A stretch of DNA of 64,000 bases. Source: Bacteroidaceae bacterium (GTDB taxonomy: Bacteria; Bacteroidota; Bacteroidia; Bacteroidales; Bacteroidaceae). Location: assembly GCA_024401095.1 (NCBI GenBank), contig JAKSLR010000002.1, forward strand, positions 62,001 through 126,000, given 5' to 3'. The position numbers and the translations under genes were made by a program. Below are positions 1-64,000 of the stretch, in pieces (within the stretch, counting starts at the first letter, position 1; each line of letters opens with the position of its first letter). The notes under the pieces are model-generated. The model made no database searches and was not told where the DNA came from. It saw only the letters and a program-made list of their open reading frames with translations.

Positions 1-2
1 CA

Positions 3-818
3 GTAAAGGCTACTCCAAACCGTTTCCACAACTATCAGATCAAGGATTATCCAGAACGTTGGGCCAAGTATCAGGAATATGTTTACAAGCAGTCTTATGA
101 GTTGATGCACAATTATGGAGACATTGACCTCTTCTGGCTGGATGGTGGATGGACCACAGCTCCTCGTGAGGATATAAAGCTTGGCGAAATTGTGAAGATG
201 GCTCGTGAAGCACAGCCAGGTCTGATTGTTGTTGAGCGTTCATGCCCAGGTGAGTTTGAGAACTATCAGACACCAGAGCAGACCATTCCAGATCATCAGA
301 TCAATAACCCTTGGGAAAGCTGCATTACCTTGACTTACGATTGGGGATGGACCAATCATCCTGTATTCAAGTCTCCTGCAAAGGTGCTGTCTATTTTGAC
401 TGAGATTGTAGCTAAGGGTGGTTCCCTGTTGCTGGGTGTAGGTCCTACACCAGAAGGTCTGATAGAAGACGGTGCCGTAGAGATTCTGGAAAAGATAGGT
501 GCATGGATGGATGCAAACGGTGAAGCTATCTATTCTACTGTAACCACACCTGTATATCAGAATGAAGACAAGAATGTGTTCTTTACTGCAAATAAGGACG
601 GTAAAACCCTTTATGCTATCGTAAATCAGGATGACGAGAAGGGTGTTCCTGCATCTGTTACCTGGACAGGCAATACTCCAAAGAAGGGTGCCAAGCTGAT
701 AAACCTGGCTACCAAGAAGCCTCTGAAATATAAGGTAGAAGGTGACAAGACCACTGTGACTTTACCATCCAATGCAACAGGTACCAATGGTGTAGCTATT
801 AAATATGTAATCAAGTAA
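3..818 (+). CDS. Alpha-L-fucosidase, GH29 (5' end outside window)
   Basis: The reading frame is open from the first bases of the window, so only the C-terminal 271 residues are present. The segment FWLDGGW (near residue 45 of the visible part) matches the GH29 motif that carries the catalytic Asp nucleophile, and the later NNPWESC / YDWGW and GGSLLLGVGP segments are also typical of GH29. The tail is a beta-rich C-terminal domain. Family members release alpha-linked L-fucose from glycans. The stop codon overlaps the start of the next gene (TAATG), showing translational coupling within a glycan-degradation operon. The signal peptide cannot be checked because the start is missing. Confidence 0.9.
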   Translation, partial: VKATPNRFHNYQIKDYPERWAKYQEYVYKQSYELMHNYGDIDLFWLDGGWTTAPREDIKLGEIVKMAREAQPGLIVVERSCPGEFENYQTPEQTIPDHQINNPWESCITLTYDWGWTNHPVFKSPAKVLSILTEIVAKGGSLLLGVGPTPEGLIEDGAVEILEKIGAWMDANGEAIYSTVTTPVYQNEDKNVFFTANKDGKTLYAIVNQDDEKGVPASVTWTGNTPKKGAKLINLATKKPLKYKVEGDKTTVTLPSNATGTNGVAIKYVIK

Positions 819-3169
819 TGAAGGTAAAACATATTATCCTGGCTGCTGCAGTACTTTTTACTGCCTGTTCCAAGAACAGTGACCAGCCATTGTATAAAGA
901 TGCTTCGGCTCCTATAGAAGATCGTGTGAACGACCTGGTGAGCCGTATGACAGTCAATGAAAAGGTTGGCCAGCTGCTCTGTCCATTAGGCTGGCCTATG
1001 TATACAAAAAGTGAAGCCGGTGAGGTAAATATTTCAGAGACTTTCATCAAACGTATGGAAGAGATGCCTATCGGTGGTTTCTGGGGTGTACTCCGTGCAG
1101 ATCCATGGACTCAGAAAACGCTGGTTACAGGCTTGAATCCAAAGCTGGCTGCTGAAGTCATGAACAAGCTGCAGAAATATGCTGTAGAAAACACCCGTCT
1201 GGGTATTCCTATTCTCTTTGCAGAGGAAGCTCCTCATGGACACATGGCTATTGGCGCTACGGTTTTCCCAACCGCATTGGCGATGGCTTCTACTTTTGAT
1301 GAGGAACTCATTGAACGTGCCGGAACTGCCATTGGCGAAGAAGTACGTGCACAGGGTGGACATGTGGGATACGGACCTGTATTGGATATTGCCCGTGAGC
1401 CTCGTTGGAGCCGTATGGAAGAAACCTATGGCGAGGATCCTGTCCTGACCGGTATTTTGGGTACAGCCATGGTAAAGGGTATGCAGGGAACAGAGGCAAA
1501 CAGTGCTGCCGATGGTAAGCATGTCTATTCTACCTTGAAGCACTTTGCTGCTTATGGTGTTCCAGAAGGTGGCTTGAACGGTGAGCAGACCTTGATTGGC
1601 CAGCGTCAACTGTTCAGTGAATTGCTCCCTCAGTTCCAACGTGCGGTAAATGCTGGTGTGGCTTCTATCATGACTTCCTACAATTCCATTGATGGAGTGC
1701 CTTGTACTTCCAATAAGTTCTTGCTGACTGACGTGCTTCGTGATCAGTGGGGATTCAATGGTGCCATCTATTCTGACTTGGAAGCTATTGAAGGTATTGC
1801 AACTACTCACCGTTGTGCTGACGACTGGGGGGAGGCAGGTGCTTTGGCCTTGAAAGCGGGTGTGGACATTGACCTTCAGGGCAATGCCTTTGGACCTAAT
1901 CTGGAAAAGAAGCTGGAAGAAGGTAAGATTACCATGGCCGATCTGGACCGTGCCGTAAAGAATGTTCTCCGACTCAAGTTCAAGATGGGCTTGTTCGAGA
2001 ATCCATACGTAGATCCGGAGAACGCTGCTAAGGTAGTTCGCTCTAAGGAACACAAGGAATTGGCCCGTGAGGTTGCTAGAAAGGGTGTCGTATTGCTTAA
2101 GAATGATGGTTTACTGCCATTGAGCAAAGATGTCCGCAAGGTGGCAGTTATTGGCCCTAATGCTGATATGATGTACAACCAGCTTGGTGATTATACTGCT
2201 CCTCAGGATAGAGCACAGCTCACTACAGTCCTGGATGGAGTGAAGAATATCGTTGGTGAAGCAAAGGTAACCTATGTAAAGGGTTGTGCCATTCGTGATA
2301 CACAGAACTCAAATATTCCTGCTGCAGTAGCTGCAGCTAAAGCTTCTGATGTGACCATTTTAGTTGTGGGTGGTTCTTCTGCCCGTGACTTTGAGACTAC
2401 CTATCTTTCTACCGGTGCAGCAATCGTGAATGAAAACGCTGTATCAGACATGGAGTGTGGTGAGGGTTATGACCGTACAGATTTACACTTGATGGGTGAT
2501 CAGGAAAAGCTGATGAAAGCTTTGATGGATGCCGGAGTGAAGCTGGTGGTCGTTTATATTGAAGGTCGTCCGTTGAATATGAACATGGCTGCAGAACGAG
2601 CCAATGCTTTGCTTACTGCCTGGTATCCAGGTGAGCAGGGTGGTCAGGCTGTAGCTGATGTGCTGTTTGGCGATTATAATCCTGCCGGCCGTACTCCTGT
2701 GGGTATTCCTCGTAATGTGGGTCAGTTGCCTGTACATTATTCTAAACGTATCTCTCATGACTATGTAGACAGTCCTGCTGCTCCATTGTATAGCTTTGGT
2801 TATGGCTTGAGCTACACCACATTCGGTTACTCTAACCTGCAGCTTATTCCAGGTGATGGCAAGAATGTATACCAGACTGTAAAGTGTACTGTAAAGAATG
2901 AGGGTAAGGTAGACGGAGAAGAAGTTGTTCAGCTCTATATTAAGGATGTCATCAGTTCTGTAGAGACTCCACACATGCTGCTCAAGGGCTTTAAGCGTGT
3001 GAACCTGAAGGCTGGTGAGAGCAAGGAAGTAACCTTTGATCTGGGATTCCAGGAGCTGGCACTCTATGACATGCAAATGAAGCAGGTTGTTGAACCAGGT
3101 AAATTCAAGGTGATGGTAGGAGCTGCTTCTACCGATATTCGTCTGGATGGTGAATTTGAAGTAAAATAA
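818..3169 (+). CDS. GH3 family beta-glycosidase lipoprotein
   Basis: A 783-residue protein with a lipoprotein signal (FTAC lipobox, Cys near residue 17), so probably exported and anchored in the envelope. It has the usual GH3 order: an N-terminal TIM barrel with KHFAAYG and the nucleophile motif IYSDLE (Asp320), then the alpha/beta sandwich domain, then a C-terminal Fn3-like domain that starts after the SFGYGLSYT segment. GH3 enzymes of this length are mostly beta-glucosidases or beta-xylosidases. The exact substrate cannot be read from sequence. The neighbours (fucosidases, GH92, NagB) suggest a role in trimming complex glycans. The start overlaps the stop of the preceding fucosidase. Confidence 0.9.
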   Translation: MKVKHIILAAAVLFTACSKNSDQPLYKDASAPIEDRVNDLVSRMTVNEKVGQLLCPLGWPMYTKSEAGEVNISETFIKRMEEMPIGGFWGVLRADPWTQKTLVTGLNPKLAAEVMNKLQKYAVENTRLGIPILFAEEAPHGHMAIGATVFPTALAMASTFDEELIERAGTAIGEEVRAQGGHVGYGPVLDIAREPRWSRMEETYGEDPVLTGILGTAMVKGMQGTEANSAADGKHVYSTLKHFAAYGVPEGGLNGEQTLIGQRQLFSELLPQFQRAVNAGVASIMTSYNSIDGVPCTSNKFLLTDVLRDQWGFNGAIYSDLEAIEGIATTHRCADDWGEAGALALKAGVDIDLQGNAFGPNLEKKLEEGKITMADLDRAVKNVLRLKFKMGLFENPYVDPENAAKVVRSKEHKELAREVARKGVVLLKNDGLLPLSKDVRKVAVIGPNADMMYNQLGDYTAPQDRAQLTTVLDGVKNIVGEAKVTYVKGCAIRDTQNSNIPAAVAAAKASDVTILVVGGSSARDFETTYLSTGAAIVNENAVSDMECGEGYDRTDLHLMGDQEKLMKALMDAGVKLVVVYIEGRPLNMNMAAERANALLTAWYPGEQGGQAVADVLFGDYNPAGRTPVGIPRNVGQLPVHYSKRISHDYVDSPAAPLYSFGYGLSYTTFGYSNLQLIPGDGKNVYQTVKCTVKNEGKVDGEEVVQLYIKDVISSVETPHMLLKGFKRVNLKAGESKEVTFDLGFQELALYDMQMKQVVEPGKFKVMVGAASTDIRLDGEFEVK

Positions 3170-3178
3170 AATATAGAT

Positions 3179-5341
3179 ATGAAGAAACTGTTATCTTTGT
3201 CTGCAGCTCTGTTGATCTGCGCCAGCGCTATGGCACAGGCCGATTTTACAAAGTATGTAGATCCTTTTGTGGGAACTCAGGGTACAGGTCATACCTTTCC
3301 AGGTGCCTGTGTTCCATTTGGTATGATCCAGACCAGTCCTGTAACAGGTGCTGTGGGATGGGACTATTGTTCGGAGTACATTTATACTGACAAGGAAATC
3401 TGGGGCTTTACCCAGAATCACCTGAACGGTACAGGTTGTATGGATCTGGGTGATATCCTGGTTACCCCTGTTACAGCCCGTAAGAACCGTGTGAACTATC
3501 ATAGCACTTTTGATAAGGCAAGTGAAACAGCGAAGCCTGGTTATTATGCTGTAAACCTGACACAGACAGGTGTGAAGGCAGAACTTACTGCTACAGGTCA
3601 TGTGGCTTATCATCGTTATACCTACAACCAGACAGACTCTGCTGCTGTTCTTGTAGACCTTCAGCATGGCCCATCCTGGAACATCAACCAGTATCATTCT
3701 CAGGTCAATGCCTGTGAGGTGAACTGGGAAGACAACCAGACCATCTCCGGCCACGTAAACAATAGCGTGTGGGTGAACCAGGATTACTACTTTGTCATCA
3801 AGTTCAACAAGCCAATGACTCGTCTCACCAATCTTCCTTTGATGAAGACCGAGAAGGGTAATAAGATGGTTATTGCCTTTGATATGAAGAAGGGCGAGCA
3901 ACTGGAAATGAAGATTGCTATGTCTTCGGCTTCAATTGCCGGTGCTCACAGAAATCTGGAGGCAGAGATTCCTGGCTGGGATTTCGATGGTTGTGTGAAG
4001 GCTGCCGATGCTACTTGGAACAAGTATTTATCTCGCATCAAGGTCACTGGTACCGATGAACAGAAGAAGAATTTCTATACCTCTTTCTATCACGCACTGA
4101 TCCAGCCAAACAACATTGCCGATGTGGATGGCGATTACCGTGATTCTAAGGGTAACATCAAGAAAGCTGATAACAACGAGTATTATTCAACTTTCTCTAC
4201 TTGGGATACTTACCGTGCTGCTCATCCTTTCTATACCATTGCCATGCCTGACAAGGTAGATGCATTGGTTAGCTCATTGGTAACCCAGGCTGAGGATCTG
4301 GGCTTCATACCTATCTGGGGTCTGTGGGGTAAGGACAACTACTGTATGGTGGCTAATCATGGCGTTTCTGTTGTGGCAGAAGCATACCATAAAGGATTCC
4401 GCGGATTTGATGCAGAACGTGCATTCCAAGCTATCAAGAATACCCAGACCAAGAGCCACAAGCTGAAATCAGATTGGGAACAGTACATGAAATACGGTTA
4501 TCTGGCTACTGACAAGACAGAAGCAGAATCTGTTTCTTCTACATTGGAGAATGTCTATGACGACTATGCTGCATGGGATATGGCTACCCTGATGGGTAAG
4601 GCAGAAGATGCTGCTTATTTTGCAAACCGTAAGGAATTCTATAAGAATCTGTTTGACCCTGAAACCAAGTTCATGCGTCCACGCAACAGCGATGGTACCT
4701 GGAAGACTCCATTCGATCCTACAGGCTTGGCTCATGCTGAGAGTAGCGGTGGTGACTATACCGAAGGTAATGCATGGCAGTACACTTGGCATGTACAGCA
4801 CGATGTACCAGGCCTGATCAAGCTGATGGGTGGCAAGAAGGCATTTACTGATAAGCTGGATGTATTCTTCTCAACTAAACTGGAGAGTACACTGAGCGAC
4901 GTGACAGGTCTGATTGGTCAGTATGCACACGGTAACGAGCCAAGCCATCATGTAGCTTATCTCTATGCATTGGCTGGTAAGCCAGAACGTACCCAGGAAC
5001 TGGTTCGTGAGGTATTCGACACCCAGTATTCTCCACGTCCTGACGGTTTGTGCGGTAATGACGACTGTGGCCAGATGTCTGCTTGGTATATGTTGTCTGC
5101 CATGGGCTTCTATCCTGTAGACCCAGTAAGTGGCAAGTACGTTTTCGGTGCACCACAGATGGAAAAGTTTGAAGTGGCAGTACAGAATGGTAAGACCTTT
5201 ACTGTAGAAGCAAAGAACCTGAGTAAAGAAAACTTACATGTAGACAAAATTTTCCTGAATGGAAAACCATATAAGAAGAACTATATCGATCACAAGGACA
5301 TCGTAAAAGGTGGTAAACTTGTGTTTGTCATGAAAAAATAA
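3179..5341 (+). CDS. Alpha-mannosidase, GH92
   Basis: A 720-residue protein with a Sec signal peptide ending near AMAQ (residue 20). It begins the mature part with YVDPFVGTQGTGHTFPGACV, the typical GH92 N-terminus. C-terminal motifs YTEGNAWQYTW and GNDDCGQMSAWYMLS contain the Glu and Asp residues used as general acid and base in this calcium-dependent exo-alpha-mannosidase family. Most characterised GH92 enzymes remove alpha-1,2-linked mannose (others alpha-1,3 or 1,4) from N-glycans. The gene sits 9 nt after the GH3 gene and 24 nt before nagB, so it is in the same operon. Confidence 0.94.
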   Translation: MKKLLSLSAALLICASAMAQADFTKYVDPFVGTQGTGHTFPGACVPFGMIQTSPVTGAVGWDYCSEYIYTDKEIWGFTQNHLNGTGCMDLGDILVTPVTARKNRVNYHSTFDKASETAKPGYYAVNLTQTGVKAELTATGHVAYHRYTYNQTDSAAVLVDLQHGPSWNINQYHSQVNACEVNWEDNQTISGHVNNSVWVNQDYYFVIKFNKPMTRLTNLPLMKTEKGNKMVIAFDMKKGEQLEMKIAMSSASIAGAHRNLEAEIPGWDFDGCVKAADATWNKYLSRIKVTGTDEQKKNFYTSFYHALIQPNNIADVDGDYRDSKGNIKKADNNEYYSTFSTWDTYRAAHPFYTIAMPDKVDALVSSLVTQAEDLGFIPIWGLWGKDNYCMVANHGVSVVAEAYHKGFRGFDAERAFQAIKNTQTKSHKLKSDWEQYMKYGYLATDKTEAESVSSTLENVYDDYAAWDMATLMGKAEDAAYFANRKEFYKNLFDPETKFMRPRNSDGTWKTPFDPTGLAHAESSGGDYTEGNAWQYTWHVQHDVPGLIKLMGGKKAFTDKLDVFFSTKLESTLSDVTGLIGQYAHGNEPSHHVAYLYALAGKPERTQELVREVFDTQYSPRPDGLCGNDDCGQMSAWYMLSAMGFYPVDPVSGKYVFGAPQMEKFEVAVQNGKTFTVEAKNLSKENLHVDKIFLNGKPYKKNYIDHKDIVKGGKLVFVMKK

Positions 5342-5365
5342 GTTTTATCTATAAAAATACACATT

Positions 5366-6157
5366 ATGAGACTAATTATTGAACCTGATTATCTGACCCT
5401 TTCACGTTGGGCAGGTGATTACGTAGCATCAAAGATCAAAGCTGCTAATCCTACTCCAGAAAAACCATTCGTATTAGGTTGCCCTACAGGATCATCTCCA
5501 CTAGGCTTGTACAAGAGACTGATTGAACTTTATAAGAAAGGTGAGATCTCTTTTGAGAATGTTGTAACCTTCAATATGGATGAATACGTAGGTCTTCCTG
5601 AAGATCATCCAGAAAGCTATCATTCTTTCATGTGGAAAAACTTCTTCTCTCAGATCAACATCAAGAAGGAGAACATTCATATCCTGAACGGAAATGCTCC
5701 TGACTTGCAGGTTGAGTGCGAGAACTATGAGAAAGCTATCGCAGCTGCAGGTGGTATCGACTTGTTCATGGGTGGTGTAGGCCAGGATGGTCACATTGCA
5801 TTCAATGAGCCAGGTTCTTCTCTGACTTCTGTAACTCGTAAGAAGGAATTGACCAGTGATACTATCATTGCAAATTCCCGTTTCTTTGATTATGATTTGT
5901 CTCAGGTTCCAAGAGTTGCCCTCACTGTAGGTGTTGGTACTGTCATGGCAGCTAAGGAAGTCCTGATTGTATGTAATGGTCACAACAAGGCTCGCGCTTT
6001 GAAGCATGCAGTAGAAGAGGGTATCAGCCAGATGTGGACCATCAGTGCATTGCAGTTGCACCCACATGCAATCATTGTATGTGATGAGACAGCTACCGTA
6101 GAGTTGAAGGTAGGTACTTACAAGTATTTCAAGGATATTGAAAAGAATAATCTGTAA
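5366..6157 (+). CDS. nagB: Glucosamine-6-phosphate deaminase
   Basis: A 263-residue cytoplasmic enzyme that converts glucosamine-6-phosphate to fructose-6-phosphate and ammonia. The catalytic residues sit at the same numbers as in the E. coli enzyme: Asp72 in NMDEYVGL, and Asp141, His143 and Glu148 in [12 protein letters not shown]. The substrate loop TGSSPLGLY is also present. Its place directly behind GH92 suggests that GlcNAc released from glycans is fed into glycolysis. Only 6 nt separate it from a second NagB-like gene whose active site is degenerate, so this copy is the one expected to be active. Confidence 0.97.
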
Positions 6158-6163
6158 TTAGTA

Positions 6164-8155
6164 ATGCTTAGAACGAATTTAAGTTCACAGATATCTCTTG
6201 ACCAGATTTCAACCAAATATTATAAGCCACAGAACGCTGTAGAGCGTTCTGTGCTTACTTGTTTTGAAAAGGTTCCTGTAGATATCTATGCTACTCAAGA
6301 GGATGGAATCAGCCAGGTAGCTAATGCTATCTCTGGACGTATTAAGGAACGTCAGCGTGAAGGCCGGTTCTGTGTGATAGGTACAGGCACAGGTGAAACC
6401 CTGCGTCCTCTTTATGCCGAACTGGTTCGTAAACATAAAGAAGACAATCTCAGTTTCCGAAATGTAATTGTTTTTAACCTGTACGAGTATTACCCTCTGG
6501 AACCCGATGCACCACACAGTGCTTTCCAGGTTCTCAAGGAAATTTTCCTGGACAAGGTAGATATCCCTCAGGCAAACATCTTTACCATTAGTGGTTCTGT
6601 TCCTCAGGAGAAGGTAGGTAACTACTGTGCTTCTTATGAGCAGCAGATCAATTCTTACGGTGGTATGGACATTGCCTTGTTAGGTATCGGCCGTGAAGGT
6701 AATATCGGTATGAACATGCCGGGCTCAAGTGCCAGTTCTACTACCCGCTTGATTCTGATGGATCCTACTTCTCGTCAGGAATCTGCACGCAACCTGGGTG
6801 TGGACAACATCCCTCCTTGTGCTATAACAATGGGTGTTTCAACCATCCTTTCTGCCCGTAAGCTTTACCTTATGGCATGGGGTGATGAAAAAGCTGAGAT
6901 CATAGCCAAGACCGTAGAGGAGCATGTTTCAGAAGCTTTGCCTGCTTCTTTCCTGCAGACACATAATAATGCTACTATCAGCATTGACCTGTCTGCTTCT
7001 GCTTACTTGACACGAATTCGCAGGCCTTGGCTGGTTACAAGCTGTGACTGGACACCAAAACTTATCCGCAGTGCTATCGTTTGGCTTTGCCAGGAATTGA
7101 AAAAGCCTGTGCTCAAGTTGACCAACAAGGATTACAACGAGCATGGATTGAGCGAATTGTTGGCAATCTATGGTTCTGCCTATAATGTAAACCTACGTAT
7201 TTTCAATGATTTGCAACACACCATTACAGGTTGGCCGGGAGGTAAGCCAAATGCCGATGATTCTTCTCGTCCAGAACGTGCTCTTCCATACCCTAAGCGT
7301 GTGATTGTGTTCTCTCCTCATCCTGATGATGACGTGATTTCCATGGGTGGTACAATTCGTCGTCTGGTAGAGCAGAACCACGATGTTCACATTGCCTATG
7401 AGACATCCGGAAATATAGCAGTGGGTGATGAGGAAGTTGTTCGCTTCATGCATTTTGCCAATGGTTTCAACCAAATCTTCAATGCTAATCAGGATGATAC
7501 AATCCGAAAGATGTATAAGGACATCAAGGATTTTTTCCGTGAGAAGAAAAGTGGAGATGCAGATTCTAAGGAAATCCTTACCATCAAGGGATTGATTCGT
7601 AGAGGTGAGGCCCGTACGGCTTGTACATACAATAACATTCCACTGGATCATGTGCATTTTCTGGATTTGCCATTTTATGAGACCGGTATGATAGAGAAGA
7701 AGCCATTGGGCGAAGAGGATGTAATGATTGTCCGCAAGCTGCTGCAAGAAATTCAACCTCATCAGATCTTTATTGCAGGTGACTTGGCAGATCCTCATGG
7801 TACGCATCGTGTGTGTACAGATGCTGTTCTTGCAGCCATTGATCTGGAGAAGCAAGATGGAGCAGAATGGCTGGAGGATTGCCGTATCTGGATGTACAGA
7901 GGTGCATGGGCAGAGTGGCCAATTGAAGACATTGAGATGGCTGTGCCTATTTCACCGGAAGAGTTACGTGCAAAACGTAATTCTATTCTGAAACATCAGT
8001 CTCAGATGGAGTCTGCTCCATTCCTGGGAAATGACGAACGTCTGTTCTGGCAGCGTTCAGAAGATCGCAACCGAGCTACTGCGAAGGTATACGATGAATT
8101 GGGCTTGGCTTGTTACGAGGCAATGGAAGCTTTCGTACAATATAAGCCTTTATAA
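6164..8155 (+). CDS. Pseudo-NagB / PIG-L (LmbE) deacetylase fusion
   Basis: A 663-residue two-domain protein. Residues 1-280 are homologous to NagB, but the catalytic positions are changed: the segment matching NMDEY reads NLYEY (Tyr107 for Asp72), and the segment matching DGHIAFNE reads EGNIGMNM (Glu178, Asn180, Met185 for Asp, His, Glu). Residues 378-660 are a PIG-L/LmbE domain with intact zinc motifs HPDDD (386-390) and DPHGTHR (544-550), the fold of N-acetylglucosamine deacetylases. The likely activity is therefore deacetylation, with the NagB-like part as a binding or regulatory domain. Such fusions are often annotated simply as nagB. Placement right after true nagB suggests a sequential deacetylase-deaminase pair; this is inference. 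Confidence 0.88.
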   Translation: MLRTNLSSQISLDQISTKYYKPQNAVERSVLTCFEKVPVDIYATQEDGISQVANAISGRIKERQREGRFCVIGTGTGETLRPLYAELVRKHKEDNLSFRNVIVFNLYEYYPLEPDAPHSAFQVLKEIFLDKVDIPQANIFTISGSVPQEKVGNYCASYEQQINSYGGMDIALLGIGREGNIGMNMPGSSASSTTRLILMDPTSRQESARNLGVDNIPPCAITMGVSTILSARKLYLMAWGDEKAEIIAKTVEEHVSEALPASFLQTHNNATISIDLSASAYLTRIRRPWLVTSCDWTPKLIRSAIVWLCQELKKPVLKLTNKDYNEHGLSELLAIYGSAYNVNLRIFNDLQHTITGWPGGKPNADDSSRPERALPYPKRVIVFSPHPDDDVISMGGTIRRLVEQNHDVHIAYETSGNIAVGDEEVVRFMHFANGFNQIFNANQDDTIRKMYKDIKDFFREKKSGDADSKEILTIKGLIRRGEARTACTYNNIPLDHVHFLDLPFYETGMIEKKPLGEEDVMIVRKLLQEIQPHQIFIAGDLADPHGTHRVCTDAVLAAIDLEKQDGAEWLEDCRIWMYRGAWAEWPIEDIEMAVPISPEELRAKRNSILKHQSQMESAPFLGNDERLFWQRSEDRNRATAKVYDELGLACYEAMEAFVQYKPL

Positions 8156-8167
8156 TAAGATTTGTCT

Positions 8168-8206
8168 TTTCGGATGTTTGCCAAAACAGCTGGTGAACAT
8201 CCGAAA
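8168..8206 (+). repeat. Intercistronic 11-16 bp hairpin
   Basis: An 11-bp perfect inverted repeat (8168-8178 with 8196-8206, core TTTCGGATGTT) extends inward to about 16 pairs with two G-U pairs. No T-run follows, so it does not look like an intrinsic terminator. It lies between the PIG-L fusion gene and the GH29 gene and may stabilise or divide the operon mRNA. Confidence 0.6.
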
Positions 8207-8241
8207 CAGACACAAAATGTTAACCGATAAAAATCTAGACA

Positions 8242-9600
8242 ATGAACCTAAAACGAACTCTTAGTCTGTTGTTGGTAGCAGGATCTATGTTGCCATCTAT
8301 GGCTCAATCTGCACTTACTGGTGAATCTCCAGAAGCATATAAGGCACGCATGGAATGGTTTGGCAAAGCCAAGCTAGGTATTTTCATTCATTGGGGAATC
8401 TACGCCGTAAGGGGCGTTTCAGAAAGCTGGTCGTTCTATAACAATTACCTGCCTTATGACGAGTATTACAAACAGGAAAAAGGGTTCAATGCCAGCAAGT
8501 ATAACCCAAAAGAATGGGTGGACTTGATAGAGCAGAGTGGTGCCCGTTATACAGTCATTACAACCAAACATCATGATGGAATGGCACTGTGGGATACCAA
8601 GGTTGGTCTACATAGTGCAAAAAAGACATGTGCAGCCAAGAGGGACTTGATTGCTCCATTCGTTGAAGAAGTCAAGAAACGTGATAATTTGCACTTAGGT
8701 CTCTATTACTCATTGTTAGACTGGAGTAGAGATGATTACCCAAATAAGACTAAGACAGAACAACGCTATAATATCAAGGAAGATCCTGCCAGATGGCAAT
8801 CTTTCTGTAAGTTTAATTTTGCCCAATTGGATGAACTGAATACCCAGTTCAAGCCAGATCTTTACTGGTTTGACGGTGACTGGGAACAGACTGCCGAGGA
8901 TTGGAACTCTAAAGGCATCATCGATCTGCTTAGAGGAAAGAATCCTAACTGTATTGTGAATTCCCGTATTCAAGGTTATGGTGACTATGCAACCCCAGAG
9001 CAAGGTGTTCCTGTAGTTCGTCCTGATGCCACTTACTGGGAACTCTGCTATACGATGAACGATTCATGGGGATGGCAGCCAACCGACAAGAATTTCAAGA
9101 GTCCACAGCAGTTGTTGCGCTCATTTGTTGACTGTATCAGCATGGGTGGTAACATGTTGCTTGATTTCGGACCAAAAGCTGATGGAACAATTCCAAAGGA
9201 GGAAGTTGAAATTCTGAAAGAGTTCGGCCGTTGGACAAAGAAGCACGCTGAAGCTATCTATGATACACGTGCCGGTATTCCTGGTGAACATTTCCGTGGA
9301 GGATATACTGCCTTGAATCCAGAAGGTGATATCTTGTATCTTTATTTGCCAAACAAACCAAATGGCCCAATTGAGCTTAAGGGAATTGCCAACAAGGTTA
9401 ACCGTGTCTGGGTAGTGGGTAATGGCTCAATGCTTGACTTCAAGGTGTTTAATAAGCTATACTGGAATGAAGTTCCTGGTATAGTATACATAGATGTTCC
9501 AGAAGAAGTCCAGGACGAGCAGATTACTGTTGTGGCAGTACTTTTAGACGGTCCTATCAAGCTTTATAGAGGCGAAGGACAAGTAATTACAGCAAATTGA
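8242..9600 (+). CDS. Alpha-L-fucosidase, GH29
   Basis: A 452-residue exported protein (signal peptide ends near SMAQ, residue 22). The GH29 barrel starts with KARMEWFGKAKLGIFIHWG, includes the KHHDGMALW segment, and carries the nucleophile in DLYWFDGDWEQ. It is complete and of normal length for a GH29 catalytic domain plus a small C-terminal beta domain. It removes alpha-linked fucose from oligosaccharides. This is the second GH29 enzyme in the operon. The two have different active-site surroundings (FDGDWEQ here, LDGGWTT in the first copy), so different linkage preferences are likely but not proven. Confidence 0.95.
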   Translation: MNLKRTLSLLLVAGSMLPSMAQSALTGESPEAYKARMEWFGKAKLGIFIHWGIYAVRGVSESWSFYNNYLPYDEYYKQEKGFNASKYNPKEWVDLIEQSGARYTVITTKHHDGMALWDTKVGLHSAKKTCAAKRDLIAPFVEEVKKRDNLHLGLYYSLLDWSRDDYPNKTKTEQRYNIKEDPARWQSFCKFNFAQLDELNTQFKPDLYWFDGDWEQTAEDWNSKGIIDLLRGKNPNCIVNSRIQGYGDYATPEQGVPVVRPDATYWELCYTMNDSWGWQPTDKNFKSPQQLLRSFVDCISMGGNMLLDFGPKADGTIPKEEVEILKEFGRWTKKHAEAIYDTRAGIPGEHFRGGYTALNPEGDILYLYLPNKPNGPIELKGIANKVNRVWVVGNGSMLDFKVFNKLYWNEVPGIVYIDVPEEVQDEQITVVAVLLDGPIKLYRGEGQVITAN

Positions 9601-9615
9601 TAAATCCTAAAACCT

Positions 9616-10728
9616 ATGATAAAAAAACTTTTTACGGCAGCACTGCTGCTTGGCGTTAGCTTGACCGTTGGCGCTCAGAACATTACAGAGAAGTACAAAC
9701 GCTTCCTTACCGATCCGTATGGTTATGTAGTTTATAAGACTTTAGAGACCATGAATATTGATGGTAAACTGGATGAGGCAGCCTGGAAGAATGCTCCTCT
9801 GACAGAATCTTTCGTTGACATCAGCGGTGAAGGTTTTCCTACACCTCGTTTCAACACCCAGGCTAAGATGCTTTGGGATGAGAACTATCTGTACATTGGC
9901 GCAGAGCTAGAAGAACCTAGTGTGTGGGCAGATCTGGTACAGCGTGATACCATCATCTATTACAATCATGATTTTGAGGTGTTCATTGATCCAGATGGTG
10001 ACGGCCATAACTATTTTGAGATTGAGACCAATGCGTTGGGTACTGTATTCGATTTGTTTGTGCAGCGACCTTACCGTGCAAAACAGCGTGCGTTTGTTAC
10101 TTTTGCATGGGATTGTCCAGGCATGAAACTTGCTACCCATGTGAATGGTACCTTGAACAAGTCTAAGGACAAGGACCAGGGATGGACCGTGGAGATTGCC
10201 ATTCCAAAGGAGGCTTTGGCTGCAGAGTTTGACAATTATTACAAGGCAGGTAACTATATGCGCCTGGGCTTCTCTCGCGTAGAGTGGCAGACTGTTTCCG
10301 ACAAACGTGGTCATGAGTCCAGAAAGAAGGATGCCAATGGCAAGTTCTTGCCAGAGGACAACTGGACCTGGGGTCCTACCGGTATGATTGCCATGCACAT
10401 GCCAGAGCGCTGGGGATATGTCTATCTGTCAGACAAGATTGTTGGTCAGGACAGCGAGACTTTCAAGTATCCTGCAGACCGTCCTATAGAGCGCTTGCTC
10501 TGGGCGATGTTCTATGCACAGGAAGAGCAGTTCGAGAAGACTGGTACTTACTTCAGCAAGACCGAGCAGTTCAAGTTGGTGGATAGTGAAATCAAGGCTT
10601 TGCCAAAGGGTAGTATCCTGAAGGTAGAGGCTACAGCCAATAAATATGAAATCGTTGCCACCCTTCCAGACGGTCGTGTCATCTCAATCGATGAGGACGG
10701 CTACCTGTGGAGAAGAGAGAAGAAATAA
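9616..10728 (+). CDS. Secreted CBM9-like carbohydrate-binding protein
   Basis: A 370-residue protein with a signal peptide (residues 1-21, ending VGAQ). Residues about 43-240 match the CBM9-like fold found in Bacteroidetes sugar-binding proteins: IDGKLDEAAWKNAP, then AKMLWDENYLYIGAELEEP and DFEVFIDPDGDGHNYFEIE. No catalytic domain is visible. The remaining C-terminal part is unassigned. It probably binds glycans at the cell surface or in the periplasm for the co-transcribed hydrolases. It starts 15 nt after the GH29 gene. Confidence 0.8.
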   Translation: MIKKLFTAALLLGVSLTVGAQNITEKYKRFLTDPYGYVVYKTLETMNIDGKLDEAAWKNAPLTESFVDISGEGFPTPRFNTQAKMLWDENYLYIGAELEEPSVWADLVQRDTIIYYNHDFEVFIDPDGDGHNYFEIETNALGTVFDLFVQRPYRAKQRAFVTFAWDCPGMKLATHVNGTLNKSKDKDQGWTVEIAIPKEALAAEFDNYYKAGNYMRLGFSRVEWQTVSDKRGHESRKKDANGKFLPEDNWTWGPTGMIAMHMPERWGYVYLSDKIVGQDSETFKYPADRPIERLLWAMFYAQEEQFEKTGTYFSKTEQFKLVDSEIKALPKGSILKVEATANKYEIVATLPDGRVISIDEDGYLWRREKK

Positions 10729-10746
10729 CAATAAACCTAAATACAT

Positions 10747-11916
10747 ATGAAGAAGATTTTATTGGCGCTGGTAGCTGTGTTTACCTTCATGGCATGCCAG
10801 CAGCAGAAGACAGAAGTGACACCAGACGTGAAGGCTTACGCTTGGTATAAGTGGGATCAGAACCGTGTGTCTCCAGATAGCCTGAAGGCTCAGTTCCAAA
10901 TGTGGAAGGAGCATGGAGTGATTGGTGTATGTGTAGAGAACGGTGGTTTTGCCGAGGAGAAGACCATGGACCAGATCAAGCTATGTGGTCAGATTGCACA
11001 TGAGGTAGGACTGGAGTTCCACGCTTGGGTTCCATCATCACTGCAGGCTAACTGCGATTCTACCTGGTACACCGTAAACCGTTTGGGTAAGTCTGCTTAC
11101 GTTCCAGAAGACCGTGCTTATGTGACTTACTACTCTACTGTTGACCCTCATAATCCAGCAGTAATTGATTACTTGGTAGGCAAATATACACAGGTGGCTG
11201 AGATGGAAGAGGTTGACTATGTACAGTTGGACTATATCCGTTATGCAGACGTTATTCTTTCAGAGGGTCTGTGGGACAAATATAAAGGTCAGATTGATCA
11301 TGAGTGGCGTGATGCAGAAGGTCATGTACATGAGTATCCAGGTGCAGACTATTGCTACTGTGATGACTGTGTAGCCGATTTCAAGGAGAAGACCGGAATT
11401 GACATCAAGGCTAAGATTGCTGAGGGCGTTGATCCTTCTACTATTCAGGAGTGGGCTCAGTTCCGTTGCGATAATGTAACCAACCTGGTGAATAAGATTG
11501 CTGAGGCTGTACATGCTAAGGGCAAGAAGATCAGTGCCGATGTATTCCCTGGTCCAGCAAGCTATGCAGAGAAGATGGTACGTCAGCAGTGGAACAATTG
11601 GAATGTAGATGTTTTCTTCCCAATGAACTACAATGACTTCTATTTGAAGCCAGCAGCTTGGGTAGGTGAGGTAACCGATGAAGAGGTGAAGTCTACCGAC
11701 AAGCCTGTTTACAGTGGCTTGTTCATCTGTCGTGACTGGCAGAACAAGGCAAGCTTGGTAGATCCAGAGAACTCTGGTCTGATTCCTTCTGAGATTGCAG
11801 AGGCAGTAGCAGGTTCTGTAAAGGCAGGTGCAGCAGGTGTTTGTCTGTTCACTCCAGAATCAATGACAGCTGATCACTGGGCAGAGTTCGATAAAGCTAT
11901 CGGTCTGGTAAAGTAA
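10747..11916 (+). CDS. GHL10/DUF187-like TIM-barrel lipoprotein
   Basis: A 389-residue lipoprotein (FMAC lipobox, Cys17). The repeated barrel signatures VGLEFHAWVPS, VDYVQLDYIRYADV, KKISADVFPGPAS and VDVFFPMNYND resemble the GHL10 (DUF187) glycoside-hydrolase-like group, where a DYIRY segment is conserved. It is the last gene of the glycan operon and is followed by a strong terminator. A hydrolytic role on glycans is suggested by fold and context, but neither substrate nor activity can be read from the sequence. Confidence 0.68.
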   Translation: MKKILLALVAVFTFMACQQQKTEVTPDVKAYAWYKWDQNRVSPDSLKAQFQMWKEHGVIGVCVENGGFAEEKTMDQIKLCGQIAHEVGLEFHAWVPSSLQANCDSTWYTVNRLGKSAYVPEDRAYVTYYSTVDPHNPAVIDYLVGKYTQVAEMEEVDYVQLDYIRYADVILSEGLWDKYKGQIDHEWRDAEGHVHEYPGADYCYCDDCVADFKEKTGIDIKAKIAEGVDPSTIQEWAQFRCDNVTNLVNKIAEAVHAKGKKISADVFPGPASYAEKMVRQQWNNWNVDVFFPMNYNDFYLKPAAWVGEVTDEEVKSTDKPVYSGLFICRDWQNKASLVDPENSGLIPSEIAEAVAGSVKAGAAGVCLFTPESMTADHWAEFDKAIGLVK

Positions 11917-11934
11917 TCGATAAATGACAAGATA

Positions 11935-11971
11935 AAAAAACGGAGCTCTTTGCAGGGCTCCGTTTTTTTAT
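11935..11971. terminator. Bidirectional intrinsic terminator
   Basis: An A-run, a GC-rich stem (CGGAGC pairing with GCTCCG) and a T-run lie between the convergent glycan operon and the GH130 gene, so the element can end transcripts from both sides. Confidence 0.9.
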
Positions 11972-11986
11972 GGTCTTTTTAGTAAG

Positions 11987-12973
11987 TTATTCTTTCTCCA
12001 AGTATGAGTTCTTTTTTACGAAATCAATAATCTCACTCAGGTGTCCGTATGCTGCACCTACATGAGTATCAGCTGCACCATAGTAGATGACTACACGGTC
12101 TCCATCGGTCAGTGCTGTACATGGGAATACCACGCCAGGAACATCACCGGTAAGCTCGTAGATTTCTGCAGGAGCCAATAGGTAAGACTGTGTACGGTAG
12201 AGAACCTTAGAAGGGTCATTGATGTCCAGAATGGCAGCACCCATAGAATAGCGGTAGCCGTTGCAAGTACCAATTACACCATGGTAGAACAGCAACCAAC
12301 CTTCGTCAGTACGGATAGGAATTGGGCCTGCACCAATCTTCAGACACTGCCATGCGCTGATGTCAAATGGAGTAGGACGCATAACCAGACGGTGCATGCC
12401 CCAGAACTTCATGTCAGGAGAGTAGCTCAGATAAATATCACCGAATGGTGTGTGGCCACTGTCTGATGGTCGGCTCAACATGGCATACATGCCATTAATC
12501 TTCTCAGGGAAGAGAACACCGTTACGGTTGAATGGCAAGAATGCATTCTCACACTGGTAGAAGGTCTTGAAATCAAAGGTATAGCCAATACCGATGGTTG
12601 GTTGGCCCTTATAGCCGTTACACCAGGTAATCCAATAACGATCTTCAATCCATGTAACACGTGGGTCGTATTTATAAGTGCTGTCAATCATGTCTGTATT
12701 GCCACATTCAAATACGATAGGCTCATGATTGATGTTCCAATGGATACCGTCTTTACTAAAACCGGCAAAGATATTCATCTGGACAGCACGGTTGTCGCAG
12801 CGGAATACACCTGCATAACCATCTTCAAAAGGGACAATAGCGCTGTTGAAGATACTGTTTGAGCAAGGTATGCTGTATCTGTCAATAATAGGGTTTTTAG
12901 GGTCACGCCACAGTACTTCTGTACAATCGGCTGGACGCTCCACCCATGGAAGTTTATTTGCTTCAGTAATCAT
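11987..12973 (-). CDS. GH130 mannoside phosphorylase (Man-GlcNAc type likely)
   Basis: A 328-residue cytoplasmic five-bladed propeller enzyme. Motifs include [65 protein letters not shown] and IGAGPIPI. The order and wording closely resemble the GH130 subfamily 2 enzyme from gut Bacteroides (UhgbMP) that phosphorolyses beta-1,4-mannosyl-N-acetylglucosamine, as far as I recall that sequence. Such enzymes act on the Man-GlcNAc core of N-glycans after outer sugars are removed. There is no signal peptide. The gene follows its transporter by 6 nt on the minus strand, so both are one operon. Confidence 0.92.
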
Positions 12974-12979
12974 TTTATT

Positions 12980-14326
12980 TTATTTCTTAATAGGATACTT
13001 GTAGATCAAGAGCAACATCAGCATAGCGATGGCTGCAGGAATGATTGAGAACAGAGACCAGATCATGCTCTGTACTGCATCCATGTCGCTTTCTGCAATA
13101 GTTACTACTGTCTGACCGTTTGCATCTGTTCCGGAGATAAAGCCCACAGCACCAAGCAACAGGGCAACCAATGCACCAGAAATGGCAGAACCAAACTTCT
13201 GTGACATGGTACCAGAAGAGAAAATCAAACCGGTAGAAGAAATACCGTTCTTCTCAGTTGCATAGTCAGCAACATCGGCATACATAGACCACAACAGTGG
13301 AGAGTAGAATCCAATACCGATAGAGGTAAGAATAACGATACCCACCATTACCCAAATGTAGGCAGGATCCATTGGTACGAAGAAGAAGGCAATGGATGTT
13401 ACTGCACAGATAATGGCAGAATAGGTAAATGCTTTAACCTTAGAACCAGCCCATTCTGTAAATTTAGGTGAAAGACCACCGAAAATCATACAGGTAACTT
13501 CACCAAAAGTCATGAATACGGTATAATTGATGATTAATCCGCTTACGGTAACTTCTCCACCCAGACAATAGGTCAGCATATAACCGGCTACAGCATAGCG
13601 GAAACCGTTAAAGAAGTTTGTGCAGATACCCAGCAAAGTCAGATAAATCCAAGGCTTATTCTTGAACAGGTCAACGAATGGACGGAATGAGAACTTCTCT
13701 GCCTGGATTGGTTTCAGGCGCTCCTTGGTCAGGAATCCGCAAGCCATGGTCATGACTGCTGCCAGAGCACCAAGGCTAGCACCTAAGACTGCATATTGAT
13801 GAGCCTCTGTTCCACCCACCATCTTTTGCAGGTAAGGGAAAGAAAGCAGGGTAATGAATCCCATGGCGTAAGCACCTACCATACGATATGCTGAGAATTG
13901 GTTCTTCTCATTGTCATCGGCAGTCATTACACCCAACAGAGAACCGTAAGGAACGTTTACTGCTGTATAGACAGCCATCATGATCAAGTAAAGGGAATAA
14001 GCCCAGATACGCTTACCAACAGGACCAAATTCTGGAGTGTAAAGCAATAATGCAAAGACAAGTCCAAGAGGAATAGCACCGAAAATCAGCCAAGGACGAT
14101 AGGTTCCCCAGCGAGTCTTGGTGCGGTCTGCCAAACTACCCATTAATGGGTCTGTTACAACATCGAACATACGGGCAATAAGCATCAGGGTTGCTGTATC
14201 TGCAACTGTTAATCCGAAAATGTTTGTGAAGAACAGAGGAAATGCAATAGACATGACTTTCCATGTAATACCTCCTGCTGCGGCATCGCCAAGAGCATAG
14301 CCGAATTTTTCTTTAAAACTTGCCAT
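12980..14326 (-). CDS. MelB-type (GPH) sugar:cation symporter
   Basis: A 448-residue inner-membrane protein with about 12 hydrophobic segments. Near the N-terminus it has FGYALGDAAAGG and DVVTDPLMGSLADRTKTRWGTYRP, the signature of the glycoside-pentoside-hexuronide:cation symporter family. The start MASFKEKFGYALGD is preferred over an upstream Met (at 14371), because the family begins here and a -7 box lies just upstream. It is co-transcribed with the GH130 phosphorylase, so it probably imports mannosyl-GlcNAc or a related disaccharide. Confidence 0.92.
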   Translation of the reverse strand: MASFKEKFGYALGDAAAGGITWKVMSIAFPLFFTNIFGLTVADTATLMLIARMFDVVTDPLMGSLADRTKTRWGTYRPWLIFGAIPLGLVFALLLYTPEFGPVGKRIWAYSLYLIMMAVYTAVNVPYGSLLGVMTADDNEKNQFSAYRMVGAYAMGFITLLSFPYLQKMVGGTEAHQYAVLGASLGALAAVMTMACGFLTKERLKPIQAEKFSFRPFVDLFKNKPWIYLTLLGICTNFFNGFRYAVAGYMLTYCLGGEVTVSGLIINYTVFMTFGEVTCMIFGGLSPKFTEWAGSKVKAFTYSAIICAVTSIAFFFVPMDPAYIWVMVGIVILTSIGIGFYSPLLWSMYADVADYATEKNGISSTGLIFSSGTMSQKFGSAISGALVALLLGAVGFISGTDANGQTVVTIAESDMDAVQSMIWSLFSIIPAAIAMLMLLLIYKYPIKK

Positions 14327-14368
14327 TGTTTTGTCTTTCTTTAGATTAGTTATTAGGTTTATTTCGTG

Positions 14369-14376
14369 CAAAGGTA
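14369..14376 (-). promoter_or_regulatory. -7 box of the symporter-GH130 operon
   Basis: TACCTTTG on the minus strand matches the Bacteroidetes TAnnTTTG -7 element. It lies about 43 nt before the chosen start codon, back to back with the promoter of the divergent transglutaminase gene. Confidence 0.65.
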
Positions 14377-14385
14377 ACTATTTTT

Positions 14386-14416
14386 TTTGCTGTGAACAAT
14401 AAAAAGCTTATTTTTG
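14386..14416 (+). promoter_or_regulatory. Bacteroidetes promoter of transglutaminase gene
   Basis: TTTG (14386-14389), a 19-nt spacer and TATTTTTG (14409-14416) form a near-consensus primary sigma factor promoter 25 nt ahead of the start codon. Confidence 0.75.
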
Positions 14417-14440
14417 TAGCACAAACCTAAAATTTATAAA

Positions 14441-17128
14441 ATGAAAAAAACATTTCTTGCAATTCTTAGTGTGCTGTTCGTCTTGACAGCATGTACTGGA
14501 GATAAACATTTCATCTCTGATGCTGCCTATTATGAGCAGGTACAGAAGGATCTTCAGTTAAAACAGGAACAATTGCCAAACGGTGATTTCTTTGAAATCC
14601 TGAACCGTCCGGATCTGACTGTTTATGAGAAAGAGGCTTTGAGCTTCTTATATGCATACTTGCCTCAGAGTGATATTGTTGACAAGACTGGCGACTATTA
14701 TCTGGAGAACGTCCGTCTTACTCAACAGGCTGTTGAGGAAATGCCTTGGGGTAAGTCTTTAGACGAATCTCTGATTCGCTTTTTTGTCCTTCCTATTCGT
14801 GTGAACAACGAGCCTTTGGATGATTCTCGAAAAGTCTTTTTTGAGGAATTGAAGGACCGTGTAAAGAATCTGTCTCTTTTTGATGCTATTGTGGAGGTGA
14901 ACCATTGGTGTCATGAGAAGGTTGTCTATACTCCTAGTGATGGCCGTACCAGTAGCCCGTTACAGTCAGTTCGTACTGCATTTGGCCGCTGTGGCGAAGA
15001 GTCAACCTTCTGTGTGGCTGCACTTCGTTCTGTCGGTATCCCTGCTCGTCAGGTATATACTCCACGTTGGGCTCACACCGATGATAATCATGCATGGGTA
15101 GAGGCATGGGTCGATGGTGGCTGGCATTTCCTGGGTGCATGTGAACCAGAGCCTGTTCTTGATTTAGGTTGGTTTAATGCTCCTGCAAGCCGTGGTATGA
15201 TGATGCATACCAAAGTGTTCGGTAACTACAACGGTGCCGAGGAAATTATGCTTCGCAAGCCAAACTTTACAGAAATCAATGTGATTGACAATTATGCAAA
15301 GTCTGCCCGTATGGACTTGCAGGTTGTGGATGCAAGTGGCAAGCCTGTTCAAGATGCCAAAGTTCAATTCAAGGTATATAATTATGCTGAGTTCTATACT
15401 GTAGCTACCAAATTTACTGACGCTGAAGGAAAGACATTCCTTACCAGTGGTTTAGGAGATATGCTGGTGTGGGTATCTAAAGACGGCAAGTGGGGATATG
15501 ATAAGCTTTCTTTCGGTAAGGAATCATCAAAGACTATCAAACTGGATAAGACAGAAAAGGATGGCTATGCTGTGGATTTTGATATCGTACCTCCTCCTGA
15601 GAGCTATAATCTTCCAGAAGTAACCCCTGAACAGCGTGCTAATAACGATAAGCTGATGGCACGTGAAGATTCCATCCGCAATGCGTATGTAGCCACCATG
15701 TATAATCATGAAAAAGCTGTTAAATGGTGTCTGGATAATCAGGTAGATACAACAGATGTTCCAAAGTTGTTAGAGCGCTCTCGTGGTAATCATGCATCTA
15801 TCATCGGTTTCCTCAAGGCTTCTGAGGATAAAGCTGAGGCTATTGCACTCTTGAAGAGCTTGAGCCAGAAAGACCTTCGTGATGTCCCTCAGGAAATCAT
15901 TACCTCTCACTTGAATAACACGAAGAAGGTGGAAGGTATAGATGCTAAAATCTATCATGAATATGTTCTTTGCCCTCGTGTAGAACTGGAGGCCCTGACA
16001 AATTATAAGGAGTTCTTCCAGCAGACTTTATCTGCTGATCAGCAGAAAGAATTCTCTACTCCTGGTAACCTGACCAAGTGGGTGAAGGAGAATATTACCT
16101 TAAACGAGGACTTGAACGTTACCAGTGTTCCTGTATCTCCTGCAGGTGTGTGGAAGAGCCGAGTTGCTGATACTCGTAGCCGTGGTATCTTCTTTGTGTC
16201 TGTTCTTCGTAGTTTAGGTGTACCTGCACAGCTGGACCCTGTAACAGGAAAGGCACAGTATATGGAAAATGGTGAGTGGCAAGATGCAGATTTCGAAAAG
16301 GGTGCTCCAGCTGCTAAATCAAAGGGTACTGTACATGCAACTTACGAGCCAACCAAGCAGAATATGAACCCTCGTTACTACAATCACTTTACAATCAGCA
16401 AATTTGAAGACGGAGAGTTCTCACTCTTGAGTTTTGATGAAGGCGATATCGACATGGGTGGCGGTTCTGATTATGAGAATATGCTTAAGAAAGGCTTGAA
16501 GTTGGATACTGGATATTATATGCTGACCAGCGGAAGCCGCCAGCGTGACGGTTCTATCCTCACTCGAGTTGTTTTCTTTAATGTTGAAGAGAATAAGGAC
16601 ACCCAGATTGAGTTGCAGATGCGTAAGCGCAATGCAGGTCTGGATGTCATTGGCAAGGTTGAAAAGGAATTAGAGTATAAGCCATTGGCTTTAAATGAAA
16701 AGGATAATAAGGTTGAAAATACAGATTCAAATCCTGTGAAGATTTCTTCTTTGGCAGCAGATGGATGGTATGTATGTGCTGTTTTGGGTGTTAATGAAGA
16801 GCCTACCAATCATGTTCTGCGTGACATTGCTGCATTGAAGACTCAGTTTGAGCAGGATGCTATGCCTATTCTGTTTGTCTTCCCTGATCAAGAAGGCTTG
16901 GCAAAGTTCCGTCTTCAGGATTTCCCAGGTCTGCCAAAGACCATTGTATGGGGTATGGACAAAGATGCTGCTATTCAGAATACATTGGCAGCTGCTGCAA
17001 AATTGTCAAATGCCAAGCAACTTCCTATTGTAGTCATTGCTAATACAGACGGTAGGGTGGTATTCGTATCACAGGGATATACTATTGGTATGGGTGAACA
17101 GTTGATGGAAATTGTGCATCAGTTGTAA
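14441..17128 (+). CDS. Transglutaminase-like lipoprotein
   Basis: An 895-residue lipoprotein (LTAC lipobox, Cys18). A transglutaminase-like core spans about 150-245: FGRCGEEST holds the likely catalytic Cys184 and DDNHAWVEAWV holds His217. A beta domain of the carboxypeptidase-regulatory type follows (290-380). Residues 565-620 look like a second, degenerate transglutaminase core without the Cys. The end (about 795-895) resembles a thioredoxin fold without redox cysteines. Proteins of this type are common near Bacteroidetes glycan loci and may act on peptides or glycopeptides; the substrate is unknown. It is a single gene with its own promoter and terminator. Confidence 0.8.
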   Translation: MKKTFLAILSVLFVLTACTGDKHFISDAAYYEQVQKDLQLKQEQLPNGDFFEILNRPDLTVYEKEALSFLYAYLPQSDIVDKTGDYYLENVRLTQQAVEEMPWGKSLDESLIRFFVLPIRVNNEPLDDSRKVFFEELKDRVKNLSLFDAIVEVNHWCHEKVVYTPSDGRTSSPLQSVRTAFGRCGEESTFCVAALRSVGIPARQVYTPRWAHTDDNHAWVEAWVDGGWHFLGACEPEPVLDLGWFNAPASRGMMMHTKVFGNYNGAEEIMLRKPNFTEINVIDNYAKSARMDLQVVDASGKPVQDAKVQFKVYNYAEFYTVATKFTDAEGKTFLTSGLGDMLVWVSKDGKWGYDKLSFGKESSKTIKLDKTEKDGYAVDFDIVPPPESYNLPEVTPEQRANNDKLMAREDSIRNAYVATMYNHEKAVKWCLDNQVDTTDVPKLLERSRGNHASIIGFLKASEDKAEAIALLKSLSQKDLRDVPQEIITSHLNNTKKVEGIDAKIYHEYVLCPRVELEALTNYKEFFQQTLSADQQKEFSTPGNLTKWVKENITLNEDLNVTSVPVSPAGVWKSRVADTRSRGIFFVSVLRSLGVPAQLDPVTGKAQYMENGEWQDADFEKGAPAAKSKGTVHATYEPTKQNMNPRYYNHFTISKFEDGEFSLLSFDEGDIDMGGGSDYENMLKKGLKLDTGYYMLTSGSRQRDGSILTRVVFFNVEENKDTQIELQMRKRNAGLDVIGKVEKELEYKPLALNEKDNKVENTDSNPVKISSLAADGWYVCAVLGVNEEPTNHVLRDIAALKTQFEQDAMPILFVFPDQEGLAKFRLQDFPGLPKTIVWGMDKDAAIQNTLAAAAKLSNAKQLPIVVIANTDGRVVFVSQGYTIGMGEQLMEIVHQL

Positions 17129-17156
17129 TCCTTTATAACTTGTAGATAAAACATGA

Positions 17157-17194
17157 AATCTCAGTCCAAATGAACTTTTGGACTGAGATTTTTC
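17157..17194 (+). terminator. Intrinsic terminator after transglutaminase gene
   Basis: A perfect 14-bp stem (17157-17170 with 17177-17190) with a 6-nt loop ends in a T-rich tract. Confidence 0.92.
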
Positions 17195-17343
17195 TATGTA
17201 TCTATCTTTAGAGACAGTGAACTGTGGAATAACTTGATTTTTTATAAAATCTGCAAAAACACCTTTGCTTATTTAATAAATTGTAAGAAAACCCAATAAA
17301 AATCTTATAATTTTAAAGAAAATAGTAAAATTTAAAGGTTTTA

Positions 17344-17375
17344 TTTGTCCATTACAAAAAGAACAACTAAATTTG
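17344..17375 (+). promoter_or_regulatory. ilv operon promoter
   Basis: TTTG (17344-17347), a 20-nt spacer and TAAATTTG (17368-17375) fit the Bacteroidetes consensus. The predicted transcript starts near 17382, giving a leader of about 190 nt before ilvD. The stretch from 17200 to 17343 is AT-rich and shows nothing else. Confidence 0.75.
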
Positions 17376-17402
17376 CGGCAATTTATAAAAGAGAGAGAGT
17401 AT

Positions 17403-17495
17403 ATGACATTTTCAATTTCATCTTCAGTCGTCGAATTAGGTATTTTGCACGTGGTGATTAAGGCACTGGGTGAGAAAGGTTGTATACACTTGTAG
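17403..17495 (+). CDS. ilv leader peptide (30 aa)
   Basis: A short ORF begins about 20 nt after the predicted transcription start. It encodes 30 residues, of which 12 are Ile, Val or Leu: Val9-10, Leu12, Ile14, Leu15, Val17-18, Ile19 and Leu22 form the densest run. It has an AG-rich but weak ribosome site. Its last third overlaps the antiterminator arm (17470-17479). Composition, position and overlap are those of an attenuator leader peptide whose translation senses charged branched-chain tRNAs. It is too short for ordinary gene calling. Confidence 0.75.
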   Translation: MTFSISSSVVELGILHVVIKALGEKGCIHL

Positions 17496-17550
17496 AGACA
17501 TAAAAACAAAGCTGTTGAGCCTTTCTCACAAACGTTGAGAGAGGCTTTTT
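17470..17550 (+). promoter_or_regulatory. Attenuator: antiterminator and terminator of ilv operon
   Basis: The terminator is an 11-bp stem (17518-17528 with 17536-17546, one G-U) followed by a run of T. Its 5' arm is also perfectly complementary over 10 nt (17520-17529) to 17470-17479 inside the leader peptide frame. The two helices exclude each other. A ribosome stalled on the Val/Ile/Leu codons would leave 17470-17479 free to pair and prevent termination. A ribosome reaching the leader stop would cover it and allow termination. Confidence 0.78.
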
Positions 17551-17573
17551 GATTGAAAAAAAGAAGACAAAAT

Positions 17574-19376
17574 ATGAAACATCCATTGAGAAGTGCTGTT
17601 TGCACAGAAGGAAGAAGAATGGCTGGTGCCAGAGCCCTTTGGGTGGCCAACGGAATGAAACGTGAGCAGTTTGGCAAGCCAATCATTGCTATTGTCAATT
17701 CATTTACTCAGTTTGTTCCTGGTCATACTCATTTGCATGAAATCGGTCAGATTGTCAAGTCTGAAATAGAAAAACTGGGCTGTTATGCTGCAGAATTTAA
17801 TACCATTGCTGTGGATGATGGTATTGCAATGGGACATGACGGAATGCTTTATTCCCTTCCTTCACGTGATGTGATAGCAGATTCTGTAGAATACATGGTC
17901 AATGCACATAAGGCTGACGCCATGGTTTGCATTTCCAACTGTGACAAGGTTACTCCGGGTATGCTGATGGCTGCCATGCGTTTGAATATCCCTGCAGTAT
18001 TTGTCAGTGGTGGACCAATGGAGGCTCATAAGCTGAATGGAGAAAATGCGGATTTGATCACTGCAATGGTGAAGGGCGGTGATGTTACTGTCAGCGATGA
18101 GGAACTCGCTCAGGTTGAACAGATGGCTTGCCCTGGTTGTGGTGCATGTTCTGGTATGTTTACAGCAAACTCCATGAACTCTTTGACTGAAGCTTTGGGT
18201 ATGTCGCTTCCTGGTAATGGCTCAATTTTGGCTACTCATGTAAATCGTATTCAGCTTTTCAAGGATGCAGCCAAGCTAATTGTAAAGAATGCATTGGCTT
18301 ACTATGAAGACGGTGATGATTCTGTTCTTCCTCGTTCCATTGCAACCCGTCCTGCTTTCTTGAATGCCATGACACTGGATATAGCTATGGGTGCTTCTAC
18401 CAATACCGTTCTCCATCTGTTGGCTGTTGCCCAAGAAGCTGAAGTTGATTTTAAGATGAAAGATATCGATGCACTTTCCCGTAAGGTTCCTTTCTTGTGC
18501 AAGTTGGCGCCAAACTGGCAAAAGTATTCTATTCAGGAGGAAAATCGTGCAGGTGGTATTTTGGGAATCATGGGTGAACTTGCCAAGGGCAATTTGCTGG
18601 ATCTTTCCTGCAAGCGTGTAAATGGAGCAACGCTGGGTGAAGATATTCAGAAGTATTCTATTACTGGTAATGTGCTAGATCCTGAAGCAGACCGCATTTA
18701 TCATTCAGCACCAGGTGGTGTGTTCTCTAATGTCATGGGTTCACAGAATGCACAATGGGAGACTTTGGATACAGACCGTGTAAATGGTTGCATTCGCGAT
18801 ATTGAACATGCCTACACCAAGGATGGTGGTATGGCTGTTCTCTTTGGAAACATTGCACAGGATGGTTGTGTGGTAAAGACTGCTGGTGTAGCTCCAGAAC
18901 TTTGGCACTTTGAAGGTCCTGCGGTAGTCTTTGACTCTCAAGAAGATGCCTGTGACGGCATTTTGGGCGGAAAAGTAAAGAAAGGTGATTGTGTAGTAAT
19001 CACTCATGAAGGTCCTAAGGGTGGTCCTGGTATGCAGGAGATGCTTTATCCAACCTCATACATCAAGAGCATGCATATGGGTAAGGAGTGTGCCCTGATT
19101 ACAGATGGCCGTTTCTCTGGTGGCACATCAGGATTGAGTATCGGTCACATTTCTCCAGAGGCAGCCTCTGGTGGAAACATTGGAAAGATTAAAGATGGTG
19201 ACATCATCGTTATAGATATTCCAAGCCGCTCTATCAATGTGAAGTTGAGCGATGAAGAGCTTGCTGCTCGTCCTCAACAACCGCTGAAGCGTAATCGTGT
19301 AGTGTCAAAGGCATTGCGTGCATATGCTCAGAGTGTTTCAAGTGCAGACAAGGGTGGTGTACGTATAATAGATTAA
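17574..19376 (+). CDS. ilvD: Dihydroxy-acid dehydratase
   Basis: A 600-residue Fe-S enzyme that dehydrates 2,3-dihydroxy-isovalerate and its methylvalerate homologue in valine and isoleucine synthesis. Cluster cysteines are visible in [12 protein letters not shown] and [17 protein letters not shown], and the C-terminal part has [21 protein letters not shown]. The start [13 protein letters not shown] is chosen, since the frame extension from 17553 uses TTG and lies in the attenuator tail. It is the first structural gene after the attenuator, and ilvB follows after 1 nt. Confidence 0.97.
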
Positions 19377-19377
19377 T

Positions 19378-21072
19378 ATGGAAAAGATTTCTGGTGCAGA
19401 AGCATTGATGCGAAGCCTTGAGCATGAAGGTGTGGATGTCCTTTTCGGATATCCTGGTGGTGCCATCATGCCTACCTACGATGCTTTGTACGATCATAAA
19501 AATACATTGAATCATGTTTTGGTTCGCCATGAGCAAGGGGCTGTGCATGCAGCACAGGGCTATGCTCGTGTGAGTGGTAAGGTGGGTTGTGTCATTGTAA
19601 CCTCTGGCCCTGGTGCCATGAATACCATTACAGGTATTGCTGATGCAATGATAGACTCCACGCCTTTGGTGGTAATCTGTGGCCAGGTGGGTGCTGCAAT
19701 GTTGGGAACCGATGCGTTCCAAGAAGTGGATGTGGTGGGTGTTACCCAGCCAATTTCAAAATGGAACTATCAGATTCGCCGTGCTGAAGACATAGCCTGG
19801 GCGGTGGCTCGCGCTTTTTATATTGCGAAATCTGGCCGACCAGGTCCTGTTGTTCTGGATTTTACCAAGAATGCGCAGACTGCCATGATTGAGTATGAAC
19901 CACAGGTGGTGGATTTCATCCGTTCTTACAAGCCAGTACCTCAGTGTGAACCGGACGTCATTGCAAAGGCTGCCCAGCTTATTAACGACAGTGTTAAGCC
20001 TTTCATGTTGGTAGGCCAGGGCGTTGAACTGGCGGGTGCCAACGAGGAACTTCTTGCTCTTTGTGAGAAAGCTCAGATACCATTTGCTACCACTTTCTTG
20101 GGTTTGTCTGCTGCACCTTCTGATCATCCTTTGAATATGGGTCGTTTAGGTATGCACGGAAATTTGGCACCTAATGTCATGACTAACCAATGTGATGTAC
20201 TCATTGCTGTAGGTATGCGATTTGATGACCGTGTAACAGGAAATCTTAAGACTTATGCCAAGCAGGCAAGAATAATTCATTTTGAAATTGACCCATCAGA
20301 GATTGATAAAAACGTAAAAGTGGATATTCCTGTGTTGGGCAATTGCAAGCAGACTTTGGCAGAAGTGTCAAAGCTAGTGGTGCCTACTAAGCACGATGCC
20401 TGGATTTCTGGCTTTGCCCCATATGCAGACAAGGAAAACAATAAGGTAATTGAACCAGCACTGCATCCTTCCGAAGGTCCAATTCTCATGGGTGAAGTAA
20501 TCCGAAAAGTATCGGATGCTTCAGGTAATGAGGCTATCATGGTAACCGATGTCGGCCAGAATCAAATGTTTGCTTGCCGATATTTCAAGTTTACAAAGCC
20601 ACGTTCTGTAGTTACTTCTGGTGGTTGTGGTACCATGGGCTTTGGTATTCCTGCAGCCATGGGCGCGTGCTATGGTGCTCCAGACCGTACTGTGTGCATG
20701 TTTGCGGGTGATGGCGGTCTTCAGATGACTATACAGGAGTTTGGCTGTATCATGGAACATCAGATTCCTGTGAAGATGATTCTGTTGAACAATAATTTCC
20801 TTGGCAATGTGCGCCAGTGGCAGTATATGTTCTTTGACAAGCGTTACTCGTTTACTCCGATGACAAATCCTGATTATGAATTGATAGCCAAGGGTTATGG
20901 CATTCCTTGCCGTACAGTGGTAGATAGAAAGGATCTGGATGAGGCCATTCGTGAGATGCTTGAAACAAAAGGTCCATACCTCTTGCAGGTAGCAGTGAAG
21001 GAAGAGGATAATATCCTCCCAATGACTCCTCCAGGAGGAAATGTAGATGAAATGTTATTGGAGATTAACTAA
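19378..21072 (+). CDS. ilvB: Acetolactate synthase large subunit
   Basis: A 564-residue thiamine-diphosphate enzyme that joins two pyruvates, or pyruvate and 2-ketobutyrate, in branched-chain amino acid synthesis. Visible motifs are GYPGGAIMPTYDAL, RHEQGAVHAAQGYAR with the ThDP-activating Glu, TSGPGAMNTITGIADA, and the ThDP/Mg motif GDGGLQMT with NNNFLG about 30 residues later. Its stop codon overlaps the start of ilvN (TAATG), which favours stoichiometric expression of both subunits. Confidence 0.97.
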   Translation: MEKISGAEALMRSLEHEGVDVLFGYPGGAIMPTYDALYDHKNTLNHVLVRHEQGAVHAAQGYARVSGKVGCVIVTSGPGAMNTITGIADAMIDSTPLVVICGQVGAAMLGTDAFQEVDVVGVTQPISKWNYQIRRAEDIAWAVARAFYIAKSGRPGPVVLDFTKNAQTAMIEYEPQVVDFIRSYKPVPQCEPDVIAKAAQLINDSVKPFMLVGQGVELAGANEELLALCEKAQIPFATTFLGLSAAPSDHPLNMGRLGMHGNLAPNVMTNQCDVLIAVGMRFDDRVTGNLKTYAKQARIIHFEIDPSEIDKNVKVDIPVLGNCKQTLAEVSKLVVPTKHDAWISGFAPYADKENNKVIEPALHPSEGPILMGEVIRKVSDASGNEAIMVTDVGQNQMFACRYFKFTKPRSVVTSGGCGTMGFGIPAAMGACYGAPDRTVCMFAGDGGLQMTIQEFGCIMEHQIPVKMILLNNNFLGNVRQWQYMFFDKRYSFTPMTNPDYELIAKGYGIPCRTVVDRKDLDEAIREMLETKGPYLLQVAVKEEDNILPMTPPGGNVDEMLLEIN

Positions 21073-21890
21073 TGGAAACAAATAAAAAATTAGGTGCTGC
21101 AGAGTGTGGCGACTGTAATGCATGTGGTAAGTGCGACGAACAGAATCCTGCTAATTTGACAGGATTAGAGGAGGCTGTTCGTGTAGCAGCCTCCATGGAT
21201 TATAATTCCTATGAGAAGAACTTGACGCGTGAGCGAATGGCTACTTTGGAGGCAGATAGCCTGAAGGGTGAGCAGCATGAAACATTCACACGTAACGCAG
21301 TTGCTCGTCCATCTATAGCTGGTCGTGAAGGTGCCTTGTTGAGTCATGATGGCTTGACACTTTATACATTAATCATTTATTCAGAGAACTATGCCGGTAT
21401 TCTGAATCAGATAACAGCAGTTTTCACTCGCCGACAGGTAAATATCGAATCTTTGAATGTATGTTCTTCTTCTACTCCTGGAGTACACAAGTATACCATT
21501 ACATGTTATTGTAAGCAGGAAATGGCTGAAATGCTGGTGAAACAGATAGAGAAGAAGATTGATGTGTTACAAGCCAACTGTTTTGTGGATGATGAGATCT
21601 TTATTCTGGAGACTTCATTGCTAAAATTGTCCACACCAATGGTTTTGGCCAATCAGGAAATCAGCCGCATCGTCCGTCGTTTTGATGCTCAGATTGTAGA
21701 AGTGAATACAACTTTCACCATAGTTGAAAAAACAGGTATTACTGCTGATGTTCTGAATCATTTCAAGCAACTTAATGATTTGGGATGTGTGTTGCAGTTT
21801 GTCCGTTCAGGTCGCATTGCAGTAACTAAATCGTGCATAGAGCGTTTGGATCAGTACCTTACCAAGCGTGCTGCTGAAAAGAATTCATAA
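21072..21890 (+). CDS. ilvN: Acetolactate synthase small subunit with Cys-rich N-terminal extension
   Basis: A 272-residue regulatory subunit. Residues 95-272 form a normal IlvN: an ACT domain (TLYTLIIYSENYAGILNQIT, with RRQVNIESLNV) and the C-terminal domain ending in FVRSGRIAVTKS. The first 93 residues are an extension absent from usual IlvN proteins of about 160-190 residues. It begins with four cysteines in a CxxCxxCxxC pattern (12, 15, 18, 21). The long start is supported by the TAATG overlap with ilvB. Met42 or Met56 are possible later starts but lack that coupling. The cysteines could bind a metal or an Fe-S cluster; this is inference. Confidence 0.93.
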   Translation: METNKKLGAAECGDCNACGKCDEQNPANLTGLEEAVRVAASMDYNSYEKNLTRERMATLEADSLKGEQHETFTRNAVARPSIAGREGALLSHDGLTLYTLIIYSENYAGILNQITAVFTRRQVNIESLNVCSSSTPGVHKYTITCYCKQEMAEMLVKQIEKKIDVLQANCFVDDEIFILETSLLKLSTPMVLANQEISRIVRRFDAQIVEVNTTFTIVEKTGITADVLNHFKQLNDLGCVLQFVRSGRIAVTKSCIERLDQYLTKRAAEKNS

Positions 21891-21895
21891 GGATT

Positions 21896-22684
21896 ATGGC
21901 GGAAACGTTTGAAGAACTTGTAGAAAAATATGGAAAGGTAGGCCGTTACAAAAATCTGGCAGAGCCTTTTCACTGTGATGTGAACCACAATCTTTTCATG
22001 GGGCATTTGGGTAATCATTTGCTGAATGCTGCAGATTTCCACAGTAGCGACCGTGGTTTTGGCATGCGCACTCTCAACACGCTGAACAAGACTTGGGTGC
22101 TTTCCCGTCTGGTCATTGAGATGGAAGAGATGCCAAAACGTTATGATGAGTTTGTGGTTGAAAGCTGGGTAGAATCAGCCATGCGCTTCTTTACCAACCG
22201 TAACTTCCGGGTTATCTCTCAAGGAGACAAAACCATCGGTTACGGACGAAGTATCTGGGCATTGATTGACACAGAAACACGTCAGCCATGTAACCTGTTG
22301 GATATAAAAGAAGGAGAGATTGTAAAATGGGCGGAGCCCGATCTTGAATGCCCGATAGCTAAGCCAGGACGTGTCAAGATGTCTAAGGAAGCACCGCTGG
22401 TGGGAGAGTTCCGTGCAGCTTACAACGACGTAGATGTAAACGGTCACGTAAACTCCATTAAATATATAGAACATGTACTTGATATTTTCCCTATTAGTTA
22501 TTATAAGGATTACATGCTCTACCGCTTTGAGATAGCCTATGTGGCAGAAAGCTATTATGGCGATACCTTGAAATTATATTTAGAGGAAATAGGAGAGAAT
22601 GAATATGAGGTACGCATTTCTAAGGTTACCCCAGAGGGTGAATCAGAATGCTGCCGATCATCTTTGAGATTTAAACATTATTAA
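21896..22684 (+). CDS. Acyl-ACP thioesterase
   Basis: A 262-residue cytoplasmic double hot-dog protein of the FatA/TE14 type. The N-terminal hot-dog has HLGNHLLNAADFHSSDRGFG and the C-terminal one has YNDVDVNGHVNSIKYIEHVLD, with the conserved DxNxHxN layout of plant and bacterial acyl-ACP thioesterases. It releases fatty acids from acyl carrier protein. It sits 5 nt after ilvN and 18 nt before ilvC, so it is part of the ilv operon. Similar placement occurs in other Bacteroidales and may link branched-chain precursor supply to branched fatty acid metabolism (inference). Confidence 0.92.
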   Translation: MAETFEELVEKYGKVGRYKNLAEPFHCDVNHNLFMGHLGNHLLNAADFHSSDRGFGMRTLNTLNKTWVLSRLVIEMEEMPKRYDEFVVESWVESAMRFFTNRNFRVISQGDKTIGYGRSIWALIDTETRQPCNLLDIKEGEIVKWAEPDLECPIAKPGRVKMSKEAPLVGEFRAAYNDVDVNGHVNSIKYIEHVLDIFPISYYKDYMLYRFEIAYVAESYYGDTLKLYLEEIGENEYEVRISKVTPEGESECCRSSLRFKHY

Positions 22685-22702
22685 TTTAAAAATACAACGA
22701 AA

Positions 22703-23746
22703 ATGGCAAAAATGAATTTTGGCGGTGTCATCGAAGAAGTAATGACCCGTGAAGAGTTCCCATTGGAAAAAGCTCGTGAGATTTTGAAGGATGAGACCAT
22801 CGCTGTAATCGGCTATGGTGTTCAGGGACCTGGTCAGGCATGTAATTTGCGTGACAATGGTTTCAATGTAATTGTAGGCCAGCGTCAGGGTAAGACTTTT
22901 GAAAAGGCTATCGGTGATGGTTGGGTACCAGGTGAGACATTGTTCTCTATTGAAGAAGCTGCAGAGAAGGGTACTATCGTTATGTGTCTGCTTTCAGATG
23001 CTGCAGTTATGTCTGTATGGCCTACTCTCCAGAAGTATCTTACTCCTGGTAAGGCACTCTATTTCTCTCACGGCTTTGCTATTACTTGGTCTGATCGTAC
23101 AGGTTGTGTTCCATCAAAAGATATTGATGTTATCATGGTTGCTCCAAAGGGTTCTGGTACTTCACTCCGTACCATGTTCCTTGAAGGCCGTGGCTTGAAC
23201 TCTTCTTACGCAGTTTATAACGATGCTACAGGCAAGGCATTGGAACGTACATTGGCTTTGGGTATCGGTATCGGTTCTGGTTATATGTTTGAGACAACAT
23301 TCCAGCGCGAGGCTACTTCTGACCTTACCGGTGAACGTGGTTCCCTCATGGGTGCTATTCAGGGCTTGCTTTTGGCTCAGTATGAGGTATTGCGTGAAAA
23401 TGGTCACACTCCATCAGAGGCATTCAATGAAACCGTTGAGGAGCTGACTCAGTCACTGATGCCACTGTTCGCTCAGAAGGGTATGGACTGGATGTATGCT
23501 AATTGTTCTACTACAGCTCAGCGTGGTGCATTGGATTGGATGGGTCCTTTCCACGATGCATGCAAGCCTGTAGTTGAGAAGCTTTATGCTTCTGTAAAAT
23601 GTGGTAACGAGGCACAGATTTCTATCGACGCAAACTCAAAGCCAGACTATCGTGTAGGCTTGGAAGAAGAGTTAAAGGCTCTCCGTGAGAGCGAAATGTG
23701 GCGTACAGCTGAGGTCGTTCGTAAACTTCGTCCTGAAAACAACTAA
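22703..23746 (+). CDS. ilvC: Ketol-acid reductoisomerase
   Basis: A 347-residue enzyme converting acetolactate to dihydroxy-isovalerate with NAD(P)H. The nucleotide-binding loop IAVIGYGVQGPGQACNLRDNG is followed by VIVGQRQGKTFEKA, and metal/catalytic acidic residues sit in the helical domain (SDLTGERGSLMGAI and ETVEELTQSLMP). It is the class I short form. It is the last gene of the operon, with a strong terminator 20-60 nt after the stop. Confidence 0.97.
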   Translation: MAKMNFGGVIEEVMTREEFPLEKAREILKDETIAVIGYGVQGPGQACNLRDNGFNVIVGQRQGKTFEKAIGDGWVPGETLFSIEEAAEKGTIVMCLLSDAAVMSVWPTLQKYLTPGKALYFSHGFAITWSDRTGCVPSKDIDVIMVAPKGSGTSLRTMFLEGRGLNSSYAVYNDATGKALERTLALGIGIGSGYMFETTFQREATSDLTGERGSLMGAIQGLLLAQYEVLRENGHTPSEAFNETVEELTQSLMPLFAQKGMDWMYANCSTTAQRGALDWMGPFHDACKPVVEKLYASVKCGNEAQISIDANSKPDYRVGLEEELKALRESEMWRTAEVVRKLRPENN

Positions 23747-23767
23747 TAGAAACTATAACTATAAGAA

Positions 23768-23803
23768 AAATCCTGCAGTTTGTAGCTGCAGGATTTTTTT
23801 TTG
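23768..23803. terminator. Bidirectional terminator after ilvC
   Basis: An 11-bp stem (23768-23778 with 23786-23796) with a 7-nt loop has A-rich and T-rich flanks. It serves both the ilv operon and the convergent holin-like gene. Confidence 0.9.
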
Positions 23804-23823
23804 TTTTTATTGCGATAAGATGC

Positions 23824-24441
23824 TTATCTCTTTTTCTTCACGAACCCTTTGAAACGGTTCATCATCTTCAGACCGAATCTTACTCCATCGTATATGGCCA
23901 TGGCCTTTCCTATCAGGCTGGTTGTCTGTTCCCATTTGGCCATACTCTCTTCTTGGGTTTTAAATAACCCTTGAGCCTGAGTAGTCAAGCCATCCTGTAT
24001 CTGGTTGATTTTGGTTTCTAACTCTTTCTTCTGCTTGGATATCTGAGTCAGTGTGACACCTGTACCTTCATTGAGTGACTCCTTCTTTACGTCAGAAAGT
24101 AAAGCGTCAGTAATCATTTTTGTAACAGGCTTGATAATTAACTCATTTCTCTTGAAGAATACATAAGCTAAACCGCCAACTAGTAGAACAGATACTAGTG
24201 CAAATGCCGCTGGAGTACTGCCTAAAACAGGAGCCAACAGGAAAATCAGCATAAAAGATAGGTAAAAAAGAACCAACAAGCCAAAACATACAATTATGAA
24301 TCCCAAGATAATGCCAGAGAGAACCTTGGTCAGTTTCTCTGTCAAGTCCAGGGTCAGATAATCTTTCTGCAGGTTGGCGTATTCTTTCGCCTCCTTACCT
24401 AGATTTACCAGGCTGTCTATGCTGTTGTCGCTGGAGATCAT
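23824..24441 (-). CDS. Phage-holin-3-6-like two-TM membrane protein
   Basis: A 205-residue protein with an N-terminal amphipathic region, two strong transmembrane segments (about 41-72 and 77-95) and a charged coiled-coil C-terminal half. The layout matches the Pfam 'putative actinobacterial holin-X / Phage_holin_3_6' group, which in Bacteroidetes is usually found next to a YtxH gene, as here. There is no phage context. The role is unknown, perhaps envelope stress or membrane organisation. Its start overlaps the stop of the upstream YtxH gene (TAATG). Confidence 0.8.
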   Translation of the reverse strand: MISSDNSIDSLVNLGKEAKEYANLQKDYLTLDLTEKLTKVLSGIILGFIIVCFGLLVLFYLSFMLIFLLAPVLGSTPAAFALVSVLLVGGLAYVFFKRNELIIKPVTKMITDALLSDVKKESLNEGTGVTLTQISKQKKELETKINQIQDGLTTQAQGLFKTQEESMAKWEQTTSLIGKAMAIYDGVRFGLKMMNRFKGFVKKKR

Positions 24442-24677
24442 TAGTCTTCAAGAGTTACTGCTTCTTCTGCAATTGTCTTACCTTTCTGGAATTTTTCCTG
24501 AATACTGTTGACCAGTTTCTCGAATTCTTCCTTATTTAACTTAGCACCACTCTTCTTGACAGCTTCTGCAATCTTTGCGCGAGTGTCGTCTCCCTTTTCA
24601 GGTGCAAATAAAATACCCAATGCTGCTCCGGCAACTGCGCCGCCGATAAATGCAGCCAATACGCTTAAATTTTTCAT
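24441..24677 (-). CDS. YtxH domain protein
   Basis: A 78-residue protein with one N-terminal transmembrane segment rich in Gly and Ala (VAGAALGILFAPEKGDDTR), the YtxH hallmark, then a short charged helix. It is the first gene of a two-gene operon with the holin-like protein. A TACTTTTG -7 box lies at 24703-24710 on the minus strand. YtxH proteins are often general-stress associated; the molecular role is unknown. Confidence 0.87.
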   Translation of the reverse strand: MKNLSVLAAFIGGAVAGAALGILFAPEKGDDTRAKIAEAVKKSGAKLNKEEFEKLVNSIQEKFQKGKTIAEEAVTLED

Positions 24678-24804
24678 TTGACTTAAATTTTATTGGTTAT
24701 GGCAAAAGTACGAAGAAAATCTGTAATGCAAGCGTATTTCAAGTGTAAATATCATCTAAAAATACCTAAAAAATGCCTTTTAACTTTTTTTAAGTAGAAA
24801 TTGT

Positions 24805-24834
24805 TTTGTTACTTCTACAACTTTTCTACTTTTG
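24805..24834 (+). promoter_or_regulatory. Promoter of HU-like gene
   Basis: TTTG (24805-24808), an 18-nt spacer and TACTTTTG (24827-24834) form a Bacteroidetes promoter. It predicts a transcript start near 24841 and a 5' leader of about 90 nt. Confidence 0.7.
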
Positions 24835-24855
24835 CACTAGAGATTATTTCATTAA

Positions 24856-24907
24856 GGTCTAGACTTTAATTTTAAATGGTCTAGATTTAATTAAAAAATG
24901 GTCTAGA
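24856..24907 (+). repeat. Three GGTCTAGA repeats with 22-bp period
   Basis: GGTCTAGA occurs at 24856, 24878 and 24900, spaced exactly 22 bp. Copies two and three extend to a shared TGGTCTAGATT. The 22-bp period equals two DNA turns, so all copies face the same side. They lie between the predicted transcription start and the HU-like start codon. They may be operator sites, possibly for the encoded DNA-binding protein; this is inference. Confidence 0.75.
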
Positions 24908-24930
24908 TTCTATATTAATTAGAACTTAAA

Positions 24931-25329
24931 ATGAGTATACCTTACCGTTTGACACCTTTAAGGGACAATATCAGCAGTAATCCAAAAACAGGTTATTATG
25001 CGCAGATTGTAACCCGAGGAACTATAGATACAGCAGAGCTTTGTGAGGAAATCTCTGCAGGATGTACTTTGACGACAGCCGATATGAGGGCTGCCATTGA
25101 AGCATTGATCTCTTCTGTCAGTAAAAAACTGAAAGCCGGTTACAATGTCTGTATTGATGATTTGGGTACCTTCTCTCTTTCTGCAGAATCGGATACTGTA
25201 GAATCTCCAGAAGAAATCCATTCACAGTCTGTTCGCGTGAAAGGAATTCATTTCCGCCCTTCTGTTCGTATGAAGAAAAGCATGAAGAACAGCGAGTTTG
25301 AAAGAGTGACTACCAAAAAGAATGTGTGA
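24931..25329 (+). CDS. HU-family DNA-binding protein (HU-like, 132 aa)
   Basis: The protein has the HU/IHF-like fold variant common in Bacteroidetes: YYAQIVTRGTIDTAELCEEI, a helix-rich dimerisation part, GYNVCIDDLGTFSLS and GIHFRPS. It is longer than classical HU (about 90 residues) and has a basic C-terminal tail. It probably acts as a nucleoid protein. It is a single gene with an unusual repeat-bearing leader (24856-24907). Confidence 0.88.
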   Translation: MSIPYRLTPLRDNISSNPKTGYYAQIVTRGTIDTAELCEEISAGCTLTTADMRAAIEALISSVSKKLKAGYNVCIDDLGTFSLSAESDTVESPEEIHSQSVRVKGIHFRPSVRMKKSMKNSEFERVTTKKNV

Positions 25330-25367
25330 TATATAACAGAGTATTAATTTTTTAACTGATAAATCAA

Positions 25368-25862
25368 ATGAAGAAGTTTTTAGTATTCGGACTTGGTCTG
25401 TGCCTTGCACTTGGCTTTAGCTCTTGTAAGTCTAGTGAAAGCGCATACCGTAAAGCGTATGAGAAAGCAAAAGCTCAGGAAACTGTATCAACAGAAAAGA
25501 CTGAGCCTGTAACTGTAACTCCTGTAGTTTCTACACCAGTGGTTACTACTCCTGTTACTTCAAACTACGATGCCAGCAATGTAAGTGTTCGTCAGGAGCG
25601 CGTTACTTTGGTTGGTTCTGGTGATCTGAAGGACTACAGCGTTATTGTAGGTAGCTTCAGCCTTGAGGCAAATGCTCGCGGTCTTCAGCAGCGTTTGGCA
25701 AGTCAGGGATTCAATTCTATGATTGTAAGTGCAAACACCGACAAGGGACTTATGTATCGTGTGATTGCTGCATCTTATGCTGATAAGGCTTCTGCTGCTC
25801 AGAAGCGTGATCAGTTGATCGGCGCATATCCAGGTGCATGGTTGCTTTATAGAACATATTGA
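25368..25862 (+). CDS. SPOR domain lipoprotein
   Basis: A 164-residue lipoprotein (FSSC lipobox near residue 20) with a Thr/Val/Pro-rich linker (about 45-70) and a C-terminal SPOR domain (about 90-163; YSVIVGSFSLEANARGLQQR, then MYRVIAASYADKASA). SPOR domains bind denuded peptidoglycan at division sites. The gene follows the HU-like gene by 38 nt and may be co-transcribed. Confidence 0.9.
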   Translation: MKKFLVFGLGLCLALGFSSCKSSESAYRKAYEKAKAQETVSTEKTEPVTVTPVVSTPVVTTPVTSNYDASNVSVRQERVTLVGSGDLKDYSVIVGSFSLEANARGLQQRLASQGFNSMIVSANTDKGLMYRVIAASYADKASAAQKRDQLIGAYPGAWLLYRTY

Positions 25863-25904
25863 TAATTTCTTTTTGGTAAGCGAGAAAATCATATTTCTCA
25901 AGGG

Positions 25905-25936
25905 AAGGGTTGGCTGTGAAGTCAGCCCTTTTTCTT
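25905..25936 (+). terminator. Intrinsic terminator after SPOR gene
   Basis: An 11-bp stem (25905-25915 with 25920-25930, two G-U pairs) with a short GTGA loop is followed by T. The next gene's -7 box (TATATTTG, 25936-25943) starts at its edge. Confidence 0.8.
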
Positions 25937-25961
25937 ATATTTGCAAAAAATATCTATTATA

Positions 25962-26438
25962 ATGAAAAAGTTATTATGTATGCTTTGTCTAGCGGTTGCT
26001 GTCTGTATGGCAATAGTTTCCTGTAAGGCTGATTCTGATGAACCTATTTCAGAACCTATATCTTTGGCACAGAAGAGTTTTACTGTGACTATTGAGAATG
26101 TGTACAAGGATAATGTTGTAAACATCCTTATTATACAAAAACGTATCCTCTCTTTTGTGGATGATACTCACGCCGTGCTTCGTTTAGTGGATGAAACTGT
26201 GGATGAAGATACTGACCAGAAGTTGTCTTCTTCTATGCTTGATCAGGAGGGTACATACATTCTGAACGGCAATACGGTTGTCTTCAACATCAAAAAGGTA
26301 AAGTGGATATCTGACAGCGGGAAGCCCGAAGAATCTGTCGCAAACATCTTTACAAGTTATACATACGACTCTTCTTCAAAAACAATAGTTGGTGAAGATC
26401 ATATGGTGATGAGCCAGATTATTTATATTCCATTTTAA
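25962..26438 (+). CDS. Small lipoprotein of unknown function
   Basis: A 158-residue protein with an N-terminal signal and lipobox (IVSC near residue 21) followed by an acidic, probably beta-rich domain. I do not recognise a family. The start at 25962 is preferred over an in-frame upstream start (25941), because the -7 box TATATTTG (25936-25943) lies there, which puts the transcript start between the two. It is a single gene between a terminator and the ruvX promoter. Confidence 0.72.
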   Translation: MKKLLCMLCLAVAVCMAIVSCKADSDEPISEPISLAQKSFTVTIENVYKDNVVNILIIQKRILSFVDDTHAVLRLVDETVDEDTDQKLSSSMLDQEGTYILNGNTVVFNIKKVKWISDSGKPEESVANIFTSYTYDSSSKTIVGEDHMVMSQIIYIPF

Positions 26439-26501
26439 CGAATTGCTTATACTTGTTGTCTAGTGTTTCTTTCTCCTCTGTGTTTTAAAAAATAATAAAT
26501 G

Positions 26502-26533
26502 TTTGGTAGTCCCCGCATTTTGCCGTAACTTTG
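26502..26533 (+). promoter_or_regulatory. ruvX promoter
   Basis: TTTG (26502-26505), a 20-nt spacer and TAACTTTG (26526-26533) fit the consensus. Transcription should start about 26540, so the ruvX mRNA would be nearly leaderless. Confidence 0.72.
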
Positions 26534-26542
26534 CCTCGGAAT

Positions 26543-26959
26543 ATGGGTAGAATTTTGTCGATTGATTACGGAAAGAAGCGTACGGGTCTGGCTGTTACAG
26601 ACCCGCTAAAAATAATTGCTAATGGTTTGACCACTGTAGAAACTTCTAAATTGATGGAGTTCCTTCAGGATTATTTGCAGAAGGAAACGGTAGAACGTAT
26701 TGTTGTGGGCTTGCCAAAGCAGATGAATGGAGAGGATAGCGAAAATATGAAAAATATCACTCCTTTCGTAAACAGGTTAAAGAAATTGTACCCCCAGCTT
26801 CCTGTCGTGTTCTACGATGAACGTTTTACGTCAGTACTTGCGCATAAGGCAATGCTGGAGAGTGGAATAGGAAAGAAGGCTAGGCAGAATAAGGCCCTGG
26901 TTGATGAAATCAGTGCGACAATTATCTTGCAGAGTTATATGGAATCACAGATTTTTTGA
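26543..26959 (+). CDS. ruvX: Putative Holliday junction resolvase RuvX/YqgF
   Basis: A 138-residue RNase H-fold protein: GRILSIDYGKKRTGLAVTD with the first catalytic Asp, VERIVVGLPKQMNGEDSE with the Glu-rich strand, then YDERFTS and a C-terminal DEISATIILQSY with an acidic residue. YqgF proteins are linked to 16S rRNA 5' processing and resolvase activity. The first ATG after the promoter (26543) is chosen over TTG at 26531. The gene is followed by def after 13 nt. Confidence 0.93.
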   Translation: MGRILSIDYGKKRTGLAVTDPLKIIANGLTTVETSKLMEFLQDYLQKETVERIVVGLPKQMNGEDSENMKNITPFVNRLKKLYPQLPVVFYDERFTSVLAHKAMLESGIGKKARQNKALVDEISATIILQSYMESQIF

Positions 26960-26972
26960 TATAGTAAATAAT

Positions 26973-27530
26973 ATGATCTTACCAATTTATACATTTGGCC
27001 AACCTGTCTTGAGGGCGGTTGCCGAAGATATTACACCAGATTATCCAAATCTGAAAGAACTTGTAAAGAACATGTATGATACCATGCATCATGCAGAAGG
27101 GATAGGATTGGCAGCTCCTCAGATAGGTCTTGCTATCCGTGTAGTTGTAGTGGATTTGGATGTTATCTCTGAAGATTTACCAGAATATAAGGGCTTCTTG
27201 CGTACTTATATTAACGGTCATATTATAGAGGAAGGCGAGGAGACTGATGTGATGGATGAAGGCTGTTTGAGTCTTCCTGGCATTCATGAGTCTGTCCGTC
27301 GCGCTACCAAAATTCATGTCCAGTATCTTGATGAAGACATGAATCCTCATGATGAATGGGTTGAAGGTTATTTGGCTCGTGTTATTCAGCATGAATTTGA
27401 TCATCTGGAAGGCCATGTGTTTGTTGATCATGTTGGCCCATTGAGAAAGAAGATGATCAAGAGCAAGTTGATTAATATGATGAAAGGCAACTTCCGTTGT
27501 GCTTATAAGGTAAAGGTTAACATTAAGTAA
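26973..27530 (+). CDS. def: Peptide deformylase
   Basis: A 185-residue metalloenzyme that removes the formyl group from new N-termini. All three family motifs are present: GIGLAAPQIG, EGCLSLPGI with the metal Cys, and QHEFDHLEG with the two metal His and catalytic Glu. The start MILPIYTFGQ is chosen, because a longer frame from 26901 would overlap ruvX and adds residues atypical for the family. Confidence 0.97.
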   Translation: MILPIYTFGQPVLRAVAEDITPDYPNLKELVKNMYDTMHHAEGIGLAAPQIGLAIRVVVVDLDVISEDLPEYKGFLRTYINGHIIEEGEETDVMDEGCLSLPGIHESVRRATKIHVQYLDEDMNPHDEWVEGYLARVIQHEFDHLEGHVFVDHVGPLRKKMIKSKLINMMKGNFRCAYKVKVNIK

Positions 27531-27535
27531 AGCTG

Positions 27536-29569
27536 GTGAGGAGATTCCTGTCTTTCCTTTGTTTTTGTGTTTTGGCTGTTACTTCTTGGTCTCAGATTAA
27601 TACAGACCGTGTGATGGCCATTGGACGTAATGCGCTTTATTTTGAGGATTATGTCTTGTCTATCCAGTATTTTAATCAGGTCATAGGAGCTCGCCCTTAC
27701 TTGCATGAGCCATACTTTTACAGAGCGTTAGCCAAGTTTTATCTGGAAGACTATACTGGAGCAGAGCAAGATTGCTCGGAAGCACTGGAAAGAAACCCGT
27801 TTGTGATTAGCTCGTATGAAGTCCGCGGATTGTCAAGAATCAACCGAGGTAAATACAGGGAAGCTGCAGAAGATTACGTTCAGGCACTTCAGTATTCTCC
27901 TGAACAACGCGGATTATACCATAATCTTGTCATTTGCGAGATGCAGGATTCTAATTATGTTTCTGCAGATAAGCATGTTGACGAAATGATAGGCAAATGG
28001 CCACGTCTGGCTCAAGCCTATACGCTTAAGGCTGATGTCAAGCTCAAGCAAAAGGACACCATTCAAGCTATTTCTTTGATAGACAAAGCCCTGGAGATTG
28101 ACCCTTATGAAGGGCAGGCATGGTCTGGTCGTGCTATTTTGAGCATGACCCAGGAAAAATATGCAGAAGCCGAAGAACAATTCGGTAAAGCCATTCACTT
28201 GCTTCCTAAGAGCGGAAACAATTATTTTAATCGTGCATTGTGCCGCTATAATTTGAATAAACTGGGTGATGCAATGAATGACTATGACATTGCACTGGAT
28301 CTGGAACCAGACAGCTATGTAGGTCATTATAACCGCGCTCTTCTTCGTGCCCAATTGGGAGATGATAACCGTGCCATAGAAGATTTTGATTATGTGTTGA
28401 AGCGTGATCCCGAAGATTATATGGCTCTCTACAATCGTGCCACATTGAAAGAGCAGACCGGTGATTTCCGTGGAGCTATCGCAGATTATACAACAGTCAT
28501 AGATCATTACCCTGATTTCTGGACAGGATTGCTTGCCCGTGCAGAGTGTAAGAGAAAGATTGGCGATAGAAAAGGTGCTGAACAAGACGAGTTCAAAGTC
28601 ACTAAAGCTCAGATAGACAAGCGATATAGTGGTAAGGTCGCTAAAATGGTCAAGACCCGTAAGCGTTCTGATAAGGATTTGGAGAACTACCACAGTATGG
28701 TGGTAGAAGATGAGACCGAAATGGAACAGAAGTATAGTAATGACTATAGAGGTCGTATCCAGAACAAGAAGGTTGGTCTGGAAATACAGCCAATGTTTGT
28801 ACTTTCCTATTATGAAAAGCCACGTGATGTAAAGGCTGGCGTTCACTATCACAAAGCAATTGATGACTTGTATAAGGAATCCATGTTTACTCAGAAATTG
28901 CTGATTACAAATTCTGAATTGGCTTTGAATGAGAAAGAAGTGGAGCGTCAGTTCCAATCTTTGGATCATCATAGCTCTCAGCTGGATCATGCGCGTGACA
29001 GTCTTCAGGCCGGAAAGATTTTCTTTGCCCGTGCCTTGGATTATTATTTGGTTCAAGATTTGGAGAATGCCTTGAATGACCTCTCATTGGCCATCCACTT
29101 TAATCCAAATTTCTTTGCTTCTTATTTCAATCGAGCCATCGTCCGTCAGAAACTGTTGGAGGTGACTCGTGCGCAGAAAGAAGTAGAGACCGTGGAGAGT
29201 AAGCTGATGGATGTCCTTTCCCGTCAGGGAACCACTGAAACTGTCTTGAATCCAGGATTGGCCATGGAGAATAATGCTATCATGCTGGATTTAGATCAGG
29301 CTATCCAGCATCAGCCAGACTTTGTCTATGCTTATTATAACCGTGGAAATCTGTTCATGGAAAACAGAGACTACCGTTCTGCCATTGAAGACTATAGCAA
29401 GGCATTACAGATAAAGACTGATTTTGCCGAGGCATTTTATAATCGTGGTCTTGCCTATCTTTCCATCGATGAAATCACGAAGGGTATTCAGGATTTAAGT
29501 AAGGCCGGAGAATTAGGCCTTTATACTGCGTATAATATCATTAAACGCTATTCTGATGCGAAAGAGTGA
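27536..29569 (+). CDS. Secreted tetratricopeptide repeat protein
   Basis: A 677-residue protein with a signal peptide (ends about WSQ, residue 20) and many TPR units through about residue 290 and again from about 510 to the end (for example NRALCRYNLNKLGDAMNDYD and YYNRGNLFMENRDYRSAIED). The middle (300-480) is charged and less repetitive. TPRs form helical scaffolds for protein contacts, so this is probably a periplasmic adaptor. The start is GTG, five bases after def, giving a complete signal peptide. It likely forms an operon with ruvX and def. Confidence 0.85.
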   Translation: MRRFLSFLCFCVLAVTSWSQINTDRVMAIGRNALYFEDYVLSIQYFNQVIGARPYLHEPYFYRALAKFYLEDYTGAEQDCSEALERNPFVISSYEVRGLSRINRGKYREAAEDYVQALQYSPEQRGLYHNLVICEMQDSNYVSADKHVDEMIGKWPRLAQAYTLKADVKLKQKDTIQAISLIDKALEIDPYEGQAWSGRAILSMTQEKYAEAEEQFGKAIHLLPKSGNNYFNRALCRYNLNKLGDAMNDYDIALDLEPDSYVGHYNRALLRAQLGDDNRAIEDFDYVLKRDPEDYMALYNRATLKEQTGDFRGAIADYTTVIDHYPDFWTGLLARAECKRKIGDRKGAEQDEFKVTKAQIDKRYSGKVAKMVKTRKRSDKDLENYHSMVVEDETEMEQKYSNDYRGRIQNKKVGLEIQPMFVLSYYEKPRDVKAGVHYHKAIDDLYKESMFTQKLLITNSELALNEKEVERQFQSLDHHSSQLDHARDSLQAGKIFFARALDYYLVQDLENALNDLSLAIHFNPNFFASYFNRAIVRQKLLEVTRAQKEVETVESKLMDVLSRQGTTETVLNPGLAMENNAIMLDLDQAIQHQPDFVYAYYNRGNLFMENRDYRSAIEDYSKALQIKTDFAEAFYNRGLAYLSIDEITKGIQDLSKAGELGLYTAYNIIKRYSDAKE

Positions 29570-29610
29570 AATAATTCAATTCAAATGCCTTAAAACTCAA
29601 AAGAATTCAC

Positions 29611-29618
29611 TAATTTTG
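29611..29618 (+). promoter_or_regulatory. thrS promoter -7 box
   Basis: TAATTTTG lies 31 nt before the thrS start codon. No clear TTTG -33 box is visible at the usual distance. Confidence 0.5.
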
Positions 29619-29648
29619 CAGCCTTGAAAAAGAAAAATAAAAACAACT

Positions 29649-31601
29649 ATGATAAAAATTACATTTCCAGATGGTTCTGTCCGCGAGTTTGAAGCTGGCG
29701 TAACCGGTATGCAGATTGCAGAAAGCATCAGTTCACGTTTGGCAAAGGAAGTCTTGGCCATTGGCGTGAATGGTGAGACTATTGATTTGTCACGTCCTAT
29801 CAATGAGGATGCTAACATCGTTCTTTACAAGTGGGAGGATGAGAAAGGTAAGCATGCTTTCTGGCACACAAGTGCTCACTTGCTGGCTGAGGCTCTTCAG
29901 GAGCTTTATCCTAACATTCAGTTCGGTTTTGGTCCTGCTGTAGAGAATGGTTTCTTCTATGATGTCATGCTTCCTGGTGGTGAGGCTATCAAGGAAGGCG
30001 ACTTCAAGACCATCGAGAACAAGATGATTGAACTTGCTCGCAAGAATGAGGTTCTTGTACGTAAGGAAGTGAGCAAGGCTGACTGTCTGGCACAGTTCAA
30101 GGCTGCAGGTCAGACTTACAAGTGCGAACATATTGAAGAGGACCTGGAAGACGGTTCTATCACTACTTATACACAGGGTAACTTTACTGATCTTTGTAAG
30201 GGTCCACACATTGTATCTACCGGTATCATCAAAGCTGTTAAGCTGATGAGTGTGGCAGGTGCATTCTGGCGTGGTGATGCTACCAAGGACCAGATGCAGC
30301 GTATATACGGTGTGTCTTTCCCTAAGGCTAAGATGCTGGAGGAGTATCTGGTTATGTTGGAAGAGGCTAAGAAACGCGATCACCGTAAAATCGGTAAAGA
30401 GATGGAATTGTTCATGTTCTCAGAGCGCGTAGGTAAGGGTCTTCCAATATGGTTGCCAAAGGGTACCGACTTGCGTCTGCGTTTGCAGGAGATGTTGCGT
30501 AAGGTGCAGAAGAGTTACGGTTATCAGGAGGTAATCACTCCAAATATCGGTGGTAAGAACCTGTACGTAACTTCTGGTCACTGGGATCATTACGGTAAAG
30601 ACAGCTTCCAGCCTATTCACACTCCAGAGGAGGATGAGGAATATCTGTTGAAGCCAATGAACTGCCCTCACCACTGTGAGATTTACGCAAACAAGCCACG
30701 TTCATACCGTGAACTTCCATTCCGTTGCGCTGAGTTCGGTACTGTATATCGTTACGAACAGAGCGGTGAGCTCCACGGTTTGACCCGTGTACGCTGTTTT
30801 ACTCAGGACGATGCACATATCTTCTGCCGCCCAGACCAGGTGAAGTTTGAGTTCATGCAGGTTATGGATATCATTAAGAAGGTATTTGCAACCTTCAATT
30901 TCTCTGATGATAATGTCGAGGCTCAGATTTCACTTCGTGACCCTAACGACCACGAGAAGTACGTAGGTTCTGACGAAGACTGGGCATTGGCAGAGCAGGC
31001 TATCATCGATGCTTGCGCTGAGAAGGGCATGAAGGCAAAGGTAGAGTACGGTGAGGCTGCATTCTACGGACCTAAGTTGGACTTCATGGTAAAGGATGCC
31101 ATCGGTCGTCGCTGGCAGTTGGGTACTATCCAGGTTGACTATCAGTTGCCACAGCGCTTCCAGTTGGAATATACTGCCGAGGATAACACCAAGAAGCGTC
31201 CAGTTATGGTACACCGTGCACCATTCGGTTCAATGGAGCGTTTCGTCGCTGTTTTGATTGAGCATACTGCAGGAAAATTCCCATTGTGGTTGACCCCGGA
31301 TCAGGTAGCTATCCTGCCTATCTCTGAGAAGTTCAACGACTATGCACGTAGTGTAAGCACATTCTTGCAATCTCAAGGTGTACGCTCTATTGTAGATGAT
31401 CGTAACGAGAAGATTGGTCGTAAGATTCGCGATAACGAGCTGAAACACATTCCTTACATGTTGATTGTAGGTGAGAAAGAGGCAGCCGAAGGCACCGTTT
31501 CAGTCAGAAAGCAGGGTGCTGGAGATGAAGGAAGCATGAAATTCGAGGATTTTGCTAAAAAAGTGAACCAAGAAGTTGAGGAAATGCAAAATTCATTGTA
31601 A
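29649..31601 (+). CDS. thrS: Threonyl-tRNA synthetase
   Basis: A 650-residue class II synthetase with a full domain set: TGS (1-60), editing/second additional domain ([15 protein letters not shown] and related His motifs), catalytic core with [12 protein letters not shown] (zinc Cys) and [15 protein letters not shown] (motif 2), then motif 3 with [10 protein letters not shown], and a C-terminal anticodon-binding domain. It charges tRNA-Thr. It precedes infC-rpmI-rplT, as in many bacteria. Confidence 0.98.
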
Positions 31602-31606
31602 ATTTG
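31599..31606 (+). promoter_or_regulatory. Possible internal promoter for infC
   Basis: TAAATTTG overlaps the thrS stop codon. A GTTG (one mismatch to TTTG) lies 20 nt upstream. This could start an infC-rpmI-rplT transcript with a leader of about 60 nt. Confidence 0.45.
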
Positions 31607-31673
31607 CACCGCTTTAACGCAAAGAAACATTTAAATAATTAAAAAAAAGAAACAGGAATCAATAAATTTTTGA

Positions 31674-32264
31674 ATGAAGAACGAAAATTTTAAGGGACAG
31701 CACAGAATCAATGAGCAGATTCGCGTCCGTGAAGTACGTGTAGTAGGTGATGATATTGAATCAACAGTAATTTCCACTCGCGATGCTTTGAGAATGGCAG
31801 AAGAAAGAGGAGTTGACCTCGTTGAGATTTCGCCAACAGCCGTTCCACCTGTTTGCCGCTTGATTGATTATTCCAAGTTTCTTTATCAGTTAAAGAAGAA
31901 AGCTAAGGAGCAGAAAGCAAAGCAGGTCAAGATGGAGGTTAAGGAAATTCGTTTCGGACCTCAGACCGACGAGCATGATTATAACTTTAAGTTGAAGCAT
32001 GCTATTGGCTTCCTTCAGGATGGTGATAAGGTAAAGGCATACGTTTTCTTCAAAGGTCGCAGTATCCTTTTCAAGGAGCAGGGAGAAGTACTTTTGCTTC
32101 GTTTTGCTAATGACCTGGAAGAATATGGTAAGGTAGAGTCAATGCCTACACTGGAAGGCAAGAAGATGATTATCTTTGTTTCGCCTAAGAAGGGTGGTGC
32201 AAAGAAAGCTGCTAAACCAGCAGAACCAAAGCCTGAAAAGCCAGCTGAGCCAAAGGCAGAGTAA
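31674..32264 (+). CDS. infC: Translation initiation factor IF-3
   Basis: A 196-residue factor that binds the 30S subunit and checks start codon pairing. It contains [15 protein letters not shown] at the N-terminal domain and [22 protein letters not shown] at the linker and C-domain. The start codon is ATG, not the rare ATT used in many other bacteria. The last 25 residues are a Lys/Pro/Ala/Glu-rich tail ([20 protein letters not shown]) that is disordered and longer than in E. coli. Confidence 0.97.
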
Positions 32265-32339
32265 AAAGAAGACGTTAAGTGCGTAACGTTTGGTATATAC
32301 GTTGCCACTATTATTTAATAATTTTTAAAATCAAAAAAA

Positions 32340-32537
32340 ATGCCAAAAGTAAAGACTAATTCCGGTGCTAAAAAGAGATTCACTCTTACCGGAACAGGAA
32401 AAATTAAAAGAAAGCACGCTTTCCACAGTCACATTCTGACCAAGAAGACTAAGAAGCAGAAGAGAAATTTGTGTCACTCTGCTATCGTTGACACTACAAA
32501 CGTTAAGTCTGTAAAGCAGATGCTTTGCATGAAGTAA
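32340..32537 (+). CDS. rpmI: Ribosomal protein L35
   Basis: A 65-residue basic protein starting [20 protein letters not shown], diagnostic for bL35 of the large subunit. It lies between infC and rplT in the conserved order. A short stem (ACGTTA/TAACGT near 32273-32290) is visible in the preceding gap. Confidence 0.98.
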
Positions 32538-32575
32538 TCTCAGTGCATTCTGAAAATTTTTATTAAGTATTAACC

Positions 32576-32627
32576 GAATGAATAGCTCAAAGTTCGTTGA
32601 CTGTGAAGTTTAACGGCGCTACCATTC
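32576..32627 (+). promoter_or_regulatory. Possible L20 leader structure
   Basis: In the 106-nt gap before rplT, GAATG-aa-TAGC (32576-32586) can pair with GCTA-c-CATTC (32618-32627), closing a 31-nt loop just ahead of the ribosome site. L20 represses its own operon in other bacteria by binding such leaders. That role here is inference. Confidence 0.35.
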
Positions 32628-32643
32628 AAAAAAGCAAAAAATT

Positions 32644-32994
32644 ATGCCAAGATCAGTAAATCATGTTGCTTCAAGAGCAAAGAGAAAGAAAATTTTAGGT
32701 CTGACCAGAGGTTACTTTGGTGCAAGAAAGAATGTTTGGACCGTTGCCAAGAATACTTGGGAGAAGGGTTTGACATATGCATTCCGTGACCGTCGTAATA
32801 AGAAGCGTAGCTTCCGTGCATTGTGGATTCAGCGTATCAACGCTGGTGCTCGTCTGGAGGGTATGTCTTATTCACAGCTCATGGGTGGCTTGCACAAGGC
32901 TGGTATCGAAATCAACCGTAAGGTTCTTGCAGACCTTGCAATGAATCATCCAGAGGCATTTAAGGCAGTTTGCGCTAAGGCAAAGAACGCTTAA
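32644..32994 (+). CDS. rplT: Ribosomal protein L20
   Basis: A 116-residue basic protein starting [20 protein letters not shown], with [20 protein letters not shown] in the globular part, diagnostic for bL20. It is needed for early assembly of the 50S subunit. It ends the thrS-infC-rpmI-rplT cluster and is followed by a structured RNA. Confidence 0.98.
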
Positions 32995-33016
32995 TCCATC
33001 CGGAACTTAAAGACAT

Positions 33017-33184
33017 AGGTCGCACATATAGTTCATGGGGATTCTCTACATTTTATACTGAAACCGAGCAAGCTTACTCCGCTTCAATGGCGTGCCGGTA
33101 ATCTTCGTGATACGCCGGATTACAAAGACGGAGGGCCCTCAAATCCTATCTTACAGGAGTTTCATCGCATCAACTGTGCGACCT
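33017..33184 (+). ncRNA. Structured RNA after rplT, probable Bacteroidales-1 / 6S-like RNA
   Basis: A perfect 10-bp closing stem (33017-33026 with 33175-33184, AGGTCGCACA/TGTGCGACCT) encloses about 150 nt. Inside, CTCCG (33077-33081) pairs with CGGAG (33129-33133), and 33088-33094 pairs with 33111-33117 (GGCGT/ACGCC core plus two G-U) to give a long rod with an internal bubble. A strong terminator follows. The location downstream of rplT is where the Bacteroidales-1 RNA motif has been described, and that motif has been proposed to be a divergent 6S RNA. No clear promoter is seen just upstream, so processing from the rplT transcript is possible. Confidence 0.72.
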
Positions 33185-33199
33185 TTCCTTATTAGTCAT

Positions 33200-33232
33200 A
33201 AAAAAGCCAGAGCTTTTGCTCTGGCTTTTTTC
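33200..33232. terminator. Bidirectional terminator
   Basis: The stem GCCAGAGC/GCTCTGGC with a TTTT loop, flanked by six A and six T, ends the rplT/RNA transcript and the convergent DUF2490 gene. Confidence 0.93.
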
Positions 33233-33243
33233 TTGCTTTATTT

Positions 33244-33903
33244 TTATAAGGTATAGGAGAATTCCAGTCCTAGTACGTGAGTGTCTACTGAGAAGTGTTT
33301 GTCTTGCCACATGTAGAATGCACCTAAGGTTGTGTGTTTATCTAATTTGTAGTCTGTTCCTGCACAGTAACGTATTCTTTCCCAATCCTCTGTTTGCCAT
33401 TCCTCTATATAGGCATAAGGGGTTAACTTTGATTTTGACATGTATTCCAGTCGCAGTCGCGTTCTTACTTCATGGTAGGCACTTCCTTTCTTGTATTCAC
33501 CGTATGCAGTTGTCTCTGGCATGAAACAGTAGCTCCAGTATTCTCTAAGGGATCCTCGCAGTGAGCCCAACTTCTTGTAGGCAGTAAAGCTTAAAAAGGT
33601 TCTGTATATTGGACGTTGGTAGTTTCCATGGCTACCAGGACTGTTGTATTTGATATAAATACCACCGAAATCAGTTCTCAGCCAGTTATTGAATTTATAG
33701 CCGCCACCACCCAAAATATACCAGTAGTCTATTTCTGAGGTGTTATTTCTAGAATGAATCTCAGAGCGCAACTGCGTTATCCATTTAGATCCTATTGGCT
33801 TCTTAACCGACATGACCGTCCATAGTGCTGTGTCATCTTGCGCAAACAGCAGGATAGGCCAGAAAAGGAGACAAATCAATAAAAGTTTTTTTCTTATTCT
33901 CAT
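33244..33903 (-). CDS. DUF2490 family outer-membrane-like protein
   Basis: A 219-residue protein with a signal peptide (ends LFAQ, residue 22) and alternating aromatic/polar strands typical of a small beta-barrel (YWYILGGGGYKFNNWLRTDFGG, then LEYMSKSKLTPYAYIEEW). The C-terminus ends in an aromatic-containing strand (LGLEFSYTL), as in outer membrane proteins. It matches the DUF2490 layout. Function is unknown. It lies 7 nt after mltG in the same direction, so is probably co-transcribed. Confidence 0.82.
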   Translation of the reverse strand: MRIRKKLLLICLLFWPILLFAQDDTALWTVMSVKKPIGSKWITQLRSEIHSRNNTSEIDYWYILGGGGYKFNNWLRTDFGGIYIKYNSPGSHGNYQRPIYRTFLSFTAYKKLGSLRGSLREYWSYCFMPETTAYGEYKKGSAYHEVRTRLRLEYMSKSKLTPYAYIEEWQTEDWERIRYCAGTDYKLDKHTTLGAFYMWQDKHFSVDTHVLGLEFSYTL

Positions 33904-33910
33904 GAGCGTC

Positions 33911-34924
33911 TTATTTTATCCCTCGTGCATTAAGTGCCTGCTGGTATTTGCGGGCATTCTGCATGTGTTCTGCTAATCCTATAGCAAAATTGTGACTGCC
34001 AGAGAAATCTTCCTTGGCACACATGTATAGATAGTCGTGGTGCTCGTAGTTCAGTACAGCATCCAGTCCTTTCTTCGATGGAATGCAGATAGGGCCTGGA
34101 GGTAAACCTGCATATTTGTAGGTATTGTATGGAGAATCCACAGCCAGATGTTCAAACAGGATTCTTCGTAATTCAAATTTCTGAAGAGCAAATTTCACGG
34201 TTGGGTCACTTTGCAATAGCATACCCTTGTGTACACGGTTAATGTACAAGCCTGCTACAGTAGCTTTTTCTGGCTCATAGTTGGTTTCACTTTCCACGAT
34301 AGATGCCAGTGTAGCTATTTCGTTTGGAGTGAACCCTGCTTGTTTTGCCTTGGCTGTACGTTCTGCGTTCCAGAACTTCTCGTGTTCCTTCTGCAAGCGA
34401 GCTAGCAGGTTCTCCGGTGTTATGTCCCAGTATACTTCATAGGTGTCAGGAATGAACAGGGCCGGCAGTGTCTCTTTGGTGTATCCCAGTGTTTCCATTT
34501 GCTCTTTTAAGGTGCTTGCTAGTGAGATGGAATCCATCATCAAGCTTCGGGCTATCACACCGGTCACCTTCTCAACGGTTCTGGCGGTTGGAATAATGAT
34601 TTTGGTAGGCACTTGAATACCGTTGTTCATTTCGCGTACCAGATTGTACATACATGCACCAGGCTTTATGGCGTAACGTCCTGTGCGGTGCTTGTCACCA
34701 TATTTCTTTAACTTGGACATTAAGTCATAACCATTCATACTCTTGGCTTGTCCTGCAGTTTGTACCTTATTGCGGATGCTGTCTGCCGTGTCGTCCTTGT
34801 CAATATAGACATAGGCTGTTTCTGTGTGCTGGAATGGGCTGCTAAACAGCAGACTATAGATATAGGCTGCGCTTCCTAAACCTATTAGGGCGAGTATACC
34901 AATTATAGATAGTATTTTTTTCAT
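33911..34924 (-). CDS. mltG: Endolytic murein transglycosylase MltG
   Basis: A 337-residue YceG-family protein with one N-terminal transmembrane anchor (about 5-25), a LysM-like region and the catalytic region ATLASIVESETNYEPEKATVAGLYINR, in which the catalytic Glu lies. It cleaves new glycan strands and helps set their length. The start MKKILSIIGIL is chosen over an upstream Met at 34951. A TATCTTTG -7 box (minus strand, 34950-34957) lies about 25 nt upstream of the start. Confidence 0.95.
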   Translation of the reverse strand: MKKILSIIGILALIGLGSAAYIYSLLFSSPFQHTETAYVYIDKDDTADSIRNKVQTAGQAKSMNGYDLMSKLKKYGDKHRTGRYAIKPGACMYNLVREMNNGIQVPTKIIIPTARTVEKVTGVIARSLMMDSISLASTLKEQMETLGYTKETLPALFIPDTYEVYWDITPENLLARLQKEHEKFWNAERTAKAKQAGFTPNEIATLASIVESETNYEPEKATVAGLYINRVHKGMLLQSDPTVKFALQKFELRRILFEHLAVDSPYNTYKYAGLPPGPICIPSKKGLDAVLNYEHHDYLYMCAKEDFSGSHNFAIGLAEHMQNARKYQQALNARGIK

Positions 34925-35028
34925 TATTTGTGATTTGTTACTTTTCTGCAAAGATACAAAAGATTTGGTAATAAAGGAAGAGAAGAAAGAGGTATTTACT
35001 CTGTTTTATTTTTTATGGAAAAACATCT

Positions 35029-35089
35029 AACACCCCACATCGTTGCACTTAAAGTACAGATATTCAGTTTGATAGTTGTGTGGGGTGTT
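35029..35089. repeat. 11-bp inverted repeat with 39-nt loop
   Basis: AACACCCCACA (35029-35039) and its exact complement (35079-35089) enclose 39 nt, and TTT follows on the plus strand. It lies in the 413-bp gap between the divergent mltG and malQ. It may be the 3' end of a short RNA or a protein site; nothing else decides between these. Confidence 0.6.
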
Positions 35090-35160
35090 TTTGATAAAAA
35101 ACTATTTTTCATTTTATTACAACTTATGATTTGCGTCGATGACTACTTAAGGCAGATAAA

Positions 35161-35220
35161 GTCCGTAGTAGCGGACACTTTTGTCCGTCCTTACGGACTG
35201 GCTTGTCCGTCAAGACGGAC
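35161..35220. repeat. Three tandem GTCCGT palindromes with 22-bp period
   Basis: GTCCG-tagtag-CGGAC (35161-35176), GTCCGT-cctt-ACGGAC (35183-35198) and GTCCGT-caag-ACGGAC (35205-35220) start exactly 22 bp apart. The array ends 18 bp before the LacI-type operator of malQ. The last unit shares 15 nt with the terminator arm at 43018-43032. Confidence 0.75.
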
Positions 35221-35237
35221 TTCTTGGATGTACTAGC

Positions 35238-35249
35238 GCAAACGTTTGC
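35238..35249. promoter_or_regulatory. LacI-family operator upstream of malQ
   Basis: The perfect palindrome GCAAACGTTTGC is centred 65 bp upstream of the centre of the malQ -7 box. The same word occurs at 45585 and 63137 and, with one mismatch, at 45542. Confidence 0.85.
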
Positions 35250-35304
35250 ATTACAAAAAGAAGTTTAATTCATCTTTTTCGCTTATTTTACTAAATAAAA
35301 GTTC

Positions 35305-35312
35305 TATTTTTG
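35305..35312 (+). promoter_or_regulatory. malQ operon -7 box
   Basis: TATTTTTG lies 25 nt before the malQ start. No TTTG -33 box is found 18-21 nt upstream, as expected for an activator-dependent promoter. Confidence 0.65.
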
Positions 35313-35337
35313 AGGCAAATAACTAAAAAATAGATAC

Positions 35338-38022
35338 ATGAAACTTTTATTCAGAATTGGGTATCGCACAAGTTGGGGTGAGGAAGTGTGCATTAACATG
35401 ACTTCATTCAACGCGGCAGGAAAAGCTACCGAAAAGCTGTATCCTTTGATGACCGACAATGGCGAATACTGGCGAGGCGAAATCAAGTTGCCTCAGACTG
35501 CTAAGCAGATCAACTACTATTATGTAATCATGCGTGAGGGTAACGTGGTACGTAAGGAATGGACCACTACTCAGCGTATTCTTCCGCTGGGAACAGGTGA
35601 CCGTACCTATACTTTCTTTGATTTCTGGAAAGATGTTCCAGCAGATGCTTACTTGTATTCTTCTGCTTTTACAGAGAGCTTTGCCAGAAAGGAAAAGGCA
35701 GAGATAAACCTGAAGTATTATGATACCACACTCATCATGAAGGTGGCTGCTCCTCAGCTCAAGGCAGGTGAGAAGCTGGTTATGGTGGGTAATCAGGATA
35801 TCTTGGGAAATTGGGATGTGCAGAAGGGTGTTTCCATGCTGCAGATTCAGCCAAACGAATGGATTGCATCGTTCGACACCTCAAAGTTCAGTACCCCTGT
35901 AGATTATAAATTTGTTGCTGCAGATGCTGCAACAGGCGAACTTCACGAGTGGGAACAGCACGATAACCGCCGCTTGCATGTGCCTGCACTCCAGAAGAAG
36001 GAGGTACAGTTCATCACAGAGAATAAGGTGGTGTTCCCTTACAACCAGTGGAAAGGTGCTGGTTTGGTAATACCTATCTTCTCACTGCGCACAAGAGATA
36101 GCTTTGGCGTGGGCGATTTTGGCGACGTAAAGAAGATTATCGACTGGGTAGCACTTACCGGCCAGCGGGTGCTGCAGATTTTGCCTATCAACGATACCAC
36201 TATTACTCATACCTGGACAGATTCCTATCCTTATAACAGCATCTCAATTTATGCTTTTCATCCACAATATGTGTGTTTAAATGCACTGCCTACACTAAAG
36301 GACAAGAAGAAGGCATCGGAGTACGAAAAGCGTCGTCAGGAACTGAATGCATTGCCTCAGATAGATTATGAAGCTGTGAACAAGGTGAAGCGTGCTTATC
36401 TTCGTGACCTCTTCAAGCAGGAAGGGGCTGCGATGATGCAGACAGCTGCATTCCAGGAATACCTGAAAGAGAATGAATACTGGTTGGAGCCATATGCTGC
36501 GTTTAGCGTGCTGCGTGATGCCAATGCAACACCAGATTTCCGTAAGTGGAAGACTAATAGTGTGTACAACGAAAAGCAGGTGAAGACACTATGCAAGGAA
36601 GGCAGTAAGGTATATGACGAAATTTGTTTCTACTACTTTGTGCAGTATCTACTCCATGTTCAGCTACAGGAAGCCAGTGCTTACGCACACTCTAAAGGTG
36701 TGGTTATCAAGGGTGATATTCCTATAGGTATCTCACGTAATAGTGTAGAGGCGTGGGTTGAACCTTATTACTTCAATATGAATGGACAGGCCGGTGCTCC
36801 ACCTGATGCCTTTTCTGTAAATGGTCAGAACTGGGGATTCCCTACATACAATTGGGATGTGATGCTGAAAGACGGCTGCCAGTGGTGGATTCGCAGATTC
36901 CGCAAGATGGCCGAGTATTTTGATGCTTACCGCATAGACCATGTATTGGGATTCTTCCGCATTTGGGAAATTCCATTGCACTCTGTTCATGGTTTGCTGG
37001 GCCAGTTCTCTCCTGCCATGCCTATGTCTCCACAGGAGATAGAATCATTTGGGCTGAAGTTCCGTGAGGACTTCTTTACCCGTCCTTATATTACTGACAC
37101 CATGGTCAGTGAGATCTTTGGTAAGTATGCACAGGAGGTTCTTTCTACCTACTTGCAACATTTGGAAAATAACTTGTTCTGCTTGAAGCCTGAGTTTGAT
37201 ACTCAACGCAAAGTAGAAGCTGTGTTCCAAGGTCGACAAGATCCTAAGAGCGTGCTCGTTCGCGATGGACTGTACAGCTTAATCAGCAATGTGCTGTTTG
37301 TTCCAGACCGCAAGGATCCTCATGGCTATCATCCACGTATCAATGCCATGGATGACTATCTGTTCCGCTCATTGCCAGGTGATCAGCAGGAAGCATTTGT
37401 TAGACTGCATAATGATTATTTCTACCGTCGTCATGACCAGTTCTGGTACACTGAGGCTACAAAGAAATTGCCTACTCTTACTCAGGCTACCCGCATGTTG
37501 GTATGTGCAGAAGACTTAGGTATGGTGCCAAATTGCGTTCCTTGGGTGATGAATGACCTTAAGGTTTTGACTCTGGAGATTCAGAGTATGCCTAAGAACC
37601 CTCAGCATAAGTTCGGTCATCTGGAAGAAAATCCTTATCGATCTGTGGCTACCATTTCGACCCATGATATGAGTACCCTTCGCGGTTGGTGGGAAGAAGA
37701 TCCAAAGCTCACTCAGGAATTCTATAATGAAGCGCTTCAGAAAGATGGTCCTGCACCACACCCAATGCCAGGATGGCTGGCAGAGGAAGTGATTTCCCGA
37801 CATCTTTTCTGTCCTTCAATGCTTACACTGCTGAGTTTGCAGGATTGGTTGAGTATGGATGAACAGGTACGCTTCCCTAATCCTGAGGCAGAGCGTATCA
37901 ATGTGCCTGCAAATCCACGTCATTATTGGCGTTACCGCATGCATGTGTACGTAGAGGATTTAATGGCCAATGAGGCACTCAACAGTAAGATCAAGACTTT
38001 GATAGAACGTAGTGGACGTTAA
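35338..38022 (+). CDS. malQ: 4-alpha-glucanotransferase, GH77 with two CBM20 modules
   Basis: An 894-residue cytoplasmic enzyme (no signal peptide) that transfers maltodextrin segments and releases glucose. Two starch-binding CBM20-like modules occupy about 1-115 and 125-230, followed by a GH77 barrel. Conserved GH77 pieces include SLRTRDSFGVGDFGD, WVALTGQRVLQILPINDT, the nucleophile Asp in YRIDHVLGFFRIWEIP, and LVCAEDLGMVP with the acid/base Glu. The tandem CBM20 layout is that of plant DPE2-type enzymes and is usual in Bacteroidetes. It is the first gene of a three-gene operon and overlaps the next gene (TAATG). Confidence 0.95.
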   Translation: MKLLFRIGYRTSWGEEVCINMTSFNAAGKATEKLYPLMTDNGEYWRGEIKLPQTAKQINYYYVIMREGNVVRKEWTTTQRILPLGTGDRTYTFFDFWKDVPADAYLYSSAFTESFARKEKAEINLKYYDTTLIMKVAAPQLKAGEKLVMVGNQDILGNWDVQKGVSMLQIQPNEWIASFDTSKFSTPVDYKFVAADAATGELHEWEQHDNRRLHVPALQKKEVQFITENKVVFPYNQWKGAGLVIPIFSLRTRDSFGVGDFGDVKKIIDWVALTGQRVLQILPINDTTITHTWTDSYPYNSISIYAFHPQYVCLNALPTLKDKKKASEYEKRRQELNALPQIDYEAVNKVKRAYLRDLFKQEGAAMMQTAAFQEYLKENEYWLEPYAAFSVLRDANATPDFRKWKTNSVYNEKQVKTLCKEGSKVYDEICFYYFVQYLLHVQLQEASAYAHSKGVVIKGDIPIGISRNSVEAWVEPYYFNMNGQAGAPPDAFSVNGQNWGFPTYNWDVMLKDGCQWWIRRFRKMAEYFDAYRIDHVLGFFRIWEIPLHSVHGLLGQFSPAMPMSPQEIESFGLKFREDFFTRPYITDTMVSEIFGKYAQEVLSTYLQHLENNLFCLKPEFDTQRKVEAVFQGRQDPKSVLVRDGLYSLISNVLFVPDRKDPHGYHPRINAMDDYLFRSLPGDQQEAFVRLHNDYFYRRHDQFWYTEATKKLPTLTQATRMLVCAEDLGMVPNCVPWVMNDLKVLTLEIQSMPKNPQHKFGHLEENPYRSVATISTHDMSTLRGWWEEDPKLTQEFYNEALQKDGPAPHPMPGWLAEEVISRHLFCPSMLTLLSLQDWLSMDEQVRFPNPEAERINVPANPRHYWRYRMHVYVEDLMANEALNSKIKTLIERSGR

Positions 38023-40022
38023 TGCAAGAAAACAATAATTCAATGAAACTAAAGAATATTTTGTTGACCTCCATGCTTAGTACAGCGCTGAGCATGGGGG
38101 CTCAAGATTTTAAAGATTGGCCTATTCCTGTAGGCCCAATTTCAGAAATGTCGTACAGCTCCAGTATGACTCACTTCTGTGTATGGTCTCCAAAGGCTGA
38201 GCAGGCGAAAGTGAATCTGTATCATCATGGTACCGGTGGTCTTCCATACGAGAGCTATCCTTTGAAGAAGGCAGCAGATGGAACTTGGTCTACTTCTGTA
38301 AAGGGAAACCTGAAAGGGGTGTTTTATACATTCCAGGTTCTAGTAAATGGAAAATGGCAAGATGAGACACAAGGTATTTTTGCCAAGGCTGTAGGTGTAA
38401 ACGGAGTTCGTGCACAAGTTATGGATATGCGTGAGACTAATCCAGCTGGATGGGAAGCAGATCAACGACCTGCACTGAATAGTTTCTCTGATGTTGTATT
38501 GTATGAAATGCATCATAGAGACTTTTCTGTTGATCCAGAATCGGGTATCCGCCACCAGGGTAAATATCTGGCTCTGACAGAACACGGCACCAAGAACCGT
38601 GGAGGCTTAGCCACTGGTATTGATCATTTGACTGAATTAGGCGTTAATCATGTACACATTTTACCTTCATACGACTATGGCTCTGTAGATGAGACACGTT
38701 TGCATACTCCTCAGTATAACTGGGGATATGACCCTGTGAATTACAATGTGCCAGAGGGTAGTTATTCCACAAATCCAGAAGATCCTGCAACCCGTATCAA
38801 GGAATTTAAGCAGATGGTCATGGCCATGCATCGTGCCGGTATTCGTGTGGTATTGGATGTGGTTTACAACCATGTCTTTGATGCTAATTCTTCGGCATTT
38901 CAGCGAACAGCACCAGACTACTTCTTCCGTCATAACGATGATGGAACATTGGCCAATGGATCAGGTTGTGGCAATGAGACTGCCAGCGACATGCCTATGA
39001 TGCGTAAGTATATGGTTGAGTCTGTCTTGTACTGGATAAATGAATATCATATTGACGGTTTCCGTTTTGACTTGATGGGTATTCATGATTTGGAAACCAT
39101 GAATGCCATCCGTGAAGCAGTAAATAACGTAGATGCTTCCATATTCATCTATGGAGAGGGATGGGCAGCTGCTACACCAAAACTACCAGATACAAAATTG
39201 GCCATGAAAGCACATGTAGCTGAAATTCCAGGTATTGCAGCTTTTGGTGATGAGATGCGTGATGGTCTTCGTGGTGGCTGGTCAAATGATAAGGAAGGTG
39301 CCTTCCTAATTGGGGTTCCAGGCAATGAAGAGAGTGTAAAGTTTGGTATTGTAGGAGCAATTAATCATCCAGACATAGACTTCTCCAAAGTAAACTATAG
39401 TAAGGAAGCATGGGCCGCTCAACCTACACAGATGATCAGTTATGTGAGTTGTCATGATGATATGTGTATAGCAGACCGTATCAAGGCTACAACCGAAAAG
39501 GCCAGCAAGGAGGAGCGTGTGCGCTTGCAGAAGCTTGCAGAGACTGCTGTCCTTACTTCTCAGGGTGTTCCTTTTATCTGGTGTGGCGATGAAGTCATGC
39601 GTGACAAGAAGGGAGTTCACAATTCCTTTAATAGTCCAGACAGTATCAATACTATTCTGTGGAAACAGAAATCCGAGTATCAGGATCTGTTCTACTATAT
39701 GAAAAACCTGATTACTTTGCGAAAGAATCACCCAGCATTCCGTATGGGAACTACAGATAAGGTGATTAAAAATTTGCGCTTTTTGCCTGTTAAGGGAAAT
39801 AATGTGATAGCATATAAGCTGAACGGTGAGGCAGTAGGTGATGCCTGGAAGGAGATAATCGTAGTGCTGAACAGTAACAAGAAGGCCACAAAGGTTGAGG
39901 TTCCACAAGGGGAATATACTGTGGTGGTACGCGATGGTCAGGTCTATGAATCTGGTTCTATGCCTTTCAAGGGACACTCACTTCTAGTCCCTGCACAGTC
40001 GGCTTTGATTATGTATAAATAA
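38022..40022 (+). CDS. Type I pullulanase-like GH13 enzyme
   Basis: A 666-residue enzyme with a signal peptide (MKLKNILLTSMLSTALSMGAQ), so exported. An N-terminal CBM48-like domain (MTHFCVWSPKAEQAKVNLY) is followed by the GH13 barrel with the type I pullulanase signature YNWGYDPVNYNVPEGSYS, then VVYNHVF, GFRFDLMG (nucleophile Asp), YGEGW (acid/base Glu) and SCHDD. It debranches alpha-1,6 links. The start at 38022 overlaps the malQ stop; a second Met at 38043 sits directly at the signal peptide and is an equally possible start. Confidence 0.93.
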   Translation: MQENNNSMKLKNILLTSMLSTALSMGAQDFKDWPIPVGPISEMSYSSSMTHFCVWSPKAEQAKVNLYHHGTGGLPYESYPLKKAADGTWSTSVKGNLKGVFYTFQVLVNGKWQDETQGIFAKAVGVNGVRAQVMDMRETNPAGWEADQRPALNSFSDVVLYEMHHRDFSVDPESGIRHQGKYLALTEHGTKNRGGLATGIDHLTELGVNHVHILPSYDYGSVDETRLHTPQYNWGYDPVNYNVPEGSYSTNPEDPATRIKEFKQMVMAMHRAGIRVVLDVVYNHVFDANSSAFQRTAPDYFFRHNDDGTLANGSGCGNETASDMPMMRKYMVESVLYWINEYHIDGFRFDLMGIHDLETMNAIREAVNNVDASIFIYGEGWAAATPKLPDTKLAMKAHVAEIPGIAAFGDEMRDGLRGGWSNDKEGAFLIGVPGNEESVKFGIVGAINHPDIDFSKVNYSKEAWAAQPTQMISYVSCHDDMCIADRIKATTEKASKEERVRLQKLAETAVLTSQGVPFIWCGDEVMRDKKGVHNSFNSPDSINTILWKQKSEYQDLFYYMKNLITLRKNHPAFRMGTTDKVIKNLRFLPVKGNNVIAYKLNGEAVGDAWKEIIVVLNSNKKATKVEVPQGEYTVVVRDGQVYESGSMPFKGHSLLVPAQSALIMYK

Positions 40023-40038
40023 AATACAATAGTAAAAA

Positions 40039-41943
40039 ATGAAGAGATTATTTATGTTTTTCAGTTGTTTACTTTCTTTTCTGGGTATTCATGCGGCTAA
40101 AGTGGTAGTGGATGTTGATCACATAGAACCTGCATTTTGGTTTACCGGTATGAAACAGACTGAAGTACAACTCATGGTATATGGTAAGAATATCGGTGCA
40201 TCAGACGTTACTATGTCCAGTTACGATGGTGTTTCTTTAAAAGAGGTTGTGAAGGTGGATTCTCCGAACTACCTGCTTATTTACATGAATGTTTCTCAGC
40301 AGGCAAAAGCAGGAAGCCTATCTCTTACATTTACGCAAGGAAAAAAGAAAAAGATTGTATCCTATGAGTTGAAAGACCGTGAAATGGCTGGATACAAGCA
40401 TGTAGGTTTTGATGCCAGCGATGTTCTCTATATGCTCATGCCTGACCGTTTTGCTGACGGAAAGCCAGAAAGTGATGTGGTAAAAGGCATGAATCCTTAT
40501 ACTGTAAATCGCAAAGAGCCAAGTCTTCGTCATGGAGGTGACTTGGTAGGGCTGCAGAATCATTTGGATTATTTTACTGAATTAGGTGTGACAGCACTTT
40601 GGTTTACTCCTGTATTAGAGAATAATTCACCAGACCGTGGAGAGTTCTCTACATATCATGGTTATGCTACTACAGATTACTACAATGTTGATCCTCGATT
40701 CGGAACCAATGAGGAGTATCGTGCCTTGACTGATGCTGCTCATAAGAAGGGATTGAAAATAGTAATGGATATGATCTTTAATCATTGTGGATTTGAACAT
40801 CCTTGGGTCATGGATCGTCCTACCAAAGACTGGTTCAACATCTGTGATTGGCTGGATGCAGAGAATCCTTTGGAAAATTGTGAAAAGAATGGCTTTGTTC
40901 AAACTAGCTATAAACTGACTCCTGTCTTGGATCCATACGCATCAAAGGCAGACTTGAAGGAGACTGTTGATGGTTGGTTTGTATCTACCATGCCAGACTT
41001 AAATCAGAAGAACCATCATGTCATGCGTTACCTGATTCAAAATTCCAAGTGGTGGATAGAAACAGTAGGTATTGATGGTATTCGCATGGATACATATCCT
41101 TATGCTGACCGCCAAGCAATGGCCGACTGGATGGCTGAGCTGAACGAAGAGTATCCAAACTTTAATGTAGTGGGAGAGACTTGGGTTACTGAACCTGCCT
41201 ATACTGCAGCATGGCAGAAAGATAGCCCGAATGCTACCATAAACAGCAACTTGAAGACTGTTATGGATTTTAGTTTCTATGATAAGATTAACATAGCTGC
41301 TACAGAGGATACTGATGGCTGGTGGAGTGGTCTGAACCGTATCTATAACAGCATGGTCTATGATTATCTTTATAAAGATCCATTGCATGTGATGGCTTTT
41401 CTGGATAATCACGATACAGATCGTTTCCTGAAGAACGGCAAGGATGTGTCTATGCTGAAGCAAGCTATGACTTTGTTGCTTACAGTCCGCCGTATTCCAC
41501 AGTTGTATTATGGAACAGAGATTCTGATGAATGGCACCAAGGAGATTACTGACGGTAATGTTCGTAAAGACTTCCCTGGCGGTTGGGCAGAAGACAAACA
41601 TAATGCTTTCACTGCAGCAGGTAGAACGGCAGAGGAAAACGATATGTTCAACTGGACCAAGACACTCTTGAATTGGCGTAAAGGTTGTGAAGTCATTGCT
41701 AAAGGTGATATGGTGCATTTTACTCCTATTAACGGTTGTTATGTCTATGCCCGTAAGCTTCAAGGAAAGACCGTTCTTGTTATATTGAATGGAACAGGAC
41801 AAGCACAGGAATTGCCAATGAACCGTTATGCTGAGGTGATAGGTAGTGTGAAACAAGCCAAAGATGTGACAACAGGTAAGGTAGTTTCCCTAGAGGGAAC
41901 ATTGAAACTAGCTGCACGTGAATCCTTGGTTTTACCTTATTAA
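40039..41943 (+). CDS. Neopullulanase/cyclomaltodextrinase-like GH13 (SusA-like)
   Basis: A 634-residue protein with a signal peptide (ends near IHA, residue 19), probably periplasmic. Residues 20-115 are a cyclomaltodextrinase-type N-terminal beta domain (VDHIEPAFWFTGMKQTEVQLMV). The GH13 barrel has VLYMLMPDRFADG, MDMIFNHCG, GIRMDTYPYADR (nucleophile Asp), VVGETWVTEP (acid/base Glu) and FLDNHDTDRF. SusA of B. thetaiotaomicron has the same layout and cuts imported maltodextrins. It is the third gene of the malQ operon, 16 nt after the pullulanase. Confidence 0.93.
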   Translation: MKRLFMFFSCLLSFLGIHAAKVVVDVDHIEPAFWFTGMKQTEVQLMVYGKNIGASDVTMSSYDGVSLKEVVKVDSPNYLLIYMNVSQQAKAGSLSLTFTQGKKKKIVSYELKDREMAGYKHVGFDASDVLYMLMPDRFADGKPESDVVKGMNPYTVNRKEPSLRHGGDLVGLQNHLDYFTELGVTALWFTPVLENNSPDRGEFSTYHGYATTDYYNVDPRFGTNEEYRALTDAAHKKGLKIVMDMIFNHCGFEHPWVMDRPTKDWFNICDWLDAENPLENCEKNGFVQTSYKLTPVLDPYASKADLKETVDGWFVSTMPDLNQKNHHVMRYLIQNSKWWIETVGIDGIRMDTYPYADRQAMADWMAELNEEYPNFNVVGETWVTEPAYTAAWQKDSPNATINSNLKTVMDFSFYDKINIAATEDTDGWWSGLNRIYNSMVYDYLYKDPLHVMAFLDNHDTDRFLKNGKDVSMLKQAMTLLLTVRRIPQLYYGTEILMNGTKEITDGNVRKDFPGGWAEDKHNAFTAAGRTAEENDMFNWTKTLLNWRKGCEVIAKGDMVHFTPINGCYVYARKLQGKTVLVILNGTGQAQELPMNRYAEVIGSVKQAKDVTTGKVVSLEGTLKLAARESLVLPY

Positions 41944-41990
41944 ATTCTAATTATGGCCTAGATTTAACAAAAAAACATTAAAATAACAGA

Positions 41991-42019
41991 TAAATCCCCT
42001 CCGGTAGGGGATTTATTTG
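41991..42019 (+). terminator. Terminator of malQ operon
   Basis: A 10-bp stem (41991-42000 with 42006-42015) with a 5-nt loop is followed by T. Confidence 0.82.
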
Positions 42020-42068
42020 TAATATTGCATCAGGTAAAAGTAACAAATAACTCTTTAAACTTATTTTT

Positions 42069-42971
42069 ATGAAAAGGAAATTTATGATTCTGCCTCTTCT
42101 GGCAAGTGCCCTGCTTTTAACTAGCTGTGTGGCAAAAAAGCAATATGTAGATTTACAAGGAAATTACAATAACTTGCAGACTGATTACAAAGCTTTGCAG
42201 GCATCAATGGATGAGCTTCGTGGCAATTTCCATGATGCTGAAGTAAAATTGGCAGAAAGCCGTACTCAAGTGAAGAGTCTGGAAGAGCGTCTGGCCGAGG
42301 CTAGAAAGCTGAACGAACAGCAGCGTGCAACTTATGCAGAGCTTCAAAAGTCTTTGGATAGCAGTATCAGTCAAAATACCCAGGGTAATATTAATATCTC
42401 AAAGCTGGTGGATGAGATCAATGCTTCTAACCGCTACATCAAGCAATTAGTTGAAGCGAAGACTAAGTCAGATTCTCTGAATCTGGTTCTGACCAATAAT
42501 TTGACACGCTCACTGAGTCGTGATGAGCTTCAGGAAGTAGATGTTAAGGTTCTGAAGGGTGTTGTTTACATTTCTTTGGCTGATAACATGCTTTACAAGT
42601 CAGGAAGCTATGAAATCAATGATCGTGCAGGTCAGACCTTGAGTAAGATTGCAAAAATTATTTCTGATTACAAGGAATATGAAGTTTTAGTTGAAGGAAA
42701 TACAGACAATGTACCAATTTCTCGTCCTAATATCCGTAATAATTGGGACTTGAGTGCTCTTCGTGCTTCTTCTGTAGTACAGGCTTTACAGAATCAATAC
42801 AGTGTAGATCCTAAGCGCTTGTCTGCAGCTGGTCGTGGTGAATATAATCCAATTGCAACCAATGATACAGAGTTGGGTAAGCAACGTAACCGTCGTACAC
42901 AGATTATTATTACTCCAAAACTGGATCAGTTCCTTGAACTTATTGATCAGGCTCCAAAAGAAGATCAATAA
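42069..42971 (+). CDS. OmpA-family lipoprotein with coiled coil
   Basis: A 300-residue lipoprotein (LTSC lipobox, Cys near 20). A long coiled coil (about 25-150) precedes an OmpA C-terminal peptidoglycan-binding domain (about 165-285: VEGNTDNVPI, NWDLSALRASSVVQALQ, SAAGRGEYNPIA, NRRTQIIITP). It tethers the outer membrane to peptidoglycan. It lies between two starch transcription units but has its own terminators on both sides, so a link to starch use is not indicated. Confidence 0.92.
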   Translation: MKRKFMILPLLASALLLTSCVAKKQYVDLQGNYNNLQTDYKALQASMDELRGNFHDAEVKLAESRTQVKSLEERLAEARKLNEQQRATYAELQKSLDSSISQNTQGNINISKLVDEINASNRYIKQLVEAKTKSDSLNLVLTNNLTRSLSRDELQEVDVKVLKGVVYISLADNMLYKSGSYEINDRAGQTLSKIAKIISDYKEYEVLVEGNTDNVPISRPNIRNNWDLSALRASSVVQALQNQYSVDPKRLSAAGRGEYNPIATNDTELGKQRNRRTQIIITPKLDQFLELIDQAPKEDQ

Positions 42972-42982
42972 GAAAATGTGAT

Positions 42983-43033
42983 AAAAAAAGTCCGTCTTGT
43001 TGGGAAACGTTACCCGGCAAGACGGACTTCTTT
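42983..43033. terminator. Bidirectional terminator after OmpA gene
   Basis: An 11-bp stem (42989-42999 with 43018-43028, AGTCCGTCTTG) with an A-run before and T-rich sequence after lies between convergent genes. Confidence 0.88.
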
Positions 43034-43051
43034 TATCTCTATGGAGTTCTA

Positions 43052-44398
43052 TTAATTCTTGTTGGCTTTGATTACATTTACAAGCAATGCTGCAACGAAA
43101 AGGAGGATACCAGCAACGAAGAGCATGGCAGGCTGATTGGCAGCTCCGTTTTCAGCTGTTCCAATGACGCTCAGGACAACTCCTCCAACCAATGCAGCGA
43201 CAATCTGTGGAAGGCAGATAGTGCCGTTGAACAATCCTAGGTATGTACCCATGTGTCCTACACCCTGCAAAGCATTGGTAAGGATGGTAAATGGCAAGGC
43301 CAGCATTGCAGCCCAGGCTGCGCCAATCATCAAGAAGCTGATGAACAACATGTACTGATCATGGATGTAATAGGTACTGATGAATCCGATACCACCAATG
43401 ACAAGGCTAACGATATAAGCCATCTTCAGGCTCTTGAATTGCGGAATGACTACAGCCCAGATGACAGAGCCGATAGCTTGGACAGCGAATAGTACGCCAA
43501 CCCAGTTTCCTGCAGCTTGGTATTCTTCGGATGCAACCAGCATCACACCGTTTTCAACAGGTGCGTTGAATGCTGTTGCTGCTACTGCACCGTTGGTATA
43601 GTTCCACATATAGAGGAAAGCTGCCCAACAGAAGAACTGTACCAGTCCCACGGTCCAAAAAGCTTTAGGAGCATTGACAAGAAGTTTTATCATGCTCACA
43701 TTCTCTTCCTCTTTAGGCTTTTCTGTCAAACCGTTATATTCAGCATATTCCTTTGGATTCCACTCTTTTACCTTTGCTGTTGTATAGATGACACAAAGGA
43801 TGAGGATCAAAGCACCGATGTAGAATGAATAGATTACCGAATCTGGAATGACTCCCTCTGGCGCAATGTTACTGATTCCGATGGCTGTAAAGACAATAGG
43901 GAAGAGGTATCCTACCAGTGAACCTGCATTGCAGAGGAAACTCTGGATAGAATAAGCCAGACCTTTTTGTTTTTCGTTGACCATGTCTCCTACCAGCATT
44001 TTGAAAGGCTGCATGGCCATGTTGATGCTTGTATCCAGAAACATCAGAGAGATCAGTCCAAAAACCATGGCTGTACTTACTGCCATACCAAAACTACCAG
44101 CATTTGGCAGCAGGCACATTACTGCAACTGCTACTGTTGCTCCAATGAACAAATAAGGTATACGTCGACCCCATCGGCACCAGGTTTTGTCACTGTACTT
44201 ACCTACCAAAGGTTGAACAAGAATACCCATGAGAGGAGGAAGAATCCAAAAGAAGCTTAAGTTGTGTGGATCTGCACCTAAGGTTGCAAAGATACGGCTG
44301 ATGTTTGCACTCTGCAAGGCATACGCTATTTGTACACCAAAGAAACCGAAGCTCAAATTCCAAAGCTTCCAGAAACTCAAATCAGGTTTTGCTTTCAT
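43052..44398 (-). CDS. MFS sugar transporter (maltose/maltodextrin likely)
   Basis: A 448-residue inner-membrane protein with about 12 transmembrane segments. The motif VGKYSDKTWCRWGRRIPYLF between TM2 and TM3 is the MFS/SLC45-like signature. It has no signal peptide. It follows lacI by 23 nt on the same strand and is surrounded by starch genes, so it most likely imports maltose or short maltodextrins from the periplasm to the cytoplasm, where MalQ acts. The substrate is inferred from context. Confidence 0.88.
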   Translation of the reverse strand: MKAKPDLSFWKLWNLSFGFFGVQIAYALQSANISRIFATLGADPHNLSFFWILPPLMGILVQPLVGKYSDKTWCRWGRRIPYLFIGATVAVAVMCLLPNAGSFGMAVSTAMVFGLISLMFLDTSINMAMQPFKMLVGDMVNEKQKGLAYSIQSFLCNAGSLVGYLFPIVFTAIGISNIAPEGVIPDSVIYSFYIGALILILCVIYTTAKVKEWNPKEYAEYNGLTEKPKEEENVSMIKLLVNAPKAFWTVGLVQFFCWAAFLYMWNYTNGAVAATAFNAPVENGVMLVASEEYQAAGNWVGVLFAVQAIGSVIWAVVIPQFKSLKMAYIVSLVIGGIGFISTYYIHDQYMLFISFLMIGAAWAAMLALPFTILTNALQGVGHMGTYLGLFNGTICLPQIVAALVGGVVLSVIGTAENGAANQPAMLFVAGILLFVAALLVNVIKANKN

Positions 44399-44421
44399 TT
44401 TCTTATATTTTATTGTTGTTA

Positions 44422-45456
44422 TTACTCATTGTTTAGCGACCTTGTTGTTCCTCGGATGACAAGTTTTGTCTTGATAATCTGATTTTTGTATTTCCCGTCA
44501 GGAATATTTCCTTCCAATTGCTCAATCAAAGCGATAGCTGCCTCTTCACCCACTTTTCTTCCTCTTTGTTCAATAGTAGTTAGCTGTGGCTCGCAGCTCA
44601 CGGCGCGTACACCGTCTGAAAAACCACAAATGGAAATATCATCGGGAACTTTATATCCCAACCGTTTTACGGTATAGAGTACACCTAATGCCGTATCATC
44701 GTTGGTTGTGAAGAAGCCGTCAGGCTTAATTGTCCGCAAAGTTTCTGGAGTGATTTCTTCTGCTGATTCACGGTTGTCGCACTGCTTGACCATATTCGTG
44801 TCAAACTTCAATCCATATTTCTGTAAGGCATCTTTATAACCGTTAAATCGGTTCTTTGATATTTCCAGATTCATCGGTGCTGTATAGTAGCAGATGCGCT
44901 TACAGCCAGACTTTATCAAGCATTCTGTTGCTGAGAATGCACCTTGATAGTCATCCACAACGATTCTACTGGTTCTTAATTCTGTACAAATGCGATCGTA
45001 GAATACTAATGGAATGTTGTCTTTCTGGGCTTCTTCGAAATGGGAATACTCAATGGTATCTTTGGCTTGGGAGATGATGATACCTTTCACTTGTGTAAGT
45101 CTAAAGGCTTCAATGATTTCTTTTTCCCGCAAGTAAGTATCATTACTTTGAGCCACCATGATTCTATAACCATATCTGGCACAAGTCTCTTCAATTCCTG
45201 TGAGTACAGTAGAGAAAAAATAATGTATAAACTGTGGAACTACCACTCCAATCAAATTAGGACGTGCGTGACGCTGTGAACGAAGGGTAGAGGCTAACAT
45301 GTTTGGCTGGTATCTATGTTCACGTGCATAGGCTTGAATCAGTTTCCTTCTCTCTTCACTTATGCTTGGGCTGTCTTTCAAAGCCCGTGAAACTGTAGAA
45401 ACAGAAACTCCTAAAGATTTAGCAATGTCTTTGATGGTTACAGTGGTGTCTTGCAT
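44422..45456 (-). CDS. LacI-family transcriptional regulator of the starch genes
   Basis: A 344-residue regulator. The N-terminal helix-turn-helix is VTIKDIAKSLGVSVSTVSRA and the hinge helix follows at MLASTLRSQR. The rest is a periplasmic-binding-like sugar sensor domain (LIGVVVPQFIHYFFSTVLTG to the end). It is divergent from susC, with two GCAAACGTTTGC-type operators in the gap. Operators of identical type stand before malQ and the SusG-like gene. The regulator therefore most likely controls all of these and itself. B. thetaiotaomicron uses the unrelated SusR for its starch locus, so control here differs. Confidence 0.93.
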   Translation of the reverse strand: MQDTTVTIKDIAKSLGVSVSTVSRALKDSPSISEERRKLIQAYAREHRYQPNMLASTLRSQRHARPNLIGVVVPQFIHYFFSTVLTGIEETCARYGYRIMVAQSNDTYLREKEIIEAFRLTQVKGIIISQAKDTIEYSHFEEAQKDNIPLVFYDRICTELRTSRIVVDDYQGAFSATECLIKSGCKRICYYTAPMNLEISKNRFNGYKDALQKYGLKFDTNMVKQCDNRESAEEITPETLRTIKPDGFFTTNDDTALGVLYTVKRLGYKVPDDISICGFSDGVRAVSCEPQLTTIEQRGRKVGEEAAIALIEQLEGNIPDGKYKNQIIKTKLVIRGTTRSLNNE

Positions 45457-45477
45457 GGTTTTATTTTAAGCTCACTG

Positions 45478-45485
45478 CAAAGATA
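45478..45485 (-). promoter_or_regulatory. lacI -7 box
   Basis: TATCTTTG on the minus strand lies 21 nt before the lacI start codon. Its centre is 66 bp from the centre of the operator at 45542-45553. No TTTG -33 box is visible. Confidence 0.65.
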
Positions 45486-45541
45486 AATAATTATTATATT
45501 AAGGTAATGTGTCTTTCTACTGAATATGTAAAAATGGTAAT

Positions 45542-45553
45542 GCAATCGTTTGC
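45542..45553. promoter_or_regulatory. LacI-family operator (lacI side)
   Basis: GCAATCGTTTGC is a one-mismatch copy of the regulon palindrome, with outer T and A extending symmetry. Its distance to the lacI -7 box (66 bp) equals that of the other operators to their promoters. It lies 43 bp from the second operator. Confidence 0.78.
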
Positions 45554-45584
45554 ATTCATAGTTAATTGTCTATAATACAAATGC

Positions 45585-45596
45585 GCAAACGTTTGC
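45585..45596. promoter_or_regulatory. LacI-family operator (susC side)
   Basis: The perfect palindrome GCAAACGTTTGC is centred 66 bp upstream of the centre of the susC -7 box. Confidence 0.85.
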
Positions 45597-45652
45597 ACAT
45601 TAGAAAATACAAAAAGATGTATTTTTATCTCATTTATGCCGTGAAATCAAAG

Positions 45653-45660
45653 TATTTTTG
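45653..45660 (+). promoter_or_regulatory. susC operon -7 box
   Basis: TATTTTTG lies 67 nt before the susC start codon, so the transcript has a leader of roughly 60 nt. No TTTG -33 box is seen at normal spacing. Confidence 0.65.
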
Positions 45661-45727
45661 TAGAGTCAAAATATGTGTAATTATCTTGATAAGATAATAT
45701 AGTGTTAACTTTAGTATATTTTAGTGC

Positions 45728-48700
45728 ATGAAACAAGTAAATTTTAGAATCCCTAGGATTCTGGCCCTTCTGCTTGGGCTATTCTTGTGTGTGAGCACCT
45801 ATGCACAGCAGATTACTGTGAAGGGTGTTGTGACTGATGCAACTGGAGAAACTGTAATTGGTGCCAATGTTCTTGAAAAGGGAACAACCAATGGTACTAT
45901 CACAGACTTCGATGGTAATTTCCAGTTGCAAGTTAAGAAAGGTGCTATGCTCGTGATCTCTTTTGTGGGCTACAAGACTCAGGAAGTAGAGGCTCAGCCA
46001 ACCATGAACGTGGTTCTGGCCGATGACTCTGATTTGCTGGATGAGGTTGTAGTTATCGGTTACGGTGTAGCAAAGAAAAACGATTTGACCGGATCTGTAA
46101 CTGCTATCCGTCCTGACGAGAAGAACCGTCCTTTGGCTACTTCTGCTCAAGATTTGATGCAAGGTAAGATTGCCGGTGTAAATGTAACCAGTAATGGTGG
46201 TACTCCTGGTGGTGCAGCAACCATCCGTATTCGTGGAGGATCTTCTTTGAATGCTTCAAATGATCCATTGATCGTGATTGATGGCCTTGCTATGGATAAC
46301 CAGGGTGTAAAGGGTGCACCTAATGCTTTGGCCATGGTAAATCCTAACGATATTGAGAGTTTTACTGTGTTGAAGGATGCTTCTGCAACTGCAATCTACG
46401 GTTCCCGTGGTTCTAACGGTGTCATCATCATTACAACCAAGAAGGGAAATCGTAATTCTGCTCCTAATGTATCTTACAGTGGTAATGTTTCAGTTGCAAA
46501 TGTTGCTAAGATGCTGAATGTACTGAATGCAGATGATTATCGTAAATTTATCAACAGTTATTATGGTGCCGAAAGCGATGCAGCAAAGCTGATGGGTAAT
46601 GCCAGCACAGATTGGCAGAAGGAGATTTATCGCTCTGCTATTAGCACAGACCATAATGTAACAGTTTCTGGTGGTCTCCACAAGATGCCTTATCGTCTGT
46701 CTGCAGGCTATACTGATCAGAACGGTACATTGAAAACCTCAAACTATCAGCGTTATACTGCCAGCTTGAATGTGAACCCATCTTTCTTTGACGAACATTT
46801 GAAGTTCAACATTAACGGTAAGTTCATGTACGCAAAGACTCATTATGCAAATACCGATGCTATTGGTGCAGCAAAGCGTATGGACCCAACTCAGCCTGTA
46901 AAGACTAGTGGCTTTGAACAGTTTGGTGGTTACTATACTTGGACAAACAATGGTTCTGCTCTGGGTGACCCAACATGGTCATTGACTCAGAATGCCAATG
47001 CTGCAAAGAACCCTGTTGCTTTGTTGAACGAGAAGGATGACAATGCAGGTTCATATGACTATATGGGTAATGTTGAGGCAGATTACCAAGTTCATGGTTT
47101 AGAAGATCTCCGTCTTCACATGAATTTCTCTGGCGACTGGGCTAACGGTAAGCAGACTACAGTTTATCAGCCTTGGGGCCCTACCAACACTTACTATGGT
47201 AATAGCGGTTATTCTAAGGAAAATAAATATAATTTGACCTATTCTGCATATGCTCAGTACTACAAGGATTTCAAGGAAACTCAGCACTTTGATATCATGG
47301 CAGGTTATGAGTGGAGCCACAAGAAGTTTTGGGGTGATTCTTACTATGCAGGCCTTTATCCTTCTACTAATTCTGAGAAGCCAAATCAGGCTTACAATGA
47401 GTCAGCAGGTTTGTGGAAACAGGAAAGCTTCCTGGTATCTTTCTTCGGCCGTGCAAACTACAGCTTGATGGATCGTTACCTTATCACAGCTACAGTACGT
47501 CGCGATGGTTCTTCACGCTTTAAGGAGCATTGGGCAACCTTCCCATCTGTAGCTCTGGGTTGGAAGATCAAGGATGAGGCATTCTTGAAGGATGTTGATG
47601 CTGTTTCTGACCTTAAGCTTCGTTTAGGTTGGGGTATGACTGGTCAGCAGGATGGTATTGGTAACTATAATTATTTTGCATCTTACAATGCCAATACTAC
47701 CAATGTTAATGGCCGTTACCCTATCAAGGGCGTGAACGACTCAGGTTTGATGTATCGTCCAGATGCTTATAACCAGGATTTGAAGTGGGAGACTACTACT
47801 ACTTATAATGCCGGTTTGGATTTTGGTTTTGCTAACAACCGCATCACCGGTGCTGTAGATTTCTACGTACGTAATACTACTGATCTGATCAATACCGCTT
47901 ACGTATCAGCAGGCTCAAACTTCCGTAACCAGGTAACCAGCAACATTGGTTCTATGAAGAACACCGGTGTCGAGGTATCTTTTACTTTCCGTCCTATTCA
48001 GACAGCTGACTGGCAGTGGGAGATTACTGCCAACGCTACTTATAACAAGAATGAGATTACTGAACTTACCGGTGAATCTTCTATCGTAAAGACCGGTGGT
48101 ATCTCTGCAGGTACTGGTAATACCGTTCAGGCACAGGCAGCAGGTCACCCAAAGAGTTCTTTCTATGTATATCAGCAGGTGTACGATGAGAAGGGCATGC
48201 CTATCGAGGGTGTCTATGTAGATCGCAATGCCGATGGTAAGATTTCTGAGGAAGACCTTTACTTTTACAAGAGTCCAGATGCACCTCTTACCGCAGGTTT
48301 GAGTTCTCGTCTCCAGTACAAGGACTGGGACTTCGGTATGGCATTCCGCGCTAGCTTCGGCAACTACGTATATAACGACAACGAGGCAGGTTTCATGAAT
48401 GTGGATAAGCGCTATGATAGTTCATTCAACTATATCCAGAACGTGACTGCCGATGCTGTATCCCGCAACTGGAAGACCTATGATCACTGTATCTCAGACT
48501 TCTGGGTACATAATGCAAGCTTCCTGAAGTGTGACAACATCACTTTGGGTTATTCTTTCCAGGATTTGTTCAAGAGTACAGGCTATAAGGGTTTGGCTGG
48601 TCGTGTTTATGCTACCGCTTCAAATGTGTTCACTATCACCAAGTATAAGGGTATCGACCCAGAAGTCTATGGTGGTATTGACAATAGTTTGTATCCACGT

Positions 48701-48739
48701 GCATTCTCTGTATTGTTGGGTGTATCATTGAACTTCTAA
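45728..48739 (+). CDS. susC: SusC-like TonB-dependent starch transporter
   Basis: A 1003-residue outer membrane receptor. After the signal peptide (ends STYAQ, residue 26) comes a carboxypeptidase-regulatory-like domain (ITVKGVVTDATGETVIGANV), then the TonB box region DEVVVIGYGVAKKNDLTGSV, the plug with IRIRGGSSLNASNDPLIVID and IYGSRGSNGVIIITTKKG, and a 22-strand barrel ending in a terminal aromatic (LGVSLNF). It imports malto-oligosaccharides together with SusD. Substrate assignment rests on the neighbouring SusE/F-like genes, MalQ, GH13 genes and shared operator. Confidence 0.95.
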   Translation: MKQVNFRIPRILALLLGLFLCVSTYAQQITVKGVVTDATGETVIGANVLEKGTTNGTITDFDGNFQLQVKKGAMLVISFVGYKTQEVEAQPTMNVVLADDSDLLDEVVVIGYGVAKKNDLTGSVTAIRPDEKNRPLATSAQDLMQGKIAGVNVTSNGGTPGGAATIRIRGGSSLNASNDPLIVIDGLAMDNQGVKGAPNALAMVNPNDIESFTVLKDASATAIYGSRGSNGVIIITTKKGNRNSAPNVSYSGNVSVANVAKMLNVLNADDYRKFINSYYGAESDAAKLMGNASTDWQKEIYRSAISTDHNVTVSGGLHKMPYRLSAGYTDQNGTLKTSNYQRYTASLNVNPSFFDEHLKFNINGKFMYAKTHYANTDAIGAAKRMDPTQPVKTSGFEQFGGYYTWTNNGSALGDPTWSLTQNANAAKNPVALLNEKDDNAGSYDYMGNVEADYQVHGLEDLRLHMNFSGDWANGKQTTVYQPWGPTNTYYGNSGYSKENKYNLTYSAYAQYYKDFKETQHFDIMAGYEWSHKKFWGDSYYAGLYPSTNSEKPNQAYNESAGLWKQESFLVSFFGRANYSLMDRYLITATVRRDGSSRFKEHWATFPSVALGWKIKDEAFLKDVDAVSDLKLRLGWGMTGQQDGIGNYNYFASYNANTTNVNGRYPIKGVNDSGLMYRPDAYNQDLKWETTTTYNAGLDFGFANNRITGAVDFYVRNTTDLINTAYVSAGSNFRNQVTSNIGSMKNTGVEVSFTFRPIQTADWQWEITANATYNKNEITELTGESSIVKTGGISAGTGNTVQAQAAGHPKSSFYVYQQVYDEKGMPIEGVYVDRNADGKISEEDLYFYKSPDAPLTAGLSSRLQYKDWDFGMAFRASFGNYVYNDNEAGFMNVDKRYDSSFNYIQNVTADAVSRNWKTYDHCISDFWVHNASFLKCDNITLGYSFQDLFKSTGYKGLAGRVYATASNVFTITKYKGIDPEVYGGIDNSLYPRAFSVLLGVSLNF

Positions 48740-48759
48740 TCATTTAAATAGGTAAATAT

Positions 48760-50364
48760 ATGAACTTAAGATATATCAAAAATATACTTCCTGCTTCAGC
48801 ATTGCTGTTAGCTATGGGCATGAGTTCTTGTGTAGGCGACCTGGATGTTACTCCTATTGATCCAAGTACCAACATGGTGGTCGATGAAGTGGCTTTGTAC
48901 ACCAAGTGCTATGCAAACATGGCTTTGGCAGGTCAGGGAGGTGCAAACGGCGACTGTGATATCGATGGTCTGGATGGAGGTACCACCGGTTTTGTACGCC
49001 AGCTTTGGAACGCAAATGAGTTGACCACCGATGAGGCTATCTGCGCCTGGGGTGATACTGGTATTCCAGCATTCAACTACAATCAGTGGGATGCATCACA
49101 CCCCATGCTTCAGGGTTTCTACTATCGTCTGTATGCAGGTATTGATTATTGTAACCATTATCTGGATGTTTGTGCTGATGTAGATGCAACTCGTTATGCA
49201 GAAGTTCGTTTCTTGCGTGCTTTGTATTATTATTACCTGATGGATTGCTTTGGAAATGTTCCATTTGCAACTGCTATTTCTGCAGAGAGTCCTGAACAGT
49301 TAGGCTCAAGAGCTGAGTTGTTTGCTTGGATTGAGTCTGAATTGAAGGATTGTATCCAGAATATGCAGCCAGCACAGGCTCGTACAAGTAATAGTGATGG
49401 CTACGGTCGTGCTGATCAGGATGCAGCAAATTTGTTGCTGGCTCGTATGTATTTGAATGCAGAAGTTTATACTGGTACTGCGCAGTGGTCTAATGCAAAA
49501 GAATATGCAGAAAAGGTAATCAATGGTCCTCATAAGTTGTGGACAAATGGTGCCAACGGTTGGTCTGCTTATCAGATGTTGTTCATGGGTGACAATGGCG
49601 AGAGCGGTGCTTCTGTAGAGGCGATTCTTCCTTTGCTTCAGGATGGTGTTACTACTACTTCTTGGGGTACCACACTGTTTCTCATGGCATCTTGTTGGAA
49701 GGCTGATATGAATACAGCAGGCGACTATGGAACAACAGAGTTCTGGGCAGGTAACCGTGCCCGTAAAGCATTTGTTGACAAGTTCTTCCCTTCAACTGAT
49801 GCCCCTAATGTAGACGTTGTAGATATGCAGACAGCTGCAGGTGATGAGCGTGCCCTATTCTTTGGTATTGACCGTGAATTACTGGTAACTAATCCTGGTG
49901 AATATACTTCGGGATATGCTGTAGCTAAGTATCGCAATACTTATTCTACAGGTGCTACTGGTCACAACTCTCAGTTCATTGATACTGATTATTTCTTGAT
50001 GCGTTCTGCTGAGGCATATCTGATTGCTGCCGAGGCTGATGCTCGTTTGAATGGCGGTACTACTACTGCTTGTGCAAAGTACATCAATGATCTTCGTGAG
50101 CGTGCTCATGCTTCAACTCAGCCACAGTACACAGTGAATCAGATTCTTGATGAGCGTGCAAGAGAGTTGTATCACGAAGGTTTCCGTCGTACCGATTTGA
50201 TCCGTTACGGCTTCTTCGGTGGTGCAAACAGCAACCAATACGTATGGGAATGGAAGGGTGGTACCCAGGCAGGTGTCGGCTTTGCAGCTTATCGCAATGT
50301 ATTCGCTATTCCTGCTGAGGATATTAATGCAAACCCAAAATTGGTTCAGAACGCAGGTTATTAA
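48760..50364 (+). CDS. susD: SusD-like starch-binding lipoprotein
   Basis: A 534-residue surface lipoprotein (MSSC lipobox, Cys near 24). It has the helical TPR-like SusD fold with YAEVRFLRALYYYYLMDCFG, DQDAANLLLARMYLNAEVY and the C-terminal EARELYHEGFRRTDLIRYG pattern (here DERARELYHEGFRRTDLIRYG). It caps SusC and captures starch. It follows susC by 20 nt. Confidence 0.95.
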   Translation: MNLRYIKNILPASALLLAMGMSSCVGDLDVTPIDPSTNMVVDEVALYTKCYANMALAGQGGANGDCDIDGLDGGTTGFVRQLWNANELTTDEAICAWGDTGIPAFNYNQWDASHPMLQGFYYRLYAGIDYCNHYLDVCADVDATRYAEVRFLRALYYYYLMDCFGNVPFATAISAESPEQLGSRAELFAWIESELKDCIQNMQPAQARTSNSDGYGRADQDAANLLLARMYLNAEVYTGTAQWSNAKEYAEKVINGPHKLWTNGANGWSAYQMLFMGDNGESGASVEAILPLLQDGVTTTSWGTTLFLMASCWKADMNTAGDYGTTEFWAGNRARKAFVDKFFPSTDAPNVDVVDMQTAAGDERALFFGIDRELLVTNPGEYTSGYAVAKYRNTYSTGATGHNSQFIDTDYFLMRSAEAYLIAAEADARLNGGTTTACAKYINDLRERAHASTQPQYTVNQILDERARELYHEGFRRTDLIRYGFFGGANSNQYVWEWKGGTQAGVGFAAYRNVFAIPAEDINANPKLVQNAGY

Positions 50365-50383
50365 TCTTTAAAAGCTAGAAATT

Positions 50384-51607
50384 ATGAATAAGATATTTTC
50401 TTACGCTATGGTGTTGTTTGCTTCTGTTGTGGCACTCACATCATGCGAAAAAGATATAGACTCAAATCCAACATTGGTTGAGCCAACTTCATTTGTTCTG
50501 AACGAGGTTGCTGTTGGTAACGGTACTGTTGATCTGGCAAAATCAAGTGGTATAGAACTTACATGGTCTCAGCCTCAGTATACAGAGCCTAATGCTCCAG
50601 TTGTTGCTACCTATACCATTGAACTTTCTGCTACCGGCACTTTCTACAAGCAGTACAGCGATGCTGCAGATGATAACACAGGCGCAGACTTCATTGCTCT
50701 TGATGAGACCAGTATTGTATGTACTACAGCCATCAATGCAGCAGAAGTAGCAAAAGCTCTTCAGAAACTTTGTAATTACCCTGAATATGATTTCTTCTTG
50801 CCTAGTCAGCTTTACATTCGCGTTAAGGCTGCTGTTCAGAATGCTAGTTTCGAGTCTTATTACGGTGTCTACTCAAATACTATCAGTATGTGGGTTGTAC
50901 CTTACTATGTAGAGTTGAAGGATGCAACTCCTATCATGTGGTATCTTGTCGGTAACATGTTTGGAGGCAAGTGGGGCTCAGAGATTGGTGCTACTGCTCT
51001 TCCAATGTTCATGAAGGCAGGTTTCGAGTACGACAAGAAGACCGGTACCGGTGAAATTGAATACTTGAATTGGTTTGGTTCTGGTACTTATAAGGACAAC
51101 GGTGAGAACGATGACTGGGGATTCAAGATTCAGCCTGCAACCTTCAACTGGGATTGGGGTATGACAGGAAACTCTGGTGTACCTGGTGAAATCATCTACC
51201 GAAACGGTGGTAGTGATGGCGGTCATATCATGGCTCCAGAAGATGGCGTTTACATGATAACCATGAATACTGCCAAGAATTCTGCTACTATGGTGAAGTA
51301 CGATGGTGACGTGAAGGATTACGGTATCATTCAGCTAGCTGGAAGTTTCAATGACTGGAATGACACTCCTATGTTGCCTTATAACAAGGACGGTGTAGAG
51401 AACCACGCTTGGTATTACATCATGGAAAATGCAGAGGCCATTGAGTTCAAGTTTAAGATTGAAGGTAGCTGGGATTCTAACTGGGGTTCAAATACCTTCC
51501 CATCAGGTATGGCTACCAACAATGGTCCTAACATTGTATTGGAAGCAGGTAAGTGGTGCATCTCATTCAATGATATCACCGGTGCTTACAGTATTGTGGC
51601 TCTTTAA
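50384..51607 (+). CDS. susE: SusE-like starch-binding lipoprotein
   Basis: A 407-residue lipoprotein (LTSC lipobox, Cys near 21). The N-terminal Fn3/SusE-type domain (FVLNEVAVGNGTVDLAKSSG, then ELTWSQPQYTEP) is followed by beta domains. The C-terminal one has QLAGSFNDWNDTPMLPYNKD, typical of starch-binding modules of SusE/SusF. It helps hold starch at the cell surface. It lies 19 nt after susD. Confidence 0.88.
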   Translation: MNKIFSYAMVLFASVVALTSCEKDIDSNPTLVEPTSFVLNEVAVGNGTVDLAKSSGIELTWSQPQYTEPNAPVVATYTIELSATGTFYKQYSDAADDNTGADFIALDETSIVCTTAINAAEVAKALQKLCNYPEYDFFLPSQLYIRVKAAVQNASFESYYGVYSNTISMWVVPYYVELKDATPIMWYLVGNMFGGKWGSEIGATALPMFMKAGFEYDKKTGTGEIEYLNWFGSGTYKDNGENDDWGFKIQPATFNWDWGMTGNSGVPGEIIYRNGGSDGGHIMAPEDGVYMITMNTAKNSATMVKYDGDVKDYGIIQLAGSFNDWNDTPMLPYNKDGVENHAWYYIMENAEAIEFKFKIEGSWDSNWGSNTFPSGMATNNGPNIVLEAGKWCISFNDITGAYSIVAL

Positions 51608-51631
51608 TCATTAACCTAAAATTAGATTCTA

Positions 51632-53041
51632 ATGAAAAAGTATATATTGTCCGCTCTTGTACTGGCTACCTCTCTGGTAGCTTGTACAGACGATTATCAG
51701 GATTGGGCCAATCCTCAGGCTGTAGAGCAGCCAGCCATTGCTACTTTTGATGAGGGCAGTGTCTCTTCTGTTGATCTCATTGACTTTGCAAACATCCCAG
51801 ATAATCAAACTACTGTTAAGGTATGTAATATTACAGCTCCTTCATCTTCAGACATGTCTTATAATCAAGTTTCTTACAGACTTGTTGATGGCATGCACGA
51901 ATATTATGATTTGAGTAACGATGGATACATGTCTGTTGCCGATTTGAAGACTTATATTGAGACTTGGTACGGTAAGGCTCCTGTTGTGCGTGATATTCCT
52001 TTCCAGGTAGAAGAATGGATTTCAAATGGAACAACATCCATCAAAGTAGGTGGTTTAGGTATTGTTGTAAATGCAAAGCTAACCGCTCCAGAAATTTATC
52101 CTCATTTCTATGTAATCGGTGCACCAAGTGCATGGGATCCTACTTGCACCACACTGCCATTCAAGCACAGTGATGTAAATGTCTATGACGATCCTGTCTT
52201 TACTGTCATGTTCCCTGTAGAGAATGGTGATACTTGGTTTGCCTTTGTCGATGACAAGACCGTTGAGGCTGTTAATGATTGGTCTCTGGTATTTGCTGCT
52301 CGTGAAGGTAACGGTAAGAACCTGATTGGTGAGAAGGGTTCTCTCTGCCGTCGTAACGAACTTGATGCAGAGGCAGGCGATGGTTCATTCATGGTATCTG
52401 TGAATAACGATGCTAAGTTCATCAAGGTTACTGTAAATCTGCTCGATGGCTGGTATTTAATTGAAAAGATAAACTTTGTAGATTATATTTATCTGCCAGG
52501 AAATGCACAGGGTTGGAATCCAGGAACAGCTTCTGCTCTGAAGCACGAGGGCAATGGTCTCTACACTGGTTTTGCATACATGGATGGCGATTTCAAGTTC
52601 ACTCAGGAACGTGCATGGGCTGCAGAATATAATAATGGTAGCTTCTCTACATGCAGTGATGACTTCAGCCTGGGTGATGGTCAAGGTGGAAACATCAGCT
52701 TTACAGGAACTCCTGGTGTTTACTACTTCGAAGTAGATGTCGTTAATGGTGACTTGAAGGCGACTCGCGTAGAAAAGATTGGTTTGATTGGTGACTTCAA
52801 CGGCTGGGGTGCAGACTTTGAAATGACTTGGAATGCTGATGAACTTTGCTATGAAGCTCAGAACCCAGGTATCACTGCAGCAGGCTGGAAGTTCCGTATG
52901 AATGGTGATTGGGCAGTCAACTATGGTGGTGCTTTGGATAACCTTACTAAGGATGGTTCAAACATAGATGCTGTGGGTACAACTGTAAAGTTTTATCCTA
53001 CCCGTTCTACCAAGGACAATATTTATTGTACTGTAGAATAA
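51632..53041 (+). CDS. SusF/SusE-like starch-binding lipoprotein
   Basis: A 469-residue lipoprotein (LVAC lipobox, Cys near 18). At least three beta-sandwich modules are visible: HFYVIGAPSAWDPTCTTLPF (about 150-260), IYLPGNAQGWNPGTASAL (about 285-380) and KIGLIGDFNGWGADFEMTW (about 382-465). Each carries the Trp-rich pattern of SusE/F starch-binding domains. It is the last gene of the susCDEF operon and is followed by a strong terminator. The catalytic SusG-like enzyme that often follows here is instead about 10 kb away. Confidence 0.86.
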   Translation: MKKYILSALVLATSLVACTDDYQDWANPQAVEQPAIATFDEGSVSSVDLIDFANIPDNQTTVKVCNITAPSSSDMSYNQVSYRLVDGMHEYYDLSNDGYMSVADLKTYIETWYGKAPVVRDIPFQVEEWISNGTTSIKVGGLGIVVNAKLTAPEIYPHFYVIGAPSAWDPTCTTLPFKHSDVNVYDDPVFTVMFPVENGDTWFAFVDDKTVEAVNDWSLVFAAREGNGKNLIGEKGSLCRRNELDAEAGDGSFMVSVNNDAKFIKVTVNLLDGWYLIEKINFVDYIYLPGNAQGWNPGTASALKHEGNGLYTGFAYMDGDFKFTQERAWAAEYNNGSFSTCSDDFSLGDGQGGNISFTGTPGVYYFEVDVVNGDLKATRVEKIGLIGDFNGWGADFEMTWNADELCYEAQNPGITAAGWKFRMNGDWAVNYGGALDNLTKDGSNIDAVGTTVKFYPTRSTKDNIYCTVE

Positions 53042-53063
53042 TTCTAAGAAACATAAAAATGAG

Positions 53064-53097
53064 AAGCCCTTTGCTTATGAGCAAAGGGCTTTTTTTG
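53064..53097 (+). terminator. Terminator of susCDEF operon
   Basis: A 12-bp perfect stem (53064-53075 with 53080-53091) with a TATG loop is followed by T. The -7 box TACCTTTG of the next gene (53098-53105) directly follows. Confidence 0.93.
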
Positions 53098-53134
53098 TAC
53101 CTTTGCATCCACAAATACTTAAAAAGGTAAAAAG

Positions 53135-54511
53135 ATGGAATCAGCGAATAAGACAAAAGAACTAGAAACACGAGATATAGCGCAATTGCTTTGGATTTAT
53201 GCTTTGCCTGCAGTTATCAGCCAGATAATCTCTTCTGTTTATAACATCGCAGACCGAATTTTCATAGGTCAAGGTGTGGGCGCTTTGGCTATTGCCGGTT
53301 TAGCGATTACAATGCCTATCATGAATATCATTCATGCCTTCGGCTCTTTAATTGGTGTTGGTTCTGCTGCTCGAATGTCAATCATTTTGGGGAAAAAAGA
53401 TTATAATTGGGCAGAAAATATCTTGGGTAACAGCATGGTTCTGACTTTTCTGCTGGGTATTCCTGTTATGCTAATGTGCTATCTGTTTATGGATGATATT
53501 CTAATGCTTTTTGGAGCCACGGCTGATAGCATTCAGTATGCAAAAGAATACATGCTCGTAATCCTTCCTGGTATGTTTCTAACCACTCTATCCTTGAATC
53601 TCACAGGATTGATACGTGCTACAGGTGATCCAGGAAAATCTATGTGGATTATGGTTATTGGTGCAATTTTGAATATCATACTGGATCCAATCTTTATTTT
53701 TGTTTTACATTGGGGTATTGCTGGTGCAGCATGGGCAACTACGATTTCCATGTCTATTACTGCAGTTCTTTCCATCATGCATTTCATAAAGCCTACAACT
53801 TTTATCAGGTTTAAGAAGCATGCTTGGTCACCTCGCTTGTATATCTTTAAAAATATACTGATGATTGGAATGAGTCCATTCTTAATGAATGTTGCTGCAT
53901 CGGGTGTGGTAGCCCTTATGAATGCCCAATTGATTAAATATGGTGGAGATTTAGCCGTTGGAGCTTATGGAATTGCAAATACATTTGGAAGTTTCTTAGT
54001 GATGTTCATCATTGGTGTATGTCAGGGTATGCAACCTATAGCAGGATATAGTTATGGCGCACAGCGATTTGAACGATTGAAAAAGATATATACTCTGACT
54101 TTGAAAGTAAATGTGCTTTGTGGATGTGTAGGCACAATTCTTGTACTAACTATTCCTAGTTATTTAATTGCAGCTTTTACAACAGATGCTGAGCTGATAA
54201 ACATAGGTACTCCTGCAATCCAATTCATGGTAGTCATGTTTCCCTTTATAGGCTTTACTATCACTAATTCACAGTTTTTTATGTCAATTGACAAACCATG
54301 GGTTGCAATAGTGACTGGTCTTTCACGTCAAGTGCTTTTTCTTGCACCAATGTGTTACATTATGCCTTCTGTGTTCACTTCTTTGGGATGGAATGGCTTG
54401 ACCGGTGTCTGGACTAGTGCTACAGTCTGTGATGTCTTAGGCGCTGTTCTTGCGGGTTCTCTGCTGTTTTATAATAGAAAGGTATTTTCTGCAACACAGA
54501 ATATCGGCTGA
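53135..54511 (+). CDS. MATE family efflux transporter
   Basis: A 458-residue inner-membrane protein with about 12 transmembrane segments and the MATE pattern: PAVISQIISSVYNIADRIFIGQGVG near the N-terminus, GSLIGVGSAARMSIILGKKD, and QGMQPIAGYSYGAQRFERLKK at the start of the second half. It exports cationic compounds by Na+ or H+ exchange. A -7 box TACCTTTG lies 30 nt upstream. It is a single gene between terminators, apparently not part of the starch system. Confidence 0.92.
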   Translation: MESANKTKELETRDIAQLLWIYALPAVISQIISSVYNIADRIFIGQGVGALAIAGLAITMPIMNIIHAFGSLIGVGSAARMSIILGKKDYNWAENILGNSMVLTFLLGIPVMLMCYLFMDDILMLFGATADSIQYAKEYMLVILPGMFLTTLSLNLTGLIRATGDPGKSMWIMVIGAILNIILDPIFIFVLHWGIAGAAWATTISMSITAVLSIMHFIKPTTFIRFKKHAWSPRLYIFKNILMIGMSPFLMNVAASGVVALMNAQLIKYGGDLAVGAYGIANTFGSFLVMFIIGVCQGMQPIAGYSYGAQRFERLKKIYTLTLKVNVLCGCVGTILVLTIPSYLIAAFTTDAELINIGTPAIQFMVVMFPFIGFTITNSQFFMSIDKPWVAIVTGLSRQVLFLAPMCYIMPSVFTSLGWNGLTGVWTSATVCDVLGAVLAGSLLFYNRKVFSATQNIG

Positions 54512-54531
54512 GATATTGAAACTGAAATAAT

Positions 54532-54571
54532 AAAAGGTCCTTTATACACGCTTGTATAAAGGGCCTTTTTT
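54532..54571. terminator. Bidirectional terminator after MATE gene
   Basis: A 14-bp stem (54534-54547 with 54554-54567, one G-U) is followed by T on the plus strand and by a T-rich tract on the minus strand. Confidence 0.9.
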
Positions 54572-54582
54572 ACAAACTAAAC

Positions 54583-54688
54583 TAGGACTATGCTATATAA
54601 ATGCTTAACTATTATCGAAAATTATAACCTAAACCTAAAAATCTAAATCACTATCTATTATGTGCAATACCAGATAGCTATAGTCCTA
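54583..54688. repeat. Long-range inverted repeat in MATE/phytase-like gap
   Basis: TAGGACTATGCTAT (54583-54596) pairs with ATAGCTATAGTCCTA (54674-54688) with one bulged base, closing a 77-nt AT-rich loop. An inner CTATC/GATAG pairing is possible. A TTTCTTTG sequence on the minus strand (54720-54727) and the terminator at 54532-54571 could delimit a minus-strand RNA of about 180 nt. On the plus strand the loop contains CTAAA-rich sequence like a gene leader. No ORF of note occurs in the gap. Confidence 0.5.
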
Positions 54689-54771
54689 ATATATAATCAA
54701 TGAATCTTTTTTTACACTGCAAAGAAACAACATAATCGTTATCCCTTTGCTATCAAATCAACAAAATAGAA

Positions 54772-54802
54772 GGGGTAAATCATCAAATAGACGATTTACC
54801 CC
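54772..54802 (-). terminator. Hairpin at the 3' end of the phytase-like gene
   Basis: A 10-bp stem (54772-54781 with 54793-54802) with a T-rich minus-strand tail lies just past the stop codon of the minus-strand gene. Confidence 0.6.
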
Positions 54803-54833
54803 CATCAATTGTCATTTTTTATAAAAAAGATGA

Positions 54834-55988
54834 TTATTCAAGAATAAATACTTTCAAATACTCTTGCATGGTTATTGTGATTGAACCCATGCTTCCTCCC
54901 ATACCGTTCTGGGTATCTGCCAAAAGTAAGACGGTCTGCTTTCCGTTTAATTTAGGTCCTAAACAGATTCCTTCATAGTCTGCAAGACTTGGAGATGAAA
55001 TGGCATCAACTTCTGTCTTAAATTCAGTCAATAGGTTTTTCTCAACAGTTTCACCGTCCTTTACGTTGGTAGGATCGGTGAGATAAAGTTTTGTTTTTGT
55101 ATTATACTTTAGTGGAGAAATAAAGTTGACACCTACTTCAGCAAGGCTTTCAGAGTATACTTCTACCTCTCGTTCTATGACGATTAATCTTCCGTCATCT
55201 AATGCCAGGATGTCGGATACACCATGCAGATAGGCATTCTTGTTGAATGTATCTGTATTATAGAATACTTGCTTTCCTGGATTAAGGTCTTCGCCAAAAC
55301 TTTGAAGACGTAGCTTATGTTGATTATTGGCTTCTGTCTTGTCTTTCAACAGAGATTTTTCAGTTGTAGTCCAGAATAAACCGGTGTTTGCGTTATAGGC
55401 AAGTGACTCAAATCCAAAAGCTTCTTGAATCACACCATAGTTAAATTCTTCTGGGACATTGATTTTCCTGCCGGTGTGTTTTCCATTCTTGTCATATTCA
55501 AAGATTTCCTGATATCTCTCTTGGCAAACAAAATAGGAATCTGTACTTTTATGGTAAATGATCCCCTCCGGATCATACCAGTTTTCATCTCCACCATAGT
55601 TTTCTCCCTTGCTGAAACTTGTACCATCCAATTGTACACGGTTCAGTTTCTTCTCTGATATTTCTCCTTTATCGTTAAGTTTGAAGTCTAAGGTAAAGAT
55701 TCCTCCATAGAGAGCATGGTCATCAACTATCGCATACTTGTTCTCACCAATCATTGTAATGCCCGAATAACTTCCATGAGGAAGGCCAAGATTGGTAAGA
55801 TTGTTAGTTGCCAATAATGTGAGTTTTCCTTTTACTGTTGTCTTCTCTTGTTGCCCAGATAAAACAGCAGAAGGCTTTGATGATGAATCTCCTTCGTTCT
55901 TGGAAGGAAGTGGATCATCATTTCCACTGCATGCTGCAATTAGCATACTTAAAATAAACGCTGCTGAATAAAGTCCTAATTTCTTCAT
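54834..55988 (-). CDS. Esterase-like activity of phytase family lipoprotein
   Basis: A 384-residue lipoprotein (IAAC lipobox, Cys near 20) with a Ser-rich linker. The beta-propeller-like domain has HGSYSGITMIGENKYAIVDD, NWYDPEGIIYHKSTDSYFV, EAFGFESLAYNANTGLFWTT and SPSLADYEGICLGPKLNGKQ, matching the Pfam 'phytase-like' group (esterase-like activity of phytase). Substrate is unknown. It is a single gene with its promoter in the gap to the GH3 gene. Confidence 0.87.
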   Translation of the reverse strand: MKKLGLYSAAFILSMLIAACSGNDDPLPSKNEGDSSSKPSAVLSGQQEKTTVKGKLTLLATNNLTNLGLPHGSYSGITMIGENKYAIVDDHALYGGIFTLDFKLNDKGEISEKKLNRVQLDGTSFSKGENYGGDENWYDPEGIIYHKSTDSYFVCQERYQEIFEYDKNGKHTGRKINVPEEFNYGVIQEAFGFESLAYNANTGLFWTTTEKSLLKDKTEANNQHKLRLQSFGEDLNPGKQVFYNTDTFNKNAYLHGVSDILALDDGRLIVIEREVEVYSESLAEVGVNFISPLKYNTKTKLYLTDPTNVKDGETVEKNLLTEFKTEVDAISSPSLADYEGICLGPKLNGKQTVLLLADTQNGMGGSMGSITITMQEYLKVFILE

Positions 55989-56121
55989 TGTCCTAATTGT
56001 TCTTTTTGCTTTACATTGGCAAAGTAACCTTAAATGCGGTTATTTAATAATATCATATCTACAAATTACATTTTTCAATGTAAATAAAAAGATGTATTAG
56101 ACCGAAATTGTTGTTTTGACA

Positions 56122-56156
56122 TAAAAAAGCGCCAGGATTTTCCTGACGCTTTTTTA
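56122..56156. terminator. Terminator after GH3 gene
   Basis: The stem AGCG-c-CAGGA/TCCTG-a-CGCT with a single mismatch, flanked by A6 and T6, ends the minus-strand GH3 transcript. Confidence 0.85.
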
Positions 56157-56176
56157 GTTTCTTTGCTTTTACTTTT

Positions 56177-58480
56177 TTACTTAGCAGCACGCTGGAATAC
56201 CTTGTGTGCCTTGGTTGCTTTAGCAGCTACCTCTGCTGTACTTGTAGCGCGGATATCGCGGCTTGATGCACCAACCTTGAATGTATAAGTTCCTGCTTCA
56301 ACTTCCCAAGAAGAAGTCTCTTCGTTGTAAGAAGCCAAATCATCAGCCTTGACTGTTAAAGTAACTTTTGCACTCTTACCTGGCTCGATAACAGGAGTCT
56401 TAGCAAATGCTTTCAGTTCCTGTGCAGGCTTATCAAGAGAACCCTGAGGAGCTGTTACATAAAGTTCAACAACTTCCTTGCCAGCAACTTCACCATTGTT
56501 GGTAACGGTTACGTTTACAGTGTATGTTTCACCTTCTGCCTTCACATCTTCTGCAGCATATGTGAAGGTAGTGTAGCTCAAACCGTAACCGAATGGATAA
56601 GATACAGCCAGATTCTGGGTGTCAAACCAACGATAACCAACATATATACCTTCCTCATAGATGGTATAGTCAACATCTTTAACCTCTGTTGCAGGAGCTG
56701 GGATGGACTCACTCTGGATGATACCCTTATTGATTGGGAAGTTTGCGCTAGATTTGTGGTCTGTAAATTTAACAGGCCAAGTCATAGGAAGTTTACCGCT
56801 AGGATTAGCCTTTCCTGAAATAACATCAGCAACAGAGTTACCTCCTTCCTGACCACCTTGCCAAGCACAGAGGACAGCATCAGGAATGTTCTTCCAAGAT
56901 GCAGATTCGATAACGCCGCCAATATTCAGGATAACAACAGCTTTCTTACCTACAGCATGGAATGCTGCTGTTACGTTCTTAATCATTGCCTGCTCATAAG
57001 CACTCAACTCAAAATTCTCAACCTCGCGGTCAGAACCCTCACCAGAATTACGTCCAATAGTGATGATTGCAACGTCATTAGCCTGAGCTGCTGCAGTAAG
57101 ATCCAGTGCAGCAGGATCCATTTCGCCTGCGGTCTCATTGAACATCCATGCATTCTGGCCCAGAGTAGACTTAATGGAATCCAAACGAGCATTCTCTTTC
57201 TTGATCCAAGCCTCATACTGTGCTGCAATAGTAGCATCTGTTTCAAATCCTGCATTTTTCAGACCTTCGGTTAAGTTTACTGTATATGCACGATTCACAT
57301 CTCCAGAACCTGTGCCACCTGCAATCCAGTTGTAAGAAGTTACACCAATCAGAGCAACTTTCTTTGCGTCCTTCAATGGAAGTGCACCCTTGTTTTCCAG
57401 CAATACCATACCTTCTGTTGCGCTCTGACGAGTAACAGCAGCGTGGCCTTCTAAGTCTGGCTTATTAGAATACTTGTAGTTCTTAAAGCCTGGACACTTA
57501 ACAACCATTTCCAAAATACGGCGAACAGCCTGATCTAGTTCTTCCATTGGAAGGCGTCCTTCGTTCACAGCAGCAATGATCTGGTCATATTTTACCTTAT
57601 TTCCTGGTTGAATCATTTCGTTACCAGCGTGGATATTCTTTGCTGCATCATAGCCTCCAGTCCAGTCGGTCATAACAACACCAGTGTAACCCCACTCATC
57701 ACGCAGAACGGTAGTATTTAAGTCATAAGATTCTGAGGTGTATACATCGTTGATCATGTTGTAAGAGGTCATTACAGTCATAGGATTAGCCTCTTTGACA
57801 GCAATCTCAAATCCCTTCAAGTAAATTTCTCGTGCGGCACGCTCACTGACGATAGCATTGTCACGTAGACGGTTGGTTTCCTGGTTATTGAATGCAAAAT
57901 GCTTGATAGAAGTACCTACACCATTACTCTGGATACCCTTGACATAAGCAGCTGCAATCTTACCTGCAACAACAGGATCCTCAGAATAGTATTCAAAGTT
58001 ACGTCCGCAAAGAGGGTTACGATGAATGTTCAAAGCAGGAGCCAATAATACGTCTGCACCATATTCCAGAACTTCTTCACCCATTGCCTTTCCAACGTTC
58101 TCTACTAGTTCCTGATCCCATGTAGAAGATAACAGTGTACCGATAGGGAAGTGGGTACAATAGTAAGTTGCTTCATCACCTTCGCGTGTTGGTTGGATGC
58201 GAAGACCTGCAGGACCGTCACAAAGTTGAATAGCAGGGATACCCAGGCGCTCAATAGCCATTGTAGTACCAGCAGCACCAGGAACCTTTGCCTGAATATT
58301 CCAGCCAGCATCAGTACCATCCATCCAGTTGTAGCCTACACCCACACAAAGACCTGCCTTTTCTTCCAGAGTCATGGCAGCAATAATCTCGTCGATGTTA
58401 TCCTCGCGTAGTTTTAGCTCGGATTGGCAAGCAGCAAGCATCATTGCTGTACAGCCAATTGTCATAATTGCTTTTTTCAT
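56177..58480 (-). CDS. GH3 beta-glucosidase-type lipoprotein
   Basis: A 767-residue lipoprotein (LAAC lipobox, Cys18). It contains the GH3 barrel with KHFAFNNQETNR and the nucleophile Asp272 in GVVMTDWTGGYDAA, the alpha/beta domain (RQSATEGMVLLENKGALPL), an inserted PA14-free linker, and a C-terminal Fn3-like domain (VSYPFGYGLSYTTFTY onward). It likely removes terminal beta-glucose units in the periplasm. A TATTTTTG -7 box lies at 58570-58577 (minus strand), about 90 nt upstream. No LacI-type operator is found at the regulon distance, so it appears outside the starch regulon. Confidence 0.92.
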   Translation of the reverse strand: MKKAIMTIGCTAMMLAACQSELKLREDNIDEIIAAMTLEEKAGLCVGVGYNWMDGTDAGWNIQAKVPGAAGTTMAIERLGIPAIQLCDGPAGLRIQPTREGDEATYYCTHFPIGTLLSSTWDQELVENVGKAMGEEVLEYGADVLLAPALNIHRNPLCGRNFEYYSEDPVVAGKIAAAYVKGIQSNGVGTSIKHFAFNNQETNRLRDNAIVSERAAREIYLKGFEIAVKEANPMTVMTSYNMINDVYTSESYDLNTTVLRDEWGYTGVVMTDWTGGYDAAKNIHAGNEMIQPGNKVKYDQIIAAVNEGRLPMEELDQAVRRILEMVVKCPGFKNYKYSNKPDLEGHAAVTRQSATEGMVLLENKGALPLKDAKKVALIGVTSYNWIAGGTGSGDVNRAYTVNLTEGLKNAGFETDATIAAQYEAWIKKENARLDSIKSTLGQNAWMFNETAGEMDPAALDLTAAAQANDVAIITIGRNSGEGSDREVENFELSAYEQAMIKNVTAAFHAVGKKAVVILNIGGVIESASWKNIPDAVLCAWQGGQEGGNSVADVISGKANPSGKLPMTWPVKFTDHKSSANFPINKGIIQSESIPAPATEVKDVDYTIYEEGIYVGYRWFDTQNLAVSYPFGYGLSYTTFTYAAEDVKAEGETYTVNVTVTNNGEVAGKEVVELYVTAPQGSLDKPAQELKAFAKTPVIEPGKSAKVTLTVKADDLASYNEETSSWEVEAGTYTFKVGASSRDIRATSTAEVAAKATKAHKVFQRAAK

Positions 58481-58599
58481 GGTTTCTAAAGATTTATAAG
58501 TATATTCGTTAATATAAGAATTCCGTTGTCAAATGTATCATTAGTAATTACCTATATTTCATTATTTTGCAAAAATAGGTATTTATTTCTATTCTACAA

Positions 58600-58645
58600 A
58601 AAAATCAGAAGGAAACAAAATCATTGTATTCCTTTCCGATTTTTA
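58600..58645 (-). terminator. Likely terminator of acyltransferase operon
   Basis: An imperfect stem (AAAATC-GAAGGAA region near 58600-58613 with 58629-58643) has T on the minus-strand 3' side, 60-100 nt after the stop codon. Confidence 0.5.
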
Positions 58646-58699
58646 TGAATATCTTAATTAGCTATTTCAATCAAATAGTTAGATTTTTGATACTATTGT

Positions 58700-59875
58700 T
58701 TATGCCTTCTTAGCACGTGTAAACAACTTGTTCTTTAACCATTCACGAACAGGTTCATCATACAACTTGAATGCAGCGTATGCCATCAATACAGCAAATA
58801 CCCATACTGCAGCACCTACGAAGAAGTGTGTGCCTACAGGAGCATCTTCATGGGTAGCTTTCCACGCCATCTGAAGATAAATTAAAGGATAATGAGTAAT
58901 GTACAATGGGAAAGAAATCTCACCTAGCCACTTGCAGATAGCGAATGATTTTTTGCCTGTTACCTTGCTTCCAGCACCCATCATGACAATCAAAGGGAAG
59001 AGAATCAAGATACATATAGCCTCATAGACGCCATTCATCCAGAAGTTTGCAGGATCTGTACCACCTACTCGTGGCATGACTTGAATAAGAATAATTATCA
59101 ATGCACAAATCCAAAAACCTCCGTTGACCTTGATAAACTTTCCACATCGGGAAATCAAAAGACCACAGAAGAAAGGATAGAGCAAGCGACTGAAACCGAC
59201 CCAAAGCTGACAAGGGTCAATACCCCAACCACCAATAACGGTATAAGCAGCATAGCTGTGTGGTTCAAGGACCCCCAGTGGATCGACGTTCATACACAGC
59301 ATAACAGTCATGCCGGCAAACAAAGCTACAAGAACAGCTAAAGCCATCTTTGGCAAATGACGGATAACCAAGGCATAAAGGATATTGGCAATATACTCTA
59401 GCATCAAAGTCCATGCAGGTCCATTTAATGGATATGTCTCAGACCATCCTCGAATATCCATACCTGCACCAACCGGTATCATGGTACAGCCTATCAGAAA
59501 AAGAATAAGTGGTTTGTACCATTCTGTCTGCCCAATGAGAGCAAATGTAGGACAATCGCCAAAATAGAACAGAAGCAAACCAATGAATCCTCCAAAAATT
59601 ACCATTGGGTGCAAGCGAACTAGACGGCGCTTAAAATAGTTCCATGTTGACATACGGTCCCAACGATCATCGTATGCATAACCAATCACAAAACCAGACA
59701 GAACGAAGAAGAAATCAACTGCCAGATAACCATGATTCAGTATCTGATGCTCAGGACCAGGAGAATAAGTCTCAAAAAGATGGAATGCTACAACAATCAT
59801 AGCTGCTACACCACGAAGACCATCCAATATCTCATAACGTGGTTTTGATTCCAAGTAAATGTTGTTACTACTCAT
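58700..59875 (-). CDS. Acyltransferase 3 family membrane protein (OafA-like)
   Basis: A 391-residue integral membrane protein with about 10 transmembrane segments. The N-terminal YEILDGLRGVAAMIVVAFHLFE and the AVDFFFVLSGFVIGYAYDDR region are typical of acyltransferase family 3, which O-acetylates sugars of surface polysaccharides. It follows a second acyltransferase by 26 nt, so the two form an operon. Confidence 0.9.
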   Translation of the reverse strand: MSSNNIYLESKPRYEILDGLRGVAAMIVVAFHLFETYSPGPEHQILNHGYLAVDFFFVLSGFVIGYAYDDRWDRMSTWNYFKRRLVRLHPMVIFGGFIGLLLFYFGDCPTFALIGQTEWYKPLILFLIGCTMIPVGAGMDIRGWSETYPLNGPAWTLMLEYIANILYALVIRHLPKMALAVLVALFAGMTVMLCMNVDPLGVLEPHSYAAYTVIGGWGIDPCQLWVGFSRLLYPFFCGLLISRCGKFIKVNGGFWICALIIILIQVMPRVGGTDPANFWMNGVYEAICILILFPLIVMMGAGSKVTGKKSFAICKWLGEISFPLYITHYPLIYLQMAWKATHEDAPVGTHFFVGAAVWVFAVLMAYAAFKLYDEPVREWLKNKLFTRAKKA

Positions 59876-59901
59876 TTTTTATTATTATTTTGTTTTTTTT
59901 C

Positions 59902-61020
59902 TTATCGGCCACCAGTGAAGAGTGACAGTAATGTCGGGCAGATCTTTTTTAGGACAACATAAATAGCCATACAGAATGCAGCGACAAGCCATGGACCTAA
60001 GATAAAGGTGATTGTGGCATTCCAGAAGTTGTCTGGTGTTCCAATGATGTTTATTAAGCTCTGTGGGAAGAATGCAAGTGCGCAAAAACTACCAATAGGG
60101 CACATGTGTAAGGCAAATATGAAAAAACTGCTGTTAGGAAACAAAGGCATGACGGTTTTCCCGCTTTTTTCTGTCCATAATGCAGCCAGACCTAAAACTG
60201 CAAAAGATCCTGTATAATAAAGTGCATGGTTAAACTGCTGTGCATCTGTAAATGAGTTCCATATGGTAACTATGAGCCATAGCATTAGTGTGGCAGGTAA
60301 GAACTTCCAAAGATGCCTGTAACTCCATTGTACTAAATCCTTACCATGAATGGAGAAGCTAGCTCCCAGTGAGAAAAACATGATTGCCTGGCTATTGTAT
60401 CCATTTGCTCCAATCCATAATCCGGATAGATAGATGAGTGTAAGAATGGATAATGTAGCTTTGGGATGTTTCTTTATAAAATACCAGACTACAGGTGAGA
60501 TGATACACATGAAGATCAAGTCACGTACGTACCAGAGTGCAATAATTTCTGGATAATAGAGTTGCATGTCCAGCCCATACCAGTTGTGCATATTGACACA
60601 AAATGTAGTACTGTTCCAGAAATAACCAAGGATAGGAATCATATCTTGATTTCTCCAGCTAGGGGCGCCGCAGATAAAAGCACTTATTACAGCAATAAGA
60701 TTGAAAAGGATGAACGGGATCAGGAGTGTTCGTATACGTCGTTTTAGTTTCGCACGATAGTAGTCCCAACTCCATTGTTCTTCACTGCCGATGAAGAACA
60801 GATAGCCTGAAATTAAAAAGAAAACAGGAACAGTGGCAAATCCAAACCATGTAATAGCGTAGACAACAAATCCATAAAGCATCTCGCCAAAGGAATGGCC
60901 GGGAAAATCTAATACGGGTATACAATATGCATAGTCTTCGGGATGGCAGTGCATGATAAGTACCAACATGACAAGTGGAAATCTTACCCAATCTATTGCC
61001 TTTGAAGATAGTGGATTCAT
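59902..61020 (-). CDS. Acyltransferase 3 family membrane protein (WecH-like)
   Basis: A 372-residue integral membrane protein with about 10 transmembrane segments. It starts with AIDWVRFPLVMLVLIMHCHP, where the His in the first helix is the conserved residue of this family, and has TVPVFFLISGYLFF. It likely modifies a glycan or lipid by O-acylation. It is the first gene of a two-gene operon. A TATCTTTG -7 box (61041-61048, minus strand) lies about 20 nt upstream of the start and back to back with the promoter of the divergent AraC gene. Confidence 0.88.
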   Translation of the reverse strand: MNPLSSKAIDWVRFPLVMLVLIMHCHPEDYAYCIPVLDFPGHSFGEMLYGFVVYAITWFGFATVPVFFLISGYLFFIGSEEQWSWDYYRAKLKRRIRTLLIPFILFNLIAVISAFICGAPSWRNQDMIPILGYFWNSTTFCVNMHNWYGLDMQLYYPEIIALWYVRDLIFMCIISPVVWYFIKKHPKATLSILTLIYLSGLWIGANGYNSQAIMFFSLGASFSIHGKDLVQWSYRHLWKFLPATLMLWLIVTIWNSFTDAQQFNHALYYTGSFAVLGLAALWTEKSGKTVMPLFPNSSFFIFALHMCPIGSFCALAFFPQSLINIIGTPDNFWNATITFILGPWLVAAFCMAIYVVLKKICPTLLSLFTGGR

Positions 61021-61096
61021 AGTATATAGTTTTACGGTTGCAAAGATAATTCTTAAAATTGGTATAGATTTGTTCTATTGTAAAAAAGAATTGTCT

Positions 61097-61104
61097 TATA
61101 TTTG
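61097..61104 (+). promoter_or_regulatory. -7 box of AraC gene (near-leaderless)
   Basis: TATATTTG ends only 4 nt before the start codon, so transcription would start at or next to the ATG. A TTTG at 61069-61072 is 24 nt upstream, a little further than usual. Confidence 0.55.
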
Positions 61105-61108
61105 CATC

Positions 61109-61954
61109 ATGAAGTTATCCTCTTTAGTGCGCAGAAGCTCAACTTTTATGTATGCTCATGTACATATAAAGCCTTCAGAGCAGATAGGAATGCATCAGCA
61201 GCCTACCTGGGAGTTGTCTTATGTGGTGAGTGGACAGGGGGTTCGAAAGATTGGTGATACAAATGAAGACTTCTACTCAGGTGAGGTGGTTTTAGTGGTT
61301 CCGGAAATGGAACATCAATGGAAATTTGACTCAACAAAAACAGATTCTAAAGGAATGATAGAAAACTATACCATCGTTTTTCATTCAGATCTTCTTGAAC
61401 AAGTTTCCTTATTTTTTCCAGAGTTTCAAGAGGTTTCTCAAAGGCTAATGGAATTAAAAAAGTTGGGTTCCATTAAATTTCTGTCTGGTACAGCAGAAAG
61501 GATAATTAGTATTCTTGTTGATATGAACAACCAATCCGAAGCAGAACGGTTGGCATCTTTGCTACTGATATTGGTCTGCATAAGTGAAAGTAATGATAGC
61601 CAGATTGTTGGCCGTTTTGTAACTCCGACTTTAATAGAAGATCGTTTAAAGGAGATAGACGTTTATATAAGTTGCAATTATAAGCGAGAAATCACCGTAG
61701 AGCAGATGGCTTCTCATGTGGGTATGAACAGGACTTCTTTTTGTTCCTTTTTCAAAAAACAGAAAGGAATGACTTTTATTACGTATCTAAACAGTTTTCG
61801 TATGGATATGGCTTGTTATTTACTTAGGAATCATGAACTAAGCGTTTCAGATGTATGCTATCAGGCAGGATACAAAGATGTTCCATATTTTACGAGATTG
61901 TTCAAGAGAATACATGGAAAAAATCCAACGGAATATAGAAAGCAGAATCTTTGA
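61109..61954 (+). CDS. AraC-family transcriptional regulator
   Basis: A 281-residue regulator with an N-terminal cupin-like sensor domain (GMHQQPTWELSYVVSGQGVR, then SGEVVLVVPEMEHQW) and a C-terminal double helix-turn-helix (ITVEQMASHVGMNRTSFCSFFKK and LSVSDVCYQAGYKDVPYFTRLFKR). The start MKLSSLVRR at 61109 is chosen over an in-frame upstream Met at 60953, which would run through the promoter and into the neighbour. It is divergent from the acyltransferases; targets are unknown. Confidence 0.92.
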   Translation: MKLSSLVRRSSTFMYAHVHIKPSEQIGMHQQPTWELSYVVSGQGVRKIGDTNEDFYSGEVVLVVPEMEHQWKFDSTKTDSKGMIENYTIVFHSDLLEQVSLFFPEFQEVSQRLMELKKLGSIKFLSGTAERIISILVDMNNQSEAERLASLLLILVCISESNDSQIVGRFVTPTLIEDRLKEIDVYISCNYKREITVEQMASHVGMNRTSFCSFFKKQKGMTFITYLNSFRMDMACYLLRNHELSVSDVCYQAGYKDVPYFTRLFKRIHGKNPTEYRKQNL

Positions 61955-61981
61955 TTTTTCATATAAATAAAGATTAGAATT

Positions 61982-62521
61982 ATGAAATCAGATAAAATAG
62001 TGATTTTGGCAGCAGAGGAGGCTGAGTATAAGTTATGTAAGACCTTTTTCCCTGAAATTGAGTGTGTGCTTACGGGGGTTGGTGCAGGAAATGTTATTAA
62101 GACATGCAGTATGTTACCAGAAGGAACCCGTATCATAAACATTGGATATGCAGGAAGTAATGTGCTGGATATAGGTACCGTTACTCTAGTAAAAGAATCC
62201 TATCGATTAACGGATGGGTCATACAAATTTTTGGATCATGCAAATCCATTGCAGCTTACAAAAACGGGTTATCCATGTTATACAAATAATAGCTTTGTCA
62301 CATCAACAGATAAGATTGAACCCGCGTTGTTTGATATGGAATTAAACTATATAGCCTCTTTTACACCTCGTCTAGAGCTTGTTGCTTCCATTAAAGTGGT
62401 TAGCGACAACCTTAGTGTTGAAGCATTTACTAATAATGCGCTCCGTGAATCAGGTATTTTGACCAGTGATAAGGTTTGGATACAAGTAAAAGAGTTATTT
62501 GATAGTATAAACATTGAATAG
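61982..62521 (+). CDS. Nucleoside phosphorylase / MTA-SAH nucleosidase-like protein
   Basis: A 179-residue cytoplasmic protein. VLTGVGAGNVIKTCSML, IINIGYAGSNVLDIGTV, DMELNYIASF and SIKVVSDN line up with the glycine-rich, Met-Glu and SD motifs of the PNP/MTAN fold, which bind the purine nucleoside. It is about 50 residues shorter than usual MTAN (about 230), mainly in the middle, so it may be a divergent member with altered substrate. It starts 27 nt after the AraC gene and may be co-transcribed. Confidence 0.75.
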   Translation: MKSDKIVILAAEEAEYKLCKTFFPEIECVLTGVGAGNVIKTCSMLPEGTRIINIGYAGSNVLDIGTVTLVKESYRLTDGSYKFLDHANPLQLTKTGYPCYTNNSFVTSTDKIEPALFDMELNYIASFTPRLELVASIKVVSDNLSVEAFTNNALRESGILTSDKVWIQVKELFDSINIE

Positions 62522-62529
62522 AATAAAGA

Positions 62530-62573
62530 TTCCCGCATCTTTTCCTTTTTTCTGGATAGATGTGGGAACTTTA
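62530..62573. terminator. Probable terminator between nucleosidase-like and ybjQ genes
   Basis: An 11-bp stem (62530-62540 with 62558-62568, one G-U) with a T-rich loop lies between convergent genes. Confidence 0.55.
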
Positions 62574-62643
62574 AAAACTAATTAATTAACTCTTACATTT
62601 TTTTTGCTGTTTCCTTTTTGCTTGAAAAAGTTTCATGCAGTAA

Positions 62644-62964
62644 TTATAATACCTTCACTGCAGTTCCAGAACAGGTAACCATAAGCATACTGCCATTTGC
62701 GCCTACAGTTTCGTAATCGAGGTCAATTCCAACGATTGCATTAGCCCCCATTCGTACCGCATTTTCTTCCATCTCTCTTAATGCAGATTCTTTTGCTTCG
62801 CGTAAAACACTTTCATAGGATGATGATCGTCCACCAACAATATCATGGATGCTAGCGAAGAAGTCTTTTACAAAGTTTGCACCAATAATGGTTTCTCCAG
62901 AAACAATTCCAAAGTAAGTTTGAATTGTTTTTCCTTCAATGGTTGGGGTTGTTGTCAGTAACAT
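62644..62964 (-). CDS. YbjQ/UPF0145 family protein
   Basis: A 106-residue cytoplasmic protein with the family order [40 protein letters not shown] and [16 protein letters not shown]. It forms pentameric beta-rich assemblies in family members and is sometimes called a heavy-metal-binding domain. The role is not known. It is a single gene with a TATCTTTG -7 box at 63003-63010 (minus strand). Confidence 0.92.
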
Positions 62965-63136
62965 GTCTTTTTTATTTTAGATGTTTAACTTTTATTGTAC
63001 TGCAAAGATAATGATGTAAACATGAAGTAAGCTAATATCGCAATTGATTTGTGAAAACGTGTAACTAAAACATCTTTTTTGAACATTCTATTGCAGTTTT
63101 TTTAGTTTTGGATGTTAATGATAGTCAGAAGAAAAT

Positions 63137-63148
63137 GCAAACGTTTGC
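63137..63148. promoter_or_regulatory. LacI-family operator upstream of susG-like gene
   Basis: The perfect palindrome GCAAACGTTTGC (14 bp with flanking T/A) is centred 65 bp upstream of the centre of the -7 box of the amylase gene, the same geometry as at malQ, lacI and susC. Confidence 0.85.
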
Positions 63149-63203
63149 AGAGCTAAAAAGAGAAAAACATTATTTCTTCGATTTTTATATAATTAGGTTT
63201 AGT

Positions 63204-63211
63204 TATTTTTG
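63204..63211 (+). promoter_or_regulatory. susG-like gene -7 box
   Basis: TATTTTTG lies 23 nt before the start codon. No TTTG -33 box is found at normal spacing. Confidence 0.65.
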
Positions 63212-63234
63212 CGGCAGAAATAATAAAAATACGC

Positions 63235-64000
63235 ATGAAGAAATATTGGAACTTACTATACCTGTTGGTATTATTTGTTTTAACAGCATGTGGTGGAGGG
63301 GATGATCCTATCTCTCCATCTCCTTTTCCAACACCAAGCCCAACTCCTTCTCCGACTCCTTCTACGTGGAACACTGTCATCGCTTCACCAGATAGTTGGG
63401 ATAATACGAAGCGTGCAGATATAACCTATCAGATTTTGGTTTATTCCTTTGCAGACAGCGATGGCGATGGTGTGGGTGATTTTAAAGGAATACAAGATAA
63501 ACTGGATTATATCAATGCACTGGGTGTGAAAGCTATATGGCTAAGTCCTATTCATCCGGCAGATAGTTATCACGGTTATAATGTAACAGACTATACTGAT
63601 GTTAATCCGGCCTATGGAACTATGGCAGATTTTGACAATCTGGTGACTGCTGCGCATGAACATGGAATAAAGGTTTATCTTGATTTTGTCCTTAATCACA
63701 CTGGTAAAGGACATCCTTGGTTTAGGGAAGCAAAAGATAATGAGGCCAGTCCGTATAGAAACTTTTATTTCTTTAGTGATAAGAGCGGAGATGGCTGGTA
63801 TGAGGCAAGTTCTTCGTCATCTTTAACTAGTGGAAAGCTTAAGTTTGTGTTGGATTGGAGCAAGAAAACTGTAACCGTTACAGAAACTTCAACCATAGAC
63901 AGTCAAGAGGGCAATGGCAAAATATGGCTTTATTATGGGGATGGCACAATGAAGCAGTTTAAGAAAGTGAATGAAACAACATATGAGCTTTCTGTAGATT
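63235..64000 (+). CDS. susG: SusG-like GH13 alpha-amylase lipoprotein (3' end outside window)
   Basis: The first 255 codons of a surface lipoprotein: lipobox LTAC (Cys near 17), then a Pro/Thr/Ser linker (FPTPSPTPSPTPS). The GH13 barrel starts with ITYQILVYSFADSDGDGVGDF and continues with GVKAIWLSPIHPADSYHGYNVTDY and GIKVYLDFVLNHTGKGHPWF. After these the frame enters a beta-rich segment (about 190 to the window edge: LKFVLDWSKKTVTVTETSTI) that looks like the starch-binding module inserted into the barrel of SusG (CBM58). The catalytic Asp and Glu lie beyond the window. It should cut surface starch into pieces for SusC/D. Confidence 0.9.
   Translation, partial: MKKYWNLLYLLVLFVLTACGGGDDPISPSPFPTPSPTPSPTPSTWNTVIASPDSWDNTKRADITYQILVYSFADSDGDGVGDFKGIQDKLDYINALGVKAIWLSPIHPADSYHGYNVTDYTDVNPAYGTMADFDNLVTAAHEHGIKVYLDFVLNHTGKGHPWFREAKDNEASPYRNFYFFSDKSGDGWYEASSSSSLTSGKLKFVLDWSKKTVTVTETSTIDSQEGNGKIWLYYGDGTMKQFKKVNETTYELSVD

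Follow-up and report, generated by a model that had tools for sequence, protein, structure and literature searches.

Textbook examples of ribosome-mediated transcription attenuation are the ilvGMEDA, leuABCD, thrABC, and his operons of Escherichia coli. The Bacteroidaceae genome analyzed here has in common with them leader peptides rich in codons for the end product and separate leaders for ilv, leu, thr, and his, and its ilvD leader shares the predicted 1:2, 2:3, and 3:4 helices and, ahead of the first structural gene, a U-tailed terminator. We saw no sequence relationship between the ilvD leader and the E. coli attenuators (no Rfam match). The genome also differs from E. coli in its Bacteroidota −33/−7 promoter, in having ilvD as the first gene of the operon, and in that its ilvD and leuA leaders are alike enough for one model to find both. 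The predicted mechanism is textbook attenuation, and its instance in Bacteroidia is one without an RNA family. The abstract of a comparative study published by Vitreschak et al. in 2004 is said to include the Bacteroidetes/Chlorobi when it names groups for which some attenuators were predicted, and Lopatovskaya et al. reportedly described predicted attenuators of Bacteroidetes/Chlorobi in 2010. These two sets of predictions lay outside our search of the open-access literature, in which we found no account of an ilvD attenuator in Bacteroidales.

In Bacteroides thetaiotaomicron, short ORFs reminiscent of leader-peptide attenuation have been reported (PMC7366714). A study of structured 5′ regions in Flavobacterium psychrophilum notes leader-peptide attenuation at amino-acid operons in a Flavobacterium (PMC9723704); this organism belongs to the Flavobacteriaceae, a family other than that of our host, and the term 'ilv' is absent from the main text of that article. 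The attenuators of Corynebacterium ilvBNC (PMC11857589, PMC10272879) and the ilvB leaders of Actinobacteria (PMC1262725) resemble the ilvD leader in combining an Ile/Val/Leu-rich leader ORF with a terminator ahead of branched-chain genes, but they come from a different phylum and a different operon. When the candidate codons were substituted in Streptomyces, no effect was seen (PMC1262725), which is a warning against reading the mechanism from sequence alone.

The window, i.e., the whole stretch of DNA that we analyzed, comprises 64,000 nucleotides; the features of the ilvD locus and of three further leaders are collected in Table 1. Gene spacing suggests that ilvD, ilvB, ilvH, the thioesterase gene, and ilvC form one co-transcribed operon. 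In the ilvH-like small subunit, about 95 residues precede the ACT domain, more than is usual. The promoter that the initial annotation had placed ahead of the leader peptide could be located as a candidate of the Bacteroidota type, with TTTG and TAAATTTG boxes that we take to fit the −33/−7 consensus, and transcription would start near 17380. In relatives, too, the DNA that we read upstream of ilvD has a TTTG box ahead of the leader ORF. A sigma70 promoter scan, which does not cover Bacteroidota-type promoters, gave no site on the plus strand.

Table 1. Features of the ilvD leader and operon (window positions) and candidate leaders on contigs of the same genome (G000, last three rows).
Feature	Position	Strand	Remarks
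Transglutaminase-domain gene	ends 17128		upstream neighbour of leader region 17344-17573
Inverted repeat	17156-17191		3′ of transglutaminase-domain gene
Predicted Bacteroidota promoter	17344-17375	+	−33 TTTG 17344-17347; −7 TAAATTTG 17368-17375
Segment 1, ORF start region	17395-17432	+	predicted pairing with arm 2 and flanks when untranslated
Leader peptide ORF, 30 aa	17403-17495	+	ATG 17403-17405; TAG 17493-17495; MTFSISSSVVELGILHVVIKALGEKGCIHL
Segment 2, antiterminator 5′ arm	17470-17481	+	GTGAGAAAGG plus TT
3′ flank of segment 2	17482-17491	+	predicted pairing with 17395-17404
Segment 3, terminator 5′ arm and antiterminator 3′ arm	17517-17529	+	
Segment 4	17536-17550	+	terminator 3′ arm 17536-17547; U tract 17546-17550
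ilvD, dihydroxy-acid dehydratase	17574-19376	+	Pfam PF00920/PF24877; operon gene 1
ilvB	19378-21072	+	ORF list, Pfam
ilvH	21072-21890	+	ORF list, Pfam
Acyl-ACP thioesterase (PF01643)	21896-22684	+	ORF list, Pfam; between ilvH and ilvC
ilvC	22703-23746	+	ORF list, Pfam
leuA attenuator (L216)	G000:C18, match 48235-48386	reverse	before leuA-leuC-leuD; genes named from sequence
hisG leader (L268)	G000:C34, 65904-65779	reverse	MNYMCLHHHHHYSTIFSVSI
thrA leader (L270)	G000:C71, ~10526-10603		Thr/Met/Ile-rich; MTLYGRTSMSMMWITMTTSTTTLRG; before aspartokinase-homoserine dehydrogenase gene

The 30-codon peptide with 12 Ile/Val/Leu codons described in the initial annotation was found again. Among the 29 codons after the start, Ile, Val, and Leu occur four times each, among them V9 V10, I14 L15, and V17 V18 I19, the last run occupying 17451-17459. 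Shuffled window leaders contained an ORF with at least 12 such codons ending at this place in 10 of 2000 cases, and the binomial chance of 12 in 29 is 0.01, so that the leader in the window, taken alone, is not overwhelming. Inside the peptide frame, the segment 17470-17479 complements 17520-17529 perfectly, as had been noted before; this is the longest inverted repeat in the leader (10 nt, 100% match), and a perfect 10-bp arm complementary to the terminator 5′ arm arose in 18 of 5000 shuffled leaders. The duplex of segments 2 and 3 has a computed energy of −19.5 kcal/mol. The terminator, originally placed at 17518-17550, was recovered within one base (17517-17550), with a stem of 12 pairs (17517-17528 with 17536-17547) and a T run to 17550.

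The attenuation logic proposed earlier stands as the full classical scheme but not in its two-helix version. Instead of only two competing helices there are three, the additional one (1:2) being predicted to join the start of the ORF to arm 2 and the flank 3′ of it. In the predicted fold, 17395-17432 pairs with 17462-17491, arm 2 is almost fully paired, and the helix spans the leader start codon (17399-17407 with 17479-17487). The fold of the leader in the window does not by itself go beyond shuffles (z −0.90; restricted duplex test z +0.37), so support for the 1:2 helix comes from comparison with the relatives, in which it co-varies.

For this comparison, an IlvD search found the protein in 109 of 150 related genomes, and 80 more loci were taken from named contigs. 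The DNA upstream of ilvD was read in 170 loci, and about 78 loci in which the parts follow one another in the same order were retained after obvious duplicates and misfits had been removed by hand. All named retained loci belong to Bacteroidota (Bacteroides, Phocaeicola, Tannerella, Alistipes, Paludibacter, Saccharicrinis, Labilibaculum, Marinifilum, Prolixibacteraceae, and others), and none of the Desulfobulbaceae and Spirochaetes contigs is among them. In these ilvD leaders of Bacteroidia, the leader ORF, the antiterminator, and the terminator are kept together. The putative attenuator is widespread and strongly conserved across Bacteroidia; exceptions among congeners include L003, which is without the element at ilvD, and L005, where just a hairpin is left. 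In L005, L006, L007, L009, L010, L094, and L097, a U-tailed hairpin lies near the promoter upstream of ilvD, and no leader peptide was seen there; this may be either a relict or a different control.

The family peptides have a mean of 23 codons after the start, and a core such as NLAVLHIIRVVVV is common to many of them. Their Ile/Leu/Val fraction is 0.49, compared with 0.21 in the ilvD genes and 0.26 in shuffles; under one fixed ORF-picking rule, a fraction of at least 0.40 was reached by 90% of the real leaders and 3% of the shuffles. Codon choice differs as well: GTC and GTG make up 86% of the Val codons in the leaders and 56% in ilvD, and CTA accounts for 22% and 2% of the Leu codons, respectively, a skew that may stem from either tRNA supply or RNA structure. 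In the window, 12 nt separate the start of the final Val-Val-Ile codon from arm 2. The leading edge of a ribosome extends about this far from its A site, so that stalling there would leave arm 2 just exposed; across the 78 leaders, the last codon of the longest Ile/Leu/Val run starts at a median of 12.5 nt before this arm. The leader reading frame in the window runs through arm 2 and stops 24 nt past the arm start, whereas 52 of the 78 loci have their stop codon no more than about 10 nt from the arm start. Both placements would hold a translating ribosome over arm 2.

On a wide alignment RNAalifold returned the terminator only, and on the leader part alone one short hairpin. The 1:2 helix, whose sequence differs greatly among lineages, was missed because MAFFT fails to align this fast-changing element. 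We therefore used an alignment-free test in place of RNAalifold, in which the 2:3 and 1:2 helices are scored with their own and with swapped partners. For the 2:3 helix over 78 loci, own partners gave −18.2 kcal/mol and permuted partners −15.3 kcal/mol (sd 0.28; 0 of 2000 permutations; uncorrected for kinship). In a separate pairing count for this helix, 90% of the cells were paired as opposed to 43-59% when the arms were slid. For the 1:2 helix, formed by the ORF start and the 3′ flank of arm 2, the values were −11.8 and −8.7 kcal/mol (sd 0.27; 0 of 2000, likewise uncorrected for kinship). The 3:4 helix was paired in 98.7% of the cells in 41 relatives and showed eight compensatory cells, compared with 1.3 in shuffles, a number that also exceeds most slid controls. 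The initial annotation had put forward a comparison of the ilvD leaders of relatives, for conserved codons and co-varying arms, as a test of its reading, and both are present in the ~78 leaders.

A covariance model built from the ilvD leader was searched in the same genome and in the relatives. It produced a second, weaker match in this genome, as it did in most relatives with a match, and this match lies before leuA-leuC-leuD. The peptide encoded there, MNSIYLSILLSSLIIRLHRVAGSESYA, is rich in Leu and Ile and nearly free of Val. In 43 leuA leaders, Leu, Ile, and Val account for 18, 16, and 4% of the codons, compared with 14, 15, and 20% in the ilvD leaders. Arm 2 of the leuA leader, GGAAGTGAG, has its complement in CTCACTTCC; the latter is a shifted portion of a similar terminator, and the terminator arm CCTTTCTCAC is common to both kinds of leader. 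A model match at 53032-53098 of the window was rejected as an ordinary terminator. The hisG leader contains five consecutive His codons, a 9-bp antiterminator, and a terminator of −21 kcal/mol; the thrA leader is Thr-rich, and its terminator is less clear and looks weak. The trpE gene of this genome is located inside an operon, and no leader was found there. At four operons (ilvD, leuA, hisG, and thrA), the leader codons go with the amino acid produced, which is hard to explain without ribosome stalling.

We consider it very probable that the element is a classical ribosome-mediated transcription attenuator of the ilvD-ilvB-ilvH-thioesterase-ilvC operon. The analysis shows the sequence parts, their conservation and co-variation, and leader codons that are specific to the pathway at four operons; the kinetics, the amino acids effective in vivo, and the occurrence of termination are what we infer. 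When the leader is not translated, segment 1 would sequester segment 2 and the 3:4 terminator would form. When charged Val or Ile tRNA is scarce, a ribosome would stall in V17-V18-I19, cover the RNA to about 17469, and break the 1:2 helix; segment 2 would then be free to pair with segment 3, no terminator would form, and the operon would be transcribed. With ample amino acids, the ribosome would travel on across segment 2 as far as the stop codon, the terminator would form, and transcription would end near 17550. Computed energies are −23.8 kcal/mol for the 1:2 state, −20.3 kcal/mol for the antiterminator, and −17.0 kcal/mol for the terminator hairpin. In computed folds, treating the RNA to 17469 as covered by a ribosome gave an antiterminator probability close to 1 as long as segment 4 is not yet synthesized, and the terminator formed without a ribosome or with a ribosome at the stop codon. 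Once segment 4 is present and arm 2 is free, the terminator has a probability of 0.43 at equilibrium, about equal to that of the antiterminator, so that the order of synthesis would decide.

Because the start codon lies within the predicted 1:2 helix in the window, and the start region takes part in this helix in many relatives too, attenuation could also depend on translation in another way, with initiation at the leader ORF, i.e., access to its start codon, as the main controlled step in place of codon-specific stalling. We regard this as very unlikely, given that codon specificity tracks the amino acid produced and the codon run lies at stalling distance from arm 2. Less likely again is a translation-independent riboswitch, a T-box, or a protein-controlled attenuator at ilvD, with the ORF as a by-product. 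The leader is indeed structured, and its nucleotides around GTCGTGGTG and arm 2 are conserved, as such an element might lead one to expect. However, Rfam searches at gathering and permissive thresholds gave nothing credible in the ilvD leader, the T-box covariance model had no match at either threshold, and a ligand-binding RNA would not need ORF codons that change with the pathway, as they do in the leuA, his, and thr leaders. Elsewhere in the window, a Bacteroidales-1 (6S-like) RNA is found at 33018-33189 (Rfam RF01693, 89 bits). Intergenic U-tailed hairpins often end transcripts and the binomial value for the peptide is modest, but that the terminator merely ends the transcript of the upstream gene or a small RNA, combined with a chance Ile/Val/Leu-rich ORF, is hardly credible: the upstream gene has its own inverted repeat, the predicted promoter sits between this gene and the leader, and ORF, arm 2, and terminator are conserved jointly in 78 loci.

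Codons and pairing conserved in the ~78 leaders, together with leuA, hisG, and thrA codons that match their pathways, thus argue for the ribosome-mediated attenuation that had been proposed for ilvD. A more far-reaching account, which we hold to be doubtful, is that the ilvD and leuA attenuators are copies of one ancestor, re-tuned through an exchange of Val for Leu codons, and that they represent a class-wide RNA element of Bacteroidia not described before. Its coding run and RNA structure would overlap so closely that it has two inputs, access to the start codon and stalling at the codons.

For gut Bacteroidales, in which gene regulation is little studied, these leaders indicate classical attenuation at several amino-acid operons. 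The pair of ilvD and leuA leaders provides a ready natural experiment on codon specificity, and a curated RNA family would allow many unannotated leaders to be named.
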